Assembly (NCBI GenBank): GCA_021927905.1 | Contig: BLLK01000023.1 | Location: forward strand, 558,001 to 622,000 | Length of the DNA: 64,000 bases | From: Chaetoceros tenuissimus | Lineage: Eukaryota; Bacillariophyta; Thalassiosirophyceae; Chaetocerotales; Chaetocerotaceae | Reading direction: 5' to 3' | Shown here: positions 1 through 64,000 of the stretch, one piece after another | How positions within the stretch are numbered: the stretch's first letter is position 1 | Layout of the letters: each line of letters starts with the position of its first letter | Position numbers and translations under genes: made by a program | Notes under the pieces: model-generated | The model's database searches: none | What the model was told of the DNA's origin: nothing | Seen by the model: the letters and a program-made list of their open reading frames with translations, nothing else

Positions 1-1
1 A

Positions 2-3000
2 CCTGATCCTAGTTCCATTCTAGCAGCCTTTGGACCTCCTACCAGTGAGTCCAATGCAAATCTAAGTGAAGCTCAGAAGTGTCTGCTCCGTTGGCATTAC
101 CGTCTTGGTCACGTTGGTTTTGATCGTGTGAAGTTTCTTTTGGGATCTGGTGTTCTAGCTGTTTCTGAATCTGCTAAGCGTCTTCATCGAGCTGCTAGTT
201 CCTCTTCTCTTGAATTGCCAAAGTGTAGAGCTTGTCTCCATGCAAAGCAACGAGTCCGTTCTCCACCTAAGCGTTCTAAGGGCAAAGTTACCGATCATCC
301 AGGTGTCTTAAAGCAAGACAATCTCCTTCCTGGTCAAGCAATCTCTGTAGATCACATGATCTGTTCTCAACCCGGCCGTCGTTTCAACACCCGTGGAAAA
401 GAATCTGACAAGTCCAAATTCAAGGGAGCCTGTGTCTTCGTTGATCATGCATCCGCCTACATTGATGTTCAATTTCAATCTGTCTTGACCTCACATGCAA
501 CGCTTGAGTCCAAGGCAAACTTTGAAGCTATTTGTCGCGATGTAGGAGTCGTCCCTCAGAAGTATGTAATGGATAATGCCAAGTATTTTACGAGCAAGGA
601 ATTTACTGCACACATGAGTGATTTCCGCCAGATCCAAGCTTTTGCAGGAGTAGGTGCCCATCATCAGAATGCAATAGCTGAACGTTCTATTCAGACTATC
701 ACCTCCATTGCTCGCGCTATGATGATCCATGCTGCTTTGCATTGGCCTGAAGTCGCTGATTCTTCCCTCTGGCCCATGGCTATCAAGCAAGCAACTTGGC
801 TCTGGAATCATATGCCGAACCCTTCCACTGGTCTTTCTCCTGCTGACATCTTCACTAGATCCAGATATCCACTTGAGAAGCTTCATGATGTTCATGTCTT
901 CGGCTGCCCAGCTTATGTCCTTGAAAAGACCCTTGCCGATGGTAAGAAGTTACCCCGTTGGAAGCCAAGATCCACCCAGTGTATCTACCTTGGACGTGCT
1001 GATGAGTATGCCAGTTCTGTTTACAGTCTTCTGAACTTGCAATCTGGGTCCATCACACCTCAGTACCATGTTGTAATGGACGATTGGTTCGCTACAGTTT
1101 CTTCTTCTGCAGCTGCTCTTCCTGATTTCAATTCGCCAGAGTGGATTGAAATGTTTGGCAAGTCTGAACTTCAGTATTTTGGGGATGATGAACTAGATAC
1201 CTCAGCTGTTTCTGCTCTTAATGATTCCATCGTTGAAGCTCGTCATCGTGAAGCAACTACTTCAGCAATCCTTGAGCGATTTGCATCAGCAAAGCCTAGA
1301 ACTCCACTGATTTCCTCTACTGATGAGCCTACTTCATCTCCTTCTGGTCTGCCTCCAATGCCTACTTCCGTCGGTTCTCCTGCTGCTTCCAACAGTTCTC
1401 CAGCACCAACATCGTCCTTAAGGGAGAATTCTGCTGATACTGATGGTGGAAAGTCCTCTGTTGCTGTGGGATCATCTGATGGATCTGCCGATGCTGCGAG
1501 TTTCGAACCCAATGTCCGTTTCGAATCGGACATTTCTCCAAAAAGTGCAAATACCGAAGCAAAGTCTCCTCATCTTGCAGGAAATTCTTCATCACCTTCG
1601 AGTCTCGAACCCAAGCCTTCCAAGCCTCCAGTTCTTCCATCCAAGGTATCCAAGCAATCCTCTAGTGATCCTCCTTCAGCTCTGCGCCGTTCCAATCGTC
1701 GTAGCAAGCAACCTGAGCGTATGAACATCCAGTCAACTTATGGAAAATCATACTACACCTCTTTGATTCCTTCTCCAATCCACTTTCATCATCTCTTTGC
1801 TGCTTATGGTGTTCCATGCATCGATGACTCTCCTAGTCTCTCTAATGGTGGTATCTTCGTCTCTAAGAAGAACAAAGACCCTGATTTGTTCTCTTATCAT
1901 GAAGCAATGCGTCATCCTGACCGTGAGCAATGGATTAAATCTGCTGTGAAAGAGATTGAAGAGTTGGAAAGCCATGGTGTTTGGGAGGAAGTCCCTCTTT
2001 CTTCCGTTCCTAAGGGAGCCAAAGTTGTTCCTTGCACTTGGGTCTTTCGAATCAAGCGTGCTCCTGATGGTACTGTAAAGAAGTACAAAGGTCGTATCTG
2101 TCTTCGTGGTGATCTCATGGAATCTGTAGGTGATGTATTCGCTCCTGTTGTAGCTTATCCTACTATTCGCTGCTTCCTGCTTCTTTCACTTCTTCTTGGA
2201 TGGGAAACCTGCTCTATTGACTTCAGCAATGCCTTCTGCCAAAGTGACAATCCCTACAACACCTTCATGAAAGTTCCACTTGGTTTTACTACCAGTAAAC
2301 CCAATTGTTGCCTTCGTTTGAAGAAGTCCTTGTACGGTGCCACTTATTCTCCGAAGCTCTGGTATGAGATGTGCTCCAATGCTTTCATTGAACTCGGTTT
2401 CGAACGCTCCAAGTATGACCACTGCTTGTTCTACAAGTCTGATATCTTCTTGGTTCTCTACGTCGATGACACTGGTATTGCTTACAAAAATAAGCAAGTT
2501 TTGGATGAATTTATTCAGCAGTTGCGTGACAAAGGCTTCCAGCTTACTCTTGAGGGAACTTTCACTGAGTTCTTGGGTATTCAGTATCATAAGGATCTTC
2601 AAGGTAACATTCATCTCACTCAAGATGGTTTGATCAAGAAGATTCTTGAAACCACCGGTCTTTCTGATAGTGCTCCAAACAAGGTCCCTTGTCGCCGTGA
2701 ACCTCTTGGAATCGATGCTGATGGTGAACCTTTCTCTGAATCTTGGTCCTATCCTTCTGTTGCTGGAATGTTACTCTACTTATCAACCAACACCAGAACT
2801 GATATTGCGTTTGCTGTGTCGCAGATCTGCAGATTTACTCACAATCCAAAGCAATCGCATGCCAAGGCTGTAAAGATTCTCTGCCGTTATCTAAAGGGTA
2901 CAATTGGAAAGGGTACAATCATCAAGCCTACTAACAAGCTTCGTTTGGACTGTTTCTGTGATGCCGATTTCGCTGGTCTGTATAACTATGAGCCTCATAT

Positions 3001-3463
3001 TCTTGCTTCTTCAGTCAAGTCTCGTGGAGCCTATGTTATTAAGCTTTCTGGGTGTCCTCTGGTGTGGAAAACCCAGCTTATGCCTTCCATCTGTCTATCT
3101 ACTGCTGAAGCAGAGTACTACTCCCTCAGTCTAGCCATGAGAGCACTCCTACCTGTGAAGACTCTTTTGGAAGAAATGGTATCCAAGCTTTCTGTTCCTA
3201 AGGGTATGGCGGTCTCCAAGATCGTTTCTACTGCTCATGAAGATAATTCTGCTGCTCTTTCTCTTGCTGTTGATCAAAGATTGACTAATAGAACTCGTCA
3301 CTATCTTGTTCGCTGGCACTTCTTTTGGTCCATCATCAATGATAAGGAGAATAAGATGGAGATTGTCTACTGTCCAACCAAGGAACAAGAGGCTGATTAC
3401 TTGACAAAGGGCTTGGATCGAATTACTTTTGAGTATCTTAGATCCAAGGTACAAGGCTGGTAA
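2..3463 (+). CDS. copia-type pol polyprotein (5' partial)
   Basis: The frame is open from base 2, so the true start lies to the left. In order: an HHCC zinc-finger pre-integrase region (W-H-Y-R-L-G-H, then KCRACLHAK) at about 95-250; an integrase core at about 340-900 with the D, D, E residues in ISVDHM, YVMDNAK and HHQNAIAERS; a disordered Ser/Pro-rich linker at about 1200-1720; an RVT_2 reverse transcriptase at about 1960-2700 with LVLYVDD; and a copia RNase H with DADFAG, STAEAEYY and HEDNSAAL up to about 3400. It copies element RNA into DNA and integrates it. It is an ordinary retroelement protein, not a host gene. Confidence 0.9.
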   Translation, partial: PDPSSILAAFGPPTSESNANLSEAQKCLLRWHYRLGHVGFDRVKFLLGSGVLAVSESAKRLHRAASSSSLELPKCRACLHAKQRVRSPPKRSKGKVTDHPGVLKQDNLLPGQAISVDHMICSQPGRRFNTRGKESDKSKFKGACVFVDHASAYIDVQFQSVLTSHATLESKANFEAICRDVGVVPQKYVMDNAKYFTSKEFTAHMSDFRQIQAFAGVGAHHQNAIAERSIQTITSIARAMMIHAALHWPEVADSSLWPMAIKQATWLWNHMPNPSTGLSPADIFTRSRYPLEKLHDVHVFGCPAYVLEKTLADGKKLPRWKPRSTQCIYLGRADEYASSVYSLLNLQSGSITPQYHVVMDDWFATVSSSAAALPDFNSPEWIEMFGKSELQYFGDDELDTSAVSALNDSIVEARHREATTSAILERFASAKPRTPLISSTDEPTSSPSGLPPMPTSVGSPAASNSSPAPTSSLRENSADTDGGKSSVAVGSSDGSADAASFEPNVRFESDISPKSANTEAKSPHLAGNSSSPSSLEPKPSKPPVLPSKVSKQSSSDPPSALRRSNRRSKQPERMNIQSTYGKSYYTSLIPSPIHFHHLFAAYGVPCIDDSPSLSNGGIFVSKKNKDPDLFSYHEAMRHPDREQWIKSAVKEIEELESHGVWEEVPLSSVPKGAKVVPCTWVFRIKRAPDGTVKKYKGRICLRGDLMESVGDVFAPVVAYPTIRCFLLLSLLLGWETCSIDFSNAFCQSDNPYNTFMKVPLGFTTSKPNCCLRLKKSLYGATYSPKLWYEMCSNAFIELGFERSKYDHCLFYKSDIFLVLYVDDTGIAYKNKQVLDEFIQQLRDKGFQLTLEGTFTEFLGIQYHKDLQGNIHLTQDGLIKKILETTGLSDSAPNKVPCRREPLGIDADGEPFSESWSYPSVAGMLLYLSTNTRTDIAFAVSQICRFTHNPKQSHAKAVKILCRYLKGTIGKGTIIKPTNKLRLDCFCDADFAGLYNYEPHILASSVKSRGAYVIKLSGCPLVWKTQLMPSICLSTAEAEYYSLSLAMRALLPVKTLLEEMVSKLSVPKGMAVSKIVSTAHEDNSAALSLAVDQRLTNRTRHYLVRWHFFWSIINDKENKMEIVYCPTKEQEADYLTKGLDRITFEYLRSKVQGW

Positions 3464-4566
3464 TTGTATGACTTGCAAATTGATATTTGTCTCGACGTTG
3501 AAGGGAGAATTGGCTCTCGTGGCAACGTCTCTAGCTGCATATGTGTTGGATGGTCTTTGGCTAAATTTATTTGAAGTACGTCAATCAACTTCCCGTGACT
3601 GGCTAAATTTATCGGAATGTCTACAACTTTTGGCGATGCTTTCGGAATGCAAATTTTGAAAGTTTTGTTTAAGCCTCATGCGTTTTGATAAGACAACTAG
3701 ACTTGTGGAACCGTGGATTTTACTATTCTTGTATGTTCAGCGAACTGATAAGACTCCAACGCATGCGTTGAGGTTATGCTGGTGAATATTTCACTGATCT
3801 TCGTCGATTTATTTAGATATTTGCAAATTTGCTCGTCATAATTTTCTTACTTCTAAGTTTATAATTTCAGAATTCACATTTCTGTATCACTCTACATTTA
3901 CTATTCATTAATACTCATCGCAGTAGTACTAGCTCCTCTAGTTACTACTCCTCCGGTCTCTCATCAAGTCTATCTTCTTCTGACTAGTCAAGCAGCGCAT
4001 CGTCAAGTTCAATCGCAGTTCCTAGAAGCTTCTGATTTGTTAATAGCGCCCACAACACTCTCAAGCTCGGAACTGAGAACCTTTGTATCTGCATCCAAGT
4101 TCTGCATCGGTCTACGCAATTTACAAAGCTAGATAGTTTACTTCTTACCAAGTAAGTATACATACGATTGATAGAACTGAGTTTAGCTTTAAGTTAAACT
4201 AGCGAGAGGTCCATATTTCTGTAGATACCTACTCTAATGCCCAAAACTTGGAAGACTTCTGTATGTACGCCTTCTCTCATGTATTACTCTGTCGTATGTT
4301 GTATAGCTATCTACCTTTGTATCACCAGTCATTGCTCGTATGACAAGTCATAGCTCGAATATTCATTTTTCAAAAGAAGAACAATCTAAAAAAATCACAT
4401 TTTCATATCGACACACTACTCTTATTATTTGCTTGTTTAGTTTTTTTTCATATTCAAATTGTATCAAAGCGAGAACTTTCTGAAAACATCACTTTTTCAC
4501 ATCAACACATTACCTTTACTAGAACCACTCGCGTTTGAGCTGAGCCAAATTTCTTGAACAGTTTCA
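3464..4566. other. non-coding stretch expected to hold the copia 3' LTR
   Basis: No credible gene lies here. The purine-rich run GAAGGGAGAA shortly after the pol stop could be the polypurine tract, and a TGTTGGA string typical of copia LTR starts occurs at about 3544, but neither can be confirmed. Two imperfect copies of a roughly 26-base motif beginning ATCAC(A/T)TTTTCA lie near 4395 and 4488. Confidence 0.4.
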
Positions 4567-4753
4567 TCGTCAAGTGGCACAATGACGGGGGACGGGAATA
4601 GAATAGCTAGGCACAATGCTGCGTAGTAGCAGCAAGACAAGATGTATTTGAACGAAGAGGAAAGCAATACACAACGGTTCAAATACATCAGTTCATTTTC
4701 TAGATAGGTCTAGGTAAAGGCTTATGACTAGGTATTAACATAGATAAAAAGGA
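4567..4753 (+). repeat. split direct repeat A1
   Basis: Left terminal repeat of the tyrosine-recombinase element. It matches A2 at 10705-10891, with one visible difference at the outer end. Confidence 0.92.
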
Positions 4754-4777
4754 AAAACTATACCTACATATATCACT

Positions 4778-6820
4778 ATGTCACTAGACAAACTCACACA
4801 GGAGGGGGATGATCCAGCATACAGCAATCGCTTCTTCTTTGGAACACTCCCCGCACCAACCGGAAAAATCGCCAATTTCCTATCCCAGCACTCGAAGGAG
4901 GCCCAGATCACCAGTGCAGGCCATCTCTTCAATCTTTTGCAAGATAGCTCCAGCAATACATTGTTCCCACTCAATGCTCAAGGCAATGGGGCCAAACCAT
5001 TGACAGCTCTTGTGATGTTCCCAGATTCAACCAAAGTCAGAATGGTGTATGGACCAGAGCTAGGAATGGCACAGCTTGGAGGAGACTCGGAACTGGATGA
5101 AAAATTGCTGTGACTCATGAATGAGGTGGAGGACAGTGGGGCCTCACCTCAAGCATTGGTGCTTCCAATGGACTACGTAATACTGACGAAGACCATGGGA
5201 AGAAACACAGCACTATTCAAAGCGGCAACGAAGACTCAACTTGAAAAGCAATCTGTGGCACATTCCGATGCAGAAAATGTAGAATGGGAAGTCATGCGTC
5301 TTGCTCCAATCCCGGCTTACATCGCGTTAGATGCAATTGCCAAACCGGTGGAGGCGGCGGAGATACTGGAGAGACTTGAGGATGTGGAAGCTCCGGTAGG
5401 AAATCCTGCTAACATGATTGCGCACCTTCGGAAATTCCTAATGACGGCTTTTGTGAAGCATAATGTAAAGAAGAGTGCAAGGCTAGAGCATTCAGAATTT
5501 ATGCTGGGCTATAATACGGAAGCTGCAGCATGGGCAAAAGCAAAGGTAGCCCAAATGATTCCTAGTCCCCCAGCTCCAGCTGCTCCTGCAGCAGGAATTG
5601 ATACAGTACTCTTGCAACAATTGCTACTTCAGCAACAAGGATTGGTGCAGCAGCTCCAAGCCCCTGCACCAGCAGCTACAACCACAAAGGAGGAAAAGGG
5701 TTGGTCAGAGACTGAGGTAAAGCGAATTCTAACTATGTGTGGAAAGCCACACAAGTCTACATTGGAAGACAACATAAAGGAACTACCAGCCATCTTCAGG
5801 GAAGTACAAAAGGAAAAGAATAAATCCTTGCAATTGCAACTCATCAAAGAAAAACTCGATGCAAAAAAGAATTACAAGGATTCTCCAACGCCAAATAATC
5901 CAGAACTCTTTGAGGTACTACGCAAGAGAGATTTCTTTGCTCAGGACGGTGCTTCGGATCCGTCAACAAATGCAGCATTCAAGCATCTCAGTCTGTTTCT
6001 CTGCATCCGCCTGACCACCGAGGAGCTAGAAATAGTAGAGGAGCAACGTGAGATATTGGAGAGAACTGAAGCAAAAACAAGTGCAGACATTGAGAAATCA
6101 ATCAAGAAAGGGGTACCGGTCATCCCTGAGGCATTCCATGATTTTGTAGAGGCACTTCGTATGTTTGCAAATACACTCTGGGCTTACTTTGGGGACAAAT
6201 GTCCACTCTTCTTGCGGGTGCAAAGCTTGATAGAGGCTATAGTGGGGTTTGAACCAAGTGCCAGAAAAATGTTTGACCACAATCAAAAGGCAATTATCCT
6301 ATGGCTTACATTCTTGGAGGGCAGATCGTTTTCTAAAGGAAAGGGCGATAGCGTCAAGGCTTTTGATTATATGCTAAATCAGCTAACTTGGAAAATTGGC
6401 CGTGTCACATATGCACAGATGCCAAGTAAGCTGATCAGACGAGAGGCTGAAGAAAAGAAAGAAGATGACAACATCAGAAAGCTCCCACCAAAGGCAACTG
6501 GCTCCCCTCCAACTTCACCTGATAAGAAATTGCGCATTGCAAATAGACCAAAGTGTTTGAAGGACTTTGATACAGCGGTGGAGCAGGTGAAAAGAGCTCA
6601 AAACAAAGAGCACATTGCTATCAGTGCTATCTGCAAAGCATGTGAGGTGAACATTGCGGAGCTATTGGAGTTCAGAGGTTGTGCAAACTTTGCACTATAT
6701 GGCAAATGTACTAGAAGAGCATGCAATTTACCACACAAGGAGCTGAGTGAAGCTCAAGCAAAGAACAGCCTTGCCAAATTACAACAATTTATGGCAGATC
6801 CAGTTCAAGTGATGGGGTAA
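4778..6820 (+). CDS. gag-like region of the tyrosine-recombinase retrotransposon
   Basis: This is the first coding region of the element, starting shortly after repeat A1. Features: an Ala/Pro/Gln-rich segment with leucine-glutamine runs at about 5570-5680, charged helical stretches, and near the 3' end a CCCH-type zinc-knuckle-like motif (C-x8-C-x4-C-x3-H, in GCANFALYGKC and following residues). A nucleic-acid-binding structural protein is the usual product of the first ORF in this order. It appears broken about once. Assignment as Gag rests on position and the zinc motif, not on a recognised capsid fold. Confidence 0.6.
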
Positions 6821-6827
6821 GTCAATA

Positions 6828-7520
6828 TTGCTATGCATGCAAAGTCTTCCGGACTATAAACGTGCCAGTCGATCTGACTCTAAACATCGCAGTCTTCCGG
6901 ACTATAAACGAGTCAGTCTCCTGGACTATAAACTTCGCAGTCTTCCGGACTATAAACGTGTCAGTCTATTAGACTATAAACATCGTAGTCTTCCGGACTA
7001 TAAACGTGTCAGTCTATTAGACTCTAAATACTCTAAACTAACTCGATTCGTTCTTCAAATTTGCTTTTCTAGCTATGCATCATGGACACCACCACAGGAA
7101 TATGGAAAAGCTAACATGGTATTGGCCGATCAAGGCTATCCAACTAAAGGCAAATCCAAAGAGGTGCATGTCATTGTAGAAGATGTGGAGGATGAACCTG
7201 CTTGCAAAAAAGCAAAGTTATCTCCTTCACCAATCATACAACCAAGAGCACAAACTCCTCAAAGCATTGACAGAGCAATTGAAGAAGCATTCCAATCTGA
7301 TGAATCATTTCCGGATGAGATTACCGAGTTACAAGAAGAAATAGGTAAGTATATTGGACTAATGCGACCTCGAGGTGAAGCATTGAAGCATCCAGCTGCA
7401 ACAATGCTTGAAGAATTTGCCATCAAAGGTTGCCCGGTTAACTGTGGAGAGGATTGGACGGAACGACACATTATTGAAGCTATCAGACGAGGAGCATGCA
7501 AAGAAACTAGCGGCAATTAG
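6828..7520 (+). CDS. open stretch between gag-like and RT regions, with tandem repeat
   Basis: The 5' third is a tandem repeat of about 48 bp (roughly 6840-7035) encoding a SLPDYKRVSLLDYK-type peptide. The rest encodes an acidic region with no domain I recognise. It overlaps the start of the RT stretch in another frame. It may be the N-terminal portion of the polymerase product or a spacer that happens to be open; the sequence does not decide. Confidence 0.35.
   Translation: MLCMQSLPDYKRASRSDSKHRSLPDYKRVSLLDYKLRSLPDYKRVSLLDYKHRSLPDYKRVSLLDSKYSKLTRFVLQICFSSYASWTPPQEYGKANMVLADQGYPTKGKSKEVHVIVEDVEDEPACKKAKLSPSPIIQPRAQTPQSIDRAIEEAFQSDESFPDEITELQEEIGKYIGLMRPRGEALKHPAATMLEEFAIKGCPVNCGEDWTERHIIEAIRRGACKETSGN
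6840..7035. repeat. tandem repeat, about 48-bp unit, inside the retrotransposon
   Basis: About four imperfect units carry CTTCCGGACTATAAACG alternating with a TTAGACTATAAAC variant. Each unit is itself an approximate doublet of about 24 bp built on GACTATAAAC. It is open in the frame of the surrounding stretch. Confidence 0.75.
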
Positions 7521-9549
7521 AGAATTGCGCAAAGAGGCATTCGATAAAGTACATGGTGGCTATGCACGCATCATCAAATTTGGAAAGATCAGACATCAGT
7601 TACCTAAGAAACTGAAAATATCACCAATTGCCGCTATTCCACATAAGAGTCGCTTATTTCGATTCATCTTGGATCTGTCATTCCAGCTACTAGTAGATGG
7701 TGAGCGCATGCCAAGTGTAAATTCCAGCACAAATAAAACTGCACAGCAACAAAGCATGTCACAGCTTGGCCAAGCTATCAAGCGTATAATCAATACAATG
7801 GCACAGGCACGTAAAAAGGACCCTGCTCAACGATTCCACTTTGCAAAATCGGACATCAAGGATGGTTTTTGGCGCTTAGCTGTGAGTGATGAGGAGGCCT
7901 GGAATTTCTGCTACGTGCTCCCAAGTGAAAATGGAGAGGTAGATCTTGATGAGGTAGAGATTGTAGTACCAAACAGCTTGCAAATGGGCTGGGCTGAAAG
8001 TCCCCCATTCTTTTGCTCTGCCTCTGAGACAGGAAGAGACGTCATTGAACAACTACTAATGGAGGAGAGTCTTCCTGCACACCAAATGGAGTCACTCATG
8101 TTTGAAGAGAAATTTGTCTACGGAGTTGCAGCAAAAGACACAATAAATCTGGTTGAGGTTTTTGTGGACGATTACATTGCCATCACAAATGATACAAGTC
8201 GAGCAAACATCTTGCATCTTAGCCGAGCAATGCTCCATGGGATACATTCTGTTTTCCCGCCTACTGCTATCACAGGTCACAACGGTGAAGACCCCATTGC
8301 ACAAAAGAAACTATTGGCAGGAGAAGGGATTTGGCAAGAGGAGAAGGAAATCCTAGGCTGGATCATCCATGGTGGGAAATACACCATCTCTTTACCACCT
8401 GAAAAACTTCAAACTCTACGAAATCTAGTTCAAAAGTACAAAAGGGCCAAAAAGAAGAAGACAGATCTCAACAGTTGGCAAAAGTTGGCCGGTAAATTGA
8501 TGCATGCCTCGTTTGGAATAGTTGGAGGACGTTCACTAATGTCTCCAATTTGGAAAGCAATGGAGGGCTCCCCTGCATACATCAACATCACCGAAGATCT
8601 GAAACAATGTCTATCAGATTGGAAATCTATCATCACGGCAATATTGAAAAGACCAAGCAATATTTCCTTGTTGGTCGCAGATACACCGGATTATAATGGA
8701 TATCTGGATGCATGTCGACATGGTGCTGGAGGCATTCTTGCATATGGTTCAAGAGATTTCCCTTTCATTGTCTGGCAAGTGGAATGGCCAGAAGACATCA
8801 AACAAAAACTTGATACACATGAAGTCACTATCAATGACTTGGAACTGGCAGCCATTGTCCTTGAGTGGTTTGCAGCAGAAGCTATAATACCAAACATGTA
8901 CAACATACGACTAGGCATGTTTTGTGACAATACAAGTGCCGTGTCTTGGGCACAACATGGCTGTACTTCAACATCAGCAGTAGCAGGGCAACTACTCCGT
9001 CTTCTGTATATGCGAATCAACACTAAAGAGGCAGGTCCAGCATTGGTCACAAATGTAGCAGGAGATGACAACACAATGGCAGATATCGCTTCTAGGGCAT
9101 TCAGAGATGGTAAATTCTTTACTGCTCATGACAATCTAGCTAACTACTTCAATTCTCACTTCCCACAGACGAGCTGCTGGCACGAACTCACTATACCAAA
9201 AGAGTGGGTGTCGCTCGTGATATCTTGTCTTCGTGGAGCTACATTGGAAATGGGGTCACTGCGAAGAACGAAAAAGAGCGGGCTAAATACTGGAAAGCAT
9301 GGTGCAGCTATTGCTGCAGCATATGCATCGATCCTTTCCTCAGAGCAGAGTCTCAACTCCAAGCAACAATTGCAGTCGCGGCCTTTGCTGCTAGGGTCAG
9401 GACAGGAAGCTATGGATTGGGAGAACAAGTCACCGTTCAAACGGTTACTAAAGCAATCTCAGCCATCACCAAGACCATCAAATTGGCTGGAGAACGCAGT
9501 CCCATCCTCACAACTGAAGGGCAATACACAACACCAATCGGACGATTAG
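7408..9549 (+). CDS. reverse transcriptase-RNase H of the tyrosine-recombinase retrotransposon
   Basis: RT motifs: HKSRLFRFILDLSF near 7640, the FAKSDIKDGFWRL segment near 7845, QMGWAESPPFF near 7983, and the catalytic FVDDYIA near 8160. An RNase H follows, with DACRHGAGG at about 8710, NDLELAA at about 8835 and CDNTSAV at about 8925. The arrangement fits DIRS-order RT-RH. The listed 5' end is the open-frame limit, not a proven start. The 3' part overlaps the recombinase frame, a common layout in this order, where overlapping frames are expressed by mechanisms not visible here. Confidence 0.85.
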   Translation: MKNLPSKVARLTVERIGRNDTLLKLSDEEHAKKLAAIRELRKEAFDKVHGGYARIIKFGKIRHQLPKKLKISPIAAIPHKSRLFRFILDLSFQLLVDGERMPSVNSSTNKTAQQQSMSQLGQAIKRIINTMAQARKKDPAQRFHFAKSDIKDGFWRLAVSDEEAWNFCYVLPSENGEVDLDEVEIVVPNSLQMGWAESPPFFCSASETGRDVIEQLLMEESLPAHQMESLMFEEKFVYGVAAKDTINLVEVFVDDYIAITNDTSRANILHLSRAMLHGIHSVFPPTAITGHNGEDPIAQKKLLAGEGIWQEEKEILGWIIHGGKYTISLPPEKLQTLRNLVQKYKRAKKKKTDLNSWQKLAGKLMHASFGIVGGRSLMSPIWKAMEGSPAYINITEDLKQCLSDWKSIITAILKRPSNISLLVADTPDYNGYLDACRHGAGGILAYGSRDFPFIVWQVEWPEDIKQKLDTHEVTINDLELAAIVLEWFAAEAIIPNMYNIRLGMFCDNTSAVSWAQHGCTSTSAVAGQLLRLLYMRINTKEAGPALVTNVAGDDNTMADIASRAFRDGKFFTAHDNLANYFNSHFPQTSCWHELTIPKEWVSLVISCLRGATLEMGSLRRTKKSGLNTGKHGAAIAAAYASILSSEQSLNSKQQLQSRPLLLGSGQEAMDWENKSPFKRLLKQSQPSPRPSNWLENAVPSSQLKGNTQHQSDD

Positions 9550-10349
9550 TGGAAGGTATGCGAAGAGAGGATCCACCACCAGTAGCAAAACTAGCAGTGC
9601 CAGTAGAAGTAGTCCATGAAGCTCATGACATGTCTACAACTACAAACTGTCCACGTACACAAGCCACAGCAGACCTCATGGTAATCGCGTTCTACTACTT
9701 GTTACGAGTCGGTGAATACACCAAACCAACAAGAGTGAAAAGAAATGGCAAATGGGTACGAGCTACAAGAACTGTACAGTTTACTGTTGGCAACATTGGC
9801 TTTAAAGATATCCATGGAAAAGATATCTCCCGTCATTCATCTTTGGAGAAACTTCTACAAGCACATTCTGTAACAATGAAAATAACAAATCAAAAGAATG
9901 GACACATGGGAACTACTATCCACCATGAAGACACAGGTGCAAAAACATCTCCAACGAAAGCATTAGCACGACGAGTGCATCATATTCTGGCAAATGGAGG
10001 AGACACCGACTCATTGCTCTGCGACTTCTATGATGAAGCATCCGACACATTCTCCTCAGTACAAGCTCAACATGTACGAGATATGGTGAAGGCAATGGTA
10101 GTGAAGCTAAACCTCACAGAAAAAGGCATCACTCCAGATCTAGTCGGCACACACTCTCTCCGTGCAGGAGGTGCAATGGCATTGAAACTACATGGATATG
10201 ACGATACAACCATCATGAAAATGGGTCGCTGGACATCTCTTACATTCACCATGTATATCCACAATCAAATTGCACATTTGTCAGCTGGAGTCTCTCGGAA
10301 AATGGGAGAGAAACTACCATTCATCAACATCGCTGCAATCGAAAAGTAA
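9204..10349 (+). CDS. tyrosine recombinase of the DIRS-order retrotransposon
   Basis: This 381-residue open frame has the C-terminal catalytic pattern of tyrosine recombinases: an Arg in LLRVGEYTKPTR around 9700-9740, GTHSLRAGG (H-x-x-R) near 10145, MGRWTS near 10220 supplying the later His/Trp position, and a candidate nucleophile Tyr in FTMYIHNQ near 10252. The enzyme would integrate a circular DNA intermediate by strand exchange in place of a DDE integrase. It is the last coding part, ending about 215 bases before repeat B1. Confidence 0.85.
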   Translation: MGVARDILSSWSYIGNGVTAKNEKERAKYWKAWCSYCCSICIDPFLRAESQLQATIAVAAFAARVRTGSYGLGEQVTVQTVTKAISAITKTIKLAGERSPILTTEGQYTTPIGRLVEGMRREDPPPVAKLAVPVEVVHEAHDMSTTTNCPRTQATADLMVIAFYYLLRVGEYTKPTRVKRNGKWVRATRTVQFTVGNIGFKDIHGKDISRHSSLEKLLQAHSVTMKITNQKNGHMGTTIHHEDTGAKTSPTKALARRVHHILANGGDTDSLLCDFYDEASDTFSSVQAQHVRDMVKAMVVKLNLTEKGITPDLVGTHSLRAGGAMALKLHGYDDTTIMKMGRWTSLTFTMYIHNQIAHLSAGVSRKMGEKLPFINIAAIEK

Positions 10350-10564
10350 ATACTCCGTTCAAACTACTTTTCTTCCAAATCTGCAACAGTAATCTTTTAA
10401 CTTTATTTATCTTTACCCTTCTATCTTACCCTCGCATGCAATTATCAGGCTGCAAGAAGCAGCTGGCGTAACGCAACCACCTGCAACAGCGTCTCTTGAT
10501 AGTTACAAGCACTACTATTCCACTTATCTTGGGGCCATGCTCCCCATACGGGATTGCACATGGG

Positions 10565-10705
10565 TTAGTTTTCACATTGTATCACAATGAGGGTCCGCAA
10601 ATTACTTAAGTATCAAGTCATTTTCGGCACACTCACATGCGTTGTCTTCACTTAGATCCAAGTCTTCACGGATAATTGCTAGCTCGGGCCATACAGAGGT
10701 AGGGT
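10565..10705 (+). repeat. split direct repeat B1
   Basis: Matches B2 (10914-11054) with no difference that I can see. It abuts A2 directly, giving the B1-A2 junction expected of a circular intermediate. Confidence 0.92.
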
Positions 10706-10891
10706 CGTCGAGTGGCACAATGACGGGGGACGGGAATAGAATAGCTAGGCACAATGCTGCGTAGTAGCAGCAAGACAAGATGTATTTGAACGAAGAGGAA
10801 AGCAATACACAACGGTTCAAATACATCAGTTCATTTTCTAGATAGGTCTAGGTAAAGGCTTATGACTAGGTATTAACATAGATAAAAAGGA
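10705..10891 (+). repeat. split direct repeat A2
   Basis: Second copy of A1, lying between B1 and B2. Confidence 0.92.
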
Positions 10892-10913
10892 CCCTCCCAC
10901 TTCCACCCTGGGA

Positions 10914-11054
10914 TTAGTTTTCACATTGTATCACAATGAGGGTCCGCAAATTACTTAAGTATCAAGTCATTTTCGGCACACTCACATGCGTTGTCTTCAC
11001 TTAGATCCAAGTCTTCACGGATAATTGCTAGCTCGGGCCATACAGAGGTAGGGT
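10914..11054 (+). repeat. split direct repeat B2 (right end of element)
   Basis: Second copy of B1. It ends 62 bases before the start codon of the next gene. Confidence 0.92.
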
Positions 11055-11116
11055 AATGTCATAACTTCCCAGGCCTAGATCTATTCGCACTTTATAATCT
11101 GTTGCCAAATAGTAAA

Positions 11117-13515
11117 ATGAAATCTTTCAAGCGGCTTTTAGCAATTCACGTATTATTATTTTCTCTAGTAGAAATATCTATTGCAGCAAAGTCAAGCCTT
11201 AGAAATACACGTGACGAGGAGAATAATGAAGATAATACTCACCGACTCGGGGAGAATCTTGATGCGAAAGAAGGAGAACACTCTTCCATCAGCGGCAATC
11301 GGAGGCTTGCAAATGGACACAATATATTCTCTCCTGAAAACAAAGTTAAATATTCCCCTAATTTTCTTGAGAAAGGTAAGTTCTTCGTTTTATATCTTGT
11401 CTACTTCAATCACTTTCAGTTGCTGAACCCAATCTTATCGTAGAAAAAGGTCAATGCCCTATCTGCTCTGAAACAGGAAAAGAATGCCGAGGAACCTGCA
11501 TCACGACTGGAAATCCAGCAAACATAGGTTGTTTTGAATGTATTGGTTACATTTTAGAGGACTATGGCAATGGTCCTGTATTTCGCTGTGAAACTCCAAG
11601 TCGCTACTACGTGGTGAAATCTGTAGATGAAAAATTTCTCTATCACTACAATGTATATGAAATGCTTAGGTCTGGAGATGTTATCTCATATTTGATGCTG
11701 CAGATATAATCATTGACGACACGACAGGTGAAATCGATTCCAGTTGTCCTCCTGGACTTTCTTTGCAGTATGCTGATTATTACGGCAAATGCGAGGCAAA
11801 GACTTGTGGAATCGATCCCGGCTCTCCGACTTCCCCTCCAGAGAGTTCCCCTCCAGTTGACTCACCAAGTTTGGTTCCTTCTTTGGCACCAACATTTCCC
11901 AAAAAAAAAGAAACTGACAAACCGACCGACAAACCGACCCTCATTCAAAGTCAGCCTGACTATCCTTCTTCAACGCCGACAAATCCACCAACGGAATACC
12001 CTTTTCATGTTGACCCGACTCCCCCTCCAGAAAGTTCCCCTCCAGTTGACTCACCAAGTGTGGCACCTACACCGGAACCATCAATAAGCAAAACATTTTT
12101 TCCGACTTTCCATCTTACTATAGTTGAATGGATTTACCCATCAAGCTTACCGACTCATAAGCCATCTTCGGTACCGACACCTGCCCCATCAATCTCAGCG
12201 ACCCATAAGCCATCTTTGATTTCGTCAGCGTCTCCAACAATGTTAAAGCCGCATAAGCCATCTTCGGTACCGACATCTCTCCCAACAATGTTAAAGCCGC
12301 ATAAGCCATCTTCGGTACCGACATCTCTCCCAACAATCTTAAAGACCCATAAGCCATCTTCGCTACCGACAGCTGTTCCAACAATCCTAAAGACCCATAA
12401 GCCATCTTCGGTACCGACAGCTGTTCCAACAATCCTAAAGACCCATAAGCCATCTTCGGTTTTGTCACCTGTCCCATCAATCTCAGCGACCCATAAGCCA
12501 TCTTCGGTTTTGTCACCTGTCCCATCAATCTCAGCGACCCATAAGCCATCTTCGGTTTTGTCACCTGTCCCATCAATCCTAAAGACCCATAAGCCATCTT
12601 CGGTTTCGACTCCAACAAGTACTCCAATGGCACCTTCTCCGAAACCATCTTCGATTTCGTCACCCTTTCCAACAGGTACCCCAATGGCACCTTCTCCGAA
12701 ACCATCTTCGATTTCGTCACCCTTTCCAACAGGTACTCCAATGGCACCTTCTCCGAAACCATCTTCGATTTCGTCACCCTTTCCAACAGGTACTCCAATG
12801 GCACCTTCTCCGAAACCATCTTCGATTTCGTCACCCTTTCCAACAGGTACCCCAATGGCACCTTCTCCGAAACCATCTTCGATTTCGTCACCCTTTCCAA
12901 CAGGTACTCCAATGGCACCTTCTCCGAAACCATCTTCGATTTCGTCACCCTTTCCAACAGGTACTCCAATGGCACCTTCTCCGAAACCATCTTCGGTTTC
13001 GTCACCCTTTCCAACAGGTACTCCAATGGCACCTTCTCCGAAACCATCTTCGATTTCGTCACCCTTTCCAACAGGTTCCCCAACAGACATTCCGATTTCC
13101 CCTAAACCAACTTCATCTAGACCAACTTCATCTAGACCAACTTCCCCTAAACCAACTTCCCCTAAACCGACTTCATCTAAACCAACTTCCCCCCCAATTA
13201 TAGTTGATCCGACTTTTTCTCCAGTTACCTGTCCCATCAAGTGCACCGACCCATAAGCCATCTTCAACTCCAACACATGTACCACCAAGAAGACCAACTT
13301 TCCCTCCAGTTGATCCTTCCAAATGTGCTAGACGTTCATCCAAAAGAAGACGTCGCAAAAGAAAGGTGGGATGTGCATTCAACACATTCACCAGAACTTG
13401 TATCATTGCCCCAACAACTGCTCAATGTACAAGTTTCAGCAAAAAGAAGAAATGCAAAAAGTTGGGATGCAAATTCGATAAGAAAACTTGTCAATGCTCT
13501 GGGTTTTACGACTAA
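11117..13515 (+). CDS. secreted Ser/Thr/Pro-rich repeat protein with basic Cys-rich C-terminus
   Basis: The ATG at 11117 opens a signal peptide (RLLAIHVLLFSLVEISIA). Proposed exons: 11117-11375; 11420-11622 (intron 11376-11419, GTAAGT..CAG, phase 1); then from 11670 (intron about 11623-11669, ending TTAG, phase 0; an earlier donor at 11611 or 11614 is possible). Exon 2 holds a Cys-rich stretch (CPICSETGKEC..C..C). The large exon encodes PT/PS-rich linkers and two minisatellite blocks. The C-terminus (about 13318-13515) is very basic and Cys-rich, with two related motifs, GCAFNTFTRTC and GCKFDKKTCQC. The repeat frame and the C-terminal frame differ by one step between about 13204 and 13256, and I find no plausible intron there, so a frameshift (real, or an error in the nearby C and T runs) is likely. 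An extracellular or cell-wall role is inferred. Confidence 0.65.
12156..12615 (+). repeat. coding minisatellite 1, 48-bp unit
   Basis: About nine to ten units encode a 16-residue repeat, HKPSSVPTSLPTILKT and variants. Neighbouring units are nearly identical, which suggests recent unequal exchange. Confidence 0.9.
12616..13083 (+). repeat. coding minisatellite 2, 57-bp unit
   Basis: About eight units encode the 19-residue repeat GTPMAPSPKPSSISSPFPT. Copies are almost identical at the DNA level (ACTCC/ACCCC and GATTTC/GGTTTC variants), so the array has homogenised recently. Confidence 0.92.
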
Positions 13516-13917
13516 GAATTCCTTTCAATATTCATGACGAAATTTACATTTTTGAACAACTTCCATGGATACATTCTTTTATTCCAGCAATGTGCATAAA
13601 TACATAAAAAATACATGTTCAACAGTGTCGTATCTATCTTTGTTCAGTCTCACGAATGTTTGGATTGATGCACAACGGCCGGCTCTGAAAACAATAGCCG
13701 ATCGGCCCTACTTACACTAAATGGCATTAGCCTTTATTTTCTAAATAGCTATCTATTCATCTCAATTTTTAAATTTGCTGCCGTCCGAGGAGGTCCATCT
13801 AATGCAACTGTATTACAAGCTACTGAATGCAACTAGTTATCAATAGGTAGCATTCCTTATCCATTCATACCTTATCTCCTCACCATACTTATTTCCTTAT
13901 CTCTTTTAAAAAATCAA
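13516..13917. other. intergenic region upstream of the helicase gene
   Basis: AT-rich with no open frame of note. It holds the 3' flank of the secreted-protein gene and the presumed promoter of the helicase gene. No repeat or RNA gene is seen. Confidence 0.5.
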
Positions 13918-16904
13918 ATGAATGCATCACCTGAAAAACTAAAAAAGTTAAACAGCATCACAGTCCAACTATCTCAAAAGGAAGCGATACAAAACACCAA
14001 ACGACAACACTGTTCCGCACTCTTTGATCAAATCCAAGCCCTCAATCAACAACTCGAAAATCTGAGAAATGAAGTACAAGAAACTCAAGAGCAATTATTG
14101 GAAATTGATGATGAAATTGATTTATTAAATCGACAACGAGATTCGTTATTGAATCAAGATAATGAACAGAGTCAATATCCGGATAATTTGACACAGATGC
14201 AATTTGGAGTTGTCGATTTGGGAATACAGGATCCTGATCCACAAGAAGAAGAAGAAGAAGAAGAAGAAGAAGAAGAAGAGTATCAGGATGGACCGGAAGA
14301 ATATGAACCTCCAGAGGAACATGAAGATGTCGATGGTCATTTTGAAATGCCATTGGGACAATTGACTCAATCTGAGAATCGGGAAAAGAAATCGACTCTT
14401 CATAATTACTTTTCATCGAATCGAAATGGTAATACTGCTACTGAAAGTAATCGACAGTCGATATTTCCATCCAGGATACAGCAGCAATTTGCACAAACGC
14501 CAAGGACAAATTTAAATGCAAGTTCTACGTATCAAGGATATCAAGGGAGTGTATTGCATATACCCATTGATAGTATGAACTTTCCATGGAGTACTTATTT
14601 GCAAAGAGAATTGAAGGATACGTTTCATATTGATGCTTTTAGAGGGGATCAATTGAAAATTATTAATTGTACAATGTCGAATCGGAATGTGTTTTGTATC
14701 ATGAGGACGGTAAGTAATATGAGTGGAGAGTAAAAATGAGATGAGAGGAGCGACAGCGTAGTGAGCCTGTCTTTTACGAGTGAGCTTGCGAAACGAGTGT
14801 TTTTCTCTCGAGTCAGCTATAGGTCACGAGTGTGCATCTTGGGAGATGCAAAAGATTTGCTGCTGATCATTCTTTATTCTTTTCTCATTACTCAATCACT
14901 CACTTACTTTTTACAATAGGGAGGAGGAAAATCACTCACTTATCAATTACCAGCTCTACTCGAAGGAAAATCACCACAACGAAAAATAACATTGGTAATC
15001 ACACCACTAATAGCACTCATGAAAGATCAAGAAATACAAATGAATAACTTTTGTAAAAATAGTGCTACTTCCTTTTCATCCACATTGTCCAGGGAAGAAA
15101 TTACAAAGCGATGGAATCTATTGAGAGATGTTAATTCAGGCACATGTCTCGTTTTTGTCACACCGGAAAAAGTGACACAGTCCAAACAACTCATGAGGGA
15201 ATTGCAGAAATTACATGACAAGAAACGATTGGCTAGATTTGTAGTGGACGAAGCACATTGTTGTTCGTCATGGGGACATGATTTTCGAAAAGATTATACC
15301 AAAATTGGTCTTCTCAAGAGGAATTTTCCATCGGTGCCTGTATTGGCAGTCACTGCTACAGCATCCGATGTTGTGCGAAATGATTGTGTCAAGATTTTGG
15401 GAATGGATCGGCAATATGAGTTCTTTCGTAATTCTTTGGATAGACCGAATTTGACGTATTATGTAAAAAAGAAATCGGATAATGCTGGAAAAGTGATTCA
15501 AGAGATTGCGGAATATATTCAGCAACATCATGACAAGGAAGCGGGTATTATTTATTGTTATAGTAAAAAGGAAGCAGAAAAGATTGCTGCGGAATTGAGT
15601 AGGTCTTTTAAAATCAAAGCAAGGGCTTATCATGCGGATATATCCGATTCGGCAAAGTCATCTGTGCACAAAAGTTGGATGAATAATAAGACACAAGTAG
15701 TTGTGGCGACCATTGCATTTGGGTTAGGGATTAACAAACCAGATGTTAGGTTTGTCATTCATCATACCATTAGCAAGAGTCTAGAAGCATATTATCAAGA
15801 GAGTGGAAGATGCGGTCGTGACGGTGGTGAATCCAAATGCGTTTTGTTTTATAGTCCAAAAGATGTTTGTAGGACATTGTCAATGATTCATGGTTCTAGT
15901 GGGGAAAGAGCATTCTGGTCCATGGCAAAATACGCACAGACTCATGGAAATGATCAAGCGTGCAAACAATTGATGCTAAGCGCCCTGGGTGAAGTCGGAG
16001 TGTCTGGGGCCATTTCTGAGGAAGTGCATGATGAAACCACGGAAGAAATTAGTGTGGGTCCATACGCGAAAGACATGCTTAGAATGATACAAGAATCGAA
16101 GAAAGACTTGACAATAAATCAAATCGTTTCAAACTGGAGAAGCAAAGGGAAGGACACACCTGACTAGTAAGTTTTAGTTTATGTGGATGTGAATAAATGT
16201 GGCCTATTTACTCAATTTCATTAACACTTGCATTGCACAGTATAAAAAACAACCTTCCAAATGATTTACTCACCAAAGATGAATGTGAAAGAGTAATTAT
16301 CTCGTTAGTGATTGAAGGTATTCTGCAACCAATTGTAAAGCCTACTACATATGCAAATCATGTGTACATTATTCTCCGACCTGATAATGCCATGGGTCCA
16401 AAAATCATTTCTTCCGACAACCCAAACATTACGATTCGCTTTCCTAAAAGAGATAGAAGTCAACCTTCTCCTGCTGCATCTACATCTACGTCTTCATCCA
16501 GTAGTTCTACCAAGAAACCGAGTCCCACATCACGAGCAGGTTGGATTAGTACAAAGAAATCATCTGTTGACATTTTTTCAAAACCAAAAAGCAAAGCAGT
16601 CAAAGCGAAGCCTACCAAAGCTAAAGCAGCGAAAAAGTCAGCTACTGAAAAGAAATCTTCGCGAAAAAGCACATCTTCCACTGGCTCATCATCGTCTAAA
16701 AAGTCTTCATCTTCATCGTCGAAACGTAAGAGGTCACCAGATGTAATTGAAATGTTGGATGATTCTTCAGATTCAGACGACGATATTTCAGAAAGTGGAA
16801 TTATTATATCATCTTCGAGAAGATCAGCAGCAGCTAGATCTGCAACACGCACCAGAGCTGTATTGGATCAGTTGGACTCTTCCGACAGCGAGTGTGAGTT
16901 TTAA
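13918..16904 (+). CDS. RECQL: RecQ-family DNA helicase, RECQ1-like
   Basis: Three exons: 13918-14709, 14920-16166, 16241-16904 (introns GTAAGT..AG; phases 0 and 2), giving about 900 residues. The N-terminus is a coiled coil like that of RECQ1, followed by a poly-Glu run. The helicase has GGGKS (Walker A, about 265-269, split by intron 1 just before it), DEAH at about 374-377, SSWGHDFR, a VTATAS motif III, and QESGRCGRDG (motif VI) at about 557. A winged-helix-like region spans exon 3 (LTKDECERVIISLVIEGIL). The C-terminus is a Ser/Lys-rich disordered tail with basic, nuclear-signal-like runs. RecQ enzymes unwind DNA 3'-5' in replication and repair. Oddity: after the first Cys (ACKQLM) the usual CxxxCxxC zinc ligands of RECQ1 are absent. 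Start chosen at the first ATG, before the coiled coil. Confidence 0.9.
14250..14282. repeat. (GAA)n microsatellite coding poly-Glu
   Basis: A run of GAA triplets in helicase exon 1 encodes about a dozen glutamates. Confidence 0.9.
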
Positions 16905-17084
16905 TATTCATCCAATTATAAGATAAAATTGTATTATTATTGTTTGATTAAATCAATGTACATATATCTCTTCTACGTAGCCTTCATCAAAAGTACACTT
17001 CATTTTCAAAATATTTTTAATGTTAAAAAATTCTGATTCAAAACTCACATACAAATAAAATTACAAATGGCTGGACAATTTTGT

Positions 17085-17999
17085 CTATGGTCCAACTCTC
17101 ACTTCGATAGCTCCATAGCTTTTCAAAAGGTTCTCAGCATCGTCAACACATCTCCTTCTGTGTCTTCCAGCCTCCAATAGCACTTGCAATGGATCTTGGT
17201 AATCATTTCCAAATGCATTCACATCTGCTCCTTTCTTCAACAACAATTCAGCCTTTTGTTGATAGTCTTCCGTTAAGAACCAACAGACGTAATGCAAAGC
17301 AGTCTTTCCAATAGAGTCTCTTGCATTCACCATTTCCTTTGATAGTCTTGAGATGTAAAATCTAAAATTCTCGAGAGAAACTTTTTCTTCTCCTGCTGCA
17401 AAGTGAACGAGTGTATTACCAAAAGTAGTTTGAAAAGTATAATTCAATTCCAGATTTTGTTGATCCAATAGAAACAAGAGCATATCGGAAGAAGGGTTAG
17501 CTAATGCTGCATTCAATGCACGATGATGATGCTCGAAATGGGAATTGTCGATGGTAACTTCTTGATTTACATCATGGCCTTGTTGCAATAGGTACTGTGC
17601 AATTTCTACAATACCACGTTCAGCACAGGAAATGATATCATAAAATGGTTTGCAGCATTCATGGCTAAAAATTGGGGATCTACGGATGGACTCGTAATAA
17701 GCTATTGCATCTGATAAGTTCTCTTGAGTAGTGTGTTGCATGACATCAGTGTAATCAAAGTGAAAGATTGCTTTCCAATCGTTATACTTCATCCAGGTAA
17801 GAGTATCTCTGTACTTCTTCTCCCAACATGTTTGCTCATGAATAGTAAGAAGATAGTTGAGGTTTCCTCTTAGATATTCATGGCGAATAGACTCCATTAT
17901 TTGTGGAGAAGTTCCAGTAAAGGAAACAAGAGTGTTTTGTACAGATGACACATCTAGGAAAGATGCACATCTTCCAATCATTTCAGTAGGAAGCGACAT
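17085..17999 (-). CDS. ankyrin-repeat protein
   Basis: A single-exon gene of 304 residues. The N-terminus, LPTEMIGRCASFLDV, resembles a degenerate F-box start. Ankyrin repeats occupy about residues 120-295, best seen in LVHFAAGEE, GKTALHYVCWFL and AELLLKKGADVNAFG, which follow the canonical ankyrin consensus, unlike the CPW-type repeats of the cluster at 53-64 kb. Probably a protein-interaction adaptor, location unknown. It converges with the helicase gene, 180 bases apart. Confidence 0.8.
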   Translation of the reverse strand: MSLPTEMIGRCASFLDVSSVQNTLVSFTGTSPQIMESIRHEYLRGNLNYLLTIHEQTCWEKKYRDTLTWMKYNDWKAIFHFDYTDVMQHTTQENLSDAIAYYESIRRSPIFSHECCKPFYDIISCAERGIVEIAQYLLQQGHDVNQEVTIDNSHFEHHHRALNAALANPSSDMLLFLLDQQNLELNYTFQTTFGNTLVHFAAGEEKVSLENFRFYISRLSKEMVNARDSIGKTALHYVCWFLTEDYQQKAELLLKKGADVNAFGNDYQDPLQVLLEAGRHRRRCVDDAENLLKSYGAIEVRVGP

Positions 18000-18491
18000 G
18001 TTTTATTTGTGCTGCAAAATTGACAAGTGAATAATTTATGAAATTGTGGATGGATGGCAAAGTACTCCTATGCAGTTGCAAATTACAAATGCAGATAGAT
18101 GTGCATACGTTGCGATTTGATAGCCATAGAATTGTTTTTTTCTTCGAAAGCATTGAAGAGGAAGAAATGTAACAGAAGGTTCACGTCACCACAATTGACA
18201 CTGCAATTGACACTTAGCTGGCCAATGGAAAAATGACGAGAGCTTGAAGTAGATGTCAACTGGAGCTACTTTCTACTTATTCCCATGTAGGCCTTTTTGT
18301 TTTCTTTTTTCATTTCGTTCACTTTTCAAAACTAAATGAAGCTTCTATCTGGACTAATTTCCTTTGTTGTAACTAGAAAAATTCAGAATTTTATTTTAAT
18401 TAAAACAGAATTTTTCGAAAAAATATTTACTTGCCATGTTCATGGTAGGTTTTTTACAAGTGAAATTATTCTGAAAAATTTCATCTTCAAT
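18000..18491. other. intergenic region
   Basis: 492 bases between two minus-strand genes: the promoter of the ankyrin gene and the 3' flank of the next. AT-rich, no feature recognised. Confidence 0.5.
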
Positions 18492-20357
18492 TCAAAGCCC
18501 CAATTCATCATCATCATCATCGCCATCAATAAGAGTCCAGTCGCTCTCAACTGGTCTTGGACAATTACAATCTCCGAGGTATTTAAGTATTTTGTCGTAT
18601 CTACGCATAGGCTCTATAGGAATGACATCAACAGCTTCATTCAATCCATCACGAGAAAAACAATGTGCATACGTATTCTTATCCCATTCGCATCCATTAT
18701 CACGAGCATACTTCAGTATTTCCAAAGAGTTTCTTCTAACTGCACCATTGCACGTTTCTACATCCCATGGGTATCCGTTATTTCTCAAATATTTCAATAC
18801 TTGAAATTTTCCGTGTATTGCAGCCAATGCACATGCACGAGTATTCTTTGTATAACCATATCTACAAAGTACCATGATTTTCTCGATAGTTCTATATTCA
18901 TCTCGATTGAATCTGATGATATCATCAAATGCTTCTTCCAAGCTAAAGAAATTCAAATGATTCTGGAGAATGTATTCTAGTTCCGATACACTAGCTCCAG
19001 CAATGCTAGTTACAACAGCTTCTTTGTTCAATGCGTATCCATTACTCCACATCCACATCATTACTTCAAAATTACCTCTTGCAGCTGCCTGTATACATGC
19101 TTCATTATTCAATGAAAAAGAATGTGGCAGCAACCACTTCAGAGTAGTCAACGCTTGTGTGTGATTTGAAGTTTTCATTGCTTCTTCGCAGGCAAAATTG
19201 TACCAAGGACAACCTTTTTCAATACAATACTCTAAAATTCCTATGTTACCATTTCTAGCAGCAATGGAAATAGTCCTTTCATTATTCCAAGGGCATCCCT
19301 CATTCCTTATCCACTTCAAAAGCTCCAGGTCATCATATTCAGCAAAATCTGCACAAGAATCCTCATTCCAAGGAATATCATGCTGTCTAAGCCACTTTAC
19401 CATTTGAAAAGCTTTTGTTTTATCTTTGTTAAACAATGCATAAGAATAAGCTCTGCCATTAACAGGACAATTATTTCGGAGACAATACTCAACCATCTCA
19501 ATACTACCACTAGCTGCAGCGCTCGCAAAAATGTCTTCATTGAAAATACTTCCATACTTTTCTTGAACAAATTTGAGAACCTCAACGTTACCAGATCTAG
19601 CTGCGAAACAACGGGTGTCTCTATTGTTTGTGATTGAACCATAATGATCAATACTTTCGCACCATCGTAAAATCTCGAGATTTCCATCCATAAGGGCGTA
19701 TTCGCCTAAACACTGATTTGTGTGGTAGAATTGATATTTCCCAAGTCGCTCTTGGAACCACTTTATCACATGCAAGTGCCCTGCTTTCACTGCTTTAGAT
19801 GCATCTACATGCCAGTCGTGTCCTTTGAAGCAGTCAAATCTTTTATCAAAGTATTTGATCATGTCCAGATTACCTTCTTTTGCCAACATATCTATCACAT
19901 CACTTCTGACCCCAACACTGAAGCGAGGAGTGCCGATCAATATATCTTTCACAAAGTCCACCCCAAAAGTCACTGCACACTCAATGATATCACGACGGCT
20001 TTTCATTGCCGCTTTCCGACACACCATCTGCATGAATTCTTTTGGTGCCTGCTGAAGAAAACAATATTCTGTCAAAGAAACCTCACTCGAAATTGCATCA
20101 GCTGTCGTCAGTTTATTTGGACCAATCTTGAGCAGCATATCCGAGGAACCGAAAGCCGTGCTCTCGTGTATACCTACAGTGGAGTAATTACTGTGGAAAT
20201 GTCTAGATACTGGAGCAATTGTAATGTAGCTACCAGGAATGAAACTGAAACAGTGTTTCAAGAGATCATTCGGGAGATCGGAAATGGAAGCAGATGGCTC
20301 GAGATGAGTGCCTCTGCTTTTTGAATGATGTGATACTTTTAATCTCTTATTGCTCAT
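18492..20357 (-). CDS. F-box-like/ankyrin-type repeat protein, copy 1 (isolated)
   Basis: Single exon, 621 residues, starting MSNKRLKVSHHS like its relatives at 53-64 kb. An F-box-like segment (SDLPNDLLKHCFSFIPG) lies at about residues 26-45. About ten diverged ankyrin-type repeats follow, with the signature LKWIRNEGCPWNNE and AARNGNIGILEY. Repeats of this CPW type are common in protists and giant viruses. An SCF-type substrate adaptor is possible but inferred. It ends in an acidic tail (DGDDDDDE). It lies about 33 kb from the cluster and shares its divergent 243-bp promoter with the gene at 20601. Confidence 0.8.
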   Translation of the reverse strand: MSNKRLKVSHHSKSRGTHLEPSASISDLPNDLLKHCFSFIPGSYITIAPVSRHFHSNYSTVGIHESTAFGSSDMLLKIGPNKLTTADAISSEVSLTEYCFLQQAPKEFMQMVCRKAAMKSRRDIIECAVTFGVDFVKDILIGTPRFSVGVRSDVIDMLAKEGNLDMIKYFDKRFDCFKGHDWHVDASKAVKAGHLHVIKWFQERLGKYQFYHTNQCLGEYALMDGNLEILRWCESIDHYGSITNNRDTRCFAARSGNVEVLKFVQEKYGSIFNEDIFASAAASGSIEMVEYCLRNNCPVNGRAYSYALFNKDKTKAFQMVKWLRQHDIPWNEDSCADFAEYDDLELLKWIRNEGCPWNNERTISIAARNGNIGILEYCIEKGCPWYNFACEEAMKTSNHTQALTTLKWLLPHSFSLNNEACIQAAARGNFEVMMWMWSNGYALNKEAVVTSIAGASVSELEYILQNHLNFFSLEEAFDDIIRFNRDEYRTIEKIMVLCRYGYTKNTRACALAAIHGKFQVLKYLRNNGYPWDVETCNGAVRRNSLEILKYARDNGCEWDKNTYAHCFSRDGLNEAVDVIPIEPMRRYDKILKYLGDCNCPRPVESDWTLIDGDDDDDELGL

Positions 20358-20600
20358 TGCTTAAAGTAATATATATCTGTAATGAATGTAACTACAAAAT
20401 ATATTGAATTGATCAATAGTACATACACATTCATGTGTAAATTGTGAAATTTTACTCAACCGGAACGAACGACGACGGACAGACGAAAAGGCCTAAATTA
20501 ACAGTTCTATACCGTTTCATCGTTTCATCGCTAATCAATCACATACTTATCTTCTATTCAATCTACTTATCAAAGGCTTTCTATCAAAGACAAAGTGCCA

Positions 20601-22031
20601 ATGGAGGACATGGAAGCTAATTCATCAGAACATGGCTTTCAGTCAGTGGCTTCGAGAGAAGAGCTACTCTCGAAATTCAAGTTCCAAGCAACACCCGAAG
20701 CCCCACACGTATCTTTTGTTGTCTTGACAGCATCTTGGATCAATCAACGACATTTATCACTCGAAGCATTTCTTCAACCCTTTCAATCTCTAATTCGTAG
20801 ACTTATGAATGAAGACCGTGAATTCAGCTATGGCCAATACCTCTTTCAAGTAGATGCTAGCGAAGAAAGCATCGATTTTTGTGTCAAGGAACTTTCGTGT
20901 CCAGATGAACTTCCAGCAATCTACTTGATGTACTACGAGCATGATGGTAGATTACAACATGTCAAAGTTGATTTAGAAGCCAAAGATATTTTATCATTTG
21001 ATAAAAATTCACCGAAATTGAGTCTGTGGGAGTCTAAACTCAATCAAGCATTTGATACGTTTGACTTGGATCAAGATATGAATGTGTCAATGGAACAAGA
21101 AGGCTTTTCAAGTAATACTCACAAGAGATCATTCGAAAGTGAGGATCAAAGTCAAGTTAGAATATTTATAGCTGGGGATAAAAGTCAAGTTGGAAAATCT
21201 AGTATATGTATGGGAATACTTGGTGCGCTTTTGAAAAAGGGTTACGATCCGAGGAAATTGGCTTACATAAAACCAGCTACACAATGTGAAGAAACGCAAC
21301 TGGTGAAAAAGTATTGTGAGGCAAAAGGCATTGAAGCAGTGGATGTTGGACCTGTAGTATATTATAAAGGCTTCACTAGGGCATTTCTAAATGGCGAGAC
21401 AGAGTCAAGTACTGAATTACTGGAGAAAGTCAAGAACTCGGTTGATACACTAAGTCGAGGTAAACAAGTAGTATTAGTTGATGGAGTAGGATATCCAGCT
21501 GTGGGATCAATCACTAATACAGACAATGCAAGTGTATCTCTTGCATCAGGTTGTCATGGAGTTTTGATTGTAGGAAAGAGAGGAGTTGGTGATGCTGTAG
21601 ACTCTTACAATTTGAATGCGACATACTTTCGTTCAAGAAATATACCTGTATTGGGAGCAATCTTCAATAAATTGCCTTTGGACGGTTTCTATTCTTTGGA
21701 GAAATGCAGAGCTGCAGTGAGCAAGTATTTTGAACAAAATCTGAGTGGGGTAAAGAAAGAAACTATCTTTGGTTTTGTACCAGAAATGAAAGATATGAGT
21801 GATATGGACTCTTTTATAAATTCGTTCAACCAATATGTTGATGTACAGGGGATATTAAACTGCGCAGCTATATTACTTGACAATGGTGGGAAAAGTATGA
21901 ATGGTGATGGCATGGATGAAGATATGGGTCGATCTAGTATAAAAGCAATCACCTCGTCTACAAAGAGGATAAGATTATCGAGAGATCAAATAGAACAGAG
22001 TGCTAAAGCATCTGGTGCCGCCGGTGGGTGA
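20601..22031 (+). CDS. thioredoxin-like domain fused to dethiobiotin-synthetase-like P-loop protein
   Basis: Start taken at the first ATG (20601; 476 residues). Residues about 30-150 look like a thioredoxin fold without the redox pair: VVLTASWINQR stands where CxxC is expected, followed by a FQVDASEES strand and a DELPAIYLMYY segment with a candidate cis-Pro. Residues about 180-425 match the AAA_26/BioD-type P-loop family: Walker A AGDKSQVGKSS, YIKPATQ, LVDGVGYPAVGS and VLGAIFNKLP. Related domains occur in dethiobiotin synthetase, CobB and the N-terminus of some phosphotransacetylases. The substrate is unknown and biotin synthesis is not proven. The C-terminal 50 residues are disordered and basic. 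Confidence 0.75.
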   Translation: MEDMEANSSEHGFQSVASREELLSKFKFQATPEAPHVSFVVLTASWINQRHLSLEAFLQPFQSLIRRLMNEDREFSYGQYLFQVDASEESIDFCVKELSCPDELPAIYLMYYEHDGRLQHVKVDLEAKDILSFDKNSPKLSLWESKLNQAFDTFDLDQDMNVSMEQEGFSSNTHKRSFESEDQSQVRIFIAGDKSQVGKSSICMGILGALLKKGYDPRKLAYIKPATQCEETQLVKKYCEAKGIEAVDVGPVVYYKGFTRAFLNGETESSTELLEKVKNSVDTLSRGKQVVLVDGVGYPAVGSITNTDNASVSLASGCHGVLIVGKRGVGDAVDSYNLNATYFRSRNIPVLGAIFNKLPLDGFYSLEKCRAAVSKYFEQNLSGVKKETIFGFVPEMKDMSDMDSFINSFNQYVDVQGILNCAAILLDNGGKSMNGDGMDEDMGRSSIKAITSSTKRIRLSRDQIEQSAKASGAAGG

Positions 22032-22329
22032 GGCGCAAAGAAGTAGGGATCTTTTTTACAGCAAAGAGAAGGTACCCTACATGCTATTGAGTCTTCGAAG
22101 GAATTCAACGCTTCTTAATCTCTTCAGAAGCGTGTAATGACATCTACTACCTACACAACATTGGGAGTAGATTGAAAATGACTGATTTGAAGACTACTGC
22201 TATCATCACTTCCAAAGCTAAGATGTAATCAATTGTTTTGTAACATGTCCGTTTTAATCAGTTTCATCACATGAGCAATTATGCTTCTATGAGCCCTATC
22301 AACATTGGCATTACACAAAGAAGGAATGA
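22032..22329. other. intergenic region, possibly with eroded coding trace
   Basis: No open frame. A short string near 22068 (GGTACCCTACA...TTGAGTC) resembles the stretch of the next gene family just after its J-domain, so this may hold eroded family sequence; the match is too short to be sure. Confidence 0.3.
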
Positions 22330-23141
22330 AACAATGTCTACCTCAAACAGACTCCAAGTGAATTCAATACACTTTATAAATGGAATCATATCAACATTCA
22401 GCAATACAATATTATACCAGATGTTTCGTTAGTTAGGGCATCCATAGCTTTCCAGTGTATAAACGCTAGAGGAGCTATTGCTCATGGAAGAGTAATAGAG
22501 ACTACTTACGTTCCTCTTGATGACGATTCTTCTGGAAAAGGTGCTGAAAATATATTCAATGATTATGGAGGGTATCTTTCATTTACAACAGCGGAGCAAA
22601 TCAAGAACGAATTAATGAGTCGAGGTCCTGTTGTTTCGGTATTTTTCAAACTGTACTCTTCATTTTTGAAAAGCGATGTCTCGCGGTGTCAAACATTCAA
22701 TTTCAATCTACAAAATGAATTACATGACATTCTAATAGTAGGATGGGAACAAACGCCAACTGGAGAATGTTGGATTATTTACCCATTTGTTGCTGGTTAT
22801 GCTGAGAATGATTATTACGGAATGTTTGGTGTTGATGATCTATGCATAGCTCCAAAGAATGATTTTATGGAGTGGAACTGGCAGATTGGTCCGTACTTTC
22901 GGTGTAATCTGGATGCTGCAAATCCAATGTGGATTCAATAGAAGGAGTCATGTCATTTAGTATCAATACAAATCTAATGCGTCTCTTGAGCGAAGTGGTT
23001 GGTGGTGATTTTATTGAAGCTGCAATATCAAAACGAAAATTTGTAATTCAAGACTGTAGGAAGTTTGCGCACAGTCGAACTTGCTTTCTACGGAAGATCG
23101 GAATGCCTGGAGAATTGAGGTTGAGCTCGTACCTTGACTAG
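22330..23141 (+). pseudogene. decayed copy of the J-domain/pseudo-cathepsin family
   Basis: From about 22330 one frame matches the family: WNHINIQQYNIIP, FQCINARGAIAHG, EQIKNELMSRGPVVS, HDILIVGW. It reaches a stop at about 22941. The conserved C-terminal part (LLSEVVGGDFIEAA, FVIQDCRKFAHSRTC) continues in another frame to 23141. The N-terminal J-domain is missing and no start is apparent. It is the first of the tandem copies and the most diverged. I infer a truncated, frameshifted host pseudogene. Confidence 0.8.
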
Positions 23142-23388
23142 CTTAGATGTATAAATACTTGAAAAAAATGATTCATGAAACGTTTGGCTCGTTTTTATCT
23201 CAAAAACCTACTCAGTGAGATCTTCCTTTTCTCTAAAAGATAAGATTTCTTGTACAAGACTAAACTAACAGCGTGGAATTCAGCGTGAATAGAAGCATTT
23301 ACAGCACATCCTCATCGTGAATAATGAAATACATAGTTCAATGAGGAGCTCATAAGTTCTAAAAGCACCGAGATTTCTTGCATTCAAA

Positions 23389-24540
23389 ATGGCGAATACT
23401 CAGAATAACTTTGCTGAAAGTAAGTTTGCAGATCTACTTTTAGATCAGGTGGAGGCTGTCCTTACTCAAGATCCTTGTGAAGACTCTCTTTATAATCTCC
23501 TCAAAATCGCTTCTCCTAACATTGAGAGATCTACTATATCTCGTGACCATCAAAAACACTTTAAGAAGCTCAAGTTTCAAGTTCATCCAGATCGCCACAC
23601 TGGAAATTCAGAAAGAGCAAATAAAATATTCCAGTCCATGGCAGATTTCTATGAGGAAGCATTGGGTTCAACTAATCGCAATCATACCCGAAAAGAAAAG
23701 AGGGAAAAGCGGTACCCTACAAACTTTGAGTCAAGTGAAAAGTGGACATACATTCACATTCGGCGTATGAAATGTATATCAAAAGAGAAATCTGTAGGTT
23801 CTCAGGTTGCAATTCAGTGCATTAATGCTAGAGGATCTATTGTACATGGAAAGACAATAGACGTTGGACAGTCTATAACCAAACCTAACAAAAGTTTAGA
23901 TCATAGATCAGCGAAAGAAGTCTTTGACATGTATGGAGGTTCCAAGGCTTTATCAAGTCAAGATGAAATTAAGACAGAGTTGATGACTCGGGGTCCAGTA
24001 GTTTCCACTTCGTTTGAGTTGTCCGCAGCCTTTCTCAGCTCTGTCGAAGGAAGAGACCATTTCTTTCATCTTGGGCTAAAAGAAAAGGTTCATGACGTCT
24101 TGATTACTGGCTGGAAACACACTTCAATGGGTGAAGTTTGGCAGATATGCCCTCTAATAAAAGCGGAGTACAATCATGTTGGAGAAGAATGTTTCAACAT
24201 TGGATTTGGACAGTATAACATTGATAGAACATGTGTAGTGCCAACAAATACTTTCGAGGATTACAATTGGCAAAAAGGCCCGTACTTCAAGGCCGATATT
24301 TGGCTTGATAGGGACACATGGTATTCGTGGAAATATATGGATTTTTCAATTAACTCAAAACAGCTTGAAGAATTGACTGAAGTCATGGGAGGTAATATTA
24401 TCGCTTCTGCAAAAAACAAGAGATTCACTCTGCAGGACTCAAGGAAGAAAGCTCACAGCAGATCTTGTTATCTTCAAGAAGTGACACTCCAAAAAAATAA
24501 TACCGCAAAGCCATGGAGGATCTCAGTAGTGTTTATTTAA
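23389..24540 (+). CDS. J-domain/papain-like (inactive) fusion protein, copy 2
   Basis: Single exon, 383 residues. The N-terminal J-domain (about 30-100) has HFKKLKFQVHPDRH with the HPD motif at about residues 66-68, then a helix (ANKIFQSMADFYEEAL) as in DnaJ helix III; HPD stimulates Hsp70 ATPase in the known family. The rest resembles the C-terminal half of cathepsin B/papain: DEIKTELMTRGPVVS, then KVHDVLITGW carrying the equivalent of the catalytic His, and CFNIGFGQYNIDRTCVVP where the enzyme has its late WG..G strands. In the likely Cys region, GSQVAIQCINARG, Gln stands where the nucleophile would be, and no NSW Asn motif follows. It ends in a conserved C-terminal module (LQDSRKKAHSRSC). 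No signal peptide is seen. A pseudoprotease adaptor role is inferred. Confidence 0.75.
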   Translation: MANTQNNFAESKFADLLLDQVEAVLTQDPCEDSLYNLLKIASPNIERSTISRDHQKHFKKLKFQVHPDRHTGNSERANKIFQSMADFYEEALGSTNRNHTRKEKREKRYPTNFESSEKWTYIHIRRMKCISKEKSVGSQVAIQCINARGSIVHGKTIDVGQSITKPNKSLDHRSAKEVFDMYGGSKALSSQDEIKTELMTRGPVVSTSFELSAAFLSSVEGRDHFFHLGLKEKVHDVLITGWKHTSMGEVWQICPLIKAEYNHVGEECFNIGFGQYNIDRTCVVPTNTFEDYNWQKGPYFKADIWLDRDTWYSWKYMDFSINSKQLEELTEVMGGNIIASAKNKRFTLQDSRKKAHSRSCYLQEVTLQKNNTAKPWRISVVFI

Positions 24541-24937
24541 GTTTGTTTTTCTTTGCTACGACGCTGTGAATAGAACCTTGTACGTGCATCTTTCGTCATT
24601 TGACAGTTTTTTAGCAACCCAACTTTTTTAAAGTGCAATGGCTAACTTCATTGTGCTTGTATTAGTACCCTTTAACTATTCTTAATAACATAGAATTGGA
24701 AGTGGTGATATATGAAGTTGTAGACATGTTTTAAATTATACTGTTTCTTCAAATTCAATTACTTCCAATGACGTATTTCAAGTGGGGAATCTAAATTACT
24801 CTTTTTTGCGTGTCCCGCGCCAAAAGTTGAAGTTCAAAGTGTTGTACCACATCTCCCATCTCCCATCATCTCCTTATGCATTTTATAATTTAAATTAACA
24901 CCATCAACTATTATTGCACATATCTGTTGATTGAATT
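24541..24937. other. intergenic region between tandem copies
   Basis: 397 AT-rich bases hold the terminator of copy 2 and the promoter of copy 3. No other feature seen. Confidence 0.5.
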
Positions 24938-26047
24938 ATGGAGAGGAAACTAAGAGAGATATTTCTAGATCAGGTAGAGGCCGTACTCTCTGAGGATCCT
25001 TGCGACGAATCGCTTTTTAGTTTATTCAAGATTACATCTCCTTCCATGAAGAGATGTTCTCTAGATACTGATCATGAACAGCATTTTAAAAAGCTGAGAG
25101 CCGAAATTCATCCGGATAAACATCGAAATTGCAGTAGAGCGAAGCGACTCTTCCAGTCCTTGACTGAATTCTATGACAAGTCTTTGGACGAAAACAAATC
25201 TGCTCCAGTTCGTAAGAAAATGAAGACCAATTTCCCCTTGAATTTTAGCTCAAGCGAGAAATGGACGTACATAAATATTAGGCAAATGGCTTTCATACCG
25301 AAAGAGAGATCTATTGGCTCTTTTGTTGCATACCAATGCATCAATGCAAGAGGAAGTATTGTACATGGAAAGAAAACACACCATCACTATAATCCGAAAG
25401 ATAAAAAGGACCAAAAATCTGCGAAGCAAGTGTTTGAAGCATATGGAGGTTTCAATATTCTTACAACCACTGATGAAATCAAAGACGAGTTGATGACTAG
25501 AGGACCAGTGGTTTCTACATCGTTTCAATTGTCAGATACATTCCTTTCTTCTGTTGAAGATAGAAAACGTTACTTTGATAGTAATCTCAAAAACAAGGTC
25601 CACGACGTACTGATCACCGGTTGGAAACATACCTCAATGGGTGAAGTCTGGCAGATTTGTCCACTTGTCTATGAAACTCTTGACGTTGGAGAAGAATGTT
25701 TCAATATTGGATTTGGGCAGTATGATATTGACAGAATGTGTATTGCTCCGAAGAGAACATTTGAGAGATGGAATTGGGAGTATGGACCTTATTTTAAGGG
25801 TTTTATTGATCATGAGCGCGATGTGTGGTATTCATGGCAAAGTATGGACTTTTCAATTGACTCAAAGCAGCTAGAAGAATTGAGTGAAACAGTTGGAGGT
25901 GATCTAATTGCTGCTGCAACTTCGAAGAAGAAGTTTACTCTGCAGGACTCGAAAAAGAAAGCTCATAGTAGATCTTGCTTTCTCACAAAAGTAAAACACG
26001 AAAAGGATAAGTCGCATTGTTGGAGAGTCTCAGTGAAATTTGTATGA
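24938..26047 (+). CDS. J-domain/papain-like (inactive) fusion protein, copy 3
   Basis: Single exon, 369 residues, starting MERKLREIFLDQVEAVL. HPD of the J-domain is at about residues 58-60 (AEIHPDKH). The papain-like half has DEIKDELMTRGPVVS and VHDVLITGWKHTSMGEVW with the His at about 222; at the expected Cys site the sequence is GSFVAYQCINARG (Phe for Cys). The C-terminal module, FTLQDSKKKAHSRSC, is shared by all copies. It is closest to copy 4: long stretches agree, including CFNIGFGQYDIDR. Confidence 0.78.
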   Translation: MERKLREIFLDQVEAVLSEDPCDESLFSLFKITSPSMKRCSLDTDHEQHFKKLRAEIHPDKHRNCSRAKRLFQSLTEFYDKSLDENKSAPVRKKMKTNFPLNFSSSEKWTYINIRQMAFIPKERSIGSFVAYQCINARGSIVHGKKTHHHYNPKDKKDQKSAKQVFEAYGGFNILTTTDEIKDELMTRGPVVSTSFQLSDTFLSSVEDRKRYFDSNLKNKVHDVLITGWKHTSMGEVWQICPLVYETLDVGEECFNIGFGQYDIDRMCIAPKRTFERWNWEYGPYFKGFIDHERDVWYSWQSMDFSIDSKQLEELSETVGGDLIAAATSKKKFTLQDSKKKAHSRSCFLTKVKHEKDKSHCWRVSVKFV

Positions 26048-26413
26048 ATTTACTTTTGTAAAACATTGTGCAGTGACATTTGTATGAAATTTTATTCTAT
26101 TGTAAAATAAACATCAAAAGCTTTGTATTATATTCATCTTTAGGCTGCTTTCATCTCTTTTGAAGCCATAGAATGATTCCTCCTCCGAGTAATTTACACC
26201 ACAAAACACACAAAAGACCAATGACATTTTTTAGTTTCTCTCCTTCTCCTTCTCCTTCTTCTCTCCTTTCCTTTTTCGTTCCTCTTTTGTCTGTCATCGA
26301 CCGTTTTTACATTTGACATTTATAAATGAAATTTGGTTTTGTATCTTATTACCTTCAAATCATTAGAAACTAGATTCTCTAACGCTTCATATTTCAAACC
26401 AAACATTCCAACA
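26048..26413. other. intergenic region with pyrimidine tract
   Basis: 366 bases. A CTTCTC-rich polypyrimidine tract lies at about 26236-26290, upstream of the next gene. No gene seen. Confidence 0.5.
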
Positions 26414-27256
26414 ATGTATTCACTCTCATCTTCAGGACTTCCTGTAAGCCGTGGTCTTTTTGATTTTGAAAAGAAAGATCCCCCGAGTGAAACTTGCCGT
26501 CAAATTCACGTGCCGTATGAAGATGTCGTGCTAAACAATCAAACATTTACACATAGATTCATTCTACTGAAATGGGAATATGCCGGATGGGAGTACATAG
26601 GTGGCGAAACATTGGATAGTACTGGCAAAGTTGTCATGAGACTCTTTGGTGCATATGTTCATAGCGAGAGGAAGAATCGTTACGAGTCAATATTTGATGC
26701 TGCTGATTCCATGGATCAAATGATGTTGGATATGTGTAACAATTTATTTGATCAATCAGGACGCCCGACAGGTAACTTTCAAAAGAAGTTAAAAGAGACC
26801 GCTTGTTGGTACGGGGATGGTTATGACATCGGGAATATTCTCTTCATTCAAGGTGTATATGCAAGAACTGCAGATGAGGACATGTACAGGGATATGGGAC
26901 TTCATGATGATATGGTCCGATCATTGATTTACAATATGGGTTGGCTAAAGGAAAAAAATGGTAACTTATATGACGTGAACAATAAACAACCAGAAGATGA
27001 TGTTAACCTTGATGAACTAGAAGAAGAAGAAAAGTACAATTTTGACATAGATATCGTAATTGGTGCTGGTGTCGAAAATTGTAAAAAAAGATTTCAAAAG
27101 ATTGCCGAAAAAGGAAAGCAAAAGGATTTGTATTTCATGTTACCTCATGAGATTGGATGGCCATTTTGTCCACATGAAAATGGCGTTGCACCTCCCATGA
27201 GCAGCAATAATGTTGATGATCCCAATGAAGGCTTGCAAGGGCAGGTAAATGAATAG
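26414..27256 (+). CDS. unknown protein; frame continues beyond a TAG
   Basis: ATG at 26414, 280 residues to the TAG at 27254. I do not recognise the family. The first half has aromatic strand-like segments (HRFILLKWEYAGWEYIGGE); the middle is acidic (DELEEEEKYNFDID); CWYGDGYDIGN and HEIGWPFCPHENG may be structural motifs. The same frame stays open after the stop for 103 more codons, to 27568, encoding a low-complexity Ser/Asn/Asp-rich tail ending KRKHDDLE. Either the TAG is a recent nonsense change or read error, or the tail was once coding. A GT..AG pair around the stop would remove 24 nt in frame, far too short for a normal intron. Confidence 0.6.
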   Translation: MYSLSSSGLPVSRGLFDFEKKDPPSETCRQIHVPYEDVVLNNQTFTHRFILLKWEYAGWEYIGGETLDSTGKVVMRLFGAYVHSERKNRYESIFDAADSMDQMMLDMCNNLFDQSGRPTGNFQKKLKETACWYGDGYDIGNILFIQGVYARTADEDMYRDMGLHDDMVRSLIYNMGWLKEKNGNLYDVNNKQPEDDVNLDELEEEEKYNFDIDIVIGAGVENCKKRFQKIAEKGKQKDLYFMLPHEIGWPFCPHENGVAPPMSSNNVDDPNEGLQGQVNE

Positions 27257-27568
27257 GATGCTCAACAGGCCAATGCATCGAATGAAAACCCAACTGATTC
27301 CTTGAATCCGGAAACCATTTCCAGCCAAGACCATTCATCTACCGCTGTTACAGATGATGTTACCAGTAGTAAAGAAGTTAATGTAAGCGTGCAGCCTGAT
27401 GCAGCAAGTAATGATGCTACTATGAACAACCAAGAATCCAATCCAAATACCATATTTGCAATTAACGATGTAAGGAATGAAGGATTAGAGACACATGACC
27501 AACCAGATGATGTCGGACAAGCAAGTGATACCAAAATTGGAAAAAGAAAACATGATGATTTAGAGTGA
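27257..27568 (+). other. in-frame open extension of the unknown gene
   Basis: 103 codons open in the frame of the upstream gene, beginning right after its TAG and ending at a TGA. Composition is disordered and acidic with a short basic end. See the entry at 26414. Confidence 0.5.
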
Positions 27569-27615
27569 TTTGAATACAGAGGCAAAGCGTAGTGGTAGTC
27601 ACGGTATGTATGGGG

Positions 27616-27762
27616 TTTTCAATTTATTCAGAGCAATTAGAAGAATTGAGTGAAGAAAATAGAGTTGATATCATCACAGAGGAAATTTCGGGGATAAAAT
27701 TTACTCTGCAGGACTGGGGAAAGAAAGCTTATAGTAGATCTTGCTTGGACATGAGGGATTAA
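27616..27762 (+). pseudogene. C-terminal fragment of the J-domain/pseudo-cathepsin family
   Basis: One open frame reads FSIYSEQLEELSEE, then ...IKFTLQDWGKKAYSRSC and a stop. It matches the last 50 residues of copies 3 and 4. Nothing of the J-domain or protease-like part remains. It is a relic of a further tandem copy. Confidence 0.85.
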
Positions 27763-28097
27763 TTAAGAGAAACCGTCACAACATTGTTCCCATAGTTTTT
27801 TCTTTTAACGCCTAATTATGAATGCATCCACTATGCAACTTGCTGGCGTCACCAAGTCTTTGAGTCACTTATGATTTAACGCTTAACCTCTTTCTTTCAT
27901 GAGGCTTATACGTGTTTTAACACAGCGTGGATAGAGTTCAGTCAAGAACTGCATGTTTATTCCTCCTCTCTTTGAGGTAAGAGTTCATCTACAAGACTCA
28001 ACTGTTTGCGTGGGAAGTAGCGTGGATATTCACATCCAAGCAATATCGTGCATTATCTTTACTCATAATTCACATTACCAAAACTTGTTGCTGAAAT
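27763..28097. other. intergenic region
   Basis: 335 bases upstream of copy 4. It shares short strings with the flank of copy 2 (AGCGTGGA, CAAGACT.AACT), suggesting duplicated promoter sequence. No gene. Confidence 0.4.
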
Positions 28098-29210
28098 ATG
28101 GAAAGTAAACTAAGAGAGATATTTCTAGATCAAGTGGAGGCCGTACTTTCCCTAGAGCCTTGCGACGAATCGCTATTCAAGCTATTCACGATTATTTCTC
28201 CTACCATGAAGAGGTCCTCCCTAGATACTGATCACGAGAAGCATTTCAAAAAGCTAAGAGCTGAAATACATCCGGATAAACATCGAAATTGTAAGAGAGC
28301 AAACCAACTCTTCCAGTCCTTAACTGACTTCTACGAAGAGTCTTTGGGTGAAAACAAATCTACTCCAGTTCGTAAGAGAACGAAGACTAGCTATTTCCCC
28401 TTGAATTTTAGCTCAAACGAGAAGTGGCCATACGTAAATGCCAGGCAAATGACTTACATTCCAAAGGAGAAATCAATTGGCTCTCTTGTTGCATACCAGT
28501 GCATCAACTCAAGAGGAAGCATCGTGCATGGAAAGAAAACCCGCTATTCATATTCTCCGAAAGATAAAAACGACCAAAGATCCGCGAAGAAAGTATTTGA
28601 AGCAATTGGAGGTTATAAACTTCTGTCTACACCAGATGAAATCAAAGCAGAATTGATGGCAAGAGGACCAATTGTTTCCACCTCATTTCAATTGTCTAAT
28701 GCATTCCTTTCTTCTGTTGAAGATAGAAACCGCTTCTTCAATAGTAATCTAAAAAGCAAGGTCCATGATGTCTTGATTACCGGCTGGAAACATACCTCAA
28801 TGGGTGAAGTCTGGCAGATTTGTCCACTTGTCTATGAAACTCTTGAGGTAGAAGAAGAATGTTTCAATATTGGATTTGGGCAATATGATATTGACAGAGT
28901 GTGTGTTGCTCCGAAGAATACATTTGAGGGTTGGAGTTGGGAGTCTGGACCTTATTTTCAGAAAAGTATGTCCAATGAGCGCGACGAATGGTATTCATGG
29001 CAAATTATGAACTTTTCAATTGACTCAAAGCAGCTAGAAGAATTGAGTGAAGCAGTTGGAGGTGACCTAATTGATGCTGCAACTTCGAAGAAAAAGTTTA
29101 CTCTACAGGACTCGAGAAAGAAAGCTCATAGTAGATCTTGCATTCTCAAAAACGTGAAACACGAAAAGGATAAGTCGCATTGTTGGAGAATTTCAGTGGA
29201 TTTCGAATGA
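28098..29210 (+). CDS. J-domain/papain-like (inactive) fusion protein, copy 4
   Basis: Single exon, 370 residues. HPD at about 58-60 (AEIHPDKHRNC). At the putative nucleophile site the sequence is GSLVAYQCINSRG (Leu for Cys); DEIKAELMARGPIVS and VHDVLITGWKHTSM follow. The C-terminal module FTLQDSRKKAHSRSC is kept. Very close to copy 3, with scattered differences, indicating recent duplication. It converges on the phosphoglucomutase gene, 59 bases away. Confidence 0.78.
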   Translation: MESKLREIFLDQVEAVLSLEPCDESLFKLFTIISPTMKRSSLDTDHEKHFKKLRAEIHPDKHRNCKRANQLFQSLTDFYEESLGENKSTPVRKRTKTSYFPLNFSSNEKWPYVNARQMTYIPKEKSIGSLVAYQCINSRGSIVHGKKTRYSYSPKDKNDQRSAKKVFEAIGGYKLLSTPDEIKAELMARGPIVSTSFQLSNAFLSSVEDRNRFFNSNLKSKVHDVLITGWKHTSMGEVWQICPLVYETLEVEEECFNIGFGQYDIDRVCVAPKNTFEGWSWESGPYFQKSMSNERDEWYSWQIMNFSIDSKQLEELSEAVGGDLIDAATSKKKFTLQDSRKKAHSRSCILKNVKHEKDKSHCWRISVDFE

Positions 29211-29269
29211 ATATCACTTTCGTGAAATTTTTGCATACATCGAAGTCAAATATAAGTGTATATTATTCT

Positions 29270-31341
29270 TTATGTGATTACTGTTGGCGATTCTCTTCCT
29301 GTAAGTTCTGTCATCTTCACGAGTGACAATGCTCTATCAGCCAAACTCTTGAGTGCGACTGGAGCTGCTTCATCGTGCTTGGATTGATCCTTTTCGAACT
29401 TTTCTAAATACATACGAATTGTTGCACCAGCTGATCCGGTTCCTGATAATCTAAAGATTACTCTAGCGGTATCTCCTGATGGATATTTGAATGAAAGAAT
29501 AAGTCCTTGTTTCGATGTTGTAGATCCATCTACTGGATCAGTGTATCCAAATTCTTCAGCTCCTACTAATTCAATGTCTCCACTTTCTGCACTAGAAACA
29601 TCACCATTGACAAAGGAATCTCTGATAAGGTCCATTACCTCATTCGCAGAATCTGACTCTACAGCTTCGTAGTCATATCTACAGTAAAAATGACGCCCAT
29701 ACTTTGCCCAATGATTCTTAACAATATCCTTGACGCTTACAAGTGGTTCTCCCTCTGGTACATTTTCATTCGCCTTCATAAGAATAGACATCCATGCAAG
29801 TACAGCCCAAAGTCCATCCTTTTCACGAATATGATCACTTCCAGTTCCAAAAGACTCTTCTCCACAAAGGAACGGAGTGTAGTCAGTTCCATCAAACATT
29901 TCCTTAGAAGACATGAGGTTTCCGAAAAACTTCCATCCAGTCGGAGTACTAAAACATGGAATATCTCTCGCCTCTGCTACGACATCTAACGCAGCAGAAG
30001 AAGGCATGGATCTAGCAACTCCCTTTGGACCTCCCGCCTTTGCAAAATGAGGAATCGCCTCCCAATTATCACAAATCATTGCAAGTGAATCAGAAGGTGT
30101 AACGAAACATTGTGCTCCCGCAATAAGATTTCTATCTCCATCACCATCGTTTGCTGCTCCAAGCATTGGAATACTATCAAAATCAACACTTTCCTCTGAA
30201 CTTCCGTCTGCTTTCAATCCCATCTTCTTCACCAAGTCTGCTGCGTATGTTAAGTTCGGATCCGGATGACACTTGCCGAAGTCGATGCGTGGATCTGATC
30301 TCAATAGAGATGACTATGAAGTCAAGAGAAGAAATGTGATTAGTTACGAACAAAATAGAGAGAAATGGACAATATCTATATACCAATATCCCATCACACT
30401 TAGAATAAAATACAGAGTACATGCCTGCTTTCAGTTTCCATATCACTTACTTCTGGAAGACCAATTTCATCGACCAAAACCTTTTTCGCAAATGGTCCAC
30501 CTGCACCATGCATTCCATCGTAAAGGATGGAAACGCCATCACGCTGACAGAATTTCTTGAGCCCATCAAAGTCAAAGCAACCCTTCAAAGATTCCATGTA
30601 GCTATCAAATGGATCAATAATAGTGACGGTCGATCCATCAGTAATTTCAAAAGTAGTTCCAACATCAGCATTCAAGTCAATGTCACTAGCATCCTCCACG
30701 GTCTTGAAAGTCTTGAGCTCCAAACTCTTTGCATAAAGTGCTTCAGTAAATTCTTCTCCTGCAGGCTGACCATATCCTTCATTATACTTGATACCAAAAT
30801 CTTCACCTGGTCCACCTGGATTATGAGAAGCAGTCAAAACAATCCCTCCCTGTGCCTTTCCCCCTTCAAGAGTACGAATAGCAGCTGAAACAGCAGGAGT
30901 ACTCATGATACCTCCCTGTGGAATCCAAATATTCTTGACACCATTCCCAGCCAATACCTTGACGATAATTTGAATCGCCTCGTTATTAAAGTATCTTCCA
31001 TCTCCTGCTACAATCAAAGTATCCAATGGCTTTCCTTCATTATTATCCATAGCAGTATCTACCAAACTTTGAATAAAGTTCTCGACATAATTCTTATTTG
31101 CCTCATCGACAGCTTGCCATACTTCTACTTTTTTACGAAGACCAGATGTTCCCGGTCTCATTCCTTCAATTGGCTTGGTGTCTACTTCAATCGCAGTAGC
31201 ACCGAGCGATGTTGAAGAAGGAACGGAGGAAGATGCACCCCCTCTTACTGCAAATGTTGCTGGAGTCGTCCATGCTCTTGCACTGTAGCTTGGTGAGCAT
31301 AAAAGTGCCAACCCGATGGTAGCCGAGAGATGAAATTTCAT
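29270..31341 (-). CDS. PGM: phosphoglucomutase, plastid-targeted
   Basis: Two exons: 31341-30451 and 30313-29270 (intron 30314-30450, GTAAGT..ATAG, phase 0), 644 residues. It interconverts glucose 1-phosphate and glucose 6-phosphate. Motifs: TASHNPGG with the phosphoserine at about 171, DGDGDRN metal site at about 352, CGEESFGTGSDH sugar loop, and RLSGTGSAGATIR phosphate site near the C-terminus. The N-terminus is a signal peptide ending SYSARA|WTTPATFAVRGG; an aromatic residue right after the signal-peptide Ala is the mark of diatom plastid import (ASAFAP-type, here with Trp). Start chosen at the ATG opening this presequence. It diverges from the gene at 31811 across a 469-bp shared promoter. 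Confidence 0.92.
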
Positions 31342-31810
31342 AGTTTGATGTTGTGAAAGTAGAAATAGATTCCTTACTTTCTAAATGAATCTATTATGTA
31401 AGTAGAATATTAAAGATATGTGAAGAGAAAGAAAGATGCATGACATTGGATCAATTGAAGTACGTCTTCAATTTCCCAACCCGATATGGGATTGGAAATG
31501 GTTCTTTTAACGGAAACGTTAAAATAAAACCAAGTAAGTACATACGCATTGGAGGAAAAAATCAGCGACACAACTTGCCGGCCATCGCCAAAACAATTTA
31601 GTTTCATTTTAACTACTTTATTCGACAATCCATAATTGAACTCATCGCAAAAACTCGCAAAATCGAATAGATTATTACTTCAAACATCATTTGCTGTGCC
31701 GATTGAATAGAACACATACAGTCCACAGTCTCCCTTTTGCAACTCCGCATACTACATAAAGACCCACATAAACACACATTATTGATACACAACAAACATA
31801 AGTGTTGAAA
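31342..31810. promoter_or_regulatory. divergent intergenic region, PGM / Ser-rich protein
   Basis: 469 bases between two start codons, so it must hold both promoters. No specific element recognised. Confidence 0.45.
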
Positions 31811-32599
31811 ATGGACATGCAAATGAAAATGGAACGAAAGAACTCAACTACATCCGTTGGAAGCGATGGATCCAGTAGAAGCAATAGATCTACAAATGAT
31901 AGAATCAGAGAAAAGATTGAGAATAGAATATCCATCTTGAACCAAAAAGATGGCAAATCATTGAGAAGAAGTAGTTCAGAAACTCTTTCTCTTCCAAAAG
32001 GTGTATTGGTGAGAAGGAATTCAGATGCATCAGAGCATGAAAAGCCAGACAAGGTACTTCAACCGAAACCAAGCTACGACAGTGCATCTGTAGTTTCTAC
32101 TCTCTCTACATCTACACCAACTCGCTATTTAAAAGAAGTAACTTCGACTTCCATCTCTAGGTCACGTCAAAAGAAAAAGGAAGCAGAGGAAAGACTTAAA
32201 TCACTTTTAAATGCACGATCATCCTCATTTGACCTTTCACATACTAAAAGTAGTGATGAATCTACTGTTGCTTCAAACACAAGGAGTTTATCCAGTCAAG
32301 AAAGTTTACCACTTCGTATTCCACAAAAGACGAATCGTGTATTGGACTTTGAACAAAATGCTATTCCTGAAGATGACGAAAATCATAGTTTGATTCTTCG
32401 TCCAAGTCCTAGAAGAGCGACATTGGATGATGTTGCAAAGGTACTTTGTGAAGTTGAGAATATTGTCTTGAACTCTGCTGAAAAGAATAAACAGATGGAA
32501 CAAGAAAAGAATAAGAAATTGCAAGAGTATAGTCAATCGCATTTTACTCGTCAAAGAAATATTCAAGTGATGGACAACTTTTACATGTTTACGGTTTAG
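31811..32599 (+). CDS. Ser-rich, mostly disordered protein of unknown function
   Basis: ATG at 31811, 262 residues, single exon. No family recognised. It is rich in Ser, Thr, Arg and Lys, with several RRxS-type sites (LRRSSSE, VRRNSD) suiting basophilic kinases. A helical Lys/Glu segment (RQKKKEAEERLKSLL) lies mid-way and a second helix (DDVAKVLCEVENIVLNSAEK, coiled-coil-like) near the C-terminus. No signal peptide or membrane segment. A phosphoregulated scaffold is a guess. Confidence 0.65.
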   Translation: MDMQMKMERKNSTTSVGSDGSSRSNRSTNDRIREKIENRISILNQKDGKSLRRSSSETLSLPKGVLVRRNSDASEHEKPDKVLQPKPSYDSASVVSTLSTSTPTRYLKEVTSTSISRSRQKKKEAEERLKSLLNARSSSFDLSHTKSSDESTVASNTRSLSSQESLPLRIPQKTNRVLDFEQNAIPEDDENHSLILRPSPRRATLDDVAKVLCEVENIVLNSAEKNKQMEQEKNKKLQEYSQSHFTRQRNIQVMDNFYMFTV

Positions 32600-32778
32600 A
32601 ATAGAATGGATTATTGCGATAGAGATGTACAAGTAGTAAAGGATATAAAAGGGAGAATTCTAAAAGATGTTCTTGTGTTTTTATAAAAACAAAAGCGACT
32701 TTGTCAAGAATACTAATAAAACACTATTTCCCCAAAACAGATTTAATAGTATTTTCTGTATTTATTTAGTTTGAGAGC

Positions 32779-35700
32779 TCAAGCTCCTAAAAGAATTTCT
32801 GTCGTAGCAATAGGGCATTTTCCAGTAGAATCAAGGTCTCCAATCAAAAATGCATAGTTACCATACTTGGTTTTTTGTAAATAACCACCACCTTGATCAG
32901 TACCCAAGATCGTACATGACGTACCATGACAATCCCCTTGAAGCTTGCCTACGTCAAACCACCACTTATCACTTGCAACTTGATTTGAATGATCACAGGC
33001 CAAGTCATTTCCAATACCATGGCTATCATCATCATTGACATTCTCTCCGCTCAAAGTTCCCGAATGATGACCGACATCCGTCAACACTATCCTCGCTCCG
33101 TTATTAGAATAGCGCCAATTGAAAGCAAGATTATTATTGCTTCCACTCGACGCTAGAATAGGATCGGTATCGTAATTGATATTGCTATACTTGATCTCTT
33201 GTACAGGTCCCCCAGTGGTTACGACCTGACGATAAGAAGATTGAAAATGATTGGACAAAGTATCTCTTGTGTTCAACTTCCACACCTTCAATCCATCAAT
33301 AATTCCTGAACCATTATGGCGAGCAACTGCGAGACATTGGAACTGCTGTGACCAAATGGAAAACGATTTGTAGTCGTGAGAAAGAGCTCGAGAAAAAGAT
33401 CCTACATAGGAAATATTGTCCCACATTGTTGAAAAGTATCCTGCGTTGTTTCTATCTGATGGATTGACATTGAAAGCTAATGAATACTGTGTTGTGAGAG
33501 GTAGAAGCTTCTACTACTACCTCGGCAAGATTTAATGCTTCTGAATTGAAAGTCTGTATCTTTACCTCGTCTCCAATCACATTTGGTTCTACTGGAATTG
33601 TAGTGATTACTTGAGCTGTCGATGCGCTATCGTTGTAGGTGAAGACAACAGCATTATTGCTCATCACGGTCAAGCTGAAGTACTTTAAGCGATCGATACA
33701 ACAGCTGTCGCTTCGGTTGTATACAACGATTGTAGAGATGGAGTATTCTCTTGCCAATTTTACTTTCCACCATGGGGCGGTCTCAGAGTTAGTATGAGTG
33801 ACTGAACCTTCTCTGAAAATACCATTTGTATTTCCGTCAATTGCAAAAGATGCTCTTCTTCTTGGAAAAATATTGTAGGTACTTGATTGAGTAGCTATGG
33901 CTCCATTTGAACTTAAAGCAACATTCATCTTTGGGCTTATTGCAGGAGCTGGAACCTCTACTACTACCTCAGCAAGGGTTATTACTCTTGAATCACCAAA
34001 AAGCTCTATCTTTACTTCGTCTCCAATGATGTCTGGTTCGACTGGAATCGTAGTGATTGCCTGAGCTGTCAATGCGCTATCGTTGTATGTGAAAACGACA
34101 GCATTATTGTACATCACAGTCAATCTGAAATTGTTCAACGTATGCCAGCAGCAACTGTCGTTTCGGTTGTACACAATGATATTAGAGATGGTGTATTCTC
34201 TTTGCAATTGTACTTTCCACCATGGGTCTGCGTGCCAACCAGTATGAGTGACCGAACCTCCTTTGAAATGATAATTTGTGCTTCCATCAATTGCAAGGGA
34301 TGCACCTCTTTGACCATATTCGGTAGAGGTATTTGATTGAGTAGCTATGGCTCCATTTGAACTTAAAGCAACATTCATCTGTGGCGACGACGAACTCGAC
34401 AATATTGAATATCCATACCTTGCTTTTGAATCATGAAATAGCTGAGCAACTTCCGAGTCAGAAAGTGCTCTATTGTATATTGCTGCTGTAGCTATTTGTC
34501 CGTTAAAGAATCTTTCGCTATTCGCGTAAATTTCATCACCTATTACCAAATTTGTTATTGTTGTAGGTGAGTTATTGTATGAGTGACTTATCCCTGTAGC
34601 TACATTCTTGTAGAATTTGACTTCCCCTGCTCCTATTGTCACAGTAAGCATGGTCCATTGCCCTAGAGGTACTGACAAACCAGAATCATGAAGGTAACCA
34701 ACATTATTCCAGAAGTACCATATGTTACCATTACTCATTATTCCAATCCCGGTCACATCTTGGCCAATAAAAGCGCTATTCGGTCTAGACATAATCAGCC
34801 CGGTGTAGTTGTTATCTGGGCCATTTCTTTTCACCCAACATGTGAATGTCGCAGATGTCAAGCTAATACCAGTGTTTCCAAATTGTATGGAGTCCGTGTT
34901 CCCATTGAATACAAAGCTTCTAATATTTGAAGCCTCAAAGGATGTACTACCATTAAAAGTCCCCTGGACATCACCAATCAAGTCTAAAACATTACTTCCT
35001 GCCCCAGTATAGCTATTTGTATTTGAAGCATCAATCAGGAAAGCACTGCCTTCTAATATCATCTGATTTTGATTGGCGACACAGTACTTCCATCCTGATG
35101 TGCCTATACCAACACAAGATACTGAGGTATCATACGAGCAAATAAGGTTTCCATCACAGTCAGCATCTGTCCAACATTCGCCTTCGCAAAGACCAAGCTT
35201 GATTGGATTCGCTTGTACACACCAGTCGTAGTTTTGTGGATCAGAGTGAGTAGTACTCAAGTCTATATCTCCTCTACATCGTGGTGGGTACGGATACGAT
35301 GTCCCACCACGTTGATGGCAAACTAAATCACCTTGACAATCAGAGTCGAAATCACAATCTCCTTGGCATTCTATTCCAGAAGTATTATCCAATCCGCCAT
35401 CTGTCAAAGAAGTTAAAGTTTCAACATCTTGCATTGCCGTCATTGTCTTACATAGCAAATTTAATTCTGTGTTTCCAGCTAGAAGAGTTGTCGAGAGACT
35501 TCCACTTTGTAATGTAAATCCCTGCGTAGGTAAAAAATTAAGCCAACCACCATCACGTCCATCAGAGCTTACAATAACACAAAAATCAAAATCAAGACCA
35601 TTCGAAGGTAACACAGATACTGAAATAGCTGCTGCTGCGTCCCTCACAACGATATTACTTGGCTTTAGGTATATGCCTCCGTTGCAAACTGTGCTATCGA

Positions 35701-37446
35701 CATTTTGGAGAGTGTAGTCTCTATCATCCCATCCAAGTTGACCATTAGAGAAGTTCAAGACTGAAGTGTATGATAAAACTCCATTGTAGGAAGTATTGTA
35801 ATCAGATGTTGCTATAGCATGAGATGCGCGAGATAGACAAATGGCATGAATCATGTCACCCATACTAGGATCATTTGGAGGTAAATGAAAAGTGACAGGA
35901 CCTGCACTTGGGGAGCTTGAAGGCTAGAGTAGAAGAAAAGGGATACATATGAGCTAAAAGATATGCAGAGATTCTGTGTTGACAACCAACTTGCTTGACT
36001 TACTGCTTTTGTTGGCGAGGCTGTAGGAATTGCTGTCGGAGAACTACTCGGCTAACATGGGAGTAATGTAAAAGAATTACAACAAAATCTTTAGCAACTT
36101 TTTACAATGAAATCAAAGCAAATATAAATCAAAATACTTACACTTGATGTTGGCGAATATGTTGGGACGATAGTTGGACTACTTGATGGAACTAAAGAAG
36201 GTCTACTCGATCCAACAATAAAGCTTATTTGCTTCGCAATAGAACTAGATGCATCTCCAACAATATTATTACTACTAATTGTTGAACCGTCTCCAAAAGT
36301 ACCTCCATTGTTTGTTCCCACAGAGTATACAGAATCATCATCAAATACAGCATGCCCGGTGTATTCACCAATATGCATGGATACAAGACTTTTCCCAGTA
36401 ATAGTATCAAATATTTGAACCAGTGTAGGATACAGAATATTTGTTCCTCCATTTGCAATTCCCAATTGATAATATCTGTTATTGCCAAAGCACATTGGTT
36501 TTCCACTCGCTAAGAGGCATGTAGAAGAATATGCAGCATTAATCTTCGTGATTCCAGACAGCACAGTACCAGTGGAATCTTGAAGAACAAATACAGGAGC
36601 AGAAATATAAGCTGAGGTAAACTCAGCCGAACCAATACCAAGCTGACCATTATGATTGGTGCCCCAGCATTTAGCCTTTGCAGTATCCAACAATGCGCAA
36701 AAGTGGGTAGATCCTGCTGTAATAGCAGTTACAGTATGGCCCAAGTCAATGGTGGTAGAAGCATTGTCACTGCTAGAATAACCATAGCCGACACATTTAA
36801 CTTGTGTCGCATCTAATTCTGTGATGGCACAAGTTGCTGACATGGAAAGTGCAATCATAATTATCGATCTTGCTTGGTCAACACCATCGGCTAAACTATT
36901 TAATCCAAGTTGTCCATCTGTATTGAAGCCCCAGCAGTATACGGCACCTGTATTTTGAATAGCACAATTATGATATGCTCCAGCTTCAATGTCAATCACA
37001 TTTGTAAGAACGACACCGTTCTTTTTCACTTGTACGGGAGTCGCTGAGTTCACAGTGCCTTCATTTCCGAGCTGCTGAAAGCCATTAGAACCATTGCACC
37101 AGACATGTCCATCAGTGAACAAAGTACATGTATGATCATACCCAGTGACGACTTTGATTGGCTTAGCCGAAATACTACTTGGAAAGTTCAATAGAACCGG
37201 AGTACCGAAAGCATCGGAAGTAGATTGTCCAATCTGTCCATAGTAGTTGTATCCGACACATTGAACGATATCATATGCCAATAAACATGCATGAGCAGAG
37301 CTTGAGAACTGGAAAGGCTGGTCTTGATTGAGATCTCTATGATTGACATTATTATCACTATCAACAACATAGGTTCCGTAGGAACATGAAATTGGACCTT
37401 GTAGAATGCTTAATATAGCTAGAAGTGCATAATTCTTGAACTTCAT
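32779..37446 (-). CDS. mosaic secreted protein 1: RCC1-like repeats, Cys-rich, LamG-like, two F5/8C-like domains
   Basis: Proposed exons: 37446-36142, 36051-36004, 35923-33521, 33486-32779, all joins phase 0, about 1487 residues. Signal peptide MKFKNYALLAILSILQGPISC. RCC1-type repeats about 45-415 (CVGYNYYGQIGQS, CWGFNTDGQLGLN). PS/PT linker, in part from a 48-nt exon. A Cys-rich module about 630-740 (DWCVQANPIKLGLCEGEC). A concanavalin/LamG-like domain about 745-955. Two discoidin/F5-8C-like (fucolectin-type) domains about 965-1250 (NVALSSNGAIATQS, AIDG, WWKVQL). The last exon is an unknown module with NDDDSHGIGNDLACDH. The last intron would be only 34 nt, so a frameshift there is the alternative. 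Probably extracellular sugar binding. A close paralogue lies at 40243-45729. Confidence 0.72.
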
Positions 37447-38039
37447 GATAATATTTGCGTGAAATGTAAATTCCTCTTTGAATAAAGTCCGGTCAATTGA
37501 GTTCTTTTTCTATTAGAAGATGATAAATCATGTACGTTCGTTACCTAGGTCTTTTTTGTTTTGATACACACATCTACACATATCAATTTTTGTTGCCTGC
37601 GGTCTTTCCAAACTAGCAAGTTAGTGTTGTTCTGACCGATTTTCTTAGAATTTTACGGAATAATTGATGATTCGTGACGTGGTTTGAGCTTTACGTATCA
37701 CACTTAGTACGTACGCACCAATGTAATTTCGGTTCTACTTTAAGGTGACATCATAATAGCCTATACTCGTCATTGGCTTTTGACACATGTTCAATAGCTT
37801 CAACCAACCGATGACCGATAAACCAATAATTGTAAAACGTATCAAAAACTAAATGTTGAAAGGTGATGCCTGATACACTAATTAGAGTGAAACTATCAGA
37901 GATCATTTTGCATATCTATCTCTGCCATTTTTAAGATACACTCCTTGTATCTCTGTACTATTTTTTGTAAGTTTTGGAAGTGGAACATAGAAGCATGCTT
38001 CAAGTCTCTCGTCGTCATCCCGACGCAAGACGAGCATGG
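37447..38039. other. intergenic/promoter region of mosaic gene 1
   Basis: 593 bases upstream of the minus-strand start. Contains a 28-base block (37751-37778) shared with the upstream region of mosaic gene 2. No gene. Confidence 0.5.
37751..37778 (-). promoter_or_regulatory. conserved upstream block, mosaic gene 1
   Basis: 22 of 28 positions match 45983-46010, including GTCATTGGCT (an inverted CCAAT core). It lies about 305 bases upstream of the start codon. It could be a shared control site or just residual homology from duplication. Confidence 0.4.
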
Positions 38040-39122
38040 AGTTTCCATAACAGTTTGTATCTGTTCAACATCGACCTGCGCAAGTCTTGACTTGATTGGC
38101 TTTGCTTCTACACACCAATCGTGAGTGTGGTCTGGAAGAACAACTTGCTTGTTGCTTGGCTGGTACAGAAGAAATCAAACTAGCTGAGCTTTTCTTGATG
38201 AAATCGCAATCTTTTTCACATCTACTAATTAATAATTCGAGCCATATTATGGTGGTCAAAATGTAACCACTTTCAGATCCGTGGGTCACTATAAGATATG
38301 AACAAGAAAACAGGAAGTTGGACTACATCAAGAAATTCTTCTTGACAAAGCAGAGCATAAGATGTTCCAGATCTTTCTTTTGAATCATTAAATTACTATA
38401 GCTTCTGAATCAGAGAATGCTAAGGAGTTGTGGATTGCTGCTAGTTACCTAGGAAGTATCGATTATTTTTGTTACATTCTATCATACGAACTGAAGCAAT
38501 TCAAAAGTGGGCTATTGGCAATAGAATCGAATCAAGGCATGCAATGAATTTTTTTTCGGCGCTTTGCTTCCATAAGTGAAAGTACACTACTTGATCGGTG
38601 CATAGAAAAAAATTAACTTGTATTCGATGACCCAAAGTGCTGTGACTCGATTGTAAGAGGATAGTGGAAAAGCTAACCCCTAACGCAATACTTCCATCCA
38701 GATGTACCGATACCCGCACAGGCATTAGAAATATCAGCAGAGCATACCAAATCTCCTTGACAATCATCATCTGTCCAACATTCTCCTTCACAATGACCCA
38801 GATGATTGGTTTGCTTCTATACACCAATCATATTCTTGAGGAGTAGGCCAATTTGTAACAGCAGTATCAATGTCTCCTTTGCATCTTTTGGTGGAAAAGG
38901 ATCGCTGGCCGCGATGGAAGCATACGAGTTTACTGCACATTAAGCATCGCAATCAGCTTGGCATTTTGTTCCAGCTGAGTTACTCGAACTGGCATCAAAT
39001 AGAGGAGTCAAAGCTTCAACTTCATTTATTATGTTGTTGGAGGTAGAGCTTCCACAACTACCTCGCAAGACTTTGTGGTTGTTTGAGACGAGTAGTCTAC
39101 TCGTACTATTTTCGCAGACCAA
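38040..39122 (-). pseudogene. decayed Cys-rich modules of the mosaic secreted family
   Basis: Minus-strand translations give broken matches to the Cys-rich module of the neighbours: NEVEALTPLFDASSSNSAG near 39000, YDWCIEAN near 38820, and HTHDWCVEAKPIKS near 38100. Stops and frame changes interrupt it throughout, and no exon set can be drawn. Two partial copies of the module appear to be present. Relic of a third family member, or of exons from one. Confidence 0.7.
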
Positions 39123-39262
39123 GACCCAACAATAGATGAGATGAATGAAAAATCAACATACTACTTTTTCTTATTTAAATTCGGAATAAAGGAGATCCGA
39201 AATGGCAAAAAAATGAAATGAAGAAATTTCCTCTTTTATCGTATTCATCAATAATGCCATGC

Positions 39263-40059
39263 TCAATTATACCATGTGCTACTCACAGTTGCACAACCCG
39301 CAACATTCAAGCGACTGCTATTTTCAAAAAGACTTAGACATTTTGTACCACCTGCAGTCTTGAACTGACTATTCTCATATGTCCATAATTGGTTCTGATT
39401 CGAGCTATCACATGCTCGTAGCTTGGGATAGAGGAGACCATCAGCAAGTAAGCACATATTGTTCAATCCACCCCATACAATCAATCTGTCGCTGGTTAAT
39501 GCGAACTTCTGTGCTACACCGCCTGTGCACGTATACATGAAAAGATCTTTATATCCATCATAGCCAATGCATTTGGTGGAGTCATAGTTATTCAAATGGA
39601 CGCCATCGAAGAACTAGTAGAGAAAGGAAATCATTAAAAAATATCAAATGATTGAAATGACAATGAAATACTACCTTCAGTTCACAAATAGACAAAAATA
39701 CATTCTTTTCAACTTACAGTACTCGATGGCGAAATTGTTTGAGTCTGCAAAATGTTCCAAGTAGCAACTGGACAATTGCCTCCAGCATCTGTTTCTGATA
39801 CCAAAAATGCATAATTACCATACTTGGTCTCTTTCAGAGACAAATTACCACCTTGATCAGTACCTAAAATCGTGCATGAAGCACCATGGCAATCCCCTTG
39901 AAGTTTTGTAACGTCGTGCCACCAAGCACTTGCAACTTGATTTGCATGATCACAGGCCAAGTCATTTCCGATACCATGACTATCATCATCATTGATGGTC
40001 TCACCACTCAAAGTTCCCGACCAATGCTACAACAACCACACCAAGAAGTATGCTCGCAT
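39263..40059 (-). pseudogene. remnant gene: NDDDSHGIGND module plus ricin-B-like lectin domain
   Basis: An exon ending at 39718 carries the module seen in the last exon of mosaic gene 1 (TLSGETINDDDSHGIGND, LGTDQGGNLSLKETKYGNY). After an intron (GTAAGT donor, acceptor ..CTACTAG near 39614) a ricin-B-type domain follows: STKCIGYDGYK, LNNMCLLADG, NQNQLWTYEN, TKCLSLFENSSRLNVAGC. Upstream, ATG at 40059 opens a short hydrophobic peptide (MRAYFLVWLL) that hits TAG before the module. The gene thus looks 5'-broken, though the two exons themselves are intact. A short expressed form from a spliced start cannot be excluded. Confidence 0.6.
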
Positions 40060-40242
40060 GTTGCTATTACTTGTACCACAACCTAAAAATAACCACATCA
40101 AAGATATATTCGTATAAACAACAACTTTGATTTATTTTTGTAGATAGAAAGTTCAACCAATAGTGTCAAAAATACCATCACCAACTGAAGTTCGGAATAA
40201 CATATCTTTATCACTTTGATTACACATATAAAAGGACATTCC

Positions 40243-43200
40243 TCATAGAAGGTATCTGATGATTACAACTCCACTTCCTCCTGCTCCTGATGTTGTGGAG
40301 CTATCCGAGAAACCTCCAGCTCCTCCTCCTCCTAAAGAAAGTGAAAAGAATTGAAGGAATGAGACTTATGATAAGCACAAAATATGAATTGATTGGTAGG
40401 AAAAACCATTTGAAAGTACTTCACTTCCTCCTCCCTTCACGATCATCTTACCTCCACCAGTATTTTTAGTACCTGAACTACCAGTACCACGAGGAGAGTT
40501 TCCGCCACTTCCACCACCATGAGTTGCCGCTCCACCTGAGCTTTGTCCGCCTCCGCCGCCACCGCCACCAGCTCGACCTAATGAGATTAGAACAAATTAG
40601 AATTTTATGATGTGAAAAGATTTTTGATGAATTGAAAGATGATTTTCAAGAGAATCTTGACTATGGTGTGAATTCAGTACGATTGACTAGATTTACTCAA
40701 GACAATACCTTCTTTGATATTCGCAACTCAAGATCTTACCTATAGCAACTCCAGTAATTGATGATGTCACACCAGCACCTGTGAAAGGAAAAAGAAAGAT
40801 TTCATTTAAGAGAAAGCCTTATATCACTTCACATATACATCTAGTAATGCTGTACATACCTCCAGGTCCACCAACTGCGGTTCTTGCAGTACTATCAAAG
40901 CCACCAGCACCCCCTATAAAATGACATTGCATTAGCGATGATTATTCGGAAGTAAAGTAACCAGGCAGCGAGATGATACAATTGTTTGACTGGAATTATT
41001 GTGACTTACCTCCTCCATAAGTACCTGAAAAGAAATAAACACACATGATTAGAGTATCTAATTATGTCAAAAAGTTCAAGTCATCCATACTACTTACCAC
41101 CGGAAGGCGTGTTTTGACCACCTCCACCTTGATATCCTTGGCATGATATTCCACTACCGTTATATCCAACACAAGATCCACCACCTCCTGATCCACCAAG
41201 CTTCCCTAATGAGAAAAGAGTTAGTCTCGATCATTCTCGTACATGTTGTGCAGCTTAGCACTTTTTGCTATTGGGCCTATTGGTAACAAAGGAAACTTAC
41301 CAGCAATACTATCACGATTGGAACCTCCACCTCCACCAATTGCAGTGTGTCCAAAAGCAGATGAGTTCTCGCCACTTAAACCAGCCATATTGCTACCAAC
41401 AACAGCCGCACCCCCAGCACCAACTACAATCGAATATGAACCACTTGTGACTGTTGCTTTGCCTACTGGAGAACAACCACCACCTGATGATTCTCCAACA
41501 ACTGATGATATATAGCCACCAGCACCTCCTCCTCCTATAAAAACGAATTAGTGAAAAACAGTGAATGAATAATTTGGATGAAGTTGAATTGATTGTGAAA
41601 ATATAGATGGAGAGAGTAGCTTACCTCCACCACAGTCATTATTCACCGTAGCAATTCCTCCACTTCCACCCCCTGCAATGATGAGAAACTCGACATCTCT
41701 TGTGCCTGAATTCACAGTGAAAGTACCAGATGAAGTGAATGTATGAATCCCGTAACCTCCAGACTCTGTATAATCACCACCACTCGCTGAGAAATCGGTT
41801 TTTTTACAAAGTGAAGCTGCCCAAGTTGCAAAGTTACTCGGAATGACTGTACTTGCACTAGCATGATTGAAACATACTTTGTTATCGGCAACATTGACAT
41901 AGCAACCACTCGGTCTATCTGCCCTATTACCAGTGCATTGACTGCCATCAGATCTTGAAGTCACAAATCCGTCTGCTATAGCTTCAGCGCTGTAACAATC
42001 TTCTATTGTCTCAACCTTCACTGTTCCAGCAGGGCAAGTATTTACCATAACCTGTCCATGGAAATAAGAAAAAACATTTGACGTATAAACACAATACTTC
42101 CAGCCTGATGTAGGTGTCCCGACACAAGCTGTTGATGTATCGTCTGAACAAATTAGACCATCTTCACAGTCGGCGTCTATCCAACACTCGCCTTCACAAA
42201 GGCCTAGTTTGATTGGATTTGCTTGCACACACCAATCATGAGTGTGGTGTGCAATATCACCTTTACATCTGGGAGGGTATGGGTTACTTTCAACATCCCG
42301 CATATGACAGATCAAACCAGTTGAGCAATGTGCGTTGGAGTCACAATCTCCTTCGCATTCATCGATGACTGCTGTATTGCCACCTCCTCTATCTACTAAA
42401 GGAGTCAAAGCTTCAACATCTTCTAGACTTTGTATCTGGATATCAAGAAAATATGAATGTGAAAAATAAATGAAATTTGTGTCATTATAAAGATTGTAAG
42501 CAAAAACTGTAGAAGACAATATACAGTATATCAATCAAAGATGCAGAATTATCATAAACACTTACTGAATAAAAGTTCAAAAGAGAAGGACTCGAAACAA
42601 TCCAATCATATATCTTCAAATTTGCTCTCCATGGTGACCATGTGAACTTTGAAATGCCTACATTATAGTTTGCAAATGATGCTACCTCTTGCTCATTTAT
42701 GTAGAATTTGATGGTACCTAGCTTGCGCTCGACTTTAAAGTAAAAGAGGTTGTCACTATGTGTTCCATAGTTACTTTGTCCTAGACCCGAAAATGCACCT
42801 CCACCAAAGATCCCATTGGAATTCGAGGCACCATTAAAACCAAATGAATCTCCGTCATTGATGATTAAACCAGCAGCCGATCCACTTCCATCCACTTTCA
42901 ATTTAGCAAACAAGACAAAGTCATCATATGCACCAATTGGGAGGTTGTATATATTCCAAAAGTCTGAGGGTGTACCAGTTGCTCTACCAGGCACGCTGAG
43001 GTAAGCACCAGCCGAATCAGTTTGAGTAAGGAAATCGCGTAGACGCGTATCTGTAGTTTGGATACCATTTTCTACAATCTTGACTGTATCCTGACACCCT
43101 ATATAAAATGGGACACATGCACAATGGTAAGTAATACGAACTCAATTTTATTGCAATGACGAAACTACAGTCACTAAGACTTACCAACATATGGAATACA

Positions 43201-45729
43201 CTGTAAGCCAGATATTTCAAAAGTTGATTCAAATATTGCACCAAAAGAGTAACTGCCGGAACCATCATTCCAACGTCCATCAGGGTTGATTATCAAGCAA
43301 TTTTCAGGAACACCATTACCAGCATTATTATTAGGTTCGCCAGTATTCCAATTGAAAAAAGTCATTGCATTTCCATCCGGCAAAACCCACACGCCTTCGT
43401 TGGCAGCGTCAGTACCTCCAATCCATGTATTTGTTGTTATTGGCAGCAAAGATACAACATTTTGCTGTGCGCTACAACGTATGGAGACTAAATTGGCGCC
43501 TGTCTGTGCTGCTGCAGCCGCTTGAACACTCGCAGTGTGCTTGCGTGTTGTAGTATCTAAACAGATGTAACCTGCTGAAACTGGGGATAGCTGGAAACTC
43601 TTTAGATTCATGATTCCCTGAAATATTCCCCCATTTAGATAAGTGCCCCTGAAAGTCAATTGATCAATACCATAGCTAGTCTTGATCGGGATTTCCACTG
43701 TGATGAAAGTACCCCAGTTATCAGTGCGTGCTGGTGAATATGTGCCAATGATTTCGCCAGTCTGATAATCACCCTTCCGGATCTCAAATGAACCACCAGT
43801 AGTCTCTTTTGCATAAGTGATCTTAATGCTATTGGTTCCTAGCCCAAAATCAATAGGACTGTATGTGAAGTAGTCACCATTATCGAAGCTTCCAATTATG
43901 TCACCAGAGGCGAATACTCCTGAAGATGTACTCACTTCAGTTGCAGAGAGAGTGGTATATGGTGTATACCTCTCGGACAGGTCAATCAATTCATAAGAAA
44001 TCAAAAGGATCGCTGCAGTTGTTTCCGAAGTAGTGAAGGTCAACGAGTTTACTCCAGATAACTGGACTGTGTTATCAAATGGAATCAACATAGTTTTGTT
44101 GCTTACATCTACCCACGTGTCTGTCCCAACAGGGGTAAACTGCGCAAGGGTGGTACCAGATGTATCGCCCAGTTTGACTTCCACTGAGCCAGAACTATTT
44201 ACTTCGCCATTAGCATAAGTTATTTTGATTCCTTTGACGCTGTTGGTAGACCCAAAGTTAACATTATCGAAAGTAATGTGACTGTTTTCGTCTCCAAGAA
44301 GATATGGATCTTGCGATGGATTTGAAGAGGGACTGAGTGATGGTAAATCGGAGGGGATTGAAGAGGGACTGAGCGATGGCAATGCGGAGGGGTTTGAAGA
44401 AGGTCTACTTGAACCATCCACAAAACTTATTTGAGGAACAATAGCACCAGATGCATCTCCAATAACATTCCTACTACTGATTGCTGAACCATCTCCAAAA
44501 GTACCTCCATTGTTTGTTCCTACAGAGGACACCGAGCCATCATCAAAAACAGCATGCCCTGTGTATTCACCAATATGCATAGATTCAATACTTTTCCCAG
44601 TAATACTATTGAAGGGGGTTACCAATGTAGGATATACTACATTTGCCCCTCCATTCGTAATTCCCAGTTGATACCAACGATTGTTACCAAAGCACATTGG
44701 TTTTCCACTCGCTACGAGGCATGTGGATGAATATGCAGCATTAATCTTCGTGATTCCAGAAAGCTCAGCACCAGTGGAATCTTGAAGAACAAATACAGGC
44801 GTACTCATGTAAGCTGCAGTGATTTGGGCTGAACCAATGCCAAGCTGACCGTTATGATTGGTACCCCAGCATTTAGCCTTTGCAGTATCCAACAATGCAC
44901 AAAAGTGGGTAGATCCTGCTGTAATAGAAGTTACAGTATGACCCAAGTCAATTGTGGTAGATGCACTATCACTAGTAGAATAACCATAGCCGACACATTT
45001 AACTTGTGTTGCATCTGATGCTACAGTAGCACAAGTTGCCGACATTGAAAGTGCAACCAAGACTACCGATCTTGCTTGGTCAAGTCCATTAGCTAAACTA
45101 TTTAATCCAAGTTGTCCATCAGTATTGAAGCCCCAACAGTATACGGCACCTGTATTTTGAATCGCACAGTTATGATATGCACCAGCTTCAATATCAACAA
45201 CATTTGCAAGAACGACACCATTCTGTTTGACTTGTATGGGAGTAGCTGAGTTCACAGTACCTCCATTTCCAAGCTGCTGAAAGCCATTCGAGCCATTGCA
45301 CCATACATGTCCATCATTGAACAAAGTACATGTATGATCATACCCAGTGATGACCTTTTTAGGCTTGGCAGACGTATTTGGAAAGTTCAATTGTACTGGA
45401 GTGCCGATTGCTTCGGAAGAAGATTGTCCTAGCTGTCCATTGTAGTTGTATCCGACACACTGGACAATATCATATGCTAGCAAGCATGTATGAGCAGAGC
45501 TTGAGAACTGGAAAGGCTGGTCTTGATTAAGATATCTACTACTTTTCAGACTTGAATCCTTATTAGAAAAAAGACCATTTGAATTCTCTTTACCTTCCTT
45601 AGTAATGGTACCAGGGGAAGCATTTGCTCCTTCTACCACAAGGAGCTCTCCAGATGAGGATGATGAATAAATAAAGAATGAACCTAGGACGAAGGCTAAT
45701 GTTCCCTTCTCGAAAATCCTAAATTTCAT
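40243..45729 (-). CDS. mosaic secreted protein 2: RCC1-like repeats, CBM6-like, C-type lectin, Cys-rich and Gly-rich modules
   Basis: Ten exons: 45729-43185, 43098-42566, 42435-41625, 41534-41301, 41205-41098, 41024-41010, 40913-40860, 40778-40740, 40577-40452, 40331-40243; all GT..AG and in frame, about 1517 residues. Start at 45729 (MKFRIFEKGTLAF, signal peptide) rather than the upstream in-frame ATG, by comparison with paralogue 1. RCC1-type repeats about 45-440; PSLSPSS linkers; two CBM6-like beta domains about 470-720; C-type lectin-like domain about 725-845 (WIGGTDAANEGVW, NWNTGEPNNN, ENCLII); a concanavalin-like domain in exon 2; the Cys-rich module (DWCVQANPIKLGLCEGEC) in exon 3; then Gly-rich exons ending GGSGVVIIRY, as in Gly_rich_2-type beta-strand tails. 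Likely extracellular carbohydrate binding. Confidence 0.82.
40332..41624 (-). other. array of phase-1/phase-1 Gly-rich exons
   Basis: Six internal exons of 234, 108, 15, 54, 39 and 126 nt all start and end inside a Gly codon after its first G, and every length is a multiple of three, so any can be skipped or duplicated without changing frame. The 15-nt exon (41010-41024) encodes only about five residues, including Thr-Tyr-Gly-Gly. Introns are about 70-165 nt. Confidence 0.8.
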
Positions 45730-46227
45730 AGCAATGTATGTTAGTTCTTCAATTTCGTTCTTCGATAAACTATTATAAATCAACACCACGGCGAATATAT
45801 CAATTTGGTGGTGTTATATTCTAAATACCGTCAGACCTGTGTCCAAATGCCTTCTTCCCTTAACTTTTGGGCAGTTTTTAGTATCACAACAACCTACGTA
45901 CTACAAAGACATTTCGGTACCTAATGTCTCAAAATGTACAGAATAAGAGCTAATTGGCTCTAAATACGACTTCAATATACTGTCATAAAAGCCTCATATA
46001 GTCATTGGCTAAAGTAGTAACCACTGAGCAAGCAGTACAACGTACAACTGTGAAGGTGGACTACTTCTCGCACTTCGTGCTCGTTCTACTGAGGCAAACA
46101 CAACAACAGCACAGTTATTGATGTACATGTCCAATGTTCATACCAAAACATAAGCTGACCGCGATAAAGTGATAACTTTTATACATTTGTATAATACTAT
46201 AACCACCATCAGAACACATAAAAAGAA
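45730..46227. promoter_or_regulatory. divergent intergenic region, mosaic gene 2 / pyridoxal kinase
   Basis: 498 bases between two start codons. Holds the conserved block 45983-46010 and, near 46175, an AT-rich TATA-like stretch before the kinase start. Confidence 0.45.
45983..46010 (-). promoter_or_regulatory. conserved upstream block, mosaic gene 2
   Basis: Counterpart of 37751-37778, lying about 255 bases upstream of the start codon. The shared parts are TCATAA, AGCCT and GTCATTGGCT. Confidence 0.4.
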
Positions 46228-47097
46228 ATGAGAGTTCTTTCTATTCAGTCACATGTAGTACATGGATACGTCGGTAATAAAGCAGCTACCTTCCCGATGC
46301 AACTTCTTGGATTCGATGTGGACGTGATCAACTCTGTACAATTCTGCAATCACACAGGCTATAAAAATAAATGGACAGGAGATATACTAAATGGTTCGCA
46401 GTTAGATTCCCTTCGAGAAGGATTGGAACGAAACGATCTTTTAAAACATGTGCAATTTCTACTCACGGGATATATCGGAAGTGAAAGTTTTCTCCGAGCC
46501 ATTCTTCGAGTGGTGCAATCTTTGAAAGAACACACGGATGGATTTCGATATGTCTGTGATCCAGTGATTGGCGATCATGGAAATTTTTATGTTCCTAAAG
46601 AACTGGTGGAGATTTATCGCGATGAAGTGATTCCAATTGCAAATGTGATTACACCGAATCAATTTGAAGTGGAACAATTGACAGGTATCAAGATTGAAAA
46701 TTTGGAGGATGCTAAAAAGGCAATACATGCTTTGCATACTATGGGTCCTGAATTAGTTGTATTGACAAGTATCATGTTGGAAGAAGGAAAGATTTCAATT
46801 TTAGGTTCAAAACGACTCGACGATGGGAAATACGATTTGTACAAAGTACAATGTCCAACGATAGAAGGGTCTTACACTGGCACAGGTGATGTTACTACAG
46901 CTCTTATATTGGCATGGAGTGCAAAAGAAAGTGATATAGGAAAAGTACTAGAAAAAACTGTGTCAACCATGTACAAATTAATAGAAGCCACAAAGAAAGA
47001 AAGTGATGGAACTGTTGCTGGTAAAGAACTGAAACTGATCAAATGCAAAAAGATTATTGAAGACCCACCGTCTTTATTCACTGCTGAAAAGCTGTAA
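46228..47097 (+). CDS. PDXK: pyridoxal kinase
   Basis: Single exon, 289 residues, close to the usual length. It phosphorylates pyridoxal, pyridoxine and pyridoxamine at the 5' OH (vitamin B6 salvage, cytosol). Evidence: the N-terminal SIQSHVVHGYVGNKAATFPM signature, INSVQFCNHTGY, YVCDPVIGDHG, ITPNQFEVEQLTG, and the ATP/anion-hole GTGD in SYTGTGDVTTALILAW with the catalytic Asp. Start at the first ATG, directly before the signature. No targeting sequence seen. Confidence 0.95.
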   Translation: MRVLSIQSHVVHGYVGNKAATFPMQLLGFDVDVINSVQFCNHTGYKNKWTGDILNGSQLDSLREGLERNDLLKHVQFLLTGYIGSESFLRAILRVVQSLKEHTDGFRYVCDPVIGDHGNFYVPKELVEIYRDEVIPIANVITPNQFEVEQLTGIKIENLEDAKKAIHALHTMGPELVVLTSIMLEEGKISILGSKRLDDGKYDLYKVQCPTIEGSYTGTGDVTTALILAWSAKESDIGKVLEKTVSTMYKLIEATKKESDGTVAGKELKLIKCKKIIEDPPSLFTAEKL

Positions 47098-47640
47098 CTG
47101 AGCACAGGGAATCTTCTAATTCCTCTCTAATTTCGTGCTAAGCAATCTTCTACTAGATTCTTTTAGGTTTTACTCTATAGAGATCTCGAAGAGGGAAGCC
47201 TAAAAGATTCCTTATGCTTCCCATCCTACCTCTGTTGGTTCCACATTCCATCTGCGACTTTTTGAGTTATTTTGGATCATTTTCATTCCATAGAAATAAA
47301 AGTTGATTATTTTGAACTTATTGCGCTTTCAGTCACCCTATGATATATTTTATAATATTAAAAATAATGCTTTCGAAAAGGTGAGATTTTAAAATTAAAT
47401 ATCGCCATGTATCACTCCAGCAAATCTCAAACCCTTTTTATTGAAAAGTTGAAAGGATTTACCGAACCCTGGTGTCTGGCTATTTTTACTGAAAATTTGG
47501 CCCCAATCAGTGATTCAAATATCATTGGGATCAGACCCTTCCGATTTGGATCTTTACATCTTTGCCTGGCGATCGCGATCTTTTCATAAAAAGTATTGAA
47601 AGGGTTCGCTATTTGAGCAAATCAATTGCAAATCTAAAAG
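47098..47640. other. intergenic region with 3' hairpin
   Basis: 543 bases. An imperfect inverted repeat (47156-47170 with 47196-47210, 13 of 15 pairing) lies about 60 bases after the kinase stop and could be a 3' UTR hairpin. A short open frame at 47407-47589 has no support. The rest is AT-rich. Confidence 0.45.
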
Positions 47641-49046
47641 ATGAAATTCCAGACCTATTGTTACACTGCTCTTCCTATCCTTGCCGCTGGCACATTCCTT
47701 GCTCATGCTCAGGATCAAGTAGAGGGTTTAGGATCTCAGGAAAGGGAGCTGCTCTTTCAAAATCCTGATGAGATCTTTGACATTGAAGCATATGTTTCGA
47801 ACATTAAATCTGCAGGAGTAGGTAAAACGTCAACTTGCATGGATGAGTTTCGCCAGATTCGTTTCTTCGAATATGAACACTTTCTTCACGATCCTTTGAA
47901 TCTAGCTGTAGATTCAGGAGTTGTGTTTGAATATGACGAAGAAGCTGACTTTTCATATCCAGTTACCATTGGACAGAGAAGTGCGAACCCTGTGAATGAA
48001 AAGTGGGCAGAGAAACAGTGCAAAGAAAGCGGAGGAGATTTCAAAGTAATTAATGGCGAATACTATGCTGATGGAGGAAACGTAGTCGATCTGTTGCTTC
48101 TTGGTCTTCAAGGAATCGCAGTTCGACCAGGTGAGTGTGGAACATTTCATAATCTTAGCTTCTTTTGTGTATCTTCTAAGTCAATTACACATATCCTTTC
48201 TTAGGTCTTCTTGGGAACTACCAGGCAATTATAGCTCTTGCCATTGGATACACCTTTCTTAACGAATGTGAACATGGCAATATGATGCCATTATTTCTAG
48301 TAAATCTTTTCAAGGAGCATCTTAATACGATTGTAAGTGATTTTGGGAGTGATACAACATGCAGAGAAACTTTCATCTATAGAAATCGCTATGCATGTGT
48401 ACCAAAGAAGGACTCTTGTGATGACGATGAGATCATGAAGATGCTTCTCATATCTGATGCCACGTACTACATCATACATTCCCTAGATACAAAGATTACC
48501 AATCTTTTATCAGATACAATCATGGGCGCATTTGGGGCGTCTGATGATATGCTAGGCAAAATGTACATTGATGGCAATGTGCTTAAATATTTCCATGGCG
48601 ATGGAAAATTTGAAATAGTGAAAATCCATACCAAGGCCAAGGACAAGGTGCTGGAAGATGCTAAGGTCGTGGACAAGGTGCTAACAAAGCCACTTAGGAA
48701 AGCTATTCAAAGTCTCCACCCTAGAGATACCCAAATGCGTATGTCACAACAACTTATAAGATCAAGATATAATTATCAACTTGTAAGAGCTCTCGGACCT
48801 TGCGATGCGCGGGCAGAGATAAGAAAGGTAAGAAGAAATGTAACGGCAAAAAAAGGTGACTTCATTCTACAGAACGGTGATTTACTTGTAAATGTTGTTG
48901 GTGAATTAGATGAAGAAGAGGATATCCTTGGAGATTGTAGCGCGAACACCAATCTTAGCGTCGACAAAGACATTCAAAAGACAAAAGAGCCGAAAGAGCC
49001 GAAAGAACAAAAGAGAATCAGAAAGGCAAGAGGAGTTAGACGTTAA
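47641..49046 (+). CDS. secreted protein of unknown function
   Basis: Two exons: 47641-48130 and 48205-49046 (intron 48131-48204, GTGAGT..TTAG, phase 1), 443 residues. Signal peptide MKFQTYCYTALPILAAGTFLAHA. No family recognised. The first exon has a paired-Cys region (STCMDEF.., KQCKESGG). A hydrophobic segment spans the splice site (LLLLGLQGIAVRP, then YQAIIALAIGY). The second exon has several Cys (FLNECEHG, DTTCRETF, RYACVPKKDSCDDDE) and ends in a Lys/Glu/Pro-rich tail (KEPKEPKEQKRIRKARG). Probably extracellular or luminal. Confidence 0.7.
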
Positions 49047-49304
49047 ATCAATTACGTCAACACATACGAAGTATCATTATTACAGAAAGTAAATATCGTA
49101 AATGGAAAGAAGCAGTAGTAATGAAGTCAACTTCAAACCTCCTACCAGCATTGGAACAATCATAATACATATATTACATAATATCATAAGCAAATAATTA
49201 ATCATATTAAGTCTTTTTTTTAGAAAACGGTGTTGTGTTGAACTACTGCGATTTATGTACTTGAATTACTTATGAATACTTCCTTCAAACATTTCTAAAT
49301 ATTC

Positions 49305-50600
49305 CTACTCCGCATTCAATTGCTCTTGCAAAGCCTTTGCAAGCTCATAGTCAGAATCTTCAGTATGCTGTGGAACATCATCTCCTTCTGGCAAAATGAG
49401 TGCTACTGGTTCTACATCTGGCAACTCGTATAGTTCTGGTTTCATCATTCGAACTCCTTGAGCAAGTTTCTTATCTGCTGGCACAGTCAAAGGAACTTTC
49501 ACAAAGTAAATGGAAGAATTATCCTTTTCCCAAGAAGAAAGAACCTTTTGCACATGTGCCTTGACATAATTCAAATCCTTTTCAATAGACTTCAAAGGAG
49601 ACTTTTTACTAATTGGAGGCAAACCAGCTCCAGTTGGCGTTTCTCTAAATCTCATTCCAGAAAGCGCCTTATTCATCATGGCAATACCCAATCCATAATC
49701 CAATTCATTCTCCCAATAATGTCTTGCATGAAAGTACAACGAAAAGCACTTTTGCAATTCAATTTGAGTAGTCATTAGAACAAAGAAGTCTGGATCAATC
49801 AAAGTCTTGACATCTGGCGCTCTATTCCGCATCAAAGTGACAAACTCTTCAAACATTTCCGAAATTCCCAAACTCAACTTGGACAATAGACTCCAATTTG
49901 GCGTCCCTTCCTTCATCAAAACAGTTGCGACAGCCATCTGTTGCGCAATCCCCAAAAACAAAACTTGAAACGCTTGACAAACTCCAATACGACATTCAGC
50001 AGGCAAAGCTTCCTGTAAAGCCTTGCTACTTTTCGCTTGCCAGGAGGGAAGCTGTGTATTCCCCAAAAATTCAAAAACACCCGAAGCTTTTTTGAAATTA
50101 CGAGAAGCAGCTGCAAAATCACCAGCAGTACATTCATCCGTACCTACACCCGCAGTAGAAATTCCATAGGTGGCAATGGCCATACATAGTTCATACATGA
50201 TTGCTTCTGATTTGAAATAACGTGGTTTATCCTCTATACCCGGACTCCATTCAAAAATGAGCCGTTGATCAAGTCTTGCCGATTCTGGTTGAACACGACA
50301 TGCAATGAGTAACTGATGAATGGGTGTAATGTACTGTTCGGAAGCAGCTGCAATGGTTTTATGCGGTACACTCTTTTTCTTGGCGGAAAGAGCTTTGATG
50401 AGGTAATCTCTAGTGGAGTTTGCAGTTTTGAGTACTTTTTGTGTTGTAGTGTGTGTACCGACTGTACGAAATGCTTGTAGGTAGTTCACGTCCTTTGCTG
50501 ATTTGCTGGAGATGCTAGGGCATCGAAATCTAAGGACTGTCGATGTGAGCCTGATTAGGCTATCAGGATGTGATAAATTGTCTCCTACATCGTCACTCAT
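49305..50600 (-). CDS. BRO1-domain protein (BROX-like)
   Basis: Single exon, 431 residues. It fits a lone BRO1 domain: KSEAIMYELCMAIATYGIS is the alpha-helical core usually read as 'E..lfnlga..s', followed by AASRNFKKASGVFEFL and IGVCQAFQVLFLGIAQQM. BRO1 domains bind CHMP4/Snf7 of ESCRT-III in endosomal sorting and membrane repair. There is no V-domain or Pro-rich tail as in Alix, so it resembles BROX or BROFTI in build. The C-terminus is acidic and ends without a CaaX box. Convergent with the previous gene. Confidence 0.75.
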   Translation of the reverse strand: MSDDVGDNLSHPDSLIRLTSTVLRFRCPSISSKSAKDVNYLQAFRTVGTHTTTQKVLKTANSTRDYLIKALSAKKKSVPHKTIAAASEQYITPIHQLLIACRVQPESARLDQRLIFEWSPGIEDKPRYFKSEAIMYELCMAIATYGISTAGVGTDECTAGDFAAASRNFKKASGVFEFLGNTQLPSWQAKSSKALQEALPAECRIGVCQAFQVLFLGIAQQMAVATVLMKEGTPNWSLLSKLSLGISEMFEEFVTLMRNRAPDVKTLIDPDFFVLMTTQIELQKCFSLYFHARHYWENELDYGLGIAMMNKALSGMRFRETPTGAGLPPISKKSPLKSIEKDLNYVKAHVQKVLSSWEKDNSSIYFVKVPLTVPADKKLAQGVRMMKPELYELPDVEPVALILPEGDDVPQHTEDSDYELAKALQEQLNAE

Positions 50601-51086
50601 CTTTTGTAGTTCAAGTTTGGGATAGGTATGGTATAGTATGTAGAGTGAAAGGACAGTAGAACAAATAGATCTAGCTTGTTGATGGAATGTTGTTCACGAA
50701 CTATGAACATGAAGAAAGGAAGAGAAGATTGCTTTTTTCAAAGAACAGTGTGGAAAAGATACACTAAGATATGTACTACTACAGGTACGTACGGTACTAT
50801 GTATGCGTTGAGATGAAGACATTTTCTATGTAAAGAAAATATCAAAGACCTTTTAGTCGTATATATCTAAGAAATTAGTATAAAATTGAAGGAAACAGAT
50901 TTTCTTGCAAACGTGTTACGAGTTAGTAGAGTCATCTCGCCAAAAAATTTCCAAAAACGGCTGCGAATATTTTCATTCATTTCTATTTGAATTAGAAGGT
51001 TGCAGTTCATACTTATCCTTGATCGCCAGTTGAAAGCATCCAAAATCTCTTTTACAATAGATATCACTAGAAAGGGTAAAGAAACG
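50601..51086. promoter_or_regulatory. divergent intergenic region
   Basis: 486 bases between the BRO1 gene and the membrane-protein gene; both promoters must lie here. No specific element recognised. Confidence 0.45.
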
Positions 51087-52998
51087 ATGGATAGTTTAAG
51101 AGAGCTCGTAGTCTCTTTTTATGAGGCAGTAAGTACATTCAATACATGTCTATTTCAATCAACAAGTTTCATTTCATTCCTTCTCACATTACTCATGCTT
51201 CTTTCTCTCAATTCTCAGCCATTAGTGGTGAAAGCATTCAACAATGTACCTCGCTTCGGACACAGTTCAGACATTAGTTTGGTAATCTCATCTGACAATG
51301 GAATCGACTTTGCAGCCATGACAGATTATGCCAGAGGAACCATCTTCATCGCTGGACTCTGTCTCGTAGCATTTGTACTTTGGATCCTTGCCCTTCTCGT
51401 ACTCAAATGCCTTGGAAGAAGAGTAGGCATCGCTGCCGGTCATCCATTTGTAGAACATTCTTATATCGGCGGCACACCCAAAAAGCATAATGTATTCCGT
51501 ATCCTTATGCTTATTTCTACCTTGTCCATTGCAGTATCTGGAATTGTATTCCTCATCAAGGGTGCACAGAGTGTAGGAAATGTGTTTGATGATGTATTTG
51601 ATGGTGCGACGGGTTTATCCGATATTGCAGAACAGATTGTAAATGCTACCGATGATGTGATTGAATTTGGAGCAAGTACTGAGCCTTTGAGAGCACAGTT
51701 GGTGCAAGAGCTTCAGAGTGGAATTTGTAATGGAGATAGTACCGCTGCTAAAGAGTTTGATAATGCTGCTCAGAGTGTTGTAGCTGTTCTTGGTGCTCTT
51801 CAAGATTTTTCATCTACGGAATTGACTGAAATTAGAGATACTTTTTCGACTAGCTTTACTGAAATCTCGACTGGGTTCAATGAGGGATTTCAATCTGGTG
51901 AACAGTATGCGCAGCCAATGTATATTGCACTTCCTGTTATGGGACTTGGTTTGATTCTTTTTATTGGAGCGTTTTTGGCTTGGAAGGGGCCATATATTAA
52001 GCCATACTTTTGTGTGCAGACTTGGTTCATTATGCCTCTCTTCTTCATCATTGTCGTGGTTATGGCTTTTGTTTTGTCCATTACTGGTACTTTATTAGTG
52101 GCAAATTCAGATGTATGTCTTGGAGGAGAAAGCAAGTCTCCAGAAGGTTTTGTAGAGGTTATTATGCAAAAGATTGGAATTTTGGATGACGCGAATGTTG
52201 CAGCTGCTGCAAACTATTATATTTTGGATGTAAGTATCGACAACATTGGAATCTACTATAGTTATTTCTTTTCGAATACATATCTAATGTTTTTCATTTA
52301 CACAGAGTTGTACTGGAGAATATCCAAGAAAAGAGGATGTTGATAATTTGTTGTTGAATCTTTCCGAAGGAGCACAAAGCATTGATGCATTGAAACAAAT
52401 GATTGAGGACGATCCCCAAACCATCCAAGCTGCATGTGGTATTACTGAACAAAGATTGAATGAAATTTCGGGTCTTATTCAGCAATCTTTTGATGCATTT
52501 GAGAATTTTGTGAGTGTGACCACTGATGCAACTGCAATTTTGGAATGTGAACCAATCAATGATGTTTTTGTTGATTTCTACCATGGTGCACTTTGTACAA
52601 GTGGACCAACATCTCTCATGTGGATTTTTGCAACAATGATGGCTGTCTATGGATTGGGAATGTTTATTTTCCTTTCGAGAGGAGCACTTTTGCCATCGGA
52701 GAAGGTGTATGATGGAACCAGCAAGGGAATGGAAGAACAAGAACAGTACTACCAAGAAAACAATTATCAAACAGATGATCAGTCGAACACTTATGAAAAT
52801 GAGGCTAGAGAAGATCCAGGTTGTGTCATTTACGATGAAGACAATCTGAAATCTACATCCTATGTGTGCGGATACGACTTTACCGGTGACGGAAATAACA
52901 ATGACGGTGTGTCATACGCAGAGAATACAAAAGCAAGTGAACAAATGGACGACCTCTCCTACGATGACAATGTCAAGACAAATGCAAAGTTCACCTAG
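51087..52998 (+). CDS. multi-pass membrane protein, Tweety-like topology
   Basis: Two exons: 51087-52229 and 52306-52998 (intron 52230-52305, GTAAGT..ACAG, phase 0), 611 residues. Start at ATG 51087. Hydrophobic segments: about 28-50 (possible signal/TM1), 93-118 (IAGLCLVAFVLWILALLVL), 147-168, 290-310 (ALPVMGLGLILFIGAFLAW), 322-350 (FIMPLFFIIVVVMAFVLSI) and about 515-540. Loops between TMs carry paired Cys (SGICNGD, SDVCLGG, SCTGEY, CGITEQ, LECEP), suggesting disulfides in extracellular loops. The overall plan resembles Tweety-family proteins, but I see no decisive motif, so the family name is a suggestion. The C-tail is acidic and disordered. Confidence 0.65.
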
Positions 52999-53162
52999 AT
53001 GTTGAATAGTGTGGGGACATTGAGTTTTTCATTGTAGATAAAAGAGATTTTACATGTAATATGAAACAGATTTCTTTATTTAGCATTAGCGCTGTGTAGT
53101 CATAATTACGAGTTTCTTCTTAGGAGATCGTAACAAACAATCGGTGGAACTTTCATTGAAAT

Positions 53163-54977
53163 TTATCTCACATAGTCCAAACGAAAATCTTTTGGTCTTG
53201 GACAGTTATGTTCGAGAAGATATTCCACAATTTCCTTGCACTTTTTTCTTGGCACGGTGCTCCACTTCATAGTTTCAGAACTATGAAGATGAGTTACGCA
53301 TGGTGCAAATGTGGATTCATCCCATTCACATCCATTCTCATGCGCATACTCTAAGATACGAAGGGATCTACGGCTGGCTGCCTCAGTACACGTTCTTGCA
53401 TCCCACGAACAACCATGAAATCTCAACCATCGCAATACATTGAGATTACCAATTCCTGCAGCCCACGCACAAAAGCTTTCATTCCATTCATGCCCATATT
53501 TACGAAGAAGTCTTAATTTCTTAATTAGGCAAGAATCGGATGCTGATGATGTAAATATTTCTTTGAAAGAAATGTCATTTGGTGAATCAGGCTCAACAAC
53601 TTTGTCAAGATAAAACTCAAATGCATCAATAGCATCAGATTCCATAACACGTCGAAATACTCCTTGGGTACTTGGACAGCCATTTTGAAGTGCAAACATC
53701 AAACAAGAGAAGTTTTCTTCTTCAAGTGCTGCATAACAAGTCCTTTCATTCCAAGGAAATGAATGTTCACGTAACCATTTCAAAGTTTCAAGAGCCTTTG
53801 ATTCATTTGTAATCCTTGCTGCCACCGAGCAAGCCCGTTCATCAATTGGACATCTATTGGCAAGACAATATTCTAAAATTTCGATATTACCGGTCCCTGC
53901 CGCAGAAGCAAATGTGTCCGCATCCCATAGACAGCCTTCATTTCTCGCCCACTTGAGGGCATTCAGATTATCTCGTAAAGCTAAACTACAACATGTCTTT
54001 TCATCCCATGGACAATCATGTTGACGGAGCCACTTCAATACCTCAAGGGATTGGTCTTTATCCTTGTTACGCATTGCCAGTGCAGGAACAAATACACTTA
54101 AGAAGCTATCACTCATTTGATTGCAGTATTCGAGCATCTCAATACTACCACTTCTTGCAGCATCTGCAAGCAAAGATTGATCGGAAATTGAATTTCCATC
54201 GAGCTGGGCCAACCATTTAAGAGCATCGACATTTCCAGTCGAAGCTACATGTTCAACGTAATCAGAAAAATCCAAGCTTCTCTCAAAGGTATTATGACAC
54301 CACTTTATACATTCAATCTTTCCGAATGAAACTATTTTCTGTATAACTCCAATGTCCCAAATGCGAACTGAAGGTATATTTGATTTAGTCATTTCATAGA
54401 TCCACTGCAATATATGCACATGACCTTTTTCCGCAGCAGGATTAATCATGGAGCCCAATCTCCTATCAAATCCAAGTTCTTTTGTAAAGCAGTCAAACTT
54501 TTCATGCAAATACTTTAAACAATCAATATTGCCTTCCTTTGCTAATGCCTCTTCCCAATTTATTTCTGCCCCCCCAAGAATATCTCTGACATCTACTCCA
54601 AAGATAGGTGCATACTCTAAAATATCTCGACGCCCTCTTGAAGCTGCTCGGCAGCAGACGCTTTCTATGAATTCTTTTGGTGCATTATTTGTGATGTAAT
54701 GCTCAAAAAGCAGCACATCGTCCGCGACAACATCTGCAGTTGTTCGTTTATTTTTACCAATCTTCAGCAGCGCTTCAGCAGAGTTGACAGTATCATTATC
54801 GCCTAGACCGACAGTGCAGTAACTAGTAAAGAATTGTCTACAAACAGGCGCAACTGTAACATACTGGCCTGGAATAAAACTGAAGCAATGTTTCAAGAGA
54901 TCATTCGGTAGATTGGAAATAGATGCAGCTGGTACCTCTGTACCACCATGGGTCACTTTCAACCTCTTATTGCTCAT
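53163..54977 (-). CDS. F-box-like/ankyrin-type repeat protein, cluster copy A1
   Basis: Single exon, 604 residues, starting MSNKRLKVTHG. F-box-like segment SNLPNDLLKHCFSFIPGQYV at about 20-40, then TTADVV and CCRAASRGRRDILEYA, followed by about ten CPW-type ankyrin repeats (LKWLRQHDCPWDEKTC, LKWARNEGCLWDAD, LRWLRFHGCSWDARTC). It ends in EYLLEHNCPRPKDF. Closest to the copy at 57329-59173 by these endings and by length. Head-to-head with the copy at 55261; their 283-bp spacer is a shared promoter. Confidence 0.82.
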   Translation of the reverse strand: MSNKRLKVTHGGTEVPAASISNLPNDLLKHCFSFIPGQYVTVAPVCRQFFTSYCTVGLGDNDTVNSAEALLKIGKNKRTTADVVADDVLLFEHYITNNAPKEFIESVCCRAASRGRRDILEYAPIFGVDVRDILGGAEINWEEALAKEGNIDCLKYLHEKFDCFTKELGFDRRLGSMINPAAEKGHVHILQWIYEMTKSNIPSVRIWDIGVIQKIVSFGKIECIKWCHNTFERSLDFSDYVEHVASTGNVDALKWLAQLDGNSISDQSLLADAARSGSIEMLEYCNQMSDSFLSVFVPALAMRNKDKDQSLEVLKWLRQHDCPWDEKTCCSLALRDNLNALKWARNEGCLWDADTFASAAGTGNIEILEYCLANRCPIDERACSVAARITNESKALETLKWLREHSFPWNERTCYAALEEENFSCLMFALQNGCPSTQGVFRRVMESDAIDAFEFYLDKVVEPDSPNDISFKEIFTSSASDSCLIKKLRLLRKYGHEWNESFCAWAAGIGNLNVLRWLRFHGCSWDARTCTEAASRRSLRILEYAHENGCEWDESTFAPCVTHLHSSETMKWSTVPRKKCKEIVEYLLEHNCPRPKDFRLDYVR

Positions 54978-55260
54978 GATGGAAGATAAAGAGTTGGTTA
55001 TTGCATAAATAGAAATTTCAATGAAATATAGGAAAAACTAGACATACAAACACATGGCATACTCACACATCGATCAGAGAGAAAAACACATGTGTCCACT
55101 TTACGTTAAAAGCCGTTTGGTATAAAGGATACGTACATAGACAATGACGACGGACTTTCAAAACAACGAGATTGATCACAGATCTCCGCACCTATTTGAA
55201 TTTTCATTTTTAGTGAACCTCTTTTCATCAAGGTGCCAATAGAATAAATATTAGAAAAAA
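54978..55260. promoter_or_regulatory. shared divergent promoter of F-box/ankyrin pair 1
   Basis: Only 283 bases separate the two start codons. Contains the 20-base block at 55093-55112. Confidence 0.5.
55093..55112. promoter_or_regulatory. 20-base block conserved in two divergent promoters
   Basis: TGTCCACTTTACGTTAAAAG is identical here and at 59298-59317, each about 115-125 bases upstream of a minus-strand copy. Confidence 0.55.
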
Positions 55261-56895
55261 ATGAGCAACAAGAGGTTGAAAGTGTCACATGGCGGTAGTG
55301 GTATCGGCCTTGGTAGTAGCCTCAGTGAGGTGCCATCTGCTTCCATTAGTGATTTACCGAATGATCTTTTGAAACACTGCTTCAGTTTCATTCCGGGTAG
55401 CTACGTAAATGTTGCTCCTGTATCGAGACAATTCTTCAGTAACTATTCTACGGTGGGCATTGATGATAGCTTGACTGCATTGTCAACAGATGTGCTACTG
55501 AAGATTGGAAGAAATAGAAGGACGACAGTCGATGCTGTATCAAACGATGCACAGCTGACTGAATACTGCTTCATCATTGCTGCTCCAGATGACTTCATGA
55601 TCAAAGTGTGTCACAAAGCAGCACTGAAGGGGCGAACAGATGTGATAGACTGTGCGAAAGCATTCAGGATCAATTTAGATAATGTAATGTGGAAGAAAGA
55701 TTCAATGGATGTCAATTTGATTGAGAATTTGGCAAAAGAAGGAAATATTGAAATGATTCAATATTTTGATAGTAGTAAATTCTATCTACAAATATGGAAA
55801 GAAATCTTTTACAAAGCAATGGCATCAGACCACATACATGTAATGAAATGGGTATTTCAAGAAAGCAGTCAATATGATGACTGGGGAACCTTTATGAAGA
55901 CTATGATTGAAGCGTATGAACATGTGCTTGAAGGTGTGGAAGCAACTGAAGTGACGTTTCGATTATGCGGCATGGCAGCTGAACGTGGTAATATCCAAGT
56001 ACTTGAATACTGCCATCAAAACAATTTACAATTCAATGTTCTTTCAGAACTATGTGACTTTTCAATGGAAAATAAAGATGAAGAAAAGGCTCTCGAGTCT
56101 TTAAAATGGCTTCGTCGTCATGGCTGTCCTTGGGATGAGGATTTGTGTGAATTAGCAGCTAGAAACAATTATTTCAATGTATTGAAGTGGGCTAGGAGCG
56201 AAGGTTGCCCTTGGAACGAAAATACCATGAAGGCTGCTGCTGAAAGCGGAAACACTGTCATCATCAAATATTGTATAGAGAATGAATGCCCTATGACAGA
56301 AGAAGCTTGCGAATCTGCTATGCTCAACAAAGATCGGAGTAAAGCTCTTGAGGTTTTGAAATTACTACGAAATTTGGCATGTCCTTGGGATAGCTGGACA
56401 ATTTTGAATGCTATAGATAACCACAATTTTGAAGCCATGATGTGGGCAAAAAGGAATGGCTGTCCTTGGAACAAGAAAACATTTACTTCCCTTGTGCAAG
56501 AAGGAAATATTTCTATTATAGAAGAGTTTCTTCGAGATGAGCCACAACATAATGTCAACGATGTCTTTGAAGCTGCTTTGGCGAACAAAACTTCAAGTGA
56601 TGCTTTCATGATGGAAAAGTTCAAACTCCTACATAAATATGGATACAAGTGGAATGCAAGGACCATGTCTGAAGCCGCAAAGCAAGGACGACTTCGAGTC
56701 ATGCAATGGTTACGAAAAATGGGGTGTCCTATGAATGCTTTTGATACATGCATAGCTGCCGTTGAAGAATCAAAGAATAAAGCTGTGATGAAATATGCAC
56801 ACGAAGTTGCAGGATGCAAATTGAGCGAAGGAGAATATAAACACTGTTTTGGTAGATACATTTTTGGTAGTGGTACTCCAATATTCTATGTATGA
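55261..56895 (+). CDS. F-box-like/ankyrin-type repeat protein, cluster copy B1
   Basis: Single exon, 544 residues, MSNKRLKVSHGG. F-box-like SDLPNDLLKHCFSFIPGSYV at about 30-50. Ankyrin-type repeats: LKWLRRHGCPWDEDLC, LKWARSEGCPWNENT, MMWAKRNGCPWNKKT, MQWLRKMGCPMNAFDTC. Marker YEHVLEGVEATEVT, shared only with the copy at 60087, shows these two are sisters. A protein-interaction or ubiquitin-adaptor role is inferred. Confidence 0.82.
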   Translation: MSNKRLKVSHGGSGIGLGSSLSEVPSASISDLPNDLLKHCFSFIPGSYVNVAPVSRQFFSNYSTVGIDDSLTALSTDVLLKIGRNRRTTVDAVSNDAQLTEYCFIIAAPDDFMIKVCHKAALKGRTDVIDCAKAFRINLDNVMWKKDSMDVNLIENLAKEGNIEMIQYFDSSKFYLQIWKEIFYKAMASDHIHVMKWVFQESSQYDDWGTFMKTMIEAYEHVLEGVEATEVTFRLCGMAAERGNIQVLEYCHQNNLQFNVLSELCDFSMENKDEEKALESLKWLRRHGCPWDEDLCELAARNNYFNVLKWARSEGCPWNENTMKAAAESGNTVIIKYCIENECPMTEEACESAMLNKDRSKALEVLKLLRNLACPWDSWTILNAIDNHNFEAMMWAKRNGCPWNKKTFTSLVQEGNISIIEEFLRDEPQHNVNDVFEAALANKTSSDAFMMEKFKLLHKYGYKWNARTMSEAAKQGRLRVMQWLRKMGCPMNAFDTCIAAVEESKNKAVMKYAHEVAGCKLSEGEYKHCFGRYIFGSGTPIFYV

Positions 56896-57328
56896 GTCAA
56901 CATGCTGTCTGCGTAACCGGTTATCTGGAGGTTCAATTCCCCAGTGCGTTAGATATTTCTAATATAAAGAGAATAAGGTCTCCATACATTTATGTTAGAT
57001 GCGTGTCCTTTTAAGATAGTTTCGTTCTATATTCTAAAGAAGGCCCGAACTTAAACATTGCATGAAGAGATGATGAAGTTATGGAATACATGTACCTACA
57101 CAATGGCGCTTCAACAGAAGTCAAAACTCTTTTCAAATTCTCATTTCATTGGAATTTGCTTTCAAATGCTTTGTCATAGGAAGAGAATACAAAAGTAATT
57201 GCACAAATCGACAACCTCACCTACGATAATCGACGATGATAATGTCAATACAAATGCGAAATTCGCTCAGATGTTAAGTTTTCATAAATTGTAGATACGA
57301 AGATTTTTATATGCATTATGATATAAAA
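56896..57328. other. convergent intergenic region
   Basis: 433 bases between 3' ends. A tRNA-like GGTTCAATTCC string occurs at about 56930, but no full tRNA folds around it. Near 57240 a string (GTCAATACAAATGCGAAATTCGC) resembles the end of the membrane-protein gene (about 52970-52995), perhaps a stray duplicated scrap. Confidence 0.4.
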
Positions 57329-59173
57329 CTAACCGAATCCTGGACCATCAAAGCAATCGGAGGAAGTCTCTGATAAGTCTAAATATTCCAAATGAAAATC
57401 TTGTGGTCTTGGACAATCATGTTCGAGAAGATATTCCACGATTTCCTTGTAGTTTCGAACTGGCAAGTATTTCGTGATTCGTATCCCAGATTCATAATTA
57501 ATACAGTATTTAAAGCAAAATCTGAATGTGCTTTCATCCCATTCACAACCATTCTTATGCGCATACTCCAAAATATTCATATTCCTGCCTGCGACTGCAC
57601 TAGTGCACGTTCTTGCATCCCATGGACATCCATGAAATCTCAACCATCGCAATACACTGAGAATACCCCTTTCTGCAGCCCAAGCACAAAAGCTCTCATT
57701 CAATTCATATCCATATTTTCGAAGAAGTCTTAATTTCGTAATCATGACAGAATCGGATGATGATTTGAAAATGTGGTTGAAATCAATGTCATTTGGTGAA
57801 TCTGGCTTCCAAATTTTGTCAAGACAATACTCAAACGCAGTATTGTCATCGGATCGTATGATATCATGAAAGAGCTCGTATGGACGTGGACAATCATTTC
57901 CCAGTGCAAACATTAAACAGGGGAAGTTTTCATCTTCAAGTGCTGACTGACAAGTCCGTTCATCCCATGGACATGAATGTTTACGCAACCATTTTAAAGT
58001 TTCGAGAGCCTTAAAATCGTCTTCATTATCCACCGCCATCTCGCAAGCCATCGCATCCATCGGGCATCCGTTTTCAAGGCAGTATTCTAATATCTCGATA
58101 TTACCGTTCTGCGCAGCAGCAGCAAATGTTTCCTTATTCCATGGACAGCCTTCGCTTCTTGCCCACTTGAGGGCCTTCATATTATCATTTTCTGCAGCAG
58201 AAGAGCATGTTTCTTCATTCCACGGGCATTTGTGTTGACGAAGCCACTTTAGTAATTCAAGGGCATGATCTTTATCAGTATTGTCCAATGCATTACTACA
58301 CGCATCTTCGTTGGAAGGACAATTATATCGATGGCAGTATTCGAGCATCTTGATATTCCCACTTGCTGCAGCTTCGGCAAAAAGTTTTTCACTGAAAAAT
58401 GGATTTCCATCAATCCGAGCCAACCATTTCAGAGCATCGACATTGCCACTTGTAGCTACACAAGAACTACAGCTTTTAAAATTAACTTTATTTCCTCCAA
58501 AGGTATCATGGCACCACTTTAGACATTCAATCCTTCCAAATGAAACTATTTTCTCGACATCAAAAAGGTAATGTGCATATACCGCCATTTCATAGATCCA
58601 CTGCAATATATGCACATGACCATATTCTGAAGCAGCTTTGATCATGGATTTCAATCTCCAATTACATTCAAGTTCTTCATTGAAGCAGTCAAACTTATCA
58701 TTCAAATACTTTAAGAAATCAATATTGCCTTCTTTTACTAATTTCTCTTCCCAGTGTGTTTCTTCTTCCCCAAGAACTTTCCCGATATTTACTCCAAAGA
58801 TAAGTGCATATTCTAAAATATCTCGACGTCCTTTCGAAGCTGCTCGACAGGTGACAGTATTTAGAAAATCTACAGGTGCCACATCATTTACGATGAAATG
58901 TTCAAAAAGCTCCACATTGTCCGAGACAACATCTGCTGTCGTACGTTTATTCTTAGCAATCTTTAGCAGCGTTTCTGCCGAGTTGACAATATCACTATCA
59001 TCTATACCGACAGTGCAGTATTTAGTGAAGAATTGTCTCGATACAGGAGCAACAGTAATGTAGCTTCCTGGGATGAAACTAAAGCAGTGTTTCAAGAGAT
59101 CATTCGGAAGATCGGAAATAGATGCAGATGGCACCTCTATGCTACCATTACTGCCGCTATGCGACACCTTCAA
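57329..59173 (-). CDS. F-box-like/ankyrin-type repeat protein, cluster copy A2, conserved start codon lost
   Basis: The frame is open for about 614 residues from the KVSHS segment: SDLPNDLLKHCFSFIPGSYI, VDALKWLARIDGN, LKWLRQHKCPWNEETC, LKWARSEGCPWNKETF, LRWLRFHGCPWDARTC, EYLLEHDCPRPQDF. Sister of copy A1. The MSNKRLK start of the relatives reads here TKNKRLK: the ATG position is ACG, and an in-frame TAA lies a few codons upstream. The next in-frame ATG is deep in the repeats. So either a near-cognate or spliced start is used, or the copy is recently silenced although the body is intact. The 3' end is in the conserved place. Confidence 0.7.
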   Translation of the reverse strand: MKVSHSGSNGSIEVPSASISDLPNDLLKHCFSFIPGSYITVAPVSRQFFTKYCTVGIDDSDIVNSAETLLKIAKNKRTTADVVSDNVELFEHFIVNDVAPVDFLNTVTCRAASKGRRDILEYALIFGVNIGKVLGEEETHWEEKLVKEGNIDFLKYLNDKFDCFNEELECNWRLKSMIKAASEYGHVHILQWIYEMAVYAHYLFDVEKIVSFGRIECLKWCHDTFGGNKVNFKSCSSCVATSGNVDALKWLARIDGNPFFSEKLFAEAAASGNIKMLEYCHRYNCPSNEDACSNALDNTDKDHALELLKWLRQHKCPWNEETCSSAAENDNMKALKWARSEGCPWNKETFAAAAQNGNIEILEYCLENGCPMDAMACEMAVDNEDDFKALETLKWLRKHSCPWDERTCQSALEDENFPCLMFALGNDCPRPYELFHDIIRSDDNTAFEYCLDKIWKPDSPNDIDFNHIFKSSSDSVMITKLRLLRKYGYELNESFCAWAAERGILSVLRWLRFHGCPWDARTCTSAVAGRNMNILEYAHKNGCEWDESTFRFCFKYCINYESGIRITKYLPVRNYKEIVEYLLEHDCPRPQDFHLEYLDLSETSSDCFDGPGFG

Positions 59174-59297
59174 TCTTTTGTTCTTCGTGATGATGAAGAT
59201 AAAGTAATGTTTGTGTTATATTGAGTAGAAGTTCCAATAAAAATATACATGATAAAAACTGAGGAAAAACCGATGGAGGAGGAGAGAGGATGAGGTT

Positions 59298-59317
59298 TGT
59301 CCACTTTACGTTAAAAG
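59298..59317. promoter_or_regulatory. 20-base block conserved in two divergent promoters
   Basis: Identical to 55093-55112. Lies between copy A2 and the MITE. Confidence 0.55.
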
Positions 59318-59364
59318 ACGTTAGTCAAGTATCTTCAAACATTGACGACAGAAAAGATAGAGAT

Positions 59365-59416
59365 GCTACGATATACTGGGTGACATCTGAACTGGGTTAC
59401 ACATAAGCTACTTTAG
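59365..59416 (+). repeat. MITE left terminal inverted repeat
   Basis: Inverted partner of 59924-59975. Confidence 0.95.
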
Positions 59417-59923
59417 TTGATTCCCAGTAACCTAATTCTCAAGGGTTTGTCACCCATTTCACACCCAGGGGTCTCAGCCAGAGATTCAGGTGACTACATG
59501 TCAGAATTTGCAAATTACCTATTCACTAGAACTTTCCAGCACATATATGTTGCATGAATATTACAAATAAACATTATTTACTTTCAATCATCTTTAATCG
59601 TGCTATTTTCTTTGTAATATGTTTGACTTGCATTGTACAACAGTGTACGAGAATAAGAATTGTATACATTCTTTTTCCTTTTGTGGTCTCGTTATGAGTA
59701 ATTTAAAACGCCAATGATCAGTATTATATAATCTAGATACATTTAGTTAGATGTCTTCTGAAAAGAAAAGATTCTTGTTGATGTTGGGAGGGGGAGATGC
59801 GAACTACAAAAAACCAGCGTTTTTTCTTCAAATTCTGTCACCTGAATCATAGTGTCACCTGAACTACAAAATTCTTGACACGTGATTCAAACAATGAATT
59901 GGGTGACTTAGTCTTGTTTGTAG

Positions 59924-59975
59924 CTAAAGTAGCTTATGTGTAACCCAGTTCAGATGTCACCCAGTATATCGTAGC
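59924..59975 (-). repeat. MITE right terminal inverted repeat
   Basis: Inverted partner of 59365-59416. Confidence 0.95.
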
Positions 59976-60086
59976 AGAGATCTTTTTTCTGTAAGCCATC
60001 AGCCATCAAGCAAAGCCATCATCACATGAATCATGAGTTGAGATAGCCTCGTTCAATGGTGATAATCGAATACATATTAGAGTATA

Positions 60087-61574
60087 ATGAGTCACAGCAC
60101 GAATGCAAGTCTCAGAGGAGGAGAAGAGAAGCCATCCGCTTCCATTTCCGATCTTCCGAATGATCTTTTGAAACACTGCTTTAGTTTTATTCCGGGTAGC
60201 TACGTTACAGTTGCTCCAGTTTCAAGACAGTTTTTCAGCAATTACTCTACAATGGATATGGATGATAGTGCTATTATGTTATCTGCTGGTTCACTTCTAA
60301 AGATTGGAAGAAATAAAAGAACGACAGCTGATGCCGTATCAAATGATGTCAAGCTGACTGAATACTGTTTTATAAAGAATGCTCCAAAAGAATTCATGAT
60401 TGAAGTATGTCAGAGTGCGGCATTAAAGGGACACAAAGATATTCTAGAATGTGCAAATATATTTGGAATTGAATTTGCAGAAATGATTGGGGAGGGTATT
60501 TACTTGATGGAAAAGTTAGCAAAAGAGGGCAATCTCGAAATGATCCAATACTTTGACGATAAAGACTTTGGAGATTTTGAGGAAGAAGAATGGTTTGACA
60601 TCTATGCTCGAGCACAATCATCAGACCATCTGCATATAATGAAATGGCTCTTTCAAGAAAGGTTCCGATTCTCAAAGTCTAGCTCCTATATGCAGTCTAC
60701 AATCCAAGCATATGAACATGTTCTTGAAGGCGTAGAAGCACCTAGAGTGACGGATACCTTATGCCGGAAAGCAGCTCAAAATGGCAACATCGAAGTGCTT
60801 GAATACTGTCATCGAAATAATTTTCAATTTGAATCTGATGTAGGTGTAGCATCAATGTTGAACAAAGATAAAGAACAGGCTCTGGCAACCTTGAAATGGC
60901 TTCGTCGTCATGGCTGTCCTTGGGAAGAAGATTTATGTAGAGCTGCATCATCAAACGATAATCTTGAGGCATTGAAGTGGGCTAGGAATGAGGGTTGCCC
61001 TTGGGACGAAGATGTAATCATGGATGCTGCTGTAGGGGGAAACATTGCTATAATTAAGTATTGTTTACAGAATGAATGTCCCATCACCGAGGAAGTATGC
61101 AATTCTGCAATGTGCAATGAAGATCATAAAAATGCTCTCGAAGCTTTGAAATTGCTACGTAGTTATTCATGTCCTTGGGATTGGATGTTTTGCTATCATG
61201 CTATCATCAGTTGTAATTTTGTAGCCATGTTGTGGGCAATGCGCAATGGTTGTCCTTGGACAGATGACACATTTAGTTTACTTGTAGAAAGAGGAAGCGT
61301 GACAACTATTGAAGAAGTCCTTCAATTTTTTCTACAGCATGAATCATCAATGTTCATACAAACTACAGGGACATTGCAGATGGATCCAGCCCTTGTTGAA
61401 GCAATCGACAAAAGAATTTTTCAATCGTCAAATGATTATCATATTATTGAGAAGTTGAAACTTCTTTGCAAATATGGGTACAAGTGGAATGAAAACATAA
61501 TCGCAGAAGCTGCAGAACAAGGTCGACTTCGAGTATTACAATGGCTACAATACAAAAAAACATCCAATAGATAA
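60087..61574 (+). CDS. F-box-like/ankyrin-type repeat protein, cluster copy B2
   Basis: Single exon, 495 residues. The N-terminus differs (MSHSTNASLRGGEEK) but SDLPNDLLKHCFSFIPGSYV follows. Repeats: LKWLRRHGCPWEEDLC, LKWARNEGCPWDEDV, MLWAMRNGCPWTDDT. YEHVLEGVEAPRVT marks it as sister of B1. The C-terminus stops early: after RLRVLQWLQ it ends YKKTSNR, where B1 continues for about 55 residues, so it lacks the last repeat. Head-to-head with copy A2, 913 bases apart because of the MITE. Confidence 0.82.
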   Translation: MSHSTNASLRGGEEKPSASISDLPNDLLKHCFSFIPGSYVTVAPVSRQFFSNYSTMDMDDSAIMLSAGSLLKIGRNKRTTADAVSNDVKLTEYCFIKNAPKEFMIEVCQSAALKGHKDILECANIFGIEFAEMIGEGIYLMEKLAKEGNLEMIQYFDDKDFGDFEEEEWFDIYARAQSSDHLHIMKWLFQERFRFSKSSSYMQSTIQAYEHVLEGVEAPRVTDTLCRKAAQNGNIEVLEYCHRNNFQFESDVGVASMLNKDKEQALATLKWLRRHGCPWEEDLCRAASSNDNLEALKWARNEGCPWDEDVIMDAAVGGNIAIIKYCLQNECPITEEVCNSAMCNEDHKNALEALKLLRSYSCPWDWMFCYHAIISCNFVAMLWAMRNGCPWTDDTFSLLVERGSVTTIEEVLQFFLQHESSMFIQTTGTLQMDPALVEAIDKRIFQSSNDYHIIEKLKLLCKYGYKWNENIIAEAAEQGRLRVLQWLQYKKTSNR

Positions 61575-62059
61575 ACATACATGTTAAAAATGTACTGGTA
61601 CTATTCAATCTTGCACGCGAGACTGGAGAATGTGGATTAAGCAAGGAGTCGAGTCGAGTCATACGCATTGTTTCAGCTGGCTTGGTCTTTGTGCCTATTA
61701 TGATAGCATGCCAGGAACTGTGCGAGATATGCATGCAAAAGGTTTAGAACAGAGGAACAGATTGTCCGAAACCGGAGAAGAGCCATTGCATGCTTTTTTT
61801 AGCGAGAGACTATTTTGCAATCCTACTTCCTTCTTCATACTCAAAGAATTCAAATAATAGAGTTAATGTGCTCCGTTATCCCTGTTATTTCCTATTGACC
61901 CGACTTACTAAATATAGAATCTTAGCTTTTCAACCTCAACAAAGTTTATGTTTTGTGTTTTATACTTTTTTATTAAAAACGACTTGATGATTTTCTTGTC
62001 ACCCAATTTGAAGAATTTTATAAGCATAAAAAATTTCTTTTTTCAAGAGTAATTTATTT
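61575..62059. other. convergent intergenic region
   Basis: 485 bases between 3' ends. An open frame at 61630-61857 (75 codons) has no recognisable content. Nothing else seen. Confidence 0.45.
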
Positions 62060-63376
62060 TCAATTACTTTCGTGTGGCTTTGGACAATCATTTTCTTCGA
62101 GATATTTCAGGATTGGTTCCAAGCCATCCACACCACGAAGCTTCAAACAATACATATAAGTGTCTTTGCTCCATTCACAACCATTCTCATGGGCAAACAT
62201 CAATATTTCCAAATTATTATATACAACAGCAGCATTGCAAGTATTTTGATTCCAAGGACAGCCATTGCGTTTTGCCCACTGCAAAGCTTTCATATTATTA
62301 TTGCTAGCTGCAGCAGAACATGTGCTTTCATCCCAAGGACAATTATGGCGACGAAGCCACTTTAATACTTTGAGGGCTTGGTCCTTATCCTTGTTGTGCA
62401 AAGAATCTGCGCAAGTCTTTTCATTGAAAGGATTGTCAAAATTTTGGTGACAGAATTCAAGTATCTTGATATTACCATCGTTTGCTGCAATTTTGGATAT
62501 TTCTTTGTTGAAATATTTGTCGCTACTCACTTCAAACAAGTATTTTAACGCATTGACATTGCCACTCGCAGCTACAGTAGGGCCATATCTTTCAAAGTCC
62601 AAGGTTCCGTCCAACACTTCATTACACCATTTCAATACTTCGAAATTTCCTGCATCTATTACGTCATCAACATCATCATCATCAAAGAGAAAATACTCTA
62701 TAGAGCCACACATGTCATAAATCCAATCCAATATATGCACATGACCTCCACTTGCAGCAGAAACTGCAATCTTATGCCATCCGGGGCAATAATCCTGACT
62801 AAAGCAGTCAAACTTCTCATGCAAGTACTTCAAGAAATCAAGATTACCTTCTTCTGCTAATACCTCTCCCCACGAACTGCACCCCTCAAGAATTTGTGCA
62901 ACATCCATTCCGAATGCAGCTGCAAATTCAAGAATATCTTTTCGCCCTTTTGCAGCCGCCTTTCTACAAACTTTATTCAGGAACTCTTGTGGAGCTTTAC
63001 TCATGAATGCATATTCAGTAAGCTTCATGTCATTTGATACAGCCTCAACTGTTGCACTATCGACCACCGTTCTTCTGTTTCTCCCCATCTTTAGAATTGA
63101 ATCAGCAGAGTTGAAAGCTGCACTCTCGTGAATTCCTAGCGTAACGTAGTTACTGAAGAAGTGTCTTGATACCGGAGCAACTGTAACATAGCTACCTGGA
63201 ATAAAACCGAAACAGTGCTTCAAGACATCGCTCGGTAAGTCACCAATGGAAGCAGTTGGATCTTCTCTACTGTCATGTGTGGTTTTGAATCTCTTCAGTG
63301 GCTGCTCTTCATTGCCGCTCTTGGGAGACAGTTCAACTCTCTTGCCTCTCATAGAGTTTAGACTTATAGCTTGCAT
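62060..63376 (-). CDS. F-box-like/ankyrin-type repeat protein, cluster copy A3 (shorter)
   Basis: Single exon, 438 residues. The start is extended (MQAISLNSMRGKRVELSPK). F-box-like GDLPSDVLKHCFGFIPGSYV at about 42-60. Segment GIHESAAFNSADSILKMGRN is nearly the same as in the divergent neighbour at 63665. Repeats: LKWLRRHNCPWDESTC, LQWAKRNGCPWNQNTC, ILMFAHENGCEWSKDTY. It has fewer repeats than the other copies, about six to seven. Confidence 0.82.
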   Translation of the reverse strand: MQAISLNSMRGKRVELSPKSGNEEQPLKRFKTTHDSREDPTASIGDLPSDVLKHCFGFIPGSYVTVAPVSRHFFSNYVTLGIHESAAFNSADSILKMGRNRRTVVDSATVEAVSNDMKLTEYAFMSKAPQEFLNKVCRKAAAKGRKDILEFAAAFGMDVAQILEGCSSWGEVLAEEGNLDFLKYLHEKFDCFSQDYCPGWHKIAVSAASGGHVHILDWIYDMCGSIEYFLFDDDDVDDVIDAGNFEVLKWCNEVLDGTLDFERYGPTVAASGNVNALKYLFEVSSDKYFNKEISKIAANDGNIKILEFCHQNFDNPFNEKTCADSLHNKDKDQALKVLKWLRRHNCPWDESTCSAAASNNNMKALQWAKRNGCPWNQNTCNAAVVYNNLEILMFAHENGCEWSKDTYMYCLKLRGVDGLEPILKYLEENDCPKPHESN

Positions 63377-63664
63377 TTTTTTAATTTTATGTTATAAAAA
63401 GAAGAGTACAATGCTTTCTTATCAATTCTTATTTTCATCTTTTTCTTCATCCTCTTCTTATCGCTGATCGGATCGCTGATTTTTCCTACTGACGTCATTT
63501 TTACTAAATTTATGCTTTGTAAGACTTTCTTGATTGCTGTCATTGGCAAGCACTCACTCAAAGAGATACAGCTCACGTGCAAAAACTCAAACTCATTTTC
63601 ATTTGAACTTGTTTTCATTGATCATAGTAAACTATTCACCATCAACATATTCTATTAGAGCAAA
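63377..63664. promoter_or_regulatory. shared divergent promoter of F-box/ankyrin pair 3
   Basis: 288 bases between start codons, close to the 283 bases of pair 1. The 20-base block of pairs 1 and 2 is not present. Confidence 0.45.
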
Positions 63665-64000
63665 ATGAGTAATAAAAGAATGAAAATATCGCATGTGAAT
63701 CTCAGAGAAGGAGAGGAACTATCCGCTTCTTTTGAGGATCTTCAAAATGAAAACGATGTTATGAATGTCATCTTTAGTTTTATTCCGGGAAGCTACGTTA
63801 CTATTGGTTGTGTTTCGAAACAGTTTTATAGTGATTACTCAACTCGTGGTATTCATGAAAGTGCAGCCTTCAATTCTGCTGATTCACTTCTAAAGATTGG
63901 AAAGAACAGAAGAACGACAGCGGATTCCGTATCGAATGACATCGAGCTGACTGAATACTGCTTCATCAATTCTGCACCTGAAGAATTCATGATGAAAGTA
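63665..64000 (+). CDS. F-box-like/ankyrin-type repeat protein, cluster copy B3 (3' partial)
   Basis: Starts MSNKRMKISHVNLREGEE and runs off the window. The F-box-like part is eroded: EDLQNENDVMNVIFSFIPGS replaces SDLPNDLLKHCFSFIPGS. GIHESAAFNSADSLLKIGKN, TTADSVSNDIELTEYCF and PEEFMMKV follow. Open to the edge. It may have lost F-box function; the repeats would lie beyond the window. Confidence 0.8.
   Translation, partial: MSNKRMKISHVNLREGEELSASFEDLQNENDVMNVIFSFIPGSYVTIGCVSKQFYSDYSTRGIHESAAFNSADSLLKIGKNRRTTADSVSNDIELTEYCFINSAPEEFMMKV

Follow-up and report, generated by a model that had tools for sequence, protein, structure and literature searches.

A family of tandem genes in the window

The window, the whole stretch of DNA analyzed here, spans 64,000 nucleotides of the Chaetoceros tenuissimus genome (contig BLLK01000023.1, positions 558,001 to 622,000), and the coordinates below are those of the window. 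It contains three intact copies of one gene (W1, W2 and W3), a broken copy and a fragment:

22330..23140, plus strand: broken fourth copy, with matches at 22351-22935 and 22947-23099 that cover, in two frames, the papain-like part and the C-terminal part
23389..24540, plus strand: W1, intact open reading frame of 383 aa, with a J-like domain bearing HPD, a linker, a degenerate papain-like domain and a C-terminal module
24938..26047, plus strand: W2, intact open reading frame of 369 aa
27604..27747, plus strand: fragment from the C-terminus of another copy, with 58% identity to W3 aa 302-349
28098..29210, plus strand: W3, intact open reading frame of 370 aa; AlphaFold2 model with mean pLDDT 81.4 and pTM 0.60
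28098..28349, plus strand: J-like domain of W3 (aa 1-84), with helices at 2-17, 23-33 and 41-56, HPD at 58-60 and a helix at 65-82
28395..28997, plus strand: degenerate papain-like domain of W3 (aa 100-300), with invariant Cys135, Arg139, His144 and His223
28998..29207, plus strand: C-terminal module of W3 (aa 301-370), modeled as a strand, two helices and three strands

A J-like part was looked for in the broken fourth copy and was not found. As a sequence-only reading of this DNA had proposed, W1, W2 and W3 are intact copies, each a single open reading frame, and all three carry the motifs that it listed (HPD, ELM[TA]RGP[VI]V, VHDVLITGW, GS[QFL]VA[IY]QC and LQDS[RK]KKAHSRSC).

Searches of the 41 Mb genome identified 13 family loci, of which nine are intact, one is split over two frames, two are broken and one is a fragment. 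W3 shares 79% identity with W2 and 60% with W1, and its most distant intact paralog is detected with an E-value of 7e-39; judged by sequence similarity, the kinship of the three window copies and their paralogs is far beyond chance. The family alignment and profile used throughout comprise the nine intact members (W1, W2, W3, C33, C48, C44, C27a, C27b and C14), without the split copy, the broken copies and the fragment. The alignment has 41 invariant columns, three of which (L26, P35 and F78) lie in the N-terminal hairpin.

The C-terminal module of W3 has no Pfam match, and a search of the genome with it returned 12 places, each of them among the 13 family loci, with C48 not found. We conclude that this module, previously singled out as an unnamed conserved piece, is family-specific and beta-rich.

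The N-terminus is a divergent J-like hairpin

Pfam DnaJ matches to W1, W2 and W3 (E-values of 4.8e-4, 1.1e-3 and 2.1e-4) score 19.4-21.7 bits, short of the 27.8-bit cut-off, and are thus all sub-threshold; at E<=1, five of the nine members are matched. A DnaJ search of the genome at E<=0.001 returned 73 matches, none of them in the window cluster. Profile comparison with hhalign against eight of these 73 J-domains gave a P-value of 2.8e-6, with HPD aligned on HPD. The best J-domain retrieved from the PDB with the nine-member profile was 1iur (KIAA0730, sacsin), at a non-significant E-value of 0.022. A fold search with the J-like part yielded no PDB match at E<=0.001; its top match was the DnaJ-like domain 2ys8 (E 0.46, probability 0.93, TM-score 0.50, rmsd 6.9), which is not significant either, and the other PDB chains among the matches listed had probabilities of 0.23 or less. 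The family differs from both of these J-domains in an extra N-terminal helix.

Five intact members (W1, W2, W3, C33 and C48), with identities to W3 as low as 35%, have an exact HPD flanked by two helices as long as those of J-domains. The same position reads NSN in C44, DVN in C27a, DFD in C27b and HPS in C14, and HPD is also absent from the split C27 copy. In a tree of the nine rows computed with the J columns excluded, no inner branch stood at the star threshold and the long branches of C48 and C14 joined, so that the resulting count of three HPD changes is soft.

We describe the N-terminus as a divergent helical hairpin of J-like type that is preceded by one additional helix; the evidence for it is weaker than that for the papain-like domain. 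The proposed N-terminal J-domain holds as regards the HPD of all three window copies, with Pfam scores that stay below the cut-off. Given this divergence, the non-significant fold match and the four intact paralogs devoid of HPD, the suggested role as an Hsp70 cochaperone is possible for some members only.

A degenerate papain-like domain follows the hairpin

Pfam detects a papain-like domain in W3 (E 0.001) and W2 (E 0.009) below threshold, with W1 not among the matches, and the cut-off of 20.7 bits is passed by the paralog C44 (21.4) and by the broken window copy (21.3). A Foldseek search with the template-free AlphaFold2 model of W3 ranked a papain/cathepsin fold first, with proCathepsin B followed by cathepsin S (E-values of 2.6e-6 and 3.9e-6). 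It returned 145 PDB matches at E<=0.001, and the best 50 of these 145 are all cathepsins or papain-family relatives, with TM-scores of up to 0.59 by target length; by query length, the TM-scores of the listed matches reach only 0.29-0.37, with rmsd values of 4.3-22. The nine-member profile matched Schistosoma cathepsin B1 of the PDB in two collinear pieces (E 5e-4), and hhalign against seven of the eight papain-family loci of the same genome gave an E-value of 6e-5 and a probability of 65%. Our own profile-profile alignment scored 10 standard deviations above 40 column shuffles. Sequence profiles support the earlier proposal of a fusion between a J-like domain and a papain-fold domain without the catalytic Cys, and the fold search adds support as far as the papain part is concerned. 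What remains of the fold is, in the favored reading, its right-hand half together with a single L-domain helix.

The segment of the catalytic cysteine is most likely deleted

The column proposed as the Cys site reads L, F, Q, R, D, E, S, Y and L across the nine intact members; it is unconserved and contains no Cys in any of them. The Pfam alignments of W2 and W3 begin past the Cys motif (profile positions 74-185), and in all nine members a register on a later L-domain helix scores better than the in-place Cys register. In fixed-register tests on three segments the later-helix register ranked first in each, whereas the in-place GS-x-VA register ranked 2, 5 and 3 of 196-197, with 22, 97 and 61 of 2000 shuffles as good. 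For segment 126-140, compared with a profile of five of the eight papain-family loci of the genome and four PDB rows, the later helix came second, behind another place, and the Cys register third. Scan-wide shuffles reached the best score in 109 of 1000 cases for segment 132-152, 607 of 1000 for 126-152 and 123 of 1000 for 120-140, so that no segment is significant by itself and the register is based on the fixed-register tests, the agreement of all nine members, Pfam and collinearity. When gaps were made very cheap (open 4), the profile-profile alignment took a different path, which put aa 110-112 and 125-130 immediately behind the Cys; this path was over-gapped and was rejected. In the W3 model, only about 20 residues separate the predicted strand at 102-103 from the helix at 124-144.

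The unconserved column and the better fit of the later helix indicate that the Cys segment was most likely deleted from the domain, rather than the Cys being merely substituted. The notion of a Cys site occupied by Gln, Phe or Leu is consequently disfavored. Its flanks, described as strongly conserved, are so across the nine members mainly on the 3' side (A-x-x-C-I-x-x-R-G-x-I-x-H-G). The proposed route to inactivation, replacement of the Cys in place, is probably wrong. Loss of the Cys helix would remove half of the substrate groove, which weakens both functions suggested by the sequence-only reading, namely peptide recognition through a dead protease groove and action as a protease-inhibitor decoy.

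The catalytic His corresponds to His223, which is invariant in the nine members and whose aligned stretch ranks first of 196. The Asn column holds Pro or Ser in all nine members when aligned without gaps. A gapped register with an insert of about 31 residues recovers Asn in three of the nine (W3, W1 and C27a) and aligns the block W-x-x-G-P-[YF]-F with the conserved Trp-Gly stretch. As aligned, the catalytic Asn is conserved in neither register.

Selection, location and regulation

We computed dN/dS for the three pairs whose silent sites are not saturated beyond use. The ratio was 0.25 for W2/W3 (J-like part 0.14, linker 0.50, papain-like part 0.27, C-terminal module 0.47), 0.19 for W1/W2 and 0.21 for C27a/C27b, with dS above 1.6 in the latter two pairs. 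Between W1 and W2 the J-like part is less constrained (0.22) than the papain-like part (0.14). The J-like part of the HPD-less pair C27a/C27b has a ratio of 0.12, as low as that of the HPD-bearing pair W2/W3, so the constraint on the hairpin does not depend on HPD.

A simple hydropathy scan, as distinct from a signal-peptide predictor, revealed no strongly hydrophobic start in ten rows, the highest 15-residue Kyte-Doolittle mean being 1.53 (C14) and the others 1.00 or less. The arrangement thus departs from the signal peptide and propeptide of C1A peptidases, with a J-like domain occupying the N-terminus, and the proteins are probably intracellular. Nuclear localization was considered and discarded, as basic stretches were denser than in shuffles at p<0.05 in only two of ten rows. 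No heat-shock elements were detected near the copies; two patterns hit the same two sites (2264 and 2638), no more than expected by chance. A transcriptome paper on virus infection of C. tenuissimus mentions none of six chaperone and cathepsin terms (PMC12305248).

Relationship to known proteins

J-domain proteins and pseudoproteases are both known kinds, and the present family can be placed as a J-like mixture of class C and type IV. According to passages of two sources, unrelated domains accompany the J or J-like domain in class C (type III) and type IV proteins too, and type IV proteins lack a proper HPD (PMC13254874, PMC10349383). The family differs from them in a J-like part that is sub-threshold in Pfam, in HPD-bearing and HPD-less members within one family, and in its papain-like partner domain; PMC13254874 contains neither the word cathepsin nor the word peptidase. 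With the cathepsin B branch of peptidase family C1A it shares the papain fold, GP[VI]VS, the His-containing strand, the GW motif and a strand-like FPxNF...W at the N-terminus, and it differs from that branch in lacking the catalytic Cys and most likely its helix, in the unconserved Asn and in a J-like domain in place of the propeptide.

Multi-copy papain-family proteins with non-proteolytic members are described, in abstract, for TrCB1.6 of Trichobilharzia, SMIPP-C of the scabies mite and Plasmodium SERA5 (PMC7054455, PMC5956821, PMC5500368). There, the inactivity of TrCB1.6 and SMIPP-C is put down to mutated catalytic sites and SERA5 is said to work non-enzymatically, and the three abstracts mention neither a J-domain nor loss of the Cys helix. 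No J-domain fusion to a papain or cathepsin domain was found among the titles and abstract starts of the papers listed in searches of an open-access library; the earlier remark that no described Hsp70-cochaperone/pseudoprotease fusion was known holds within that scope. Outside this genome, no relatives were found in viral contigs (A1 nine-member profile, P0005), genome contigs (A1) or phages (tblastn with W3).

Alternative explanations and proposed function

Several readings of this architecture were weighed. The hairpin might be J-like in shape and motif only, and the family an Hsp70-independent binding scaffold made of the papain remnant and the C-terminal module. The sub-threshold Pfam and non-significant fold matches, the loss of HPD in four intact members and the split copy, the paucity of invariant hairpin columns and the equal constraint on HPD-less hairpins all speak for it, but the exact HPD between helices of J-domain length in five divergent members and its alignment on the HPD of other J-domains of the genome speak against it, and we regard it as a tentative possibility. 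A full-length pseudo-cathepsin with its Cys replaced in place would account for the high ranks of the GS-x-VA register and for the FPxNF...W stretch ahead of the proposed site, which resembles the N-terminal strand of cathepsin B. Against it stand the later-helix register, first in three segments, better in every member and chosen by Pfam, the unconserved Cys column and the short space left in the model, making this reading unlikely.

A cystatin/protease-inhibitor decoy, or a regulator of active cathepsins, has a precedent in an inactive schistosome cathepsin B paralog for which such a role has been shown, according to the abstract of PMC7054455. The cathepsin B-like domain is indeed devoid of the catalytic Cys, and the genome encodes papain-family proteins that contain the Cys motif and that match cathepsins H and X best among PDB entries. 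Such a role, however, would require a two-domain groove, and the Cys helix is most likely absent; it also leaves the J-like part unexplained and finds no strongly hydrophobic start, so that we consider it improbable. We give about as little credence to an enzyme with a relocated nucleophile, in which Cys135 would act with His223 or His144. The three residues are invariant in all nine members, but aligning Cys135 with the catalytic Cys gives scores typical of shuffled sequence (ranks 55, 62 and 42, with 638, 800 and 637 of 2000 shuffles as good) and the Asn is not conserved. Decaying, functionless repeats could explain the broken, split and fragment copies among the 13 loci, but nine long intact reading frames and dN/dS ratios of about 0.2-0.25 in three pairs make decay very hard to credit.

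The explanation that we put forward, with about an even chance of being correct, is a multi-copy, non-proteolytic, probably intracellular J-like family that uses a papain remnant as a binding module. Since the protease part lacks the residue that cuts, these proteins probably act by binding other proteins and not by cleaving them. Each comprises the J-like hairpin, a variable linker, the degenerate papain/cathepsin-like domain and the C-terminal module, the last two of which would bind a client or partner protein. In the five HPD-bearing members the J-like part may pass the client to Hsp70, or stimulate Hsp70; the four HPD-less paralogs may engage that partner independently of Hsp70, or associate with HPD-bearing members and temper them. 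Pam16/Pam18, in which an HPD-less J-like protein is complexed with an HPD-bearing one (PMC13254874), offers a model for such a mixed family, by analogy only.

More speculatively, a cathepsin B-like gene may have lost its catalytic half, been captured behind a J-like domain and expanded into a set of HPD-bearing and HPD-less members, a protease-derived client-binding module for Hsp70 with its built-in antagonists that would be restricted to one algal lineage. The family would be an instance of a protease fold reused, without its catalytic residue, as the partner domain of a chaperone helper. Versions with and without HPD coexist in one genome, which offers a natural experiment on the role of a J-like domain that can no longer drive Hsp70.

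Genomic organization of the family

The window contains three intact genes in tandem, whose products (W1, W2 and W3; 383, 369 and 370 aa) combine a J-like domain, a degenerate papain-like domain and a C-terminal module, alongside remnants of further copies and other ORFs:

20595-22031, + strand: N-terminally extended ORF that presumably resembles a dethiobiotin synthetase-type P-loop protein
22330-23140 (matches at 22351-23099): broken fourth copy upstream of W1-W3, no J-like part detected
23389-24540, + strand: W1, intact single-ORF gene
24938-26047, + strand: W2, intact single-ORF gene
26333-27253, + strand: 307-aa orphan ORF between W2 and W3, single-copy in the genome (E<=0.001)
27604-27747: C-terminal fragment of a family copy, matched in the own-genome search
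28098-29210, + strand: W3, intact single-ORF gene
29270-31341, - strand: two ORFs that we take to resemble phosphoglucomutase in two exons or frames

The papain-like part of the broken copy scores 21.3 bits, above the Pfam Peptidase_C1 cut-off, which its intact neighbours do not reach. The best match of the orphan ORF in the Pfam search was no better than E 0.13.

Searching the genome (41,027,912 bases, 68 contigs) with W3 returned 27 matches which, grouped by place and omitting four weak ones (C54, C48:2322529, C16 and C47; E 3e-4 to 0.3), define at least 13 loci; own-genome searches with C14, the most distant member, or with the C-terminal module alone added no further locus. Nine loci are intact (W1-W3 and the paralogs C44, C27a, C27b, C33, C48 and C14), and the others comprise one split over two frames (C27), two broken (C17 and C32) and one fragment. 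The intact members share 79 to 29% identity with W3 and 41 invariant columns, only 3 of which lie in the J-like part; those outside it include (W3 numbering) A132, C135, I136, R139, G140, I142, H144, G145, G190, P191, H223, G229, W230, W239, W281, G284, P285 and F287. C27b alone among them ends in a Ser/Asp/Lys-rich tail of ~150 aa containing SLDSSDSESTS twice. Adjoining C27a on its contig (L024 2038-3288, - strand) is a long protein of Cys-rich repeats that by eye looks Notch/LNR-like; according to a passage of PMC8613185, C. tenuissimus has more genes with a Notch domain than the organisms it was compared with.

Domain architecture and selection

The N-terminal part, which the sequence-only reading had called a J-domain with HPD, is probably J-like. 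HPD is exact in W1, W2, W3, C33 and C48, and hhalign against eight own-genome J-domains aligned HPD on HPD (P-value 2.8e-6, probability 88%); J-domains were also among the matches listed at E 0.02-1.8 in a PDB profile search. However, Pfam DnaJ falls below its cut-off in the window copies (W1 E 4.8e-4, W2 1.1e-3, W3 2.1e-4), and its profile matches 5/9 members at E<=1. The model of W3 residues 1-95 (pLDDT 82) has four helices (2-17, 23-33, 41-56, 65-82), HPD lying between the third and the fourth. Its fold search placed a DnaJ-like domain first (prob 0.93, other matches listed <=0.23), although with an E of 0.46 and an rmsd of 6.9, short of proof. The HPD position reads NSN in C44, DVN in C27a, DFD in C27b and HPS in C14.

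The proposed papain-like domain was supported by structure prediction. A full W3 model, built from nine rows without templates (pLDDT 81.4, pTM 0.60), matched 145 PDB chains at E<=0.001, of which proCathepsin B (E 2.6e-6) and cathepsin S (3.9e-6) scored best; for the best 50, TM by target was <=0.59, TM by query 0.29-0.37 and rmsd 4.3-22. The top three matches in a viral library, one of which reached E<=0.001, were papain-like or peptidase-named proteins. The nine-row profile matched Schistosoma cathepsin B1 in the PDB (E 5e-4) in two collinear pieces, and hhalign against seven own-genome papain-family rows gave E 6e-5, but a probability of only 65%.

Residues 301-370, which include LQDS[RK]KKAHSRSC, are predicted to form a strand, two helices and three strands (pLDDT about 82-92). 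They have no Pfam match, and the own-genome search found them at 12 places, every one a family locus.

Estimated dN/dS was 0.25 for W2/W3, 0.19 for W1/W2 and 0.21 for C27a/C27b. In the same order of pairs, the J-like part gave 0.14, 0.22 and 0.12, the papain-like part 0.27, 0.14 and 0.19, and the C-terminal part 0.47, 0.23 and 0.46; the linker of W2/W3 gave 0.50. Silent sites are saturated or nearly so in W1/W3 and W3/C33. The J-like hairpin of the HPD-less C27a/C27b pair is thus as constrained as that of HPD-bearing W2/W3, suggesting that it is useful beyond HPD, or was so before HPD was lost.

Fate of the catalytic residues

The sequence-only reading had the catalytic Cys replaced in place by Gln, Phe or Leu, with GS[QFL]VA on GSCWA. 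Scored on a papain-family profile of nine rows, five own-genome and four taken from PDB output, this register ranked 2, 5 and 3 in three overlapping segments, with 22, 97 and 61 of 2000 shuffles as good, whereas placing the same stretch on a later L-domain helix (A132 on the AFQYIKANGG... helix) ranked first of all positions in each (10, 8 and 0 of 2000). The later-helix register outscores the Cys register in 9/9 members, and the alignment that Pfam itself makes of W2 and W3 begins at profile position 74, past the Cys motif. Against this, a third place ranks first for the short segment 126-140, and scan-wide shuffles are non-significant (109, 607 and 123 of 1000 reach the best score for three segments). 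Deletion of the Cys segment, rather than replacement in place, is therefore favoured, short of proven; as aligned, the catalytic Cys is absent from every member under either register. Invariant Cys135, tried as the catalytic Cys, ranked 55, 62 and 42, at the level of shuffled sequence.

All nine members keep the catalytic His, and of 196 places tried for its stretch this one ranks first, with 1 of 2000 shuffles doing as well. The catalytic Asn, judged from these alignments, is not conserved in either register. Without gaps it falls on W3 Pro243, a column holding P,P,P,P,S,S,P,P,S; this placement comes second of 207, and 147 of 2000 shuffles equal it. An insert of ~31 residues would move it to column 274, which holds N,R,N,S,N,Q,S,S,S (16th of 207). 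The same insert would bring the block around invariant W281-x-x-G-P-[YF]-F onto the conserved Trp-Gly stretch, a placement that comes first of 203 and is equalled by 43 of 2000 shuffles. C135 (28500-28502), H144 (28527-28529) and H223 (28764-28766) of W3 are invariant in 9/9 intact members despite the lost catalytic Cys.

Proposed function

Unusual partner domains are already known in J-domain proteins, as are inactive members of the papain family; a combination of the two, with loss of HPD in 4/9 paralogs, was not found in the titles and abstract openings of the papers listed by the literature searches. No relatives were found in the collections searched, which cover viruses, phages, bacteria and archaea.

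The J-like head and the lack of a catalytic Cys and of a strongly hydrophobic start support a putative binding protein. HPD-bearing members may hand a bound partner over to Hsp70; the known route would be closed to HPD-less members, because, according to a passage of PMC13254874, stimulation of Hsp70 is abolished even when HPD is changed conservatively. Pam16/Pam18, described in the same paper, shows how such a pair of HPD-less and HPD-bearing proteins can work.
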